Source: Candidatus Glomeribacter gigasporarum BEG34
Lineage (GTDB): Bacteria > Pseudomonadota > Gammaproteobacteria > Burkholderiales > Burkholderiaceae
Direction: 5' to 3'
DNA: 44,320 nucleotides
Assembly: GCF_000227585.1 (NCBI RefSeq)
Contig: NZ_CAFB01000045.1
Span: 1-44,320, forward strand
In this document: positions 1 to 44,320 of the stretch, in pieces
Layout: the number at the start of each line of letters is the position of its first letter
Position numbering within the stretch: position 1 is the first letter of the stretch
The notes under the pieces: generated by a model
Databases searched by the model: none
What the model saw: the letters and a program-made list of their open reading frames with translations, nothing else
What the model was told of the DNA's origin: nothing
Position numbers and translations under genes: made by a program

Positions 1-153
1 CTTTTGAGCCTGCGCGCCTGCGCAAACCACGATATCAAAGGCTTTGTTTTCAATCTCTCCAATATTCGTTGAACGGTAAAGCGCCTCAAAACGCGCTTGC
101 TGAAGCAGCGTGCTGCCAACGAATCCGGTGAATCCGATCAATGCGTTCGTCAT
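1..153 (-). CDS. Rossmann-fold NAD(P)-binding protein, N-terminal 51 residues only
   Basis: This minus-strand frame opens at an ATG at 153 and stays open to the window edge, so only the N-terminus is visible. It begins MTNALIGFTGFVGSTLLQQ, with the glycine-rich GFTGFVG loop of NAD(P)-binding Rossmann folds as found in nucleotide-sugar epimerase and dehydratase relatives. A later stretch, AFDIVVCAGAQAQ, fits a strand followed by a cofactor-contacting loop. The start overlaps the stop of the upstream oxidoreductase frame by four bases (ATGA), which implies translational coupling in one operon. The specific substrate cannot be told from 51 residues. Confidence 0.6.
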   Translation of the reverse strand, partial: MTNALIGFTGFVGSTLLQQARFEALYRSTNIGEIENKAFDIVVCAGAQAQK

Positions 154-1165
154 TGCATTTCTGCATCCAGCTTTTCAAGCACATCATCAATATTGTCCAT
201 CTTCCCGCCCAAGATCGAGAAGCATCCCGGCAATTCCGGATATTTTTCAAACAGAATCGGCCGGCCGTCGTCCGCCTCATTTTTCATTAAGACCGTCTTG
301 ATCTCAAACAGGGAACCGGTATATTCCACATCCCGTACCGCCGGAAGATAGCGGCCCGCATCCCGGATCATACGGTCGATGCGCGTTGCCCGCTCATAAC
401 GGTCAAGCGCCTGATAAGGGTCAATGCCGGCTTCATCCGTCCAGTGCACATGCGGCGTATATCGAACATGTGACAGGGTATGGAGCCTGCGCCGGGAAAA
501 TCTCCTTTCAACTGGTTAAGGCCGCTGTAAGCGCAGTTAAACACATAGGCGCAATCCACAGCGCGCTCGTCTCTGTTTCCTGTTTGCAGAACGACGCGCA
601 ACCGGCGGTTGCCTCCCCGGAAAACCGCCATTGCCCGCGTTTCAAGCTGAATCAGCGCGCCTGCCTGATGAAGCTCGCGCTTCACCTGCTGTGCAAGCCG
701 GGTAGCGTCAAATGCATACTCTTCAACCAGGAAGACATTTTCGATCAGACGCGGTTCAAAAAGTGCGCACAGCGCAGCGTCCGCCGGTTGAATAGGAGCG
801 CCAATATCGCGGCAAAAACGCTCAAACTGCCTGGCGGTGACTTTGGAATTACGGCGCGCAATCGCGTAGAGCGCGGTGAAGTCCCGTTGAATCGCCTGCG
901 GCCAGCGCTGAACAAATTTCGGAGAATTCACCCGGCTCCGGTACGCGGTGGTCAAACTGCGCGGATAATGATAGCCGTTATGAACGCGCGCCTGATTGCG
1001 ATGGGAAGCGCGGGCAAGTAATGCGGCTTCCCGCTCGACCAGGAGGACGCGCTTGAGTCCGCGCTGCCTGGCAAGATAAACCGCAATCGCAGCGCCGTAA
1101 AAACCGCCTCCAATCACAAGTGCATCTACGGGCGCATCCTGCGCACTATTGCGCGCGGCGGTCAT
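150..1165 (-). pseudogene. FAD-dependent oxidoreductase (DAO fold), frameshifted with an internal deletion
   Basis: The N-terminal part, from an ATG at 1165, shows the dinucleotide-binding motif VIGGGFYGAAIAVYLAR followed by a second-strand acidic residue (VLLVERE), typical of FAD oxidoreductases of the glycine or D-amino-acid oxidase fold. It reads in one frame to about 520. The family-like C-terminus (TLSHVRYTPHVHWTDE through GGKMDNIDDVLEKLD) continues in another frame to a stop at 150-152. As I recall the family, roughly 50 to 60 residues normally lie between NCAYSGLNQL and the SHVRYTPH motif. Here they are missing, so a deletion probably caused the shift near 505-520. The first frame ends at 368 with an unrelated tail. 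An ATG further upstream at 1207 or 1219 is also possible. The product is very likely inactive. Confidence 0.72.
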
Positions 1166-1247
1166 TGCCCGTTTGTTCTGATACAAGTTTGAAAAAAAGG
1201 CCAGCATTGTACCGATCAAGTCCTTATTTACCTAGAAGCACTTCTCA

Positions 1248-1277
1248 TTTACCCGGAGGTGCATTTCTGGATACAAT
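1248..1277 (+). promoter_or_regulatory. Candidate sigma-70 promoter for the rpsF operon
   Basis: TTTACC at 1248-1253 and TACAAT at 1272-1277 are separated by 18 bases and lie about 70 bases before the rpsF start, in the only sizeable gap upstream of the operon. The minus-10 box is a good match and the minus-35 box a moderate one. This is a motif match by eye only. Confidence 0.4.
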
Positions 1278-1348
1278 GATAGAATTTGCCTTGCCGCACC
1301 GGCGCGGTTGCGCTGTCGGGCGGTCTATCCCATAAGGAAGGAGCGCGC

Positions 1349-1690
1349 ATGCGCCATTATGAAATCGTCTTTATTGTGCATCCGGACCAAAGTGAGCAGA
1401 TTGGCGCGATGGTCGAGCGGTATAAAGCCACGGTGATTGCGCACAACGGGCGCGTGCACCGGATTGAAGACTGGGGACGCCGCCAGTTGGCTTATCCCAT
1501 CGAGAAACTCGTGAAAGCGCATTATGTCTGCATCAATATTGAATGTGACCAGCAGACACTGAATGAACTTGAGCAGGCGTTCAAATTTAACGATGCGGTG
1601 CTGCGTCATCTGACCGTCAGAATGAAACAGGCTGAAACGGGCCCTTCGCCGATGATGAGGGATAAGGACGCGCCGCGCTCGAATGCATAG
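1349..1690 (+). CDS. rpsF: 30S ribosomal protein S6
   Basis: The product is 113 residues and starts [17 protein letters not shown], the standard S6 opening. It contains the [21 protein letters not shown] segment of the ferredoxin-like fold that packs against S18 on the small-subunit platform. The ATG at 1349 is chosen over an in-frame upstream codon because a strong ribosome-binding site (AAGGAAGGAG, 1332-1341) precedes it and family alignment begins there. It is the first gene of the conserved rpsF-priB-rpsR-rplI cluster and ends three bases before priB, so the genes are very probably cotranscribed. Confidence 0.97.
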
Positions 1691-1693
1691 CGG

Positions 1694-1996
1694 ATGACAA
1701 ATCGATGGGTTTTCGAAGGCCGTATTGTTGAACGCGCGCCGGTGCGGTATACCCCTGCGGGAATGCCGGTTGTCAATTGTTTATTGCATCATTGTTCACA
1801 GGTTGCGGAAGCAGGTATTCCACGCCAGATTGACATGAATATTCCCGCAATTGCGGCAGGAGAGTTGAGCGGCGCGCTTGAGCGGTGCGCGCTCAATCAG
1901 CCCTTTTTGTTTACCGGCTTTATTGCGCCGCGCAAACGCCGCGCGCGCGCGTGGATATTTCATGTGACTGAGTTCAACATCATTCAAGGAGAGTAG
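1694..1996 (+). CDS. priB: Primosomal replication protein N (PriB)
   Basis: A 100-residue single-OB-fold protein ([24 protein letters not shown]) related to single-stranded DNA-binding protein. PriB binds ssDNA and the PriA helicase and helps reload DnaB at collapsed forks. Its place between rpsF and rpsR is diagnostic in beta- and gammaproteobacteria. It begins three bases after rpsF stops, which suggests coupled translation. The length matches the family and no defect is visible. The replicative helicase DnaB lies just downstream. Confidence 0.93.
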
Positions 1997-2001
1997 AAGA
2001 T

Positions 2002-2280
2002 ATGGCCCGCTTTGCAGGCAAGAAAAAATTTGAGCGCCGCCGCACACAACAGAATCCGCTGTTTAAACGGAAGAAATTCTGCCGTTTTACGGTGGCGGGC
2101 GTCCAGAGGATTGATTACAAGGATGTTGAAACCTTAAAAGAGTTGCTGGGCGAGAATGGGAAAATTATGCCGGCGCGTCTGACTGGAACAAAGGCGCATT
2201 ATCAGCGGCAGCTGGACCAGGCGATTAAACGGGCGCGTTTTCTTGCGTTAGTGCCGTATACTGATCTGCACGCTGCTTAG
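2002..2280 (+). CDS. rpsR: 30S ribosomal protein S18
   Basis: The product is 92 residues. The conserved core [20 protein letters not shown] and the C-terminal arginine-rich [20 protein letters not shown] identify S18, which pairs with S6 on the 30S platform. The start ATG at 2002 follows a GGAGAG site. The protein ends normally ([15 protein letters not shown]), but its TAG stop at 2278-2280 is also the first three bases of a palindromic type A element. So the element abuts the reading frame without changing the protein. Confidence 0.97.
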
Positions 2281-2352
2281 AGCATTTTTCAGTGGCTTGC
2301 CCTGTGTCGCTTCGCGCTCGCGCCAGTGGCAATCTCACTGAAAAATGCTCTA
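2278..2352. repeat. Type A palindromic element, short form
   Basis: About 75 bp with perfect 17-base inverted ends, TAGAGCATTTTTCAGTG and its complement. The interior (GGCTTGCCCTGTGTCGCTTCG and onward) matches the reverse complement of one flank of the 164 bp long copies, so it looks like an internally deleted, inverted version of them. Its first three bases are the rpsR stop codon. It separates rpsR from rplI and would fold as a long hairpin in the operon mRNA. Confidence 0.9.
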
Positions 2353-2404
2353 GAACCTACCATGAGCGCCTGTGAGCCTGCGTCGGGCGGCGCTCGGAAG
2401 CCAC
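2351..2404. repeat. Type B element, left-end remnant
   Basis: Directly joined to the type A element and sharing its terminal TA. It starts TAGAACCT and includes GAGCCTGCGTCGGGCGG, which matches the left half of the full type B copy at 27266-27412. The right half and right terminal repeat are absent. A similar A-then-B arrangement recurs at 23820. Confidence 0.65.
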
Positions 2405-2418
2405 AAGGAGAGATTTAA

Positions 2419-2880
2419 ATGCCTCACACGCAAGTGATTTTGCTCGAAAAAGTGTCTAAACTGGGCGCGCTGGGCAGTCTGGTCAAAGTGAAAAAAGGCT
2501 ATGCGCGCAACTTTTTGATTCCGTTTAAAAAGGCGTGCCGCGCCACGCCCGCTGCCATTCAGGAATTTGAAGCGCGGCGCGCGGAGCTTGAAAGAATCGC
2601 CGCGGAAAAGCTGGCCGATGCGCAACAGTTGGGCGAAAAATTAGCCGGGCTGACGCTGCAGATCACTCAGAAATCTGGCGTCGATGGACGCCTGTTTGGT
2701 TCGGTGACAAATCAGGATATTGCACAGGCTTTGAAAGCGCAGAACCATGATATCGCAAAAACGCAAATCCGGATGCCGGAGGGGCCGTTCAAGCGGATCG
2801 GCGATTATCCGGTGCAGATTGGATTGCATACGGATGTGGCGGTGGAGATTGTGGTGTCCGTGTTAGGGGAGTCTGCCTAG
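2419..2880 (+). CDS. rplI: 50S ribosomal protein L9
   Basis: The product is 153 residues. The N-terminal domain shows [20 protein letters not shown] and [13 protein letters not shown], which bind 23S rRNA. A long connecting helix (residues about 45-75) leads to a C-terminal domain with [17 protein letters not shown]. An AAGGAGAG site lies just upstream of ATG 2419. It is the last gene of the S6/S18/L9 cluster, here separated from rpsR by the type A and B repeats, which may alter its share of the operon transcript. Confidence 0.96.
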
Positions 2881-2982
2881 CAATAAAAAGCGCATCCATT
2901 CCCCTTTTATCTTTACGGATGGATCCAATTCATAAATGCTCACAAAATAAAGCTCATAAATAAAATAGAACATTGAGCATAT

Positions 2983-4380
2983 ATGAACGCGCCTTCTCAG
3001 GATATCCAGGTCGAATCGCTCAAAGTGCCGCCGCATTCGATCGAAGCGGAGCAATCGGTGCTCGGCGGTTTGCTGCTCGACAATAGCGCATGGGACCGCA
3101 TCGCCGATTTTTTGCAAGAAAGCGCTTTTTACCGATATGACCACCGGCTGATTTTCCAGCATATCGGCAAATTGATTGCGGCTTCGCGTCCAGCGGACGT
3201 GATTACCGTATTTGAATCTCTGAGCTCATCAGGCAAAGCCAGCGAGGCGGGGGATTTGGCCTACCTCAATGCGCTTGCGCAAAACACGCCCGGCGCGGCC
3301 AATATCCGCCGCTATGCAGAGATTGTTCGGGACCGCGCGGTATTGCGCAAACTCGTCACCGTCGCGGATGAGATTGCGGGCGACGCATTGAATCCGCAAG
3401 GCAGGGAAGTGCGCCAGTTGCTTGATGAAGCGGAATCGAAGGTATTTGCAATCGCCGAAGAGGGCGCGCACAGCTCTCAGGGTTTCGTCGAAATCAAACC
3501 CTTATTGACGCAGGTCGTCGAGCGTATCGATACGCTCTATCATCAGGAAAACCCGACCGATGTGACGGGCACGCCGACCGGTTTTATTGATCTGGACCGG
3601 ATGACATCGGGCCTGCACGGCGGCGAATTGATTATTGTCGCAGGCCGTCCATCGATGGGCAAGACTTCGCTGGCGATGAATATGGGCGAATACGTTGCGA
3701 TTGAGTACGGATTGCCGATTGCGGTATTTTCGATGGAAATGCCCGGAACGCAACTGGCGTTGCGCATGCTGGGCTCGGTGGGGCGGCTGGACGCGCACCG
3801 CTTAAGGACGGGCAAACTGAGCGATGAAGACTGGCGAAAGCTCACGCATGCGGTGCGGAGAATGAGCGAGGCGCAGATTTTTGTCGATGAGCAGGCGGCC
3901 CTCAATCCGCTTGAACTGCGCGCCCGCGCGCGGCGCTTGTCGCGTCAGTGCGGGCAATTGGGTTTGATCATTGTCGATTATCTGCAACTGATGTCGGCGG
4001 CATCGACCGGTGAAAACCGCGCGACTGAAATTTCCGAGATTTCGCGCGCGCTGAAGAGTCTGGCAAAAGAGCTGAATGTGCCGGTGATTGCGCTTTCGCA
4101 ATTGAATCGCAGCCTCGAACAACGCCCCAATAAACGTCCGATGATGGCCGATTTGCGCGAATCCGGCGCCATCGAGCAGGACGCCGATGTGATTTTCTTT
4201 ATCTACCGCGATGAAGTCTATAACCCTGACAGTCCGGACAAAGGCATTGCCGAGATCGGCATTGGCAAGCAGCGCAATGGCCCGACCGGCGTCGCGCGGC
4301 TGACCTTTTTGGGTCAATACACAAAATTCGACAATTTTGCGGGCGAGCCAATATATAGTGACGCTCAATCTCTCAAATAA
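2983..4380 (+). CDS. dnaB: Replicative DNA helicase DnaB
   Basis: The product is 465 residues, full family length. The N-terminal DnaG-binding domain ([19 protein letters not shown]) leads through a linker to a RecA-like motor with Walker [10 protein letters not shown] near residue 221. Other motor motifs are AVFSMEMP, the Walker B strand [27 protein letters not shown] and [15 protein letters not shown]. It unwinds DNA 5' to 3' at the fork and recruits primase. A short A/T-rich gap (2881-2982) could hold its own promoter. Its last 16 bases overlap the tail of the convergent MFS gene. No intein is present. Confidence 0.97.
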
Positions 4381-5651
4381 CCGCAACGCTGCGGATCGGG
4401 CATCCGCCACGCGATCAGCAAGCTCATCAAGCATAATACCGTGACGTACCAGTAAAAGCTCGATTCAACGCCGCGAGATTTCATCCACAGCGCGATATAT
4501 TCGGCGGTTCCGCCGAAGGCCGCGTTTGCAACCGCGTATGGCAAACCCACGCCGAGCGCGCGCACTGCGGCTGGAAATAGCTCCGCTTTCAACAGGCCGC
4601 TAATCGAGGTATACAGACTGAGGATCGCCAGCGCAATCATCACAATGCCGAACGCTGCATAGGGATTCGACACGCTTTTTAAGGTATACAGAATAGGCGC
4701 TGTACACAGGGTCGCCAATGCGCTGAAGACAATCATCGACATCCGCCGGCCAATCCGGTCAGAGAGCGCGCCAAATATGGGTTGCAATAACATTGCGGCA
4801 AGAAGCGCAACGGTCATGATCACGCTGGCAGACTGGGCGGACATCCCAGCGGTATTCACCAGATACTTCTGCATATAGGTGGTGAACGTATAAAAGCACA
4901 GCGAGCCGTTGGCCGTAAAACCCAGCACAGTGAATAAAGCGCGTTTATGCTGGAGTAAGCCGCGCAGCGTTCCCGTTTCCTTGCGCTGTCGGAGCCGCGC
5001 AGAGACCGTCTCGCTCAATGAACGGCGCAGCAGTAATGAAATCAGCGCGGCAAGCGCGCCGATCGCGAACGGTATGCGCCATCCCCATGCTTTTAATTGG
5101 GTCTCGGATAAGCAGAGTTGCAGAAATACAATGACCAGCAGCGCAAGCAATTGTCCGCCAATCAGCGTCATATACTGAAACGAGGCAAAAAACCCGCGCC
5201 GGCCTGCCAATGCGACCTCGCTCATATACGCTGCGCTGACTCCGTATTCCCCTCCAACGGAGAGTCCTTGGCATAAGCGCGCAACGAGCAGCAGAGCGGG
5301 CGCGGCATTTCCAATATGCGCGTAATCCGGCAGAAGCGCAATCACCAGAGAGCCGCCGCACATGATCAACACTGAAAGCATCATCGCGGCGTAACGGCCG
5401 CGCCGGTCCGCAAGACGGCCAAATAACCAGCCGCCTATCGGCCGCATCAGAAAACCCGCCGCAAATACGCCCGCGGTTTTCATCAGTTGGGCGGTTAAAT
5501 CGCCCTCTGGAAAGAAGGCCGGTGCAAAATAGAGCGCGCAAAATGCGTAAATATAGAAGTCGAACCATTCGACAAGATTGCCTGAGGATGCGCCGACAAT
5601 CGCAAAGATGCGCCGCTGCTGATTCATCTTCAAGGGGTTTTTTATTGTCAC
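4365..5651 (-). CDS. MFS transporter, metabolite:H+ symporter (alpha-ketoglutarate permease-like)
   Basis: The product is 428 residues with about twelve hydrophobic segments. The opening [20 protein letters not shown], the loop [13 protein letters not shown] after the second segment and [13 protein letters not shown] place it in the metabolite:H+ symporter family with KgtP and ProP. The exact substrate is not readable; a carboxylate or osmolyte is likely. The frame can start at a GTG at 5651 or an ATG at 5627, with no strong ribosome site at either. It ends inside dnaB, tail to tail, by 16 bases. It is one of three secondary carboxylate-type carriers in this window. Confidence 0.85.
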
Positions 5652-5764
5652 CGCTTAAGCGCTCAAAGCCAAGTCCGATGCCAAACGCGGAAAAGGCATA
5701 TTTATGTACATCACATACGTTCAAAATTATAGAATCATTTCATCACTTCGGAAGAAAAGTTCAT

Positions 5765-6043
5765 TTAGCGTTTTGCCGCCATCTTATAGACAGCGTTACG
5801 CTCACGCTTTCCTATGGCAACGACGACCACCGCTCGCTCGTTATCGCGGACTTCATACACTAAGCGGTAGCCGACATGGCGGAGTTTGATTTTGTATCTA
5901 TCCTTCTGGCCTGATAGCTTCGAGGCTGGTACTCGTGGATGAATTAACCGTTCCTGCAGTTTTTTCTTGATCTGGTCGCGTAAGCGGCTGTCCAGCTTGC
6001 TCCACTCCTTGAGCGCTTCTTCCTTGAATTTAAAATTATAGCT
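5765..6043 (-). CDS. relE: RelE/StbE-type mRNA interferase toxin
   Basis: About 92 residues from ATG 6043 (MSYNFKFKEEALKEWSKL). It shows the RelE-fold signatures RDQIKKKLQERL, RVPASKL, YKIKLRHVGYRLVYEV and a basic C-terminus, VAIGKRERNAVYKMA. Members cleave mRNA on the ribosome when released from their antitoxin. It overlaps the antitoxin end by eight bases, the usual coupling for these pairs. The module is visibly richer in A and T than its neighbours, which suggests acquisition. The sequence is closest, from memory, to plasmid StbE proteins. It appears intact. Confidence 0.9.
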   Translation of the reverse strand, partial: SYNFKFKEEALKEWSKLDSRLRDQIKKKLQERLIHPRVPASKLSGQKDRYKIKLRHVGYRLVYEVRDNERAVVVVAIGKRERNAVYKMAAKR

Positions 6044-6284
6044 CATCGAGCTTAACCGGAATTTCAGGTTGATCCTTGCGTGCATCGGCGATGGCATTTA
6101 GCTCAATGTCTTCTAGCCGATCTATCAAGGCTTCATAGACTTTGGGCGGAATGCAGTAAAAAGCCGTTTGATTTCGATTAAGAATGGCGACTGGAGCACC
6201 TTCCCCAGCAGCGACGGTACCCATAGGGTTCTTTTTCAGCTCGGAAATACTGGCGGTCGTTTCTGACAAAATTATATTTGCCAT
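6036..6284 (-). CDS. relB: RelB/StbD-type (Phd/YefM family) antitoxin
   Basis: The product is 82 residues beginning MANIILSETTASISELKKNP, followed by GAPVAILNRNQTAFYCIPP, the DNA-binding Phd/YefM-like fold of StbD antitoxins. The C-terminal acidic tail (EDIELNAIADARKDQPEIP) would wrap the toxin. A good GGAGAAAA ribosome site sits at about 6289-6296. Antitoxin-first order with overlapping toxin supports autoregulation by the protein pair at the A/T-rich promoter region 6297-6360, though no operator could be defined. Confidence 0.9.
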   Translation of the reverse strand: MANIILSETTASISELKKNPMGTVAAGEGAPVAILNRNQTAFYCIPPKVYEALIDRLEDIELNAIADARKDQPEIPVKLDEL

Positions 6285-6383
6285 GAATTTTCTCCAACAC
6301 TATAATTATGTTTTTAAAAGTTTTTATAGAGTACCATATAGCATTGTTCGACAATGCATCTGATGTCTCTATTCAAGAAATGC

Positions 6384-6470
6384 CTTAGGCCGTGTTCTCA
6401 ATTAAGCGAGCCACTTGGAAATACAAGCAATATTGCCCATAGCGACATAATGGAAAGTACAACGCCGCTG
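6384..6470 (-). mobile_element. Possible 3' remnant of an IS5-like transposase with its terminal repeat
   Basis: Read on the minus strand this gives TFHYVAMGNIACISKWLA followed by TAA at 6404-6402. That resembles the C-terminal NFLAM-x-LAC-x-W-L segment of IS5-group transposases. The stop is followed closely by TGAGAACACGGCC, a plausible insertion-sequence end. The rest of the transposase is absent. It lies between the toxin-antitoxin module and the pot operon. The call rests on a short similarity recalled from memory. Confidence 0.35.
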
Positions 6471-6496
6471 ACTGGATTGAATGCAGACGACCTCGC

Positions 6497-7318
6497 TTAA
6501 AAGCCAGGCATCATGCGGCGCCGTTCCTGCGCTTGCATCGCTTGATTCATCAAAATAATACCAAACGTAATCACGACAATAAATAGTGTAGCGAGCGCAT
6601 TGATTTCCGGTTTCAGGCCGAGGCGCACGCGGGAGAATACGACCAGCGGCAGGGTCGTCGAGCCTGGACCGGACAGGAAGGCAGACAGCACCAGATCGTC
6701 AATCGAGAGCGTAAAGGACAGCAGCCAGCCTGCAATCAGCGCCTGAGAAATCAGCGGCAGCGTGACGGTGAAAAAAACCTTCACAGGCGCAGCGCCTAAA
6801 TCAAGCGCGGCTTCTTCAAGCGCCGGATTTAAATCGCGCAGCCGTGATTGCACAATAATGGCGACATAGGAAATGCACAGCATCACATGACCGATCCAAA
6901 CGGTCAGCATGCCGCGTCCGGCGGGCCAGCCGATCCAGTTGCCAAGCGCGACAAAAAGCAGCAGCAAGGAAATACCCTGCATCACTTCCGGAATCACGAG
7001 CGGCGCATTGATCATCGCGCTATATAAGGCAAAGCCGCGGAAACGCCCCATCCGCGCCAGTACAAAACCGCCCCAGGTGCCAAGCGCCGCCGAGGCGAAT
7101 GCGGTCATCATCGCAATGCGCAACGACAGCCAGGCAGCGTCGAGCAGTTCCTGGTCGTGGAAGAGCGCCTTGTACCATTTCAGTGAAAACCGCGTCCATA
7201 CGGTCACCAGTTGCGACTCGTTGAACGAATACGCCATCAGGCTGATGATCGGCGCATAGAGAAAGAAAAAACCAATGCCCAATGCAGTCAGACGCAGCGA
7301 ACGGTTTGGTCTGATCAT
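6497..7318 (-). CDS. potI: Putrescine ABC transporter, permease PotI
   Basis: The product is 273 residues with six predicted membrane segments. The ABC-permease EAA motif appears as LEEAALDLGAAPVKVFFTVTLP, the loop that docks onto the ATPase. The C-terminal region includes LSFTLSIDDLVLSAFLSGPG, typical of PotI and PotC. It is the last gene of the potF-G-H-I operon and starts four bases after potH stops. With PotH it forms the transmembrane channel for putrescine. Length and motifs are normal. Confidence 0.93.
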   Translation of the reverse strand: MIRPNRSLRLTALGIGFFFLYAPIISLMAYSFNESQLVTVWTRFSLKWYKALFHDQELLDAAWLSLRIAMMTAFASAALGTWGGFVLARMGRFRGFALYSAMINAPLVIPEVMQGISLLLLFVALGNWIGWPAGRGMLTVWIGHVMLCISYVAIIVQSRLRDLNPALEEAALDLGAAPVKVFFTVTLPLISQALIAGWLLSFTLSIDDLVLSAFLSGPGSTTLPLVVFSRVRLGLKPEINALATLFIVVITFGIILMNQAMQAQERRRMMPGF

Positions 7319-7322
7319 CGCT

Positions 7323-8225
7323 TTAGCCCCGGTTCAGTTCCTTAGCTTGTGAGTACTGAAGTATAGCCATTGGCGCCAGCAGCAACAGCGCCATTGCGCA
7401 GGTTACCGCGGCCGCCATTGGCCAGTCCGCATTATTAAAGAACTCATTCCACATCACTCGGCCAATCATCAGCGTATCCGCGCTGCCGAGCAGTTCAGGA
7501 ATCACATATTCGCCAACCGCCGGGATAAAGACGAGCAGACCGCCGGCAATCACGCCGTTTTTTGACAGCGGCAATGTCACTTGAATAAAAGTTTTCCAGG
7601 GCCGCGCGCCCAGATCGTACGCCGCTTCAAGCAGCCTTAAATCCATTTTGACGAGATGCGCATAGAGCGGCATCACAAAGAAGGGCAAATATGAGTAGAC
7701 CATGCCGATATACACGGCGATATCGGTACGGTACAGTTCGACGGGCGTATCGATTAAACCCGCCCACAGCAATACATCGTTGAGCAAGCCATTGTTTTTC
7801 AGAATGCCGATCCAGGCATAGATGCGGATCAAAAATGAAGTCCAGAAGGGCAGCATGATGCCCATCATCAATAAATTCCGGGTGCGCGGGTTCGAGCGCG
7901 CGATGTAATACGCCATCGGGTAGCCCATCAGCGCGCACAGCAGCGTTGACATAAACGCCACTTTTAATGAATTGAGATAGGTCGCGAGATACAGACTGTC
8001 CGCCGCCAGAAATACATAATTGGATAAGTTCAGCGTGATATGCAGTACGCTGTCTTTCAGGGCGCTCAGACGGGTATAGGGCGGAACGCCGAATTGCAGA
8101 CTGGCGAAACTGATTTTGAGGACCAGCAGAAAAGGCGCAAAGAAGAAGAGCAGCAGCCAAAGATAGGGCCCGGCGATGACCAGCGTGCGGCCGGATGGCA
8201 TCAGGCGCTGAATGAACGCTCTCAT
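7323..8225 (-). CDS. potH: Putrescine ABC transporter, permease PotH
   Basis: The product is 300 residues from ATG 8225 (MRAFIQRLMPSGRTLVIAGP), chosen because the hydrophobic first segment (YLWLLLFFFAPFLLVLKISF) follows directly. The open frame runs upstream to 8420, but that part overlaps potG and looks non-coding. The EAA loop LLEAAYDLGARPWKTFIQVTLP and the PotH/PotB-type segment VGEYVIPELLGS are present. It lies between potG and potI with ten- and four-base spacings, consistent with one transcript. Confidence 0.93.
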   Translation of the reverse strand: MRAFIQRLMPSGRTLVIAGPYLWLLLFFFAPFLLVLKISFASLQFGVPPYTRLSALKDSVLHITLNLSNYVFLAADSLYLATYLNSLKVAFMSTLLCALMGYPMAYYIARSNPRTRNLLMMGIMLPFWTSFLIRIYAWIGILKNNGLLNDVLLWAGLIDTPVELYRTDIAVYIGMVYSYLPFFVMPLYAHLVKMDLRLLEAAYDLGARPWKTFIQVTLPLSKNGVIAGGLLVFIPAVGEYVIPELLGSADTLMIGRVMWNEFFNNADWPMAAAVTCAMALLLLAPMAILQYSQAKELNRG

Positions 8226-8235
8226 GATGCGCGCC

Positions 8236-9366
8236 CTATTGAGCCAACACAACGCCCGAATCCGGACTCCAACTGACAAATACCTGTTCGTCCCAGGTCG
8301 GCGGCCGCATCTCGGATAAGGCGAGACTGGACACATTGGCAGCGACCTTTTTCCCGGAGTCCAGCACAATGTGGTAGAGCGTATAGTCGCCGCGATAGGC
8401 GATATGGTCCACCTTGCCATGATCCCAGTTGTAATCCCGCGCGGGCGGCGTCCAGCTCACCGCAACGCGTTCCGGACGCAGCGAAATGATGACTTCCATG
8501 CCCAATTGTTCAGTCACGCCGTGGTCGATATACAGACGGCGAGAGAGCGCCGGACTTTCAATCAGCACATGGTCGGCTTCGTCTTCGATAATTTTGCCGG
8601 AGAACAAATTGGTCGAGCCGATAAATTCGGCGCAGAAACGGCTATTGGGATTTTCATAGACTTCATGCGGCGTGCCGATCTGCACAATGCGCCCTTCGGT
8701 CATCACCGCAATCCGGTCCGCCATCACCATCGCTTCTTCCTGATCGTGCGTCACCATCATGCACGTGACGCCGACCTGCTCCAGAATATCGATCAATTCC
8801 AGTTGGGTGCGCTGCCGGATTTGCTTGTCCAGCGCCGACATCGGTTCGTCCAGCAACAGCAGTTTCGGACGCTTGACCAGACTGCGCGCGAGCGCCACGC
8901 GCTGCTGCTGTCCGCCGGACAATTGATGCGGCTTACGGTTTGCAAAGCGGCCCATCTGCACCAGGTCGAGCGCGCTGGCAACGCGCTCGCGAATCTCCGC
9001 CTTGCTCCTTTTTTCCTGTTTCAGCCCGAATGCAATATTGGCTTCGGCCGTCATATGCGGAAAAAGCGCATAGGACTGAAACATCATATTGACCGGCCGC
9101 CGGTACGGCGGGAGCTTCGCAATATGCTCCCCGTCAATCAGAATCCGGCCTGAGGTCGCCGTCTCAAAGCCGGCCAGAATGCGCAACAGGGTCGATTTTC
9201 CGCAGCCTGAACTGCCCAGCAGCGCAAAAATTTCCTTTTTGCGGATCGATAGATGGACATGCGAAATGGCGGTCGTCGCGCCAAACTGCTTGACGACATC
9301 GATCACCTGCACAAAATCGTTGGTTGCGTCCTGCGGATTCAGCCATACATTCGCGTTTGCGTTCAT
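8236..9366 (-). CDS. potG: Putrescine ABC transporter, ATP-binding protein PotG
   Basis: The product is 376 residues. Walker A is GSSGCGKST at residues 51-59. The Q-loop (MMFQSYALFPHM), signature LSGGQQQRVALARSL, Walker B LLLLDEPMSALD and switch histidine (MMVTHDQEEAM) are all intact. A C-terminal TOBE-like domain (residues about 285-376) is present, as in PotA and PotG. It powers import by PotH/PotI. Its 5' end is overlapped for about 200 bases by the out-of-frame extension of potF, so its translation may depend on where potF translation ends. Confidence 0.95.
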   Translation of the reverse strand: MNANANVWLNPQDATNDFVQVIDVVKQFGATTAISHVHLSIRKKEIFALLGSSGCGKSTLLRILAGFETATSGRILIDGEHIAKLPPYRRPVNMMFQSYALFPHMTAEANIAFGLKQEKRSKAEIRERVASALDLVQMGRFANRKPHQLSGGQQQRVALARSLVKRPKLLLLDEPMSALDKQIRQRTQLELIDILEQVGVTCMMVTHDQEEAMVMADRIAVMTEGRIVQIGTPHEVYENPNSRFCAEFIGSTNLFSGKIIEDEADHVLIESPALSRRLYIDHGVTEQLGMEVIISLRPERVAVSWTPPARDYNWDHGKVDHIAYRGDYTLYHIVLDSGKKVAANVSSLALSEMRPPTWDEQVFVSWSPDSGVVLAQ

Positions 9367-10555
9367 CCCTTAACGACCTTTTATGACACCTTGAACCGAC
9401 CCTAATCGTACCCGTTTTAAATTCAGTCCACAGCCGCGTCATCAAACGCATGATTTCAGGCGGCATTGGCTTGAGCAGAAAGAACGAGCGGATCGCCTCG
9501 GCGGAAGGATGGACCGCCGTATCGTTGGCAATGCTTTTGTCCACATACTGTTGAGCAGCGGTATTGGCGCTTGCGGCGAAGATGGTGTTCGTAATTGCAG
9601 CATGCACTTGCGGCGTTTCAATGTAATTGATCCATTGGTGCGCCGCATCTTTGTTTTTCGCGTCCTTTGGAATTGCCATCACATCAAAGAAGATGGGCGC
9701 GCCGCTTTTTGGAATCACATATTCAATCTGATAGGGTTTTTTGGCTTCGAGCGTGCGCTGCTTCGCAATCTTGATGTCGTTAGACCAGCCAAATGCAAGA
9801 CAGATATCCCCACCGACCAGCTCGTTGATATAGGCCGATGAGTTAAACGAGGTGATAAAGGGACGGATTTTTTTGAGCAGGGTGAGCGCGCGCTGATAGT
9901 CTTCCGGATTGTGGCTGTCGGGCGGCAGGCCAAGATAATGCAGCGCCACCGAAAAGCCCTGATCGGGCGCGTCGAGCATTGAAATTCCGCAGCTTTTCAG
10001 CTTCGACATAGTTTCAGGTTTGAAGAAAATATCCCAGCGCGCGAGATCGACCTTCGGGCCGAGAATTTTCTTGACTTGAGTCAGGTTATAGCCCAAGCCA
10101 GTCGTCTGATAGGCCCACGGAACGAAGTGACGGTTACCCGGATCGGCGTCTGCGATCAGCGCCATCAAATTCGGATCGAGATGCTTCAGGTTCGGCAGCT
10201 TCGATTTGTCGAGCGGCGCAAACAGGCCGGCGGCGAGTTGGCGGCCCCCATAATTCGTGGTTGGCACGACAATGTCATAACCTGAATGGCCAGTCAGCAG
10301 TTTGGCATTCAAGGTGTCATTGCTGTCAAACACGTCATAATTGATCTTGATGCCCGTCTGTTTTTCAAAATCGGAAATGGTGTGCTCGGCAATATAATCC
10401 GACCAGTTATAAATATTGAGATATGACTCTTTTGCATGGGCCTGAGGCGCAGCGCCCCATAATGAGGCGCTTGCCAGACTCAAGAGCGCCATTCTGCGGA
10501 TAATCTGCAGGGTTGAAAAGAACAAGCCCCGTTGGCCAGAGATGATGCGAATCAT
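9164..10555 (-). CDS. potF: Putrescine-binding periplasmic protein PotF, with a read-through C-terminal extension
   Basis: A signal peptide ends at about AQAHA, then the mature protein starts ESYLNIYNWSDYIAEHTISD, the classic polyamine-binding opening. Later motifs include YDIVVPTTNYGGRQ, VPWAYQTTGLGYN and CLAFGWSNDI. An excellent AGGAGGT ribosome site (10563-10571) precedes ATG 10555. The family normally ends shortly after LMTRLWTEFKTG, at about 9410. Here that end is followed in frame by about 80 unrelated residues overlapping potG to a stop at 9164. A TAG lies at 9404-9402 in another frame, so a one-base change probably removed the natural stop. The body of the protein looks functional. 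Confidence 0.88.
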   Translation of the reverse strand: MIRIISGQRGLFFSTLQIIRRMALLSLASASLWGAAPQAHAKESYLNIYNWSDYIAEHTISDFEKQTGIKINYDVFDSNDTLNAKLLTGHSGYDIVVPTTNYGGRQLAAGLFAPLDKSKLPNLKHLDPNLMALIADADPGNRHFVPWAYQTTGLGYNLTQVKKILGPKVDLARWDIFFKPETMSKLKSCGISMLDAPDQGFSVALHYLGLPPDSHNPEDYQRALTLLKKIRPFITSFNSSAYINELVGGDICLAFGWSNDIKIAKQRTLEAKKPYQIEYVIPKSGAPIFFDVMAIPKDAKNKDAAHQWINYIETPQVHAAITNTIFAASANTAAQQYVDKSIANDTAVHPSAEAIRSFFLLKPMPPEIMRLMTRLWTEFKTGTIRVGSRCHKRSLRDERKRECMAESAGRNQRFCAGDRCRQAVWRDDRHFACPSIDPQKGNFCAAGQFRLRKIDPVAHSGRL

Positions 10556-10616
10556 ATTATTGACCTCCTTTGTCTGCCGTTAAAAAGCGCGAATGATACG
10601 CGATCTAAACAAGTCT

Positions 10617-10877
10617 ATGTCCAATCTTTATGATCTTCCGGATAGTCCTTGCATTGGCGTATGTTCGGCGCTCTTTGACGAGGTATGCAGAGGCTGCGGC
10701 CGGACCGCGTTTGAAGTCTCGAATTGGGTGTTTTTTAGCGCTGAGGAAAAGCGCGCGATATGGGCGCGTATTGCGCGGGAAGGGAAGGCGCTGCGGTTTA
10801 GGCGCCGCGGTCTGGCGCGCCGCCTTGAAAACCTGGACGCTGAAAAATGCTCTACACGGCGTGGTGATAATGGGTGA
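10617..10877 (+). CDS. DUF1289 domain protein (small cysteine-rich)
   Basis: Begins [16 protein letters not shown] and carries the DUF1289 pattern: PC-x-GVC, then [19 protein letters not shown] and [10 protein letters not shown]. The clustered cysteines suggest metal binding. No firm function is known for the family. An ATG at 10593 is also in frame. The last dozen or so codons run through a half copy of the type A repeat and into the end of the convergent fbp gene, so the C-terminus ([13 protein letters not shown]) is probably not native. It is divergent from potF. Confidence 0.75.
10838..10854. repeat. Type A element, single arm
   Basis: CGCTGAAAAATGCTCTA matches the right arm of the palindromic elements exactly. 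No left arm is visible within the preceding 200 bases. Its terminal CTA, read on the minus strand, is the fbp TAG stop codon at 10854-10852. It also lies within the DUF1289 reading frame. Confidence 0.75.
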
Positions 10878-11850
10878 CGCGCTCCACTTCCTGTCTGGAG
10901 CCGAGAAAAACCGCGACTCTCTCGTGTAGCTGGCCGGGAACAAGCTCGAGAATGCGTTGATAACCGTTGGTTGCCGCGCCGCCCGCCTGTTCGACGAGCC
11001 ACGCGATCGGGCTGGCTTCATACATCAGGCGTAATTTGCCCGGTCGCAATGGCGCGCGACGGTCGGACGGATACATGAAAATGCCGCCCCGCATCAGAAT
11101 CCGGTGGACATCGCCGACCATCGACGCGATCCAGCGCATATTGAAATCCTTTTGCCGCACGCCGTCTTTGCCGGCCATCAGTTCGTCGATATAACGCTGC
11201 ACGGGCGCGTACCAGTGCCGCGTGTTTGATGCATTGATCGCGTATTCGTGCGTCTGCTCAGGAATACGCAGCGCCGGATGCGTAAGCCGCCATAACCCTG
11301 TACCGCGATCCAGCGTAAAACCATGAACGCCCTCGCCGGTGGTGAGTACAAACAGCGTTTGCGGGCCGTAGACAGCATAACCGGCGGCTGCCTGTTGCGC
11401 GCCTGGCTGCAAAAATGCGCGTTCCGTCAGCGGTTCGCCGCGCGGGCAGCGCAGTACGGAGAAAATCGTACCGATAGAGACATTCACATCGATATTGGAG
11501 GAACCGTCGAGCGGGTCGCACAGCAGCAGATATGCGCGCTGTGCGCCGCCGTCCGGGATGAGATGAATCTGCGCCATTTCTTCGGACGCGATTGCTGCGA
11601 GCGCGCCGCTGGCCGCTGCTTTTTCAAGCAGAATCTCATTGGCGATCAGGTCCAGTTTTTGCTGGATTTCGCCCTGTACATTTTCCTGCCCAGCGCTGCC
11701 AAGCGTGCAACCGAGCGCGCCTTGATTCACCTGGGCAGCAATGGTTCTGCATCCATCCGCAACGGTTTCAATCAACTGTTGCAGACAGGCGTCCGGAGCG
11801 CCCTGTGCGCGCCGCGCTTCAGATAGGAATTGGCTGAGAGTGAGGTGCAT
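10852..11850 (-). CDS. fbp: Fructose-1,6-bisphosphatase, class I
   Basis: The product is 332 residues, normal for class I enzymes, which hydrolyse fructose 1,6-bisphosphate in gluconeogenesis. The metal-binding and catalytic segments are visible: EEMAQIHL, then [20 protein letters not shown] with the DPLDG metal site, [10 protein letters not shown] and [20 protein letters not shown]. The start [14 protein letters not shown] fits the family. The stop codon is supplied by a type A half repeat. Presence of this gene fits growth on organic acids, for which several carriers lie nearby. Confidence 0.95.
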
Positions 11851-12172
11851 TGCGGAAATTTATCAGGCATTTCGCACCGCCGTGCTGGCGGCCTGGTGCT
11901 CATAAAATCTGTGTTTGTTGTTTTGGGCAGCAGTGAGAGGCGGGGTCTACTCCATTAGGGGCTTCAGTGAAAAGCGGAGTGCGAGGAGTATACAAGCCTG
12001 TCAGAAATTTTGTGTGTCGAGACAGTGGTCTCTTTGCATTTTGGCACATGAGGCAAAATAAACAGGCATTTATTCTTTTAACGACAAAAGTTAATTATGG
12101 AATGCACTAGAGAACCCCTTACTAAATAGAATTAACCTTAAATAATGAAAAGACATCGGTGAGGTGAACCCT
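11851..12172. other. Intergenic stretch with no gene; possible transposon-end remnant
   Basis: No convincing coding frame is present. The segment around 11997-12020 (CCTGTCAGAAATTTTGTGTG) resembles the ends of IS256-group insertion sequences as I remember them, but no transposase is nearby. The last part is A/T rich and leads into the lolA remnant, which has a GAGGTGA ribosome site at about 12161. Confidence 0.3.
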
Positions 12173-12489
12173 ATGAATACTGCTCAGATTCTGCCTGATC
12201 TAAGGCGTATCAGTTGTGAGGGTAGTCTGCGTGAGTATGCGCTGCATCCGCTGGCCGCGCGCGATGGGCTTGAATGGCTTGAAATAACGCCGAAAAAGAT
12301 AGACGAATCGTCGTATCAAAAGAGATTTTGATCGGTTTTCGAAACGGCCAGCCGGCGTCGATGAAATTGCACGACGTATTCGGCAACGTCACCGTGTTGA
12401 CCTTGAGCGCGCTTGAACAGAATCCAACGCTGACTGAGCGCGCCTTCCATTTTGAATGGCCAGCGGGCGTCGATGTCGTACAGGAATAG
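12173..12489 (+). pseudogene. lolA: Outer-membrane lipoprotein carrier LolA, C-terminal remnant with frameshift
   Basis: Two frames together give the C-terminal half of LolA. The first, from ATG 12173 to a TGA at 12329-12331, contains EYALHPLAARDGLEWLEITP, matching the LolA strand with GLEW-x-E-x-TPK. The second, from about 12320 to TAG at 12487-12489, reads IGFRNGQPASMKLHDVFGN and FHFEWPAGVDVVQE, the characteristic end of LolA. The N-terminal half and its signal peptide are missing and a one-base shift separates the pieces. LolA carries lipoproteins across the periplasm. If no intact copy exists elsewhere, lipoprotein sorting would be altered. The family call is from recalled motifs. Confidence 0.7.
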
Positions 12490-12605
12490 AGAATAAGAGC
12501 GCTTAAAACATTTTTAAAGCGCGCTGACCATAATTTCAGTGTATTACCCTATTTCAGAAGGGTTTTGCTAATCGTATGATACGGGTCATTTCCCATCTTG
12601 AGTAT

Positions 12606-12751
12606 GTGATGAATGGTTCAGAATTTGACAGTGGGGCGGCCAATAGCGTGCATGATCTGCATGCGGCCTCCGGCTGGACCGGCGACAAGAAGAGCCTTGG
12701 CCGGAGATGGACACAAACGATAAATGCTTCGACATTACCTTAACCCAATGA
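12606..12751 (+). pseudogene. Fragments of a second copy of the metallopeptidase-like lipoprotein gene
   Basis: Bases 12606-12689 match 14330-14413 of the intact downstream gene almost exactly (they encode MNGS/EFDSGAANSVHDLH and following residues). The next stretch to the TGA at 12749-12751 matches that gene's last codons at about 15541-15599. So this is an upstream paralogue reduced by deletions of both its 5' part and its middle. It keeps the position it would have had before the small paired gene at 12759. It marks a tandem duplication of a two-gene cassette. Confidence 0.85.
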
Positions 12752-12758
12752 GATAGAC

Positions 12759-13256
12759 ATGAGGCGCGCTATGAAATGGAAACTGAAAGCAGCGGCACTG
12801 TGGATCGCCTGTATCAGCGGGTATACGCCGTTGACGGTGGCGACGCCTACGCATGCGCCGGTGGATGTGCACGCCCTCTCCGGCAACCATCTGAAGAAAG
12901 CGGGCACCACCGCGCTTGAACTGGAATTCAAGACGACGCGCGGCAAGCAGACGGTGGACGTGATGTACACCGTCGATGAAGGAGATAAAGGCTTGGCGCT
13001 GGAATCTTCGGACAAAACCCGGATTGTGACGCAACAGAACGGCGCCGCCACAGACACGGTCCGGCTGCGCGCGCTGCGTCCTGGGCGTTTCTACCTGAAC
13101 GTCTTTATGACAATGAACGATCAAAGCCACGTCGTATCGATTCCGGTTCAGATTGGTCCGGAGCGGATGACGCGGCGTTCATCGATGGGCGTTCAATCCG
13201 TCGATTCCAAAGGACAAGCGATAGAGATTCTGCCCGCGCAGGAAACCGCCCGCTAG
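12759..13256 (+). CDS. Small exported protein of unknown function, paralogue 1
   Basis: The product is 165 residues. A basic N-terminus and hydrophobic core (LKAAALWIACISGYTPLTV) followed by ATPTHA indicate a cleavable signal peptide. The rest alternates short polar and hydrophobic strands (ALELEFKTTRGKQTVDVMY, RLRALRPGRFYLNVFMTM, SHVVSIPVQIG), which suggests one beta-sandwich domain. It is about 80 percent identical by eye to the gene at 15607, with an identical C-terminal half of GVQSVDSKGQAIEILPAQET. I do not recognise a family. Each paralogue follows the end of a lipoprotein gene copy, so they probably act together outside the inner membrane. An ATG at 12771 is an alternative start. Confidence 0.8.
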   Translation: MRRAMKWKLKAAALWIACISGYTPLTVATPTHAPVDVHALSGNHLKKAGTTALELEFKTTRGKQTVDVMYTVDEGDKGLALESSDKTRIVTQQNGAATDTVRLRALRPGRFYLNVFMTMNDQSHVVSIPVQIGPERMTRRSSMGVQSVDSKGQAIEILPAQETAR

Positions 13257-13469
13257 CGCGCAGATCAAGTTTGAGCAAAGAGCGGTGAGATTCCGCGCGT
13301 GAGCGGGCATTCATCAGGGCGGATCATTTTTGTCATTTTCAAAATCTGGTCAAAAACTGTAGCGAAAGATCGTCCGTTTTTGGACAGGCGCTCAGGTATG
13401 CATCTGATTTTGGCAGGGGTTGCCTGATACGATGCGGAGCGCTTCATTCTACTCAGGAGGGTGCGCATT

Positions 13470-15599
13470 ATGTTAGCAAAATCATTGCGTCGTTGCCTGC
13501 GCGCAGGCTGGATTGCGCTGCTGCTGGTGGCGGTAGCGGGCTGCAGCGACAGCGATCTAGATGAAATTGGCCCGCAAGGCCCGAACGGTGAACAGGGCGA
13601 TCAGGGGCCTCATGGTCCGCAAGGCCCAGGAGATGGCGAAACGCCTCCGGGCGATGGAACGCCTCCGAGTGATGGGACGCCTCCAGGCAGTGGGACGCCT
13701 CCGGGCGGCGGAACGCCTCCAGGGGGCGGAACCCCTCCGGGCGGTGGGACGCCTCCAGGCAGTGGAACGCCTCCAGGGGGCGGAACCCCTCCAGGCAGTG
13801 GAACGCCTCCGGGCGGTGGGACGCCTCCAGGGGGCGGAACCCCTCCGGGCGGTGGAACGCCTCCAGGCGGTGGAACGCCTCCAGGCGGTGGAACCCCTCC
13901 AGGGGGCGGAACCCCTCCGGGTGGTGGAACCCCTCCAGGCGGTGGAACCCCTCCGCCCGAGAAAATCCCCGAGAAAGTCCAGCTCTCAGGCCAGATTACA
14001 TATGATCGGGTGCCGGCGGTGGAGTGGTGGCAGGATATAGGGGGGGGCAGGAGGCGGCTCCGTACCAAGCTCGACTACGATCAAACAAGCCGACAGCCGG
14101 TTCGCGGAATGCGGGTCGAAGCGATTGACGCGCGGAACGCGGCGCTGGCGCAGACAGTGACCGATGAAAGCGGCCGCTACACGCTGCAAGTGCCTTCGAT
14201 GACGCAAATGACGTTGCGCGTGTCCGCGCAATTGAAAGGCGATACGCAAGAGGGCGCACGCTGGGATTTTGTGGTGCGCAATAATGTATCAGACGAATAT
14301 GCCGCCGATCCGAAAACCGCGCCGATGTATGTGATGAATGGTTCAGGATTTGACAGCGGGGCGGCCAATAGCGTGCATGATCTGCATGCGGCCTCCGGCT
14401 GGACCGGCGACAAGTATGATGGGACTAAGCGCGTGGCGCCGCCGTTTGCAATTCTGGATACGATTTATCTGGCCGTGCAGCGTATGCTGGAAATGGATAA
14501 GAACCGCAAATTCGATTCGTTCATTATTTACTGGAGTCCACAGAACAGAGTTGCAGACTGTAAGGAAGATGGACAGGTCTGTCACGCAAAGGGCGAGATG
14601 AGTGGGGCTCCTGCTTATGTCAGTCATGGCGGCCTTGGAGCAGGCATGTATCTGGTTGGCAAGGAAGATGTTGAGACGATGGAATACACGGAAGCGGTGC
14701 TTCTGCATGAATGGACGCACTATTTCGAGCATTTTGCATCGCGTTCGGATAGCATCGGCGGAGCGCATAGCTTTGGCAACAATCTAGATATGCGCGTTGC
14801 GTTTGGGGAAGGACTCGCAAACGCTTTATCCAGCATATTTAGGAACGATCCAAAGCATCTGAGGCCGATGGGTAAGCAACAGGCTGAGGGCCCTCCGGGT
14901 TATTCGGTAATAGAACCGCGTCCGACTGATCCGAAGACTTGGTATGGTGAATCGGCGGTGCACAATGCGCTTTACCGGTTTTATTCATCCATGCCTGAGA
15001 AGACGTGGCCCGGAATCTATCAAACGCTGGTGAGCAAGGAATACAGGGAGACGCCGGCATTTACCAGTCTGCATTCATTCGCGACTGAGTTACGCAAGCG
15101 ACTCGATGCAGCAGACCAGGCCAAGCTGGACACAATTCTGGACAGCGCCACTCAGGTCAAGGGCAGTATACTGGATGCGTATGGGACGAAACAAGCCCGG
15201 CCGACAGAGATCAAAGAAGCGGATAAAGACTGGGTTCTCCCCATTTATACCGAATTGAAGGTTGGTACCCCCCTTAACGTTTGCGCAACTAAAAAGTTGG
15301 ATAGCGACAAGAAAAGTTTGAATAAATTGTCCAACCACCGGTATCTGCGTTTCAATATTCCGACAGCCGGTCGTTATCGTTTAACGATTAAAAATGATAC
15401 GGACACAACAGTGCAACCCTCGATTCGGGCACTCAAACAAGGAAAGAGCATTTGGGGGCGAAGTGCGGCGAGACCGGGCCCTCTGCAGATCGATAGCGCT
15501 CTAGAAGTTGGAAACTATGTGGCTGCGGTAACGCAAGGGCGTTGGCCGGAGGAGGATACAAACGACAAATGCTTCAACATCACGCTGACTCAACAATGA
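13470..15599 (+). CDS. Putative zinc-metallopeptidase lipoprotein with Gly/Pro-rich repeat linker
   Basis: About 709 residues. ATG 13470 is chosen over a GTG at 13461 because AGGAGG (13455-13460) is well spaced. The lipobox VAVAGC puts the lipidated cysteine near residue 25. A short collagen-like run (GPQGPNGEQGDQGPHGPQGP) and 17 copies of a GGGTPP-type hexapeptide (residues about 61-162) follow. Next come a carboxypeptidase-regulatory-like domain (VRGMRVEAIDARNA to SGRYTLQVPS), then HEWTH at residues 413-417 with a GEGLAN motif whose Glu lies 34 residues on, as in gluzincin peptidases. The C-terminal domain (NHRYLRFNIPTAGRYRLTI) resembles pre-peptidase C-terminal domains. Peptidase activity is inferred from motifs only. 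A decayed paralogue lies upstream. Confidence 0.82.
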   Translation: MLAKSLRRCLRAGWIALLLVAVAGCSDSDLDEIGPQGPNGEQGDQGPHGPQGPGDGETPPGDGTPPSDGTPPGSGTPPGGGTPPGGGTPPGGGTPPGSGTPPGGGTPPGSGTPPGGGTPPGGGTPPGGGTPPGGGTPPGGGTPPGGGTPPGGGTPPGGGTPPPEKIPEKVQLSGQITYDRVPAVEWWQDIGGGRRRLRTKLDYDQTSRQPVRGMRVEAIDARNAALAQTVTDESGRYTLQVPSMTQMTLRVSAQLKGDTQEGARWDFVVRNNVSDEYAADPKTAPMYVMNGSGFDSGAANSVHDLHAASGWTGDKYDGTKRVAPPFAILDTIYLAVQRMLEMDKNRKFDSFIIYWSPQNRVADCKEDGQVCHAKGEMSGAPAYVSHGGLGAGMYLVGKEDVETMEYTEAVLLHEWTHYFEHFASRSDSIGGAHSFGNNLDMRVAFGEGLANALSSIFRNDPKHLRPMGKQQAEGPPGYSVIEPRPTDPKTWYGESAVHNALYRFYSSMPEKTWPGIYQTLVSKEYRETPAFTSLHSFATELRKRLDAADQAKLDTILDSATQVKGSILDAYGTKQARPTEIKEADKDWVLPIYTELKVGTPLNVCATKKLDSDKKSLNKLSNHRYLRFNIPTAGRYRLTIKNDTDTTVQPSIRALKQGKSIWGRSAARPGPLQIDSALEVGNYVAAVTQGRWPEEDTNDKCFNITLTQQ
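13650..13955 (+). repeat. Tandem 18-bp coding repeat, 17 units
   Basis: Seventeen in-frame 18-base units encode mainly GGGTPP, with GSG, GDG and SDG variants toward the start. The last eight protein units are all GGGTPP and differ only at synonymous sites, for example GGCGGTGGAACCCCTCCA against GGCGGTGGGACGCCTCCA. This gives a flexible linker that probably lifts the catalytic part away from the lipid anchor. Such arrays expand and contract by slippage, and an assembly may have misjudged the count. Confidence 0.92.
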
Positions 15600-15606
15600 G
15601 GTTGTT

Positions 15607-16110
15607 ATGAAAATGGTGATCAAATGGAAACCGAGCTGGATGATGGCGGTTCTGCTCGTTTGGATGAGCGGGCATGCGCCGCTCGCCGTTGCGACTTCAG
15701 CGCACGCGCCGGTGGATGTGCATGCCCTCTCCGGCAACCATCTGAAGAAAGCGGGCACAACCGCGCTTGAACTGGAATTCAAGACGACGCGCGGCAAGCA
15801 GACGTTGGACGTGATGTACACCGTCGATGAAGGAGATAAAGGCTTGGCGCTGGAATCTTCGGACAAGGTCAAGCTGCTCACGCAAGAGAACGGGATCGTG
15901 AAGGATACGGTCCAGCTGCGCGCGATTCGCCCAGGGCGCTTCTATTTGAATGTCTTTATAACGATGAACAATCAAAGCCATATCGTATCGATTCCGGTGC
16001 AAATTGGTCCGGAAATGCAGACGATGCAGCGTTCATCGATGGGTGTTCAGTCCGTCGATTCCAAAGGACAAGCGATAGAGATTCTGCCCGCGCAGGAAAC
16101 ATCCCGCTAG
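15607..16110 (+). CDS. Small exported protein of unknown function, paralogue 2
   Basis: The product is 167 residues starting MKMVIKWKPSWMMAVLLVWM, a clear signal peptide, cleaved near TSAHA. It shares the strand pattern of the protein at 12759 and long identical stretches (HALSGNHLKKAGTTALELEF). Differences concentrate in the middle (KVKLLTQENGIVKDTVQ here). It begins seven bases after the metallopeptidase lipoprotein stops, so the two are almost certainly cotranscribed. Possible roles are partner, substrate or inhibitor of that protein. None can be chosen from sequence. Confidence 0.82.
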   Translation: MKMVIKWKPSWMMAVLLVWMSGHAPLAVATSAHAPVDVHALSGNHLKKAGTTALELEFKTTRGKQTLDVMYTVDEGDKGLALESSDKVKLLTQENGIVKDTVQLRAIRPGRFYLNVFITMNNQSHIVSIPVQIGPEMQTMQRSSMGVQSVDSKGQAIEILPAQETSR

Positions 16111-16139
16111 CGCATGCATTTCGGGCGGCGGGTCATTCG

Positions 16140-17306
16140 TCAACGCCGCTGCCCGAAGATCATGTGCCGCGCAAGCGCGCCTTTGATCGGCGGCAAACAT
16201 TCCAGCATCGTGAGCGCCGCGCCGTAAACGGGCGCGAAGCGTTCAGCGCGGCCATCGCTGAACGTGCGCGCGAGCCCATCGGTGAGCGTGACGGTGATTT
16301 TTCGGTCGAGCCGTCTGCGGCGCGCAAAGCAGGCGAGCGCCTGCGGCGTTGCGCCCTCATTTGAAAGTGCATCGACGAGCGCGCACGCATCGCGCACACC
16401 CAGATTCAATCCTTGACCCGCAACCGGATGCAGCGTCTGCGCGGCGTTGCCGATGACCACAATGCGTCCCTGAACGCGCGGCTCAACGCGCTGCAAACGC
16501 AGCGGATAGACGGCGCGCCGGTCAATTGAAATCACGCATCCCATCCGTCCGCCGAATATCGCGCGGAGTTCGGCGCGCGCCGCGTCGGCGCCGCACGCCA
16601 TGCGGCGTTGCGTGTCATTCGGGTCGCCGCACCAGACAAACGCATAATCCGCGGGCTGTACGCGGCTGATGGGCAAGAGCGCGAGCGGCCCTTCAGCGGT
16701 AAAGCGCTCCCAGGCCCAATAGGCCCGCGGCGTTTCAACGCGCACAAAGCCAAGCAGCGCGCTTTGTGGATAGTCTCGCCCCTTGCTGCGCGCGCCTTTG
16801 ACCGATGCAATGGCTGAGGCGCTGCCCGCGGCGTGAATCAGAAGACGCGCGCGCAACCGCCGCGGCCCGTCTTCCGTCTCGATTGGGAGCGTGACGCGTT
16901 CAGTCTCTTGAATGGGCGCATGCGCGGTTGTGCGCGTGAAGCGATGCAGCGATGCTGCGTTTTCAATCCTTTCGGCCAGTGCGCGCATCAGTGCGCCGTA
17001 TGACACGGCGTAGCCGAGCGCCGGCAAGTCATACGCGCGGCAGTCGATCCATGTGCGGCCGAAATGCCCGCGCTGCGAGACATGAATACCTTTGATCGGC
17101 GTTGTAGCGGCGGGCCAGCCGAGCGGCTCAAGCAACATCCGGCTGCCGTGCGAGAGCGCGAGCGTGCGCGGATCGTCGATGGGCGTTGCGCCGTGTTGAT
17201 CAATCAACGCAACGGAGAGCGCGCGCGTTGCGCTGCGCTGCGCGAGTCCGCGCGCAACCGCCAGCCCCACGGGACCCGCGCCGACGATGATTAAATCAAA
17301 GTCCAT
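16140..17306 (-). CDS. UbiH/UbiF/COQ6-family FAD monooxygenase
   Basis: The product is 388 residues from ATG 17306 (MDFDLIIVGAGPVGLAVARG), with GxGxxG at residues 9-14. The frame extends further upstream but without homology. The second FAD motif appears as VVIGNAAQTLHPVAGQGLNLG, the family's GDAAHxxHPxxGQG block with Asn replacing the usual Asp. Members hydroxylate the ring of ubiquinone intermediates. With ubiA nearby this fits ubiquinone synthesis, but which position it hydroxylates is unclear, so no symbol is given. It is convergent with the small exported gene and divergent from the lptD remnant. Confidence 0.85.
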   Translation of the reverse strand: MDFDLIIVGAGPVGLAVARGLAQRSATRALSVALIDQHGATPIDDPRTLALSHGSRMLLEPLGWPAATTPIKGIHVSQRGHFGRTWIDCRAYDLPALGYAVSYGALMRALAERIENAASLHRFTRTTAHAPIQETERVTLPIETEDGPRRLRARLLIHAAGSASAIASVKGARSKGRDYPQSALLGFVRVETPRAYWAWERFTAEGPLALLPISRVQPADYAFVWCGDPNDTQRRMACGADAARAELRAIFGGRMGCVISIDRRAVYPLRLQRVEPRVQGRIVVIGNAAQTLHPVAGQGLNLGVRDACALVDALSNEGATPQALACFARRRRLDRKITVTLTDGLARTFSDGRAERFAPVYGAALTMLECLPPIKGALARHMIFGQRR

Positions 17307-17388
17307 ATTCTGAAGGGGGAGAAGGACAGGGTGAGGGGGTAAAGCAAAGCAGGCGCGCAAGGAAGAGCGTGCGTAACATGAGTTCAAT

Positions 17389-17417
17389 CCTGAAACAGGC
17401 GTTGTCTGTTTCAGGAA
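17389..17417. promoter_or_regulatory. Perfect 11-bp inverted repeat between divergent genes
   Basis: TCCTGAAACAG and its exact complement CTGTTTCAGGA are separated by seven bases. The site lies in the 190-base gap between the monooxygenase (leftward) and the lptD remnant (rightward). It has no following T-run, so a terminator is less likely than an operator or an mRNA hairpin. It does not resemble the type A or B repeats. Confidence 0.4.
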
Positions 17418-17494
17418 GACGGGTATCATTTCGCCGTCCTGTTTTTTCCTATTTCCAATACGGGCGTTCATTTCCGGCTCCGATTGTGCCACGC

Positions 17495-17801
17495 ATGCCG
17501 TCTCATTTGTCGTTCCGGCTTTCTCTCGTTTTTCTGCTCACGGTATTTGCTAGCGGCTCGCTGGCCGCAGACGGCGCAGAGGCGGCGTTGTCTTCTGATC
17601 CGGCACGCTTGACGCGCGCGCCGCAGCTTGAAGAACATCCACTGCGCACCAGCCGTTCAGGCGCGAAACTCTCATTTCCATTGTCTGATGCACGCAGATC
17701 GGGATTGAACGCTGTATCCGCGCTTGACCACACGGCGTAGTGTGCGGCTCGGCGCGGAATACCGTTATCTGGTGGCGCCGGCGTATTCAGGCTCAGTCTA
17801 A
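17495..17801 (+). pseudogene. lptD: LPS-assembly protein LptD, heavily deleted remnant
   Basis: The first frame (ATG 17495 to TAG 17738-17740) starts with a signal peptide (HLSFRLSLVFLLTVFASGSL). It ends in LSFPLSDARRSGLN, matching the betaproteobacterial LptD motif around F-x-LSDARKSGF. The next frame, from about 17733 to TAA 17799-17801, reads VRLGAEYRYLVAPAYSGSV, matching the later LptD segment LGAEYRYL-x-PSYSGT. So perhaps 90 percent of the gene is gone, with at least two large deletions and a shift. LptD inserts lipopolysaccharide in the outer membrane. The identification rests on recalled motif similarity. Confidence 0.62.
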
Positions 17802-17857
17802 TAAAATCAAGCCATTTAGGCGCGTTTGCAACGCGCTATGAGAAAACGCTGGTGAGT

Positions 17858-18308
17858 TTATGAGCGTGATGCCACTTCAGCGATTAATTCAATCTCCACG
17901 CATGCGCCAAGCGGCAACTGCGCGACACCAAAAGCGCCGCGCGCGTGTTTGCCCGCTTCGCCAAACACTTCAACCAGCAGTTCTGAAGCGCCGTTCGTGA
18001 CCAGATGCGCCTCGGTAAAGCCGGGTGTTGCGTTGACGAGACTGGACAATTTCACGATGCGCCTCACAAGGTTCAGATCGCCCGTATGCGCGTGCAGGGT
18101 GGCGAGCAGATCAATCGCAACCGCGCGTCCCGTTTCAGTTGTCATGTCTGCGCCGAGTTTACCGGCCCGCAGCCGGCCGTCTTTTTGCGATATGGCCGGA
18201 CAGATACACAAGCGCGCCGCTTTGAGCGCTCATCAAATAAGCGCCCACCGGCGGCGCCGCGGCGGGCAGTTCAATATTGAGGCGTTGCAGGGTGGTGTAA
18301 ATAGACAT
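17858..18308 (-). pseudogene. ridA: RidA/YjgF-family protein with a one-base frameshift
   Basis: From ATG 18308, with an AAGGAGG ribosome site, the product starts MSIYTTLQRLNIELPAAAPP and reads to LVYLSGHIAK. The frame then shifts. The second frame continues DGRLRAGKLGADMTTETGRA through NGASELLVEVFGEAGKHARG and VAQLPLGACVEIELIAEV to TAA at 17858-17860. A run of five T (five A on the coding strand) at 18182-18186 marks the shift; four A would restore a normal 149-residue protein. RidA-like proteins hydrolyse reactive enamine or imine intermediates. Because the rest is well conserved, a sequencing error or slippage-tolerant gene is as likely as a true pseudogene. Confidence 0.8.
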
Positions 18309-18328
18309 GGAAGTGTCCTCCTTCGATC

Positions 18329-18492
18329 TAGAGCATTTTTCAGTGAGCTTGCACAAGAAGCAAGCGCGAAGACAGTATGGAGATCGATGCGGGCGGAGCA
18401 GGTCTCCATCGCGTAGCGATGGAGGCGACCCCGCAGCGAGCTCATACGGCGAGCGCGAAGCGACACAGGGCAAGCCGCTGAAAAATGCTCTA
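18329..18492. repeat. Type A palindromic element, long form (164 bp)
   Basis: Ends TAGAGCATTTTTCAGTG and CGCTGAAAAATGCTCTA. The interior core (about 95 bases from CGCGAAGACAGTATGGAG) is identical in the three long copies and holds a second perfect hairpin, CTCCATCGC-GTA-GCGATGGAG. There is no coding capacity. The final CTA is the hslU stop codon on the minus strand; the other end lies just upstream of the ridA ribosome site. Confidence 0.92.
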
Positions 18493-19827
18493 AAGTATAT
18501 AGCGTGACAAATCTTCGTTCTGTGCAATATCCGCCAGCGCGGTATCGACATACTGAGCATCAATAGTCACGGCGTTCGGGGCGCTTTGCTGGCCGGCGGT
18601 AAACGAGACTTCTTCGAGCAGCTTTTCAATGACCGTATACAGCCGCCGCGCGCCAATATTTTCGGTTTTCTCGTTCACCAAACAAGCGACTTCGGCGAGC
18701 CGCCGGATGCCATCAGTCAAAAAATCCAGGCGCACGTTTTCTGTACCCAGAAGCGCCTGATACTGCTTGACGAGACTCGCATCGGTGCGCACCAGAATCG
18801 ACTCAAAATCTTCAATCGAAAGCGAATCGAGCTCGACCCGGATTGGAAAGCGCCCCTGCAATTCAGGAATCAGATCGCTCGGTTTGGCAAGATGAAAAGC
18901 GCCGCTGGCGATAAACAGGATATGATCGGTTTTGATCATTCCGTATTTGGTGCTGACCGCTGTGCCCTCAACCAGCGGCAATAAATCGCGCTGCACGCCC
19001 TGACGGGAGACTTCAGCGCCGCTGATTTCGCTGCGCGACGCGATTTTATCGACCTCATCCAGAAAAACAATGCCATTCTGCTCGATATTCTGAACTGCTG
19101 CGGCCTTGATTTCTTCCGGATTCAGCATTTTGGACGCTTCTTCTTCAATCAGAAGCTTCATCGCCTGCTGAATGCGGATTTTGCGCTGCACTTTGCGGCC
19201 GCTGCTCAGATTGGAGAACATGGAGCGGATTTGCTCGGTCATTTCCTCCATGCCGGGCGGCCCCACAATATTCATGCTCGCAGCGGGCGCTTCCAGTTCG
19301 AGATCGATGGCCTTATCGTTCAGCTTGCCTTCGCGCAACCGTTTGCGAAACTTCTGCCGCGTTGCGCTTTCGCCCTCGGGCTGCGCATCTGTTGCCTGAT
19401 CCGGTTTTTTGGCGGCCGGCAGCAGAATGTCGAGAATGCGGTCTTCGGCCAGCTCTTCGGCTTTGCTGCGCACTTTGCGCATTTCGGCCTCGCGCGTCTG
19501 TTTAACGGCAATATCGGCCAGGTCGCGAATGATGCTATCCACATCCCGCCCCACATAGCCGACTTCGGTAAATTTGGTCGCTTCAATCTTGATGAACGGC
19601 GCATTTGCCAATCTGGCGAGCCGGCGCGCAATTTCGGTTTTTCCCACGCCGGTCGGGCCGATCATCAGAATATTTTTCGGCGTGATTTCCTGACGCAGCG
19701 GCTCCTCAATCTGCTGGCGCCGCCAGCGGTTGCGCAGCGCCACTGCAACGGCGCGTTTGGCTTTGCTTTGTCCAATGATGTGTTTATCAAGTTCCGAGAC
19801 AATCTCGGTCGGGGTCATCGTACTCAT
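18490..19827 (-). CDS. hslU: ATP-dependent protease ATPase subunit HslU
   Basis: The product is 445 residues. Walker A GPTGVGKT is at residues 57-64, followed by [20 protein letters not shown] with the pore GYVG motif. The I domain lies around residues 110-240, and Walker B is [12 protein letters not shown]. The C-terminal sensor region ends EDLSRYIL, the tail that inserts into HslV. It unfolds proteins for HslV. An alternative ATG lies at 19818. Its TAG stop is the tip of a long type A repeat, and another long copy separates it from hslV upstream, which is unusual for this normally tight pair. Confidence 0.97.
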
Positions 19828-19848
19828 ATGATTTTTAAAAAAAGCCTT

Positions 19849-20012
19849 TAGAGCATTTTTCAGTGAGATTGCACAAGGAGTCGAGCGCGAAGACAGTATG
19901 GAGATCGATGCGGGCGGAGCAGGTCTCCATCGCGTAGCGATGGAGGCGACCCCGCAGCGAGCTCATACGGCGAGCGCGAGCGATGCCGTGCAAACCGCTG
20001 AAAAATGCTCTA
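19849..20012. repeat. Type A palindromic element, long form (164 bp)
   Basis: Same length and core as the copies at 18329 and 21798, with differences only near the flanks (CAAGGAGTCGAGC; GCCGTGCAAACCGCTG). Its CTA end provides the hslV stop codon and the other end lies about 20 bases before the hslU start, so it occupies nearly the whole hslV-hslU gap. Confidence 0.92.
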
Positions 20013-20546
20013 ATCAAGCGTCTCAATGACACGGTTCTGGTTTGTATAAATACAGAGCTCAGCGGCGATTTCCAGCGATTTGTCCACGATCTCGCGCGGC
20101 CTCAATTCCGTATTGTGCGCCAGCGCGCGCGCCGCGGCCTGCGCGTATGCGCCGCCTGAGCCGATTGCGCAGATGCCGTCTTCAGGGTCGAGCACATCGC
20201 CGTTACCGGTCAAGACGAGGGTCGTTTCAACGTTCGCAACGATCAGCATCGCTTCAAGACGGCGCAGCATCCGGTCGGTGCGCCAATCCTTTGCGAGTTC
20301 GACCGCCGCGCGCATCAAATGGCCCTGGTATTTTTCAAGCTTGCCTTCAAAGCGGTCGAGTAGAGAAAACGCATCGGCGGTGCCGCCCGCAAAACCGGCG
20401 AGCACCTTATCGTGATAAATACGCCGGACTTTGCGCGCGCCGCCTTTGACGACCACATGGCCAAGCGTGACCTGACCGTCTCCGCCGAGCGCCACCTGCG
20501 CGCCGCGCCGCACTGAAACAATGGTTGTACCGTGGTAGTGTTGCAT
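20010..20546 (-). CDS. hslV: ATP-dependent protease catalytic subunit HslV
   Basis: The product is 178 residues. After a short propeptide (MQHYHG) the mature chain starts at the catalytic Thr7 ([20 protein letters not shown]), as in N-terminal nucleophile peptidases. [20 protein letters not shown], the LVLTGNGDV strand and the [16 protein letters not shown] motif are all present. It degrades proteins fed by HslU. The gene follows an AbrB-like gene by five bases. Its stop codon is the tip of a type A element that separates it from hslU. Confidence 0.97.
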
Positions 20547-20551
20547 GAAGT

Positions 20552-20824
20552 TTAGGTTGAGCGCGCCGCTTGATTGGCTTCCCGCTGAGCTGCCGCGCGC
20601 CGGTCGGCAAGCAATTCATCTGCCAGTGATTGGCCTTTTGGAATCCGGTGGCGAACGAGCGCCTGAATCCGGCGCAGCGCTTCTTGACGGGGTTGAAGCC
20701 GGATTTCGCCTTCAACAATCTGAACATTCAGCCGGCCGCCTGCATGTATATTGAATATTTTTCTGACAAATGCGGGCAGTACTAAACGCCCTCCCTGAGT
20801 GACACGCATGCTCTGAGTTTCCAT
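20552..20824 (-). CDS. AbrB/MazE/SpoVT-type DNA-binding protein (orphan antitoxin-like)
   Basis: About 90 residues from ATG 20824 (a TTG at 20845 is also in frame). The N-terminal [21 protein letters not shown] is the swapped-hairpin AbrB fold, and [21 protein letters not shown] follows. The C-terminus is helical and basic, as in VapB antitoxins that neutralise PIN-domain toxins. No toxin gene follows; hslV begins five bases after the stop. It could be a remnant antitoxin or a regulator of hslVU. There is no strong ribosome site. Confidence 0.8.
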
Positions 20825-20930
20825 AAGCGTACAAATATGGATCAATCGCTCATCAGTCTATTATAACGGGAATTTTCCGTAAGATCGGAACAGGCTTTAA
20901 TGAACAGCAAGAACCGGCTCGGTTAAACAA

Positions 20931-21800
20931 ATGCGTCATTCTACTTTTTGGTCCCGCTGTACCCTGTATCTGCAATTGATTCGCTTTGATAAGCCCGTCG
21001 GTAGCCTGTTGCTGCTCTGGCCGACGCTCAGCGCGCTCTGGATTGCGTCGGATGGACGGCCGCCGCTGACGCTGCTGCTCATTTTCATCGCCGGAACAGT
21101 ATTGATGCGCTCGGCGGGTTGCGCCTTGAACGATTATGCCGACCGTCATTTTGACCGGCATGTGCAGCGCACCTGCGCGCGGCCTCTTGCGAGCGGAAAA
21201 CTGGCGCCGCGCCAGGCGCTGGTCTGCGCCGCGGCGCTGGCGTTGATCGCCTTTACGCTGCTTTTGCAACTGAATGCGCTCACGCGCGCCTTATCCTTCG
21301 CCGCGCTCTTCCTTGCGGTGAGCTATCCGTATACCAAGCGCTTCTTTGCGTTGCCGCAAGCGTATCTGGGCATCGCATTCGGCTTTGGCATCCCGATGGC
21401 ATTCGCCGCCGTTCAGAATCAGGTCCCGCTTGTAGCGTGGGCGATGCTCGCGGCAAATATGTACTGGACAATGGCGTATGACACCGAATATGCAATAGCG
21501 GATCGGGAAGACGATCTGAACATCGGCATTCGCACCTCGGCGATGACCTTTGGCGCTGATGATGTGCGCGCGGTGATGATTTCTTATGCATTATTTTTGA
21601 CGATCTATGCAGTGTTTGGCATTGCGCTCCATTTTTTATGGCCGTTCTGGCTGGGTTGGATCGGCGCCGGTGCATGCGCGATCTATCACTGCACGCTGAT
21701 TCGCGCCCGCGATGCGCGGCGATGTTTGGCTGCGTTCAGACACAATAGCTGGCTGGGGGCGATACTGTTTGGCGGCATTGCGGCGCAATTCTTGGTCTAG
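20931..21800 (+). CDS. ubiA: 4-hydroxybenzoate polyprenyltransferase UbiA
   Basis: The product is 289 residues with eight or nine hydrophobic segments. It opens [20 protein letters not shown] and carries the first Asp-rich site [12 protein letters not shown] and the second [16 protein letters not shown], the Mg-prenyl-diphosphate sites. It attaches the polyprenyl tail to 4-hydroxybenzoate in ubiquinone synthesis at the inner membrane. TATAAC near 20861 could be a minus-10 box. Its TAG stop at 21798-21800 is the tip of a long type A element. Together with the UbiH-like gene it shows a working ubiquinone pathway. Confidence 0.95.
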
Positions 21801-21961
21801 AGCATTTTTCAGTGAGATTGCTCAAGGAGCGAGCGCGAAGACAGTATGGAGATCGATGCGGGCGGAGCAGGTCTCCATCGCGTAGCGATGGAGGCGACCC
21901 CGCAGCGAGCTCATACGGCGAGCGCGAAGCGACACAGGGCAAGCCGCTGAAAAATGCTCTA
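21798..21961. repeat. Type A palindromic element, long form (164 bp)
   Basis: The cleanest long copy. The terminal arms pair apart from a T·G position (CAGTG against CGCTG) that would be a wobble pair in RNA, and the internal CTCCATCGC/GCGATGGAG hairpin is intact. The first TAG is the ubiA stop. It is followed after 37 bases by the site-2 protease start. Confidence 0.92.
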
Positions 21962-21998
21962 GCGGGCGGCGTGCAAGCGCGCTTGCTACAATGTTTCC

Positions 21999-22667
21999 AT
22001 GAACAATCTAATCCAGACGATCGCGGTTTATGCCTTGCCCCTATTATTTTCGATTACTCTGCACGAAGCAGCTCATGGCTATGTCGCGCGGATTTTTGGC
22101 GATTCAACCGCGTATTTGCTGGGCAGAGTCAGCCTCAATCCGCTCAGGCATATTGATCCCATCGGGACCATTGCCATCCCGCTCCTAATGTATTTTGCAA
22201 CCGGAGGCGCTTTTCTATTTGGTTATGCAAAACCTGTGCCCGTTGCATTCCACAAACTGCGCAATCCCCGCTGGCATAGCGTGTGGGTCGCGCTTGCCGG
22301 GCCAGGATGCAATTTCCTGCAAGCAGCGCTATGGGCGCTTTGGGGCATTGTGCTGCATGCGGCTGGAATCACTGAGCCTTTTCTGGTTTTGATGGCGGCG
22401 GCGGGCGTGTCGATCAACCTCGTCTTCTATGCGCTGAATCTGTTTCCCTTGTTACCGCTGGACGGCGGCCGCATTCTGAGCGCATTGCTGCCGGCGCGTT
22501 ATACGCTTGCGCTCGCGCGCCTTGAGCCTTATGGTATATGGATTGTGATCGCACTGATCGCAACCGGCATGCTGGGCAGGATATGGGTGAGTCCGCTGAT
22601 TGCATTTGGCCACGCTTTGATCCAGATTCTGTTGACGCCGATGACGGCTTTGCTAGAAGCCATTTAG
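21999..22667 (+). CDS. Site-2 protease family (M50) membrane metallopeptidase
   Basis: The product is 222 residues with about six membrane segments. HEAAH near residue 22 is the zinc-binding HExxH within the first segment (ITLHEAAHGYVARIFGDSTA). NLFPLLPLDGGRILSALL supplies the conserved third ligand Asp. GGAFLFGYAKPVPV is typical of the compact bacterial group without a PDZ domain. Such enzymes cut substrates inside the membrane; the target here is unknown. Repeats flank it on both sides. Confidence 0.92.
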   Translation: MNNLIQTIAVYALPLLFSITLHEAAHGYVARIFGDSTAYLLGRVSLNPLRHIDPIGTIAIPLLMYFATGGAFLFGYAKPVPVAFHKLRNPRWHSVWVALAGPGCNFLQAALWALWGIVLHAAGITEPFLVLMAAAGVSINLVFYALNLFPLLPLDGGRILSALLPARYTLALARLEPYGIWIVIALIATGMLGRIWVSPLIAFGHALIQILLTPMTALLEAI

Positions 22668-22673
22668 AGGTTC

Positions 22674-22775
22674 TAGAGCATTTTTCAGTGAGATTGCTAC
22701 TTTCGCGCCCCCGCAGCGATCCCGAACACACGGAATGGCGAAGTGACGCCGGGCAAGCCGCTGAAAAATGCTCTA
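22674..22775. repeat. Type A palindromic element, intermediate form (102 bp)
   Basis: Ends TAGAGCATTTTTCAGTG and CCGCTGAAAAATGCTCTA. The interior includes CGATCCCGAACACACGGAAT, which recurs in the copy inside bamB (CGATCCCGAATACCGAACAC) but not in the long copies, so it marks a subfamily. Located between the site-2 protease and rodZ. Confidence 0.9.
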
Positions 22776-22804
22776 GATACATTCTCAACGCTCAGGATTG
22801 ATGA

Positions 22805-23749
22805 ATGGATAAACAACTTCCAAGCCCAGAAGATCGGATAACAGTCAAGAGCGCTACAGCGGATAAGGCAATGCGTCTGTCTGAAGCCAAGCCGCGCCCG
22901 GAGCAGGAAGCGATGCGCTCGGTTGGCCGCAAACTTGCACAATTACGCGAGGCGCGGCGCTGGAAAATGGAAGATTTGTCTGAGCATCTTAAAGTTCCAG
23001 TCATCAGGCTGCGTGCGCTTGAAGCGGGTAATCTAGACAGTCTGCCCGAAATGGCTTTTGTGATCGGCATGGTGCGTAGTTACGCAAAAATGCTGGATGT
23101 CGATCCAGCGCCATTGGTAGGCGAACTGCGTCAAGCGCATGATTTGCCTGGAACACCTCTTGAGTTGCCCGGCTCAGACGGGGTCAAACTGCCTAGACGC
23201 CATCGTTCATGGACTGCCCGCTACGGCTTGTGGGGCGGAGCGGGCGCGTGTGTATTACTGCTGGTTGCATGGCTATTTCGTCAATATACTGAACGGGAAA
23301 TATATCCGCGCCCACCGGCTTCAAGGACGGTCACGGAGAGTCCTCAGAAAGAAATCAACGCGCCCGATACGCACTCTCCTGACACGTCCGCGCCAGCGCA
23401 TTTTCCAGTCGAGTCCGCCGCTTCTGCGGTCGACCGCCTCGACAGTCCGCATACGGCAGAGGCCCCGCCCGCTGAAAATCATGTTCAATCCGATATTCCG
23501 TCGGTCTTGCACTTTAAGGTTTCACAGAATACCTGGATTAGCGTGCGTCAAAGAGAAGACGGCCAGAGCGTGTACACAGGTTTGTTAAGCGCCGGGGAAG
23601 AACGCGATATACAGGCGCAGCCGCCGGTGGATGTCGTCGTCGGCAATGTGGCGGGACTGGAGTCTCTGGAGCTTGATGGCGAGCCGGTTGAGCCATCGAA
23701 GTATAAAGGGAGGCAGGGTAGTCATGTGGCCCGCTTCAGCCTGCCTTAG
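22805..23749 (+). CDS. rodZ: Cytoskeleton protein RodZ-like (HTH, single membrane span, DUF4115)
   Basis: The product is 314 residues. An N-terminal helix-turn-helix (VGRKLAQLREARRWKMEDLS to IRLRALEAGNLDSLPE) contacts MreB in the family. A membrane span lies at about residues 140-160, a Pro/Ser-rich periplasmic linker at 165-230, and a C-terminal DUF4115 domain includes NTWISVRQREDG and GNVAGLESLELDGEPVEPS. It helps keep rod shape. Its place before ispG-hisS is conserved. The TAG stop is the tip of a type A element. Confidence 0.9.
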   Translation: MDKQLPSPEDRITVKSATADKAMRLSEAKPRPEQEAMRSVGRKLAQLREARRWKMEDLSEHLKVPVIRLRALEAGNLDSLPEMAFVIGMVRSYAKMLDVDPAPLVGELRQAHDLPGTPLELPGSDGVKLPRRHRSWTARYGLWGGAGACVLLLVAWLFRQYTEREIYPRPPASRTVTESPQKEINAPDTHSPDTSAPAHFPVESAASAVDRLDSPHTAEAPPAENHVQSDIPSVLHFKVSQNTWISVRQREDGQSVYTGLLSAGEERDIQAQPPVDVVVGNVAGLESLELDGEPVEPSKYKGRQGSHVARFSLP

Positions 23750-23821
23750 AGCATTTTTCAGTGATTTTCCCTATGTCGCTTCGCGCTCGCTCCTCGGGTA
23801 AATCGACTGAAAAATGCTCTA
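23747..23821. repeat. Type A palindromic element, short form (75 bp)
   Basis: TAGAGCATTTTTCAGTGATT at the left, with ACTGAAAAATGCTCTA at the right. The interior TCCCTATGTCGCTTCGCGCTC matches the short copy at 2278. It starts on the rodZ stop codon and runs directly into a type B remnant. Confidence 0.9.
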
Positions 23822-23895
23822 GAACCTGTTTACGCCTTACTGCGCGCCCGTGAGCCTGTGTCGGGAGGTAGCACTGTCTTCGCAGCTGCTTCCTT
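23820..23895. repeat. Type B element, left-end remnant
   Basis: TAGAACCTGTTTACG followed by GCGCGCCCGTGAGCCTGTGTCGGGAGGT. This matches the reverse complement of the right half of the type B copy at 40383-40517 more closely than the copy at 27266. The distal half is missing. It shares two bases with the preceding type A element, as at 2351. Confidence 0.65.
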
Positions 23896-23975
23896 GTCTC
23901 AAATTAAAGTCGCTTGGCTATACCTGATGTCCGCTCGCTACAATGTGTGGACAGATTCTTAGAGGGAGAGAGATC

Positions 23976-25277
23976 ATGTCATTGGCTCAGCAGACTGCGC
24001 TGTACACAGACAACGCGCTGCCTGTATCAGGCGGCCCGGCCCGACGCCGCGTCTGCCGGCCGGTTGAAGTCCGCTGGGGCGAGCGTTGCGTGGTCATTGG
24101 CGGCGCTGCGTCGATCTGTGTTCAGTCGATGACCAACACGGACACCGTCGACGCCATTGCGACTGCAATCCAGGTCAAGGAACTTGCGCAGGCGGGCTCT
24201 GAGCTGGTCCGAATCACGGTCAACACGCCGCAGGCGGCGCAGGCGGTGCCCGGAATACGCGAGCAACTGGACCGGATGGGAATCGATGCGCCGCTGATTG
24301 GAGATTTTCACTATAACGGGCATTTGCTTCTAAAGGATTATCCCGGTTGTGCGCAGGCGTTATCGAAATACCGGATTAATCCCGGCAACGTTGGACAGGG
24401 CGCAAAACGCGATACGCAATTCGCGCAGATGATTGAATGCGCCTGCCGGCATGAAAAACCGGTCCGCATTGGCGTGAACTGGGGCAGTCTGGATCAGGAC
24501 TTGCTGGCGCAGATGATGGATGATAACGCGCGCCGCGCGCAGCCCTGGGATGCGCAAAGCGTGCTGTACGAAGCCTTGATTGAATCGGCCATTGGCTCCG
24601 CTGAACGCGCGGTTGAGCTTGGGCTCGCGCCTGAGAAGATCATTCTGTCCTGCAAGGTCAGCGGCGTGCAGGATTTGATTGTCGTCTATCGTGAACTGGC
24701 GGCGCGCTGCGATTATGCGCTGCATCTTGGACTGACCGAGGCGGGACTGGGTTCAAAAGGGATCGTCGCATCCACGGCGGCGCTCGCTGTTTTGCTGCAA
24801 CAGGGCATTGGCGATACGATCCGCATTTCGCTCACGCCGGAGCCGGACGCGCCGCGCACCACAGAAGTCGTCGTTGCGCAGGAAATTCTGCAAACGATGG
24901 GATTGCGCGCTTTTACGCCGATGGTGACCGCGTGCCCAGGCTGCGGACGGACAACCAGCACCTATTTCCAGGCGCTTGCCGCGCATATTCAAGACTATCT
25001 GCGCGCGCGGATGCCGGTCTGGCACGACCGCTATCCAGGCGTTGCCGATATGAAAGTGGCCGTGATGGGATGCATCGTAAACGGCCCCGGAGAATCCAAG
25101 CATGCGGATATCGGCATCAGCCTGCCGGGTTCCGGAGAACATCCCGCCGCCCCCGTTTTTATCGACGGCAGAAAAGTCGCCACGCTGCGCGGTGAACGGA
25201 TTGCCGAAGAATTTGAAGGCATGGTGAATGCGTATGTTGAGCGGCGCTATGGCAACAGTGATGGCAACGCAGCCTAG
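23976..25277 (+). CDS. ispG: 4-hydroxy-3-methylbut-2-enyl diphosphate synthase IspG
   Basis: The product is 433 residues from ATG 23976, preceded by AGAGGGAGAGAG; an in-frame ATG at 23943 is less likely. It opens with the TIM-barrel part ([40 protein letters not shown]). The 4Fe-4S cysteines are in [10 protein letters not shown] and [20 protein letters not shown]. It is the penultimate enzyme of the methylerythritol phosphate route to isoprenoids, so it feeds the ubiquinone side chain made with ubiA. The extended middle region is normal for proteobacterial enzymes. Confidence 0.97.
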
Positions 25278-25295
25278 AGCATAAATAAAACGCGC

Positions 25296-26618
25296 ATGCT
25301 ACACCCCGATCAAAAGCCGCTCCGGCTTGCCAGCGTCAAAGGCATGAACGATATCCTGCCGGAGCAGGCGGCGCTTTGGGCGCATTTTGAAGATGCGGCG
25401 CAAACAACGCTGCGCGCTTACGGATATCAGCGCATCCGCACCCCGATTGTCGAGCATACATCGCTTTTTGCGCGCAGCATTGGCGCGGCGACCGATATCG
25501 TCGAAAAAGAGATGTATTGTTTTACCGATGCGCTCAATGGAGAGCAACTGAGCTTGCGCCCTGAAAATACCGCGGCCATTGTGCGCGCCGCCATTGAGCA
25601 TCATCTGCTTTACGATGGGCCCAAGCGTTTATGGTACAGCGGGCCGATGTTCAGGCATGAGCGTCCGCAACGCGGACGTTATCGCCAGTTTCATCAGCTC
25701 GGTGTTGAAGCGCTGGGATTCGCCGGCCCGGATGTGGATGCCGAGATTATTCTGGCGGGCCAGCGTTTATGGGATTGTCTGCAACTGCAAGGGCTGCGTC
25801 TGGAGCTGAATACCCTGGGCCAACTGGATGAGCGCGCCGCGCACCGCGCCGCGCTGGCCGATTATCTGAAGCGGCATATTGAATTATTGGACGAAGATGC
25901 AAAGCGGCGTCTGGAAACCAACCCGCTGCGCATTCTTGATACCAAGAACCCTGCGCTACAAGACATCATGCGCGGCGCGCCTAGACTGATGGATTTTCTG
26001 GGCGAGGCGTCGCGCGCGCATTTTGAGGCGCTGCGCCGGATTTTGCAGGCAAACGGTATTTCTTTCACCCTCAACCCGCGGCTGGTGCGCGGGTTGGACT
26101 ATTACAATCTCACGGTTTTTGAATGGGTTACAGACCGGCTTGGCGCGCAAGGCAGCGTCGCGGGCGGCGGCCGTTACGATCGGCTGATTGAGCAGCTCGG
26201 CGGCAAACCTGCGCCCGCATGCGGATGGGCGCTGGGCGTGGAGCGCATTCTGGAGTTGCTCAAGGAAAATGATCCAGGCGCGCGGCCTGAACCGCACTGC
26301 GATGCCTATGTGCTGCATCAGGGCGAAGCCGCGCGGACGCAGGCTTTTGCGGTTTCGGAGCGGCTGCGCGCGGCGGGCTTAAGCGTCGTTCAGCATTGCA
26401 GCGGCGATGGCGCTCCGGTGCGCTTCAAGACGCAAATGAAGCATGCCGATGCGAGCGGCGCGCAATACGCCGTGATCATTGGCGAAGATGAGGTCAACAG
26501 CGGTACGGTGACGATTAAAGCGCTGCGGCGCGCTGCCGATGCGCTGGAGGGGAACGCGGCGCAGCGGCGCATTGCGGTTGAGTGTTTGAGCCGCGATCTA
26601 TTTGAAAAAGGAGGATGA
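25296..26618 (+). CDS. hisS: Histidyl-tRNA synthetase
   Basis: The product is 440 residues and class II. Motif 2 is [20 protein letters not shown], and the histidine-specific loops include [11 protein letters not shown] and [16 protein letters not shown]. Motif 3 is [13 protein letters not shown]-terminal anticodon-binding domain (residues about 340-430) follows. A short 18-base gap separates it from ispG and its stop overlaps the yfgM start. This order is conserved in Burkholderiaceae. No defects were seen. Confidence 0.97.
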
Positions 26619-27268
26619 TGAACCCATACACGCAATACCTTCCGGAGCGCCTGGCCGTCTGGCGGGCGCGTTGGGGCAAGCGGGCGCTCTGTGCTCTGGC
26701 GGCGGCGCTGATTGTCGCGGTGGCTATTTTTGGCTGGAAATACTGGCAACAACGCCAAACGGCGCGCGCCGCTGTGTTATACGAGCAATTGCAGCAGACG
26801 ATCTCGTCCGAACCCGCCTCTTCTGTAGACAAGAAGGAGACGCGCATCGCGCGCATCGCAACGGAACTTGAAAACCGATTTGGTCGCACGCCCTACGCGC
26901 AGATGGGCGCGCTGGCCGCCGCCAAAGCGCTGTATCAGGCGGCGAACGCGCAGGCCGCGAAGGTGCAATTGCAATGGGCGGCAGATGTTGCGATTGATGT
27001 GGAATACCGGCAAATTGCGCGCTTGCGGCTCTCGGCTTTATTGCTTGAGGAAAAAGCGTACGATGAGGCCCTGCGCGTATTGAATTCTGGGGCGTCTACG
27101 CCTGCGTTCGCCGCGCTGCGCGCGCAGCAGCGCGGCGATGCGCTCGCGGCGCAAGGTCAACGGGAACAGGCGCGCGCAGCGTATCGGGACGCGCTGCAAT
27201 CCCTGGACGCAAAAAATACCGCTGCGCGGCAGTGGGTGCAGTTAAAGCTGAATGCGCTGGGCGGTTAG
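26615..27268 (+). CDS. yfgM: YfgM-type TPR protein, BamB-linked periplasmic chaperone partner
   Basis: The product is 217 residues. A short cytoplasmic start, then one membrane span ([20 protein letters not shown], residues about 25-44), then TPR-like helices ([60 protein letters not shown]). The family assists outer-membrane or SecYEG-exported protein maturation and normally sits between hisS and bamB, as here. Preceded by GGAGG and overlapping hisS by four bases. Its TAG stop is shared with the tip of a type B element. Confidence 0.9.
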
Positions 27269-27412
27269 AACCTGTTCACGATCTTACTGCGCACCCGTGA
27301 GCCGGCGTCGGGCGGTGCTCGGAATCCTCACATATGATGTATATGCTCCGGTTCCTGCGCTCCGTCCTCCTTGGCTGACAGGCGCTCGTGACAGATCGTG
27401 AACAGGTTCTTA
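27266..27412. repeat. Type B inverted-repeat element, full copy (147 bp)
   Basis: Terminal repeats of about 20 bases, TTAGAACCTGTTCACGATCT and its complement, frame a non-coding interior with GTGAGCCGGCGTCGGGCGG and CTCCGGTTCCTGCGCTCCG. The interior is directional, unlike type A. The yfgM stop TAG lies in the left end. The ends and size suit a non-autonomous, MITE-like element mobilised by an unseen transposase, possibly of the IS5 group. Confidence 0.85.
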
Positions 27413-27435
27413 GAACTTTTTTTATTCTCTGAACT

Positions 27436-28658
27436 ATGCATTCCTTTATTCGTCTTAAACGCTTTGTCCTTTTTGCTGTTTCCGTAGGATGCGCAGCATT
27501 GCTCGCCGCCTGCGCGTCGCCGGATTCGCGCCGTGTTCCGGCTCCGCTGACGGAATTCAAGCCCTCACTTGAATTAAAGCAGGCGTGGAAGACGAATATT
27601 GGCAACGCAAAACCCTATTTATTCCGGCCGGCTGTGGTCGATAACGCCGTTTATGCGGCGGCCGCCAATGGCGCGGTCGTGAAAATGGATGCCAGTCGCG
27701 GCGCGGTCATCTGGCGCGCCCGACTGAATACAAAGCTATCCGCAGGCGTTGGCAGCGATGGCGCGCATACCGCGGTCGGCAGTGTGGACGGCCAGGTGTA
27801 TGTACTGGGGCGGGAGGGTCAATTGCTCTGGAAGAAAGGGCTGAAGGGCGAGATCATCACGCCGCCGCTGGTTGGGCGGAGCGTTGTCGTTGCGCGCACG
27901 AATGATGGACGTATCACCGCGTTCGATGCGCAAACGGGCGCGCGGAAATGGACCTTCTGGCATGAGGCGGCGCCGCTGAGTCTGCGAATCACGGAAGACA
28001 TGGTTTTCGCGGACGCCGGGCTTGTGCTGGCCGGTTTCCCGGATGGCGCGCTCGCTGCGATCCGTTTGGCGGACGGCGCTGCGCAGTGGCAAAGTCCTGT
28101 CTCCTACCCGCGCGGCGTGACCGACTCTGAACGCATGAACGATGTGGCCGGCGCGCCAGTGCGGATAAACCGTGAAATATGCGCGGTGACTTTTCAGGGC
28201 AGCATCAGTTGCATGGAGGTCCAGACTGGACAAGTCCTTTGGGAGCAGCCGTTATCCAGTTATGCAGGACTTGCGCAATATGAGTCCAAGCTGATCGCCG
28301 TCGATGAGCGCGCGGTGATTTCACTCTACGACACCGCCAGCCGCCAGCGGATCTGGAAAAACGCCCAACTGAAAAACCGGGCGTTGAGCGCGCCCGCGAT
28401 TGCGGGCCTAGAGCCTTTTTCAGCGATCCCGAATACCGAACACGCAGAAGCGACACCGGGCAAGCCGCTGAAAAATGCTCCAGCGGTGGTTGCCGGTGAT
28501 TACAAAGGCTTTGTGCACTTCTTATCGCTTCAAAATGGCGAACTGATTGCGCGCGCGAAAACCGATGGCAGCGCAATTACTGCCCCCCTGTATTTGCAGG
28601 CCGTACTTTGATTGTGCAGACGCAGAGGGGCGGGCTGTATGCATTTCGACCGTATTAG
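27436..28658 (+). CDS. bamB: Outer-membrane assembly lipoprotein BamB, with an in-frame repeat insertion and a 3' frameshift
   Basis: A lipobox LLAAC puts the anchor at Cys26, followed by an eight-bladed beta-propeller with PQQ-like blades (IWRARLNTKLSAGVGSDGAH, VGSVDGQVYVLGREGQLLWK, WEQPLSSYAGLAQYESKLIA). BamB helps the BAM complex insert beta-barrels. Residues 325-349 (from LEPFSAIP to LKNAP) come entirely from a type A repeat, lying between SAPAIAG and AVVAGDYKGFVHFLS. The uninterrupted frame ends at 28611. One extra C in the C6 run at 28583-28588 would restore PPVFAGRTLIVQTQRGG and LYAFRPY up to a TAG at 28656-28658, which another type A element supplies. Function is uncertain. Confidence 0.88.
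28408..28482 (+). repeat. Type A element inserted in frame within bamB
   Basis: CTAGAGCCTTTTTCAGCGATCCCG at the left and CCGCTGAAAAATGCTCCA at the right match the element apart from terminal substitutions (TAGAGCC, GCTCCA). They remove potential stop codons or arise from decay. The 75 bases equal 25 codons, so the host frame is kept. The interior resembles the copy at 22674. Confidence 0.88.
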
Positions 28659-28758
28659 AGCTTTTTCAGCGGCTTGCCCTGCGTCGCTTCGCGCTCGCCG
28701 TATTATTCATACTGTCTTCACGCTCGCTCCTTGGGCAATCTCGCTGAAAAAGCTCTAA
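28655..28758. repeat. Type A palindromic element, variant arms (104 bp)
   Basis: Both arms lack the same A/T position: TTAGAGCTTTTTCAGCG pairs perfectly with CGCTGAAAAAGCTCTAA. The interior includes CATACTGTCTTC and CGCTCGCTCCTTG, the reverse complement of the long-copy left flank. It provides the restored-frame bamB stop and ends two bases before the der start codon. Confidence 0.9.
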
Positions 28759-28760
28759 TA

Positions 28761-30110
28761 GTGAAACCCGTCATTACCCTCGTGGGTCGTCCCAATGTCG
28801 GGAAATCCACCCTTTTTAACCGACTGACGCGCTCGCGCGATGCGCTCGTCGCTGATTTTGCGGGCACGACGCGCGACCGTCATTATGGCGAAGGACGCGC
28901 CGGTTCGCGGCCATATTGGATTGTGGATACCGGCGGTTTTGAGCCTGCTGCGCGGCGCGGCATCATCCGCCAGATGGCGCAGCAGACGCGCCAGGCGGTC
29001 GATGAGTCGGACTGCATTCTTTTTATCGTCGATGCGCGCCAGGGCTTGACGCCGCAGGATGAATGGATTGCCGCCTGGCTGCGCAAGACGGGCCGCCCGC
29101 TGTGCGTCATTTTAAACAAAGCGGAGGGGAATGCGGCCGCGTACGTACTGGCGGCTGATTTTTATGCGCTTGGCCTAGGCGAGCTGCATCCCATTTCAGC
29201 GGCGCATGGCAATGGCGTGTCCGCAATGATCGAAGCGGCGCTTGAGGCTGCCTGTCAGGGCCGTGAAGCGCAAACAGATACAGAAGAAGAAGGCGAAGAT
29301 CGCCAGGGGCGGGGTATCAGAATCGCTGTGGCAGGCCGTCCGAACGTCGGCAAGTCCACACTCATCAATGCGCTGCTTGGAGAAGAGCGCGTCATTGCTT
29401 CCGATGCCCCCGGCACCACGCGCGATTCGATTGCGATTGATTTCCAATGGCAAGGGCGGGACTACCAATTGATCGATACCGCGGGCGTGCGGCGCCGCGC
29501 CAGAGTGTCTGAGGCGATTGAAAAATTTTCTGTGATTAAAACCATGCAATCCATTGCCGCAGCGCATGTGGTGGTGTTGCTGCTCGACGCGCGTCAGGAG
29601 ATCAGCGAACAGGATGCGCATCTTGCCGGCTTCGTGGTCGAACAAGGGCGTGCGTTGGTGATCGGCGTGAATAAATGGGACGGCCTGGATAGCTATCAGC
29701 GCGAACGCGCAAAAGTCGCCCTCAGGCGTAAATTGCCTTTTCTCGACTTTGCAGAATTTCACTTTATCTCGGCGCTTCGGAAAACCGGACTTGAGCCTCT
29801 GATGCGTTCGGTCGATGCCGCTTATCAAGCCGGGATGTGCAAACTGCCGACGCCCAAACTCACGCTCGCCTTGCGCGCGGCTGCCGGATTCCAGCCGCCG
29901 CGCCGCTCAGGCTTGATACGGCCAAAACTGCGTTATGCGCATCAGGGCGGACACAACCCGCCCGCCATCGTGATTCACGGCAATGCGCTGGATGCCCTCA
30001 CGCCTGCCTACCAGCGCTACCTTGAGAAACGTTTCCGCGCTGCTTTTCCGTTAGTGGGCACTCCGCTTCGGTTGATTCTGCGCACGGGAAAAAATCCCTA
30101 TACTGAATAA
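28761..30110 (+). CDS. der: Ribosome biogenesis GTPase Der (EngA)
   Basis: The product is 449 residues from a GTG at 28761 ([20 protein letters not shown]). The frame opens upstream in the repeat, but that part is not family sequence. It has two GTPase domains: the first with [18 protein letters not shown] and DTGGF; the second near residue 190 with [27 protein letters not shown] and NKWDGLD. A KH-like C-terminal domain binds the ribosome. It acts in 50S maturation. The repeat upstream occupies the whole region where a ribosome site should be, so initiation may be inefficient or depend on the hairpin. Confidence 0.96.
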
Positions 30111-30122
30111 AGAAACAAAGCT

Positions 30123-30196
30123 TGGAGCATTTTTCAGTGAGATTGCACTTTCGCGAGCGCGAAGCGACACAGGGAAAATCACTGAAAAATGCTCTA
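30123..30196. repeat. Type A palindromic element, short form (74 bp)
   Basis: TGGAGCATTTTTCAGTGAGA on the left and TCACTGAAAAATGCTCTA on the right. The left tip has G for A, which still pairs as a G·U wobble in RNA. The interior contains CGCGAGCGCGAAGCGACACAGGG. It lies between der and hfq, about 45 bases before the hfq start. Confidence 0.9.
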
Positions 30197-30240
30197 GATC
30201 AGCTATAGTGTCCATGATTTTCTAAACACGGAGTGATGTA

Positions 30241-30492
30241 ATGAACAATAAAGGGCATTTGTTACAAGACCCATTTCTGAACGCACTGCGCAAAGAGCAT
30301 GTGCCCGTTTCGATTTATCTGGTGAATGGCATTAAGTTACAAGGAAATATTTATTCCTTTGATCAATACGTGGTATTACTCAAAAATACAGTGACGCAAA
30401 TGGTCTATAAACACGCCATTTCAACCATTGTTCCATCGCGCCCGATGACATTGAATCTGCAAAATCCCGATATGGAGCGCGATGAAGTCTAG
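30241..30492 (+). CDS. hfq: RNA chaperone Hfq
   Basis: The product is 83 residues. Sm1 motif: [20 protein letters not shown] followed by [19 protein letters not shown]. Sm2: [13 protein letters not shown]. Hexameric Hfq pairs small RNAs with mRNAs. A CGGAGTGATGTA ribosome site precedes the ATG. Position between der and hflX is conserved. The element-rich transcripts of this genome could be among its ligands, which is speculation only. A short C-terminal tail ([11 protein letters not shown]) is typical of Burkholderiaceae. Confidence 0.97.
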
Positions 30493-30497
30493 GTCCC

Positions 30498-30643
30498 TAA
30501 GAACCTGTTTACGATCTGTCGCGAGCGCCTGTAAGCCAAGGAGGACGGAGCGCAGGAACCGGAGCATATATGAATATGTGAGGATTCCGAGCACCGCCCG
30601 ACGCAGGATCACGGGCGCGCAGCAAGATCATAAACAGGTTCTA
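30498..30643. repeat. Type B inverted-repeat element, full copy, inverted
   Basis: AAGAACCTGTTTACGATCTG on the left, AAGATCATAAACAGGTTCT on the right. The interior is the reverse complement of the copy at 27266 (GGAACCGGAGCATATATGAA, CGAGCACCGCCCGACGCAGG). It fills almost all of the hfq-hflX gap. Confidence 0.85.
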
Positions 30644-30660
30644 AGCAACGCTCCGCTCCA

Positions 30661-31758
30661 ATGATCAACGCAGCGCTGGTCGGCATTGATTTCGGAACAG
30701 GCGGTTTTCAGGCGAGTCTGGATGAACTGCGTCTGCTGGCGCGCAGCGCTGGCGCAATTCCGGCCGCATTGATCACCGCGCGCCGGAGAGCGCCGGATGC
30801 CGCTCTTTTTTTGCCGGGCGGCAAAACGGATGAGTTGAAGTCGGCGCTTGGACTGCAGAATATTGATCTTGTGATTTTCAATCATGCGTTGACTCCGGCC
30901 CAGCAGCGCAATCTGGAATACAGACTGGAACGCCGGGTTGTGGACCGGACGACATTGATTCTCGATATTTTTGCGCAGCGGGCGCGCAGCCATGAGGGGA
31001 AATGTCAGGTCGAACTGGCGCAATTGCATTATCTGAAGACGCGCCTGGTGCGCGCCTGGACGCACCTTGAACGCCAGAAAGGCGGCATTGGCCTGCGCGG
31101 GCCGGGCGAAACCCAGCTTGAAACAGATCGCCGTCTGATTGGCGAACGGATTAAGACGCTGAAGGCGCGTCTAGACCGTTTGCATCGTCAGCGCCGCACG
31201 CAGCGCCGCCGGCGCGTCCGTAACGCTGTATTTTCAGTCTCTCTGGTCGGTTATACCAACGCGGGTAAATCGACGCTTTTTAATGCACTCACGCGCGCCC
31301 AAGCCTATTGCGCGGATCAATTGTTTGCAACGCTGGATACCACTTCACGACGCTTTTACCTAAGCGATGCAACCCAAGGCGTTTTGTCCGATACGGTGGG
31401 CTTTATTCAGGATTTGCCGCATGAACTGGTCGCCGCATTTCGCGCAACGCTTGAAGAAATGGTGCATGCGGATTTATTGCTGCATGTCGTCGATGCCTCC
31501 AACCCCGCGCGGCGCGAGCAGGCGGAACAGGTGCAACAGGTCCTGAGCGCGCTGGACGCGGCGGATATTCCGCAGATCCTTGTCTGGAATAAAATGGACG
31601 CTGTTCCTGAAGCGGTTCCAGAGCTCGCATCAAGCGGCGCGGCCGAGCGGGATGCGCATGGTAGAATCCGCCGCGTTTTTTTAAGCGCGCGTACCGGGCA
31701 GGGCCTTGGCGCGCTTCGCGGTGCAATGGCTGAAGCGGTTGCGACCGCGCCCCTGTGA
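30661..31758 (+). CDS. hflX: GTPase HflX
   Basis: The product is 365 residues. An N-terminal nucleotide-binding domain (LPGGKTDELKSALGLQNIDL, LTPAQQRNLEYRLERRVVDR) is followed by GGIGLRGPGETQLETDRR and a coiled region. The GTPase domain has G1 GYTNAGKST, G2 region FATLDTTSR, G3 DTVGFIQDLPHELVAAF and G4 WNKMD. HflX splits stalled or hibernating ribosomes. The ATG at 30661 follows the type B repeat with no strong ribosome site. It sits in the conserved hfq-hflX-hflK-hflC run. Confidence 0.95.
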   Translation: MINAALVGIDFGTGGFQASLDELRLLARSAGAIPAALITARRRAPDAALFLPGGKTDELKSALGLQNIDLVIFNHALTPAQQRNLEYRLERRVVDRTTLILDIFAQRARSHEGKCQVELAQLHYLKTRLVRAWTHLERQKGGIGLRGPGETQLETDRRLIGERIKTLKARLDRLHRQRRTQRRRRVRNAVFSVSLVGYTNAGKSTLFNALTRAQAYCADQLFATLDTTSRRFYLSDATQGVLSDTVGFIQDLPHELVAAFRATLEEMVHADLLLHVVDASNPARREQAEQVQQVLSALDAADIPQILVWNKMDAVPEAVPELASSGAAERDAHGRIRRVFLSARTGQGLGALRGAMAEAVATAPL

Positions 31759-31789
31759 GTGTTTATATGCCGATTTTTGGTTTTTATCC

Positions 31790-33100
31790 ATGAAGACTTC
31801 AAATCGGGGCCGTGATCATGTCCAGTTTAGCCAGAACGGGCCGAAAGAGCCGGAAAAAAATAATGCGCGGCCCCAGCCAGATAAAGCGCCAAAACCAGTG
31901 CCAAAGCCGACGCCCGGACGCGGCGCTCCGCCCGATCTCGATGAGCTTTGGCATCGGTTTAACCATCGCGCCGCCCATCTGTTCCGCTTTCGCAAGCGCA
32001 AATTAAAAGGAGATTCAGGTCCTCCATCTGGCAAGCAGCGCCGAAACCGTTTGCGCGCGGCGATCAGCGCAATGTGCAGTCTGATGGCCGCGGCCTGGCT
32101 CGGCAGCAGCTTTTACATGGTCGGTTCAAGCCAGACGGGAGTGGTCTTGCAGTTCGGCGCTTATCAAACCATGACCTCTCCTGGATTGCGATGGCATTGG
32201 CCTTCCCCATTTCAGTCACATGAATTTGTGGATACCGCAACGCATACGGTAGAAATTGGCGCAAGTCGAGCGGGAGCGGCAAGGCGCAGCGCGGATGCGC
32301 TGATATTGACCCAGGATGGCGGCTTGGCGGATATGCATTTTGCGCTTCATTATCGGGTGACGGATCCGCATGCTTTCCTCTTTCACCATGCCGGCGCCGC
32401 CTATCTGAATGTGATTCAGGCCGGCGAGGCGGCCATACGCGAGATTTTTGGCGCGCTCACGCTTGAAGATACGCTGAATCCGGACCACAGCCGTCTTTCA
32501 TCCAGACTCATCCGGAAAACCCAGGAAATTCTGGATGCGCGCCGTAGCGGTATTCTGGTGACCGGCATCGCAGAGCGGAAAGCGCAATGGCCCGGGTCAG
32601 TGAAGATGGCATTTGAAGAAGCGGTGAAAGCTGCGCAGGAATGCGAGCGCCAGAGAAGGGAAGCGGTTGCAGATGCGCAGCGCATTCAGACGCAAACGCA
32701 GGTTGAAGAAAAGCAGATGGTCGATGAAGCCGGACTGTATAAAGCACATCTCATCTCGACCGCGCACGGTGAAAGCGAGCGCTTCAAGCAGGTGCTCGCC
32801 GCCTATGCGCAGATGCCGGAGCTCACCCGCACCCGCCTGTATTTAGAGACCCTGCGGGAAATGTATGCGCACTCACGCAAGGTTCTGGCGAACGGCAAAG
32901 CGGCTCAACAGATGTTCGTTCTTCCGCTTGAAAAACAGTCTGAGCAGAACGCATCCTCACAAAAAACACAAAGCGCGGAAAAATCCGTTGCCCCCTCTGC
33001 TGAAAAATCCGCCCAGACAAAAGAAATATCCCTAGACAAAGCGCCAGTGCGGTGGGAAGCGTTTCTCAAGCGCAGGCGCAGAAACGCAGGGGTTGAGTGA
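31790..33100 (+). CDS. hflK: FtsH protease modulator HflK
   Basis: The product is 436 residues from ATG 31790 (MKTSNRGRDHVQFSQNGP). A long Pro/Lys-rich cytoplasmic start is followed by one membrane span (residues about 90-110). The SPFH domain follows (FYMVGSSQTGVVLQFGAYQT, LILTQDGGLADMHFALHYRV), then a coiled-coil region (EEAVKAAQECERQRREAVAD). HflK and HflC form a cage around FtsH and tune degradation of membrane proteins. It overlaps the hflC reading frame start region by a few bases. The Ser/Lys-rich tail is normal. Confidence 0.95.
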   Translation: MKTSNRGRDHVQFSQNGPKEPEKNNARPQPDKAPKPVPKPTPGRGAPPDLDELWHRFNHRAAHLFRFRKRKLKGDSGPPSGKQRRNRLRAAISAMCSLMAAAWLGSSFYMVGSSQTGVVLQFGAYQTMTSPGLRWHWPSPFQSHEFVDTATHTVEIGASRAGAARRSADALILTQDGGLADMHFALHYRVTDPHAFLFHHAGAAYLNVIQAGEAAIREIFGALTLEDTLNPDHSRLSSRLIRKTQEILDARRSGILVTGIAERKAQWPGSVKMAFEEAVKAAQECERQRREAVADAQRIQTQTQVEEKQMVDEAGLYKAHLISTAHGESERFKQVLAAYAQMPELTRTRLYLETLREMYAHSRKVLANGKAAQQMFVLPLEKQSEQNASSQKTQSAEKSVAPSAEKSAQTKEISLDKAPVRWEAFLKRRRRNAGVE

Positions 33101-33105
33101 GTGAA

Positions 33106-33942
33106 ATGAACCGATTGATCACAGGCGTGATGACTCTGATTGCGCTGATCCTCATATGGATCGCTTCGACGGTGTTGATCGTTGACCAGCGCACCTATGC
33201 CATTGTTTCCACCCTGGGAAAGGCGCAACCGCGTTTGATTCATACGCCGGGCCTGTATTTCAAATGGCCGTTTCCCTTTGCGCAGGTTTTAACTCTGGAC
33301 AAACGGATGCGGGCGCTGAATCGCGCGGATGTTTTGCGCGCGCGCTGCGCAGATCAAAAGGAGATGGGCATCCAATGGGGGATTCAATGGCGCATCATGG
33401 AGCCTCGCCTGTATATCCGCCGCTTTGGCAACGATCTCAGGCGCGCTGAATTACAACTTTCCGAATACGCTGATGCGGCGGCGCGCGCATTCATTTCCCG
33501 GCGCTCCGCCGCTCAATTGATGGCTGAAAATGATCCAATGGGCCGCGCAATCCGTGAGCGTGCTATGGTAGAGGCGCGCAAGCTCGGAATTGAGATTACG
33601 GATGCGCGCGTCATCAGGCTGAATGCGCATATGGAGGATACAGACGTCTCCGCGCATATGGAAGCGCAGTATCAACAGGCGGCGAATCGGCTCCGTTCAG
33701 CCGGCGCGCTGGAAGCGGCGGACATTCGCGCTTCTGCGCAGAAAGAAAGGGAAGCGCATCTTGCGCAGGCGTACCGGCAGGCGCAGAGGCTCAAAGGGGA
33801 AGGCGATGCGCAGGCTGCGCTCATCGAGGCGGACGTCTATAAACGCGATCCGCAGTTCTACCGCTTTTATAAAAAGCTTGAAATTTACCGGAAGAGTTTT
33901 GGCGCGCATGATGTGATCATTGATTCTCTGGAGCATGAGTAA
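33106..33942 (+). CDS. hflC: FtsH protease modulator HflC, shortened C-terminus
   Basis: The product is 278 residues from ATG 33106; a GTG at 33097 is also in frame. The membrane span (ITGVMTLIALILIWIAST) and SPFH domain (LIVDQRTYAIVSTLGKAQPR, GLYFKWPFPFAQVLTLDKRM) are intact, as is the coiled region. The end, [22 protein letters not shown], stops early: relatives carry about 20 to 25 more residues after the DV-x-V motif. The stop lies eight bases inside fis, so the hflC 3' end probably marks a deletion junction. Confidence 0.93.
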   Translation: MNRLITGVMTLIALILIWIASTVLIVDQRTYAIVSTLGKAQPRLIHTPGLYFKWPFPFAQVLTLDKRMRALNRADVLRARCADQKEMGIQWGIQWRIMEPRLYIRRFGNDLRRAELQLSEYADAAARAFISRRSAAQLMAENDPMGRAIRERAMVEARKLGIEITDARVIRLNAHMEDTDVSAHMEAQYQQAANRLRSAGALEAADIRASAQKEREAHLAQAYRQAQRLKGEGDAQAALIEADVYKRDPQFYRFYKKLEIYRKSFGAHDVIIDSLEHE

Positions 33943-34171
33943 ACATCAGCTTGAACAATGCGTGCGCAGCAGTCTGGATCAATATTTCCTGGATCTGAAT
34001 GGCTCGCGTCCGCACGATATTTATAAAATGATCGTTGCGTGCGTTGAGAAGCCGATGCTCGAATATCTGCTTGAACGGGCGCAGGGCAATCAGTCGCAAG
34101 CCGCTGAATCTTTAGGCATCAACCGCAACACGCTACGCAAAAAGCTGCAACTGTACGGGCTGCTTAAATAA
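33935..34171 (+). CDS. fis: Fis-family DNA-binding protein
   Basis: The product is 78 residues ([20 protein letters not shown]), the usual length of betaproteobacterial Fis. The C-terminal helix-turn-helix [20 protein letters not shown] is intact. Fis bends DNA and shapes global transcription. In relatives the gene follows dusB and precedes purH. Here dusB is missing and fis overlaps the end of hflC, so the locus has been joined by a rearrangement. The ATG at 33935 fits the family better than the upstream one at 33920. Confidence 0.93.
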
Positions 34172-34178
34172 TTCCACA

Positions 34179-35753
34179 ATGATTCAACAAGCGCTTCTGT
34201 CCGTTTCCAATAAAACGGGAATCGTCGAGTTTGCCCGCGCGCTCGCAGCGCGGGGCATTGCGCTCCTCTCTACAGGCGGCACCGCGCAATATTTAGCGCG
34301 CGCGGGTATTCCTGTCACCGGCATTGCGGATTACACGGGTTTTCCTGAGATACTGGACGGGCGCATCAAAACGCTGCATCCCAAGGTTCATGGCGCGCTG
34401 CTCGCGCGGCGCGATTCGGACGCGCATTGCCGCACGCTGGAAGAACATGGCATTGGCAGGATTGATCTGCTGGCGGTCAATCTTTATCCATTTACGCAGA
34501 CCATTGCGCAGGCGGATTGCACGCTTGAAAACGCGCTTGAACAGATCGATATCGGCGGGCCGGCGATGTTGCGCGCTGCCGCGAAGAATTATCGGGATGT
34601 CACTGTCGTGACCGATCCGGATGACTATGAAACCCTATTGGCCGAAATACGCGCAAACGGCAATGCAGTCAGCAGTCAGACCCGTTTCCGGCTTGCGGCC
34701 AAAGCCTTTGCGCATACCGCGCAATATGACGGCGCGATTACAAATTATTTGACCTGTTTAGATGAAGCGCCGCCGCATGCGTCTTGCTGCGCCTATCCAG
34801 CGATACTGAATCTGAGCTTTGAAAAAGTGCAGGATCTACGATACGGAGAAAATCCGCATCAACAGGCCGCGTTCTACCGCGATCTAAACATGCCTGCTGG
34901 TGCGCTCTCAACCTACCGCCAATGGCAAGGCAAAGCGCTGTCGTACAACAATCTGGCCGATGCTGATGCGGCATGGGAATGCGTGAAGACGCTGAATGCT
35001 TGCGCGTGCGTGATTGTCAAGCACGCCAATCCGTGCGGCGCGGCGCTGGCTGAGTCGCCTGCGGAGGCGTTTGCCAAAGCATTGCAGACGGATCCGGCTG
35101 CCGCCTTTGGCGGAATTATCGCGTTTAACCGGGAAATGAACGCCGACGCCGCCCGCGCGCTCGCGTCCCATTTTGTTGAAGTGCTGATCGCGCCCGCATT
35201 CAGCGACGAAGCAAGACAATGGCTTGCTGCCAAACAGCATCTGCGCGCGCTTGAAATTCCACTCGCCGGCGTGGACAGTCAAAGCCAGGCTGTCGACCTC
35301 AAACGAGTCGGCGGCGGCTTGCTCGTGCAAAGCTTCGATACCTGCCAGGCGCAGCCGGACGAATGGCGCGTCGTGACAAAACGGCATCCAGGCCCGCAGG
35401 AAATGGACGACCTGCGCTTTGTATGGCAGATCGCGAAGTTCGTGAAATCCAACGCCGTTGTCTTTGGTGCGCGCGGCATGACCTATGGAATTGGCGCGGG
35501 TCAAATGAGCCGCCTCGATGCAGCGCGTATCGCTGGCGGCAAAGCGCAGTATACAGGCTCAAAGGAAACGGGCTTTGCGGTCGCATCGGATGCCTTTTTC
35601 CCGTTCCGGGATGGCCTGGATGTTGTTGCGGCCGCAGGCGCGCGCTGTGTGATTCAACCGGGAGGGTCGATTCGCGACGATGAAATCATTGCCGCCGCGG
35701 ATGAACATCAAATTGCGATGGTGTTTACCGGCGTGCGGCATTTTAGACACTGA
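34179..35753 (+). CDS. purH: Bifunctional AICAR formyltransferase / IMP cyclohydrolase PurH
   Basis: The product is 524 residues. The N-terminal cyclohydrolase domain ([60 protein letters not shown]) is followed by the transformylase domain with [32 protein letters not shown] and [17 protein letters not shown]. It ends FTGVRHFRH, the family end. It performs the last two steps of purine synthesis to IMP. It begins seven bases after fis. The formyl donor it uses depends on glyA, present in this window. Confidence 0.97.
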
Positions 35754-35791
35754 CAGGCGTTTCGCACAGCCGCGCGGGTCGGCGCAGCGCC

Positions 35792-36301
35792 TCATTGCCG
35801 CAACTGGCTCACACTACGCCACAGTGCAAAGGCCGCGGCTGCAAAAATCAATAAAAGCGCGACCAGTGACCACGCGGGCAGCGAAAGTCCCAGAATAGGC
35901 GGATAGACGGTCTCGCAGAATCCAGCGACTTTAAATGCCGACGGCCACAAATGCGCGAGCGGAAAATGATCCACAATAGGCTGCAATGCGTCGAAGCCGC
36001 AATGAAATGTGGGGTGCTGAAGCAGCCAGAGTTGGCGCGCAGCCGTTGCAAGCCCGCCCGCCGCCGCAATCAATATCCCGGTTGCGGCAATGCAGCGCAC
36101 GCGCGGGCGGCGCGTGAATGCGCCTCGAAATGCACATACCGCAATCCATACATAGGCGTAGCGCTGCAAAATGCATAGCGGACACGGGTCCTGATGATGA
36201 ACAAATTGCAGATACAGTGCGCCGCCCAGGCTCATCAGGCTTAATATTCCTAATATTGCAAGCAGGCAGCGAACGTTAACGATAGAGATATTGTTATTCA
36301 T
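35792..36301 (-). CDS. dsbB: Disulfide bond formation protein B
   Basis: The product is 169 residues from ATG 36301, with AAAAGGAGTG just before it. It has four membrane segments. The first periplasmic pair is DPCPLCILQRYAY (CxxC), and the second pair is formed by the Cys in FHCGFDALQ and the one in AGFCETVYPP. DsbB reoxidises DsbA and passes electrons to ubiquinone, which ubiA and the UbiH-like gene would supply. It is divergent from the antiporter gene, with only about 30 bases between them. Confidence 0.94.
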   Translation of the reverse strand: MNNNISIVNVRCLLAILGILSLMSLGGALYLQFVHHQDPCPLCILQRYAYVWIAVCAFRGAFTRRPRVRCIAATGILIAAAGGLATAARQLWLLQHPTFHCGFDALQPIVDHFPLAHLWPSAFKVAGFCETVYPPILGLSLPAWSLVALLLIFAAAAFALWRSVSQLRQ

Positions 36302-36331
36302 TAGCACTCCTTTTATTCCTTTGCGCTTTTT

Positions 36332-38089
36332 ATGCCACACACGATCGGCTTTATTCAGGACCTGGCGGTCATTATGTTAATCGCGGGCATCGTCACCGTG
36401 ATTTTTCATCGTTTTAAACAGCCCGTTGTGCTTGGATATATTGTGACGGGCGTCATTATCGGCCCTTATACCCCCCCTTTTGAACTGATTCATGATGAAG
36501 CGACGATTAGTACCCTGGGAGAGCTTGGCGTCATTTTTCTGATGTTCTGGCTCGGTCTTGAATTCAGTCTGCGCAAACTGGCGAGAGTCGGCACGACCGC
36601 GATTGTTGCAGCGCTGGCGGAAATCATATTGATGTTATGGCTGGGCTATGAAATCGGGCGCAGTTTCGGCTGGAAAACGATGGATGCGCTTTTTCTGGGC
36701 GCGATGCTGGCGATTTCATCGACGACCATCATTGTCAAGGCGCTCGACGAACTGGGACTGAAACGCGAACGTTTTGCGCAAGTGGTATTCGGCATCTTAA
36801 TTGTGGAAGACATTCTCGCGATTGCGATGATTGCGTTGCTCTCAGGCGTCGCGAGCAGCGGCGCGGTGGAAACAACGCATGCCTTCACCACGCTTGCGCG
36901 TCTGCTGCTGTTTATGACCGTTTCATTGATTATCGGCCTGATGACAGTGCCGCGTCTGCTGCACACGGTTGCGCGCTTCAGACGCGATGAAATCCTGCTC
37001 GTGACGATTCTCGGCGTGTGCTTCGGCTTTTGTCTGCTGGTGGTCAAGCTGGGCTATAGCATCGCGCTCGGCGCTTTCCTGATTGGCGCCATTATGGCCG
37101 AATCGCGCGCGCGGCACGCGATCGAGCGGCTGATGGTCTCGCTGCGCGATATGTTCAGCGCGATCTTTTTCATTGCGATCGGGCTGATGCTGGATTGGCA
37201 TGTTCTGGTGGACTATGCGGGGCCGATCGCTATCATTACCGCAGTGGTCGTATTCGGAAAAATTCTTTCCTGCGGTCTGGGCGCTTTCACCGCCGGGCAG
37301 GATGGCCGCACATCGATGCGCATCGGGATGAGCCTGGCGCAGATTGGCGAATTCTCGTTCATTATCGCTTCGTTGGGTCAGTCTTTGCGCGTCACGAGCG
37401 GTTTTCTTTATCCCATCGCAGTGGCTGTATCCGCGCTGACCACATTCTTCACGCCGTATCTGATTCGCGCCGCGGACCCGCTGACCCGGCGGATTGCCAC
37501 CGCGCTTTCCCCCGCATTGGTCAGCCTATTTTCCAGCTATACCCAATGGCTTTCCAGTTTGCAGCCGAGCGGCGATCGCGCAGCCGTGCTTAAATTGATA
37601 CGCAATATCCTGACGCAAATCGCCATCAACCTTGCCTTTGTGGCCGCCATTTTTGTCAGCGTCACCTACTTTGCAAAATACGCGCATTCATGGCTCATCA
37701 CTTGGACGCTGAGGCCGCCCGTGCGCAGCGTCCTGCTGTGGAGCGCAGCGCTTGCGATCTCTCTACCCTTTCTGGTCGCGGTCTACCGCAAGCTCAAATC
37801 TCTCGCGCTATTGCTGGCTGAGATCAGCGTACAGCCAGCCGCCACGGGAAAGTTCACCGCATCGATCCGTCGCGCGCTCGCCGAACTGGTGCCCGCAACG
37901 GCGATGATCGGGATATTTTTAATGGTTGCGGCATTAAGCAGCGGCATTCTTCCGCCGGTTGAACTCTTGATCATCGCGCTCAGTTGCGCAGCGCTCCTGC
38001 TTCTGGTTCTGTGGCGCTGGTTTGTCCGGATTCACGCGAAACTCCAGATTGCATTGCGCGAGATTTTTGAACGCCCTCCAGAAACATAG
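36332..38089 (+). CDS. CPA2-family cation:proton antiporter (KefB/YbaL-like)
   Basis: The product is 585 residues. The first 390 hold twelve or so membrane segments with family motifs RFKQPVVLGYIVTGVIIGP, LGVIFLMFWLGLEFSLRKL, AISSTTIIVKALDELGLK and SLAQIGEFSFIIASLGQ. The C-terminal part is not a TrkA-type nucleotide-binding domain; it has further hydrophobic segments (about residues 430-575). Likely exchanges K+ or Na+ for protons. The stop TAG lies three bases before a type A element. Confidence 0.9.
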   Translation: MPHTIGFIQDLAVIMLIAGIVTVIFHRFKQPVVLGYIVTGVIIGPYTPPFELIHDEATISTLGELGVIFLMFWLGLEFSLRKLARVGTTAIVAALAEIILMLWLGYEIGRSFGWKTMDALFLGAMLAISSTTIIVKALDELGLKRERFAQVVFGILIVEDILAIAMIALLSGVASSGAVETTHAFTTLARLLLFMTVSLIIGLMTVPRLLHTVARFRRDEILLVTILGVCFGFCLLVVKLGYSIALGAFLIGAIMAESRARHAIERLMVSLRDMFSAIFFIAIGLMLDWHVLVDYAGPIAIITAVVVFGKILSCGLGAFTAGQDGRTSMRIGMSLAQIGEFSFIIASLGQSLRVTSGFLYPIAVAVSALTTFFTPYLIRAADPLTRRIATALSPALVSLFSSYTQWLSSLQPSGDRAAVLKLIRNILTQIAINLAFVAAIFVSVTYFAKYAHSWLITWTLRPPVRSVLLWSAALAISLPFLVAVYRKLKSLALLLAEISVQPAATGKFTASIRRALAELVPATAMIGIFLMVAALSSGILPPVELLIIALSCAALLLLVLWRWFVRIHAKLQIALREIFERPPET

Positions 38090-38092
38090 CGC

Positions 38093-38167
38093 TAGCGCAT
38101 TTTTCAGCCGATCTGCCACTGGCGCGAGCGCGAAGTGACGCAGGGAAAATCACTGAAAAATGCGCTA
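38093..38167. repeat. Type A palindromic element with compensated arm change
   Basis: TAGCGCATTTTTCAG pairs exactly with CTGAAAAATGCGCTA. Relative to the usual TAGAGC/GCTCTA, both arms changed at the fourth base (A to C on one side, T to G on the other) so that pairing is kept. The CTA end is the stop codon of the leftward HTH gene. Confidence 0.9.
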
Positions 38168-38593
38168 TTTCGGTTTCTTTCCGTAAAACTGGGTCACTAA
38201 TTCCGCAATCAAATATTTCTGATGCTCCGGCAATGTGTCAATCTTCTTCGCCAGTGTCAGCGCTTCTGGAGACGGAGAATATTTGAGTGGCTTGTCCTCT
38301 TCATCCTGGTTTTTGAATGGGTCTGCAGGAGGGGAACCGTAATGCAGCCAATGCGCGCTCACGTCCAGCCACGTTGCAAGCGTTTCAATTTTGTCGGGCT
38401 TTGGAATCGAGCGACCCGTGAGCCATTTATGCGTACTCTGGACTGAAATACCGGTATCCGTATCCGAAGCGGTGTGATGCCGCAAGTTGAAAAGCCGCGC
38501 CAAATCCGTTGCGCCTTTCACTAGCGTTGAGCTTCGCCTGAGCGCAAATTTCAATCTTTCTGCAAATTCAGCTTTTGCTTGGTCGGATGGCAT
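38165..38593 (-). CDS. XRE-like helix-turn-helix regulator, phage-type
   Basis: About 142 residues from ATG 38593 (MPSDQAKAEFAERLKFALRR); an ATG at 38632 is also in frame. The HTH covers roughly residues 20-85, with ISVQSTHKWLTGRSIPKPDK as recognition and turn segments and IETLATWLDVSAHWLHYGSP after it. This resembles CI-type repressors without the peptidase domain. It is divergent from a strong promoter and a Gp157 phage remnant, so it probably came from a prophage. The stop codon is the tip of a type A element. Confidence 0.8.
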   Translation of the reverse strand: MPSDQAKAEFAERLKFALRRSSTLVKGATDLARLFNLRHHTASDTDTGISVQSTHKWLTGRSIPKPDKIETLATWLDVSAHWLHYGSPPADPFKNQDEEDKPLKYSPSPEALTLAKKIDTLPEHQKYLIAELVTQFYGKKPK

Positions 38594-38640
38594 AGCAAAA
38601 ATTCTGCTGTGTCCATCCGCGGATGCGTTCATCCAGATGA

Positions 38641-38668
38641 TTGATATTTATCGCATATCGTTTACAAT
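38641..38668 (+). promoter_or_regulatory. Strong candidate sigma-70 promoter, divergent from the HTH gene
   Basis: TTGATA at 38641-38646 and TACAAT at 38663-38668 with a 16-base spacer. It lies right behind the HTH regulator and points toward the Gp157 remnant and dctA. In a phage it would be the lytic-direction promoter controlled by the repressor. It may now drive dctA. Confidence 0.5.
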
Positions 38669-38715
38669 GATCCCGATTAGGTCTATGTCCGGTCTTTTCT
38701 CAACATGCTCAAAAA

Positions 38716-39011
38716 ATGAACATGGCTAAACGCCGCAAAGCCATCGAGAACCGTGTGACGCGCATTAAGCAATACCTGTTCGACAACATGCGCCATGCGG
38801 GGCGTCAGAAGGTGGAATGTCCGTATTTCAACATTGCGATTCGCAATCACCCGCCGCCGTGCAGATCGATGACGCACGGCAGATTCCAGCCCAATTCATG
38901 CGCCAGCCTGAACCCCCCCGCCGGATAAAAAAGCCATCCAGGAAGCGCTGGAAACCGGAAGGGATATACCGGGCACGCGGCTGGTCAGAAACCCATCGCT
39001 GCGGATTCAGT
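38716..39011 (+). pseudogene. Phage Gp157-family protein, frameshifted remnant
   Basis: Three frames in succession give the C-terminal part of a siphovirus Gp157-like protein. They are KRRKAIENRVTRIKQYLFDN and VECPYFNIAIRNHPPP (frame of 38716), [20 protein letters not shown] (shift near 38860), then [20 protein letters not shown] and NPSLRIQ (shift at the seven-C run 38913-38919). The N-terminal part is missing. The last frame is not closed by a stop: it continues in phase through the dctA start. Family members are linked to phage resistance or recombination functions in some streptococcal phages; here the gene is dead. Confidence 0.7.
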
Positions 39012-39061
39012 CACCATACCTTTATGTGAAAACACGCAATGACTGCCTTTCAAGAGAAGTC

Positions 39062-40351
39062 ATGAAAAACTGGCTCAAACCTTTATACATACAGGTGCTC
39101 TTCGCCATTGCAGCAGGCATCGCATTGGGCACCGCTGCGCCAGAGTTTGCGGTGCAGATGAAACCGTTGGGAGACGCCTTTATCAAGCTGATCAAAATGG
39201 TGATTGGGCCGGTGGTGTTCTGTACGGTCGTCTCAGGGATTGCGGGCATGCAGAATATGAAGCAGGTAGGGCGTGTCAGCGGCAAGGCATTATTGTATTT
39301 TGAGACGATCTCAACGCTTGCGTTGCTGATTGGACTCGGCGCGGCGCATCTGCTTAAGCCCGGCGCAAGCTTTAATGTCGATCCTTCCACGCTCGATGCG
39401 AACATCGTATCGTCCTATGCACAGAAAGCGCAAGGCCAGACGATCTCTAGTTTCTTACTGCACATCATTCCCGATACGCTAGTGAGCGCGTTTACGCGCG
39501 GGGACATGTTGCAAATCCTGCTGATTGCCGTGTTGTTCGGATATGCGCTTTCCCTGGCAGGCGAACGCGGCCAGCCGGTGTTCACGCTGATCAATGCGCT
39601 CTCCCGCGTCTTTTTCGGCATCATGCGCATCATTACGAAAGTCGCACCGATAGGCGCATTTGGCGCAATCGCCTTTTCGATCGGCCACTACGGTCTGGCC
39701 TCCCTTCTGCCACAACTCAAACTGATCGGCGTTTTTTACCTGAGCTTACTGTTGTTCATCACCATCGTACTCGGCGGGGTCGCCCGTATCGCTGGCTTTA
39801 GCCTGCTTCGCTTTATCGCGCATATTAAGGATGAATTGCTGATTGTGTTCAGCACCTCTTCCTCTGAAGCGGCGCTGCCTGCGTTGATGAACAAACTGGA
39901 ACGCCTGGGCTGCTCGCGTTCAGTCGTGGGCCTAGTCGTGCCTGCTGGGTATTCATGCAATCTCGACGGAACGAACCTCTATATGACAATGGCCGTGCTG
40001 TTCATTGCACAGGCGACAAATACTGATCTAACGCTCATGCAGCAACTGACGCTCCTGGCAGTGGCCATGCTCACCTCCAAAGGCGCAAGCGGCGTGGCGG
40101 GCGCGGGCTTTATCACATTGGCCGCCACCTTGTCGGTCGTACCGACCGTACCCCTCTCCGGAATGGTATTGTTGCTTGGCATCGACCGTTTTATGGCCGA
40201 TGGGCGCGCGATCTCCAATTTTATCGGCAATGGCGTCGCCACTATCGTCATCTCGGCCTGGGAGAAGCAGCTGGATCGCAATCAGATGAAACAGACGTTG
40301 GACAAAACCGCACAACCGGTAGCGCTGGATACCGATTCGGTTCCGATTTGA
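39062..40351 (+). CDS. dctA: C4-dicarboxylate:proton/sodium symporter DctA
   Basis: The product is 429 residues from ATG 39062 ([20 protein letters not shown]). Signature motifs of the DAACS family are clear: [20 protein letters not shown], the serine-rich hairpin [34 protein letters not shown] and [20 protein letters not shown]. It imports succinate, fumarate and malate. The frame is open upstream into phage-derived sequence, so a longer product from an earlier start is possible but unlikely. Preceded by AAGAGAAG. Its C-terminus is intact. Confidence 0.95.
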
Positions 40352-40382
40352 TGATGTGAGATGGCGACTCACCCGCCTAACT

Positions 40383-40517
40383 ACGATCTGCCACGAGCGC
40401 CCGTCAGACAGGGAAGGACGGAGCTCAGGAACCGGAGCATATTGGATATATGTGAGGATTCCTGTGACCTCCCGACACAGGCCACGGGCGCGCAGAAAGA
40501 TCGTGAACAGGTTCTAA
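40383..40517. repeat. Type B inverted-repeat element, left tip lost
   Basis: Starts at CTACGATCTGCC, lacking the outer AGAACCTGTTT of the left end, and finishes AAAGATCGTGAACAGGTTCT. The interior (GGAACCGGAGCATATTGGAT, GTGACCTCCCGACACAGG) is in the same orientation as the 30498 copy. Located between dctA and the MFS gene. Confidence 0.8.
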
Positions 40518-40669
40518 GAAAGAGCGTTCTTACTCAGCATTAAGCTCAAGCTCCTACCAGAGAATGGATTTTTTTGAAATGCTGCAGTCGCCTCTCACAG
40601 AGAGGTTATCAACATCTAACGTCCATTGCAAGAAAGCAAGAAATTGCGCTTGCCGGATTGGAGGGATTT

Positions 40670-41971
40670 ATGCCAACTACTCTTTCATCTGATGAATCGA
40701 AAACTCGTCGCATTTTCAAGGTTGTCACCGGTAATTTCCTTGAGATGTACGATTTTATTCTGTACGGTTATTATGCTGCAGCGATTACCCATACTTTTTT
40801 TCCGACTCAGGATGCATATACCTCGTTGATGCTGTCACTGTCCGTATTCGGCGCCGGTTTTCTGATGCGCCCGCTTGGGGCCATTGTGCTGGGCGCATAT
40901 ACAGACCGTTATGGCCGCCGCAAAGGATTGATTCTGACTCTTGCTCTGATGGCGCTTGGCATACTGTCGATTACCGTGACCCCAGGCTATGCCGCGATTG
41001 GATTGGCTGCGCCCTGTATTGTCTTGCTCGGACGCCTGTTGCAGGGTTTCTCTGCGGGCGCTGAGCTTGGAAATGTATCCGTCTATTTAAGCGAAATTGC
41101 AACGCCGGGGAACAAGGGGTTTTACTGCGCCTGGCAATCGGGCAGCCAACAGGTCGCGGTGATGTTTACCGCTTTGATTGGCGTGGTGATACACCAATTA
41201 TTTCCATTGGATATTGACGCGTGGGCGTGGCGCATTCCATTTGTGATTGGGTGTCTGATCGTGCCGTTCATTTTTGTAATTCGCCGCTCATTGCGCGAAA
41301 CGGAGGCTTTTCAGGCTAACAAACACCATCCAAGCATTGGCGAAATCCTGACATCCATCTTCCAAAATTGGCGTCTTATTCTGACGAGTACATTGCTCAT
41401 TATGATGACGACGGTGACGTTTTACACCATTACCGCCTATACCCCAACCTTTGGCAAACAGGTTTTGCAGCTTTCTTCCCTGGATTCGCTGATCGTCACC
41501 CTGTGCGTTGGCGCTTCAAACCTGTTCTGGCTGCCTGTGATGGGCGCTCTGTCGGACCGGGTCGGTCGCCGCCCGCTCCTGCTCGCATTTACAGTTCTGG
41601 CCATACTGACGGCTTATCCAGCGATGTCCTGGCTGGTCGCCGCCCCTTCTTTCGCGCGCATGCTGAGTGTGCTGCTCTGGTTCTCTTTCCTGTTTGGCGG
41701 CTATACCGGCGCGATGATTGTTGCGCTGACCGAAATCATGCCAGCCAAGATACGAACCACAGGCTTTTCGCTGGCATACAGTCTGGCTACCGCGCTTTTT
41801 GGCGGCTTTACGCCTGCAATTGCGACCTGGCTGGTGCACGTCAGCGGCAACAAGGCAGCGCCGGGCCTGTGGATGTCGTGCGCGGCGGCTTGCGGCCTGG
41901 CTGCGACGTGCGTACTATTCAGACGCAGCCGGCAAGCGGCGCAATACGCAGAAGCTGCCACGCTCACCTGA
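40670..41971 (+). CDS. MFS transporter, citrate/tricarballylate-type proton symporter
   Basis: The product is 433 residues. ATG 40670 is chosen because GGAGGGA stands just before it; the frame is open to 40574. About twelve membrane segments. [40 protein letters not shown] and [20 protein letters not shown] place it with CitA, TcuC and other tricarboxylate symporters. [14 protein letters not shown] is the second half's matching loop. Substrate not proven. glyA starts 13 bases downstream. Confidence 0.88.
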
Positions 41972-41984
41972 AAAACGACGCCTT

Positions 41985-43232
41985 ATGTTTGACAAAAACC
42001 CATCCGCCATCACGCAAGCCGATCCTGAAGTATGGAGCGCGATTCAACAGGAGGAACGGCGGCAGGAAGCGCATATTGAGTTGATTGCTTCGGAAAATTA
42101 CGCCAGTCCTGCAGTGATGGCGGCGCAGGGTTCGCAATGCACGAATAAATACGCGGAAGGCTATCCCGGCAAACGGTATTATGGGGGCTGCGAGTTCGTC
42201 GATGTGGTTGAGCGACTTGCGATAGAGCGCGTTTGCGCGCTCTATGGCGCGGAGGCGGCAAACGTGCAGCCTCATTCCGGTTCACAAGCGAATCAGGGCG
42301 TATTTTTCGCGATGCTCAAACCCGGCGATACAATCATGGGGATGAGCCTTGCGCATGGCGGACATTTAACGCATGGCTCCCCGGTCAATCTGTCGGGCAA
42401 ATGGTTCAACATCGTTCCTTATGGACTGAATGAAGCAGAGGACCTCGATTATGAGGCTGCTGAACAAATTGCCAGAAAGCGCGCGCCAAAATTGATCATT
42501 GCCGGCGCATCGGCCTTTTCTCTACGAATCGATTTTGAGCGTCTGGCGCGCATCGCGCAGTCGGTGGGCGCCTTGTTGATGGTGGATATGGCGCATTATG
42601 CAGGACTCATCGCCGCTGGCGTCTATCCGAATCCTGTGCCGCACGCGGATTTTGTCACGACAACAACGCACAAAAGTCTGCGCGGGCCGCGCGGCGGCGT
42701 GATTCTAATGAAATCCAAATACGAGAAAGCGATCAATTCGGCCATTTTTCCCGGAATTCAGGGCGGCCCGCTGATGCATGTGATTGCAGCCAAGGCGGTC
42801 GCATTCAAGGAAGCGCTCACGCCTGAATTCAAGACTTATCAGCAACAGGTGCTGGATAACGCGCGCATTCTGGCGGAAACGCTCGCCAAACGGGGATTGC
42901 GCGTGGTCTCAGGACGCACGGAAAGCCATTTGATGCTGATTGATCTGCGCCCGAAGCAGATCACTGGAAAAGCGGCTGAAGCTGCGCTAGGCGCTGCGCA
43001 GATTACAGTGAACAAAAACGCCATCCCAAACGACCCGGAAAGTCCATTTGTGACCAGCGGCATCCGTCTGGGTTCGCCTGCCATCACCACGCGCGGCTTT
43101 AAAACTTTTGAAACCGAGCGCGTTGCGCATCTGATTGCGGATATTCTGGATGCGCCTGACGATTCGGTCACGCTTAAACGGGTGCGCGAACAGGTGGGGG
43201 AGTTAACGCGCCGTTTCCCAGCGTACCGTTAA
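41985..43232 (+). CDS. glyA: Serine hydroxymethyltransferase
   Basis: The product is 415 residues from ATG 41985. It opens with [20 protein letters not shown] and [20 protein letters not shown], with the pyridoxal-phosphate lysine in [20 protein letters not shown]. It interconverts serine and glycine and charges folate with one-carbon units, feeding PurH. The longer open frame upstream overlaps the MFS gene and lacks homology. The length and C-terminus are normal. Confidence 0.97.
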
Positions 43233-43247
43233 AGCGTTTAGAGTGAC

Positions 43248-43667
43248 TCAATCGCCGAACAGTTTCTGACGCAACTCGCGCCGCTTCTGGGCTTCAAGCG
43301 AAAGCGTCGCAGTGGGTCGCGCGAGAAGGCGCGCAATGCCGATTGTCTCGCCCGTTTCTTCGCACCAGCCATATTCCCCGGATTCAATTCGCGCCAGCGC
43401 CTGCTGGACTTTTTTCAGCAATTTGCGTTCCCGGTCGCGGGTGCGTAACTCAAGCGCGTGCTCTTCCTCTATCGTGGCCCGGTCTGTCGGGTCTGGCACA
43501 ATCGAGTTTGCGCGCAAGTGCTCAGCGGTCTGGCCCGCATTGTTGAGCAATTCATTCTGCAACTGTTCAAGGCGATGCTTGAAGAAGGCAAGCTGCCGCT
43601 TGTTCATATACTCTTTATCATCCATTTTCAGGATTTCGTCTTCGGTTAACAAGCGTTGTTTGTTCAT
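43248..43667 (-). CDS. dksA: RNA polymerase-binding regulator DksA
   Basis: About 139 residues from ATG 43667 (MNKQRLLTEDEILKMDDKEY); an in-frame start at 43733 would add 22 residues with no family match. The coiled-coil arm (residues about 25-85) includes DPTDRATIEEEHALELRTRD with the acidic tip. The zinc-finger region reads GEYGWCEETGETIGIARLLA and RPTATLSLEAQKRRE, with a single cysteine, as in related betaproteobacteria. It works with ppGpp in the stringent response. Convergent with glyA. Confidence 0.94.
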   Translation of the reverse strand: MNKQRLLTEDEILKMDDKEYMNKRQLAFFKHRLEQLQNELLNNAGQTAEHLRANSIVPDPTDRATIEEEHALELRTRDRERKLLKKVQQALARIESGEYGWCEETGETIGIARLLARPTATLSLEAQKRRELRQKLFGD

Positions 43668-43735
43668 TTGGCTCTCATCTTCGCAATGTCTGGTTCTTTC
43701 TCTTTCTGTCCATGTTCTTCTTTGGCTCGACATAT

Positions 43736-43772
43736 TAGAGCATTTTTCAGTGGCTTGTACTGCGTCGTTCCG
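43736..43772. repeat. Type A element, left half only
   Basis: TAGAGCATTTTTCAGTGGCT followed by TGTACTGCGTCGTTCCGCC matches the first half of the copy at 2278. No right arm is found before the TPR coding region begins, so the element appears truncated at the TPR gene's 5' end. Confidence 0.75.
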
Positions 43773-44320
43773 CCGTCGGCAGCGTTCATATTGGCCTTAT
43801 GGGTCAATGGCTGCGCCGCGGTCGCGCAGCCAGATCGCGCACAGGTTTCAGCAGAGTCGGGCGGGAATCACGATACAGAGCGCGACAGTTTGCCGCCGCT
43901 TGCGCTTACCAGCCAGATCGTATTTCGCGTTCTGGCTGCCGAGATTGCGGTGCAACGCAATCTGTTCGCGCCGGCTTACCAAACCTATCTGATGCTGGCG
44001 CGCGAAACGCATGACCCCCGCATGGCGCAGCGCGCAGCGGAAATTGCCCTTTACGCGCGCAGTCCTTCCGATGCCCTTGCCGCGGCGCGCGTTTGGTGCC
44101 GCGACGCTCCGCATTCCGGACGCGCGGCGCGCCTGGCGCTCGCGCAAATCTATCTTGCCAACCGGCAACTGGATGATGCACTGCGAGAATTTCAGGCGCT
44201 GCATATTCAAAGCCCCAATGATCCAGCGCCGCTGATGGGACTGGCGCGCATTCATATCGAACAGAACCGCCCGGATGCAGCGGAAGAAAATCTTCATCAG
44301 TATCTGCAAGCGGCAAAGCC
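43755..44320 (+). CDS. TPR-repeat lipoprotein-like protein, N-terminal part, start uncertain
   Basis: The frame runs off the window. It holds TPR-type helices: VFRVLAAEIAVQRNLFAPAY, DPRMAQRAAEIALYARSPSD, ALAQIYLANRQLDDALREF, APLMGLARIHIEQNRPDAAE. This matches a conserved Burkholderiaceae TPR protein as I remember it. Upstream, SAAFILALWVNGC resembles a lipoprotein signal with a lipobox cysteine. No ATG fits; TTG codons at 43755 and 43791 are the only nearby starts, and the region before 43772 is type A repeat. The native start has probably been replaced by the repeat. Confidence 0.6.
   Translation, partial: MYCVVPPSAAFILALWVNGCAAVAQPDRAQVSAESGGNHDTERDSLPPLALTSQIVFRVLAAEIAVQRNLFAPAYQTYLMLARETHDPRMAQRAAEIALYARSPSDALAAARVWCRDAPHSGRAARLALAQIYLANRQLDDALREFQALHIQSPNDPAPLMGLARIHIEQNRPDAAEENLHQYLQAAK

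Follow-up and report, generated by a model that had tools for sequence, protein, structure and literature searches.

A palindromic element family with in-frame copies in bamB and other genes of Candidatus Glomeribacter gigasporarum

The bamB locus and its insert

The window analysed here is a 44,320-nucleotide (nt) stretch of the Candidatus Glomeribacter gigasporarum BEG34 genome (contig NZ_CAFB01000045.1, positions 1 to 44,320). It contains a bamB open reading frame (ORF) interrupted, without loss of frame, by a short palindromic element, and a second copy of the same element lies between bamB and der. The features of this locus are as follows.

27436–28611, plus strand: bamB ORF with the in-frame element (translation; Pfam PQQ_2; 26 orthologues; Foldseek to solved BamB)
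28409–28410, unstranded: TA flanking the bamB element on the left (sequence; TA on both sides in 99/127 copies)
28411–28480, unstranded: the 70-nt palindrome within bamB, bounded by GAGCCTTTTTCAG and CTGAAAAATGCTC and read in the fwd2 frame (EPFSAIPNTEHAEATPGKPLKNAP) (sequence, blastn, DNA alignment)
28481–28482, unstranded: right flanking dinucleotide of the bamB element, CA; TA in most copies (sequence)
28583–28588, plus strand: run of six C, with one base fewer than BEG1 at or beside the run and the bamB frame lost after it (DNA and orthologue alignments)
28658–28755, unstranded: copy located between bamB and der, each tip lacking one base (GAGCTTTTTCAG / CTGAAAAAGCTC) (sequence; alignment)

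The N-terminal part of the encoded protein matches PQQ_2, the Pfam family of BamB, and a Foldseek search with its structural model ranks solved BamB chains first (E. coli BamB, E = 5.7e-29). Residues 325–349 (LEPFSAIPNTEHAEATPGKPLKNAP) are in frame and lie between SAPAIAG and AVVAGDYKGFVHFL. The initial annotation had read this segment as a palindromic repeat of 75 bases that adds 25 residues. The in-frame position stands, as do the substitutions that it noted in the element tips, but the element proper spans only 28411–28480, and the 75 nt comprise it together with both flanking dinucleotides and one extra base. Relative to the empty site in the same-genus genome 'Candidatus Glomeribacter gigasporarum' BEG1, bamB has a net increase of 72 nt (24 residues), because the tblastn matches to residues 76–325 and 350–387 sit on contiguous BEG1 DNA. 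BamB orthologues were matched in 26 of the 30 other genomes searched, and in the alignment none of the 26 has the insert, so that the extra residues are not found in the aligned proteins encoded without the palindrome. An AlphaFold model built on 27 sequences has a mean pLDDT of 89.9, whereas insert residues 328–344 fall below 50 and lie between strands 321–323 and 350–354. The 24 added residues are thus predicted to form a disordered loop of the propeller, in keeping with the surface loop that had been proposed as a check.

The bamB ORF ends in ...APLYLQAVL and lacks its last strand because, in comparison with BEG1, one base is absent at or next to the C6 run at 28583–28588. This one-base frameshift, downstream of the insert and near the gene end, may be an assembly error or real decay, and because of it AlaRS and CarA illustrate the phenomenon better than bamB does by itself. 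In the alignment, the border of the copy at 28658–28755 supplies a TAG in the frame used by BEG1 bamB; the same base has been lost from both tips of this copy, as if one arm had been copied from the other. Because the BEG1 site at the bamB insertion reads CTGG rather than YTAR (DNA alignment), an exact target duplication is not demonstrable in bamB.

Other repeats accompany the element in the window, in which no Rfam family was found. A second palindromic repeat, with tips AGAACCTGTTCACGATC / GATCGTGAACAGGTTCT, lies just upstream of bamB (27267–27411) and at 40394–40521, and nine of its tips occur in the sampled sequence of the BEG34 genome. An 18-base tandem repeat with 17 overlapping register copies occupies 13568–14008, within a 712-residue ORF (13461–15599). 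The adjoining stretches 12602–13259 and 14327–16113 contain repeats of 59–300 nt with 80–98% identity, which suggests a duplicated gene.

A family of palindromes in one genus

The bamB insert belongs to a family of palindromes of about 70–170 bp present in many copies, with 354 tips, 123 complete copies sampled and length classes from 67 to 166 nt. The tips were counted as matches to a 15-nt sequence with at most two mismatches in the BEG34 genome (1.73 Mb in 124 contigs); as a reversed control gave 2 and the RNA fold of the bamB copy has z = −4.29, chance is excluded. With the 75 nt from bamB as query, blastn against the same genome returned at least 42 matches, the query itself included, with up to 100% identity over 60 nt; 40 of 164 first-look candidates were scored for these matches. 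The element has inverted repeats of 13 nt at its ends and a length of 50–316 nt. Its target is YTAR, giving the context Y-TA...TA-R; 99 of 127 complete copies have TA at both borders, and the 72-nt gain for a 70-nt element in bamB fits such a short target duplication. Terminal inverted repeats and the lack of a transposase gene of its own are features of MITEs. Copies fall into length classes of 166/163/160, 100, 71, 70 and 67 nt, which, read from their consensus sequences, look like nested internal deletions. With the TA duplication, the classes of 166, 163, 160, 100, 70 and 67 nt add a multiple of three, whereas lengths of 71, 99 and 162 nt do not. The further copies in the window are listed below.

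18331–18490, unstranded: 160 nt; a minus-strand coding ORF ends at its border TAG (tip scan, flank count)
19851–20010, unstranded: 160 nt; a minus-strand coding ORF ends at its border TAG (tip scan, flank count)
21800–21959, unstranded: 160 nt; a plus-strand coding ORF ends at its border TAG (tip scan, flank count)
22676–22773, unstranded: 98-nt copy, core in common with the bamB copy (repeat comparison, tip scan)
23749–23819, unstranded: 71 nt; a plus-strand coding ORF ends at its border TAG (tip scan, flank count)

Across 41 genomes, the tip with at most one mismatch was found 279 times in BEG34, 38 times in BEG1 and once in each of two others, with none in the remaining 37. With a full-length copy as query, blastn gave hits in 2 of 150 genomes of the bacterial family, namely BEG34 and BEG1. 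A scan of an 84,980-species collection for the exact two-tip pattern returned a single record, from BEG1; BEG34's own records may be absent from that collection. In the searches made, therefore, the family appears restricted to this genus. A tblastn search with one insert peptide gave no match in plasmids and phages. We found no description of palindromic elements of Glomeribacter in the open literature searched, although an earlier notice is possible; papers containing both 'Glomeribacter' and 'palindromic' concern other subjects according to their titles and abstracts. BEG1 also contains another palindromic sequence (L139:2440–3218), with inverted pairs of 79 and 46 nt, which by eye is unlike the tips studied here.

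In-frame copies in unrelated genes

Among the 123 complete copies sampled, 27 lie in frame at genes, and 15 of these 27 have a Pfam match on both sides of the element. The sample consisted of stretches around copies among the matches listed, together with ten stretches picked mainly for peptide matches, and is therefore not random. The Pfam scan covered 33 candidate ORFs cut at the element, both halves for 25 of them and one half for 8. Matches were obtained on both sides in 15, on one side in 12 (three scanned on the matched half alone, and three being doubtful N-terminal cases) and on neither in 4 (three scanned on one half), and the remaining 2, from BEG1, matched on the scanned C side. The doubtful cases among the 27 (L041, L065 and L106) are so classed because the true start may fall after the element. 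A single Pfam profile runs through the junction in eight proteins (profile positions on either side of the element): YhdP (548|551), CobN (147|159), AlaRS (260|270), HemX (97|101), BamC (189|223), NadC (69|74), TpiA (29|34) and an epimerase (31|63). In MacB, MutS, GlmS, SucB, CarA and ValRS the element separates different domains of one protein, and BamB is the fifteenth case. Both halves exceed the Pfam cut-off in 13 of the 15; the N half of TpiA and the C half of BamB are below it.

One further ORF (L092) was discarded as an interrupted gene and not counted, its stop lying 20 residues past the element. A first codon-model classifier recovered 10 in-frame copies and was too insensitive; it was replaced by an anchored score (22 in BEG34) combined with Pfam, both the classifier and the score being home-made. 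In BEG1, a copy lengthens a D-Ala-D-Ala-ligase-like ORF by about 49 codons, in line with the initial annotation's statement that the element ends some genes and extends another; this gene name, like rpsB, erpA, transketolase and tsf below, was read from the sequence by eye. In an AlphaFold model of TpiA (3 sequences), the insert is a low-confidence loop between secondary-structure elements, so that in BamB and TpiA, the only two proteins modelled, the inserts are predicted to fit a surface loop, between strands or between a helix and a strand. The in-frame palindrome in bamB is thus confirmed, and the reading given in the initial annotation is supported and enlarged, bamB being one case of a genome-wide habit.

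We considered whether bamB is a dying gene in which the insert is one more scar rather than part of a working protein. Genome decay is frequent among endosymbionts, and the base missing at or next to the C6 run relative to BEG1, with the loss of the last strand, would fit such a course. However, what remains of the ORF reads through the insert without a stop, conserved residues persist on either side of it, losing a C from a homopolymer run is an error typical of sequencing, and inserts of the same kind occur in AlaRS, CarA, TpiA and others, open on both sides. We therefore regard decay of bamB as unlikely, while giving it more weight than the other rivals discussed below.

Empty sites in BEG1 and other genomes

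Comparison with other genomes shows empty sites for several of the insertions. In BEG1, the BamB and CarA sites are empty and the DNA on either side is contiguous. The AlaRS insert is absent from all 17 other genomes with a match, BEG1 included, and the CarA insert from all 5 with a match, in BEG1 on contiguous DNA. For TpiA, the matches in 15 other genomes start at residues 98–111, around the end of the insert, and the N-terminal piece (residues 8–53) is also matched in 7 of the 15; BEG1, a draft genome, gave no TpiA match. Conversely, Lpd of BEG1 has a copy near its N terminus that is absent from BEG34 Lpd, and copies have therefore been gained in both lineages.

Copies at stop codons

Many copies outside genes lie on a stop codon, which is then a TAG: 50 of the 61 coding flanks that run into non-genic copies end exactly at the border TAG. 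In the gaps between called genes, the element occupies 34 of 85 YTAR stop codons, whereas at the YTAR sites that are not stop codons it is present in 38 of 214 (odds ratio 3.1, P = 9e-5). Genes were called here with a codon model of our own making, applied to stretches that had been selected for their elements. In the window alone, the figures are 5 of 14 and 3 of 37 (P = 0.03). A first version of this count, in which uncalled genes had been taken as free space, was dropped in favour of this stricter one. Target choice and selection are both possible sources of the excess, and the counts do not separate them. For each of the three frame-breaking copies with a same-strand coding signal on both sides, the border TAG terminates the upstream ORF; two of these pairs read as erpA|transketolase and rpsB|tsf. 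The earlier observation that the element ends some genes thus holds, with ORFs that read as rpsB and erpA among those that stop at the border TAG of a copy.

Length, frame and selection

Copies within genes obey a length rule. A multiple of three is added by 79 of the 123 copies, and 27 of these 79 are at genes versus 0 of the 44 others (Fisher P = 1.4e-6; 7e-6 once the three doubtful cases are excluded, and 0.001 for the 15 two-sided ORFs only), a zero that is partly built in, because in-gene copies were recognised by their open frames. All 27 in-gene copies add a multiple of three, and no frame-breaking copy was found inside a gene. They also favour one reading: the hydrophilic fwd2 frame, one of four usable frames, is used by 17 of the 27, whereas open frames across 52 non-genic copies predict 20% (P = 1.6e-6). 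Leaving out L143, a copy from a stretch picked by a peptide match, together with the three doubtful cases gives 16 of 23; the labels of two 67-nt copies (L036 and L065) are ambiguous, and swapping them leaves fwd2 at 17. This bias points to selection on the protein. Openness of the consensus in several frames is weak as a designed feature, exceeding chance only slightly: of 3000 shuffles each, 67 (160 nt), 169 (166), 523 (163), 877 (67), 1925 (70) and 2271 (100) were at least as open as the consensus.

One form that selection on the protein could take is positive selection for a benefit of the peptides, which might for instance serve as new interaction surfaces; the strong bias to one of four usable frames and the persistence of inserts in housekeeping proteins would fit this. 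We consider this highly improbable: the target proteins are functionally unrelated, the compared sites are not common to BEG34 and BEG1, the modelled inserts (BamB and TpiA) look disordered, and the frame bias would also arise if selection removed peptides that are hydrophobic or rich in Cys. Least credible of all is that the palindrome is cut from the message or skipped by the ribosome and adds no peptide, for although the bamB copy folds as a stable hairpin (z = −4.29), neither the kept frame in 27 of 27 in-gene copies, with none of the 44 frame-breaking copies in a gene, nor the preference for one peptide frame (17 of 27) is expected under removal or skipping.

A probable non-autonomous element tolerated in frame

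Taken as a whole, the element and its family, the empty sites, the length rule and the frame bias are very probably best explained by a short, non-autonomous, MITE-like mobile palindrome that is tolerated in frame. Such an element would insert into a YTAR site and leave TA on both sides, as it would have done in bamB after the split from BEG1. Insertion within a gene would add a peptide instead of killing the gene because of the multiple-of-three lengths and several stop-free frames, and insertion on a TAR stop codon would leave a TAG there. Purifying selection would then spare copies that do no harm, whether they lie at stop codons, in intergenic DNA or in frame, and the in-frame survivors would mostly be those read in the frame that gives a hydrophilic peptide. 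The peptides are presumably translated, and they are probably close to neutral.

Movement would depend on a transposase acting in trans. The YTAR target and TA-type duplication resemble those of the IS5/IS427 group; the PF13340 matches in the two draft genomes (4 in all, 3 in BEG34 and 1 in BEG1) have no pair of element tips around them. PF13358 transposases gave no match in either draft, and the search with both profiles in these two genomes found no parent transposon with GAGCATTTTTCAG ends.

Relation to known palindromic elements

The Rickettsia palindromic elements (RPEs), which the initial annotation took as the only close precedent, are described as palindromes of about 100–150 bp that lie in frame in unrelated genes, tRNA synthetases included, of an intracellular bacterium (PMC10969869, PMC3767692), with inserts at the same loci across rickettsial orthologues (PMC3767692). 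The likeness extends beyond bamB, as the Glomeribacter palindromes are also in frame in several unrelated housekeeping genes, AlaRS and ValRS among them, with orthologues that lack the insert (BamB, AlaRS and CarA). There is, however, a second precedent: in-frame palindromes are described for Wolbachia as well as Rickettsia (PMC3733652), and the Wolbachia palindromic elements (WPE) are described as palindromic regions in frame in genes without premature stops (PMC4224334), as here. The Glomeribacter family belongs to another group of organisms and seems to have other tips, its exact two-tip pattern occurring in no record but that of BEG1, and it shows TA flanks, YTAR context and clean empty sites in BEG1. 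That pattern was not found in the Wolbachia records of the 84,980-species collection, and the WPE are likened to it by description rather than by sequence. Like bacterial MITEs such as MITECca01 of Cardinium, the element is short and repeated, with terminal inverted repeats and no transposase gene of its own; unlike MITECca01, which is mainly intergenic or located within mobile elements and rarely disrupts genes (PMC9769881), it has many copies in frame in genes. The element thus works like RPE and WPE in its behaviour, as an in-frame palindrome, and by its anatomy seems MITE-like with TA flanks.

Protein-coding palindromes have so far been reported mainly from Rickettsia and Wolbachia in the papers cited above, and the present elements form an apparently separate family, found in a betaproteobacterium that lives inside fungi. 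Because its copies carry target-site marks and have clean empty sites in BEG1, the route, age and cost of insertion become testable, and the copies in AlaRS, TpiA, CarA and GlmS are natural insertion experiments in enzymes. Annotators should be aware that such proteins may contain extra peptides. More tentatively, and at somewhat less than even odds in our judgement, the element may be gene-compatible by design, its YTAR target and G-initial ends giving TAG at stop codons and its multiple-of-three lengths and open frames adding a peptide in frame within genes. In that case a translation-tolerant mobile element would have evolved independently and spread through a gene-dense genome because it did no harm, and intracellular bacteria would tend to acquire protein-coding palindromes repeatedly, so that these would not be peculiar to the Rickettsiales.
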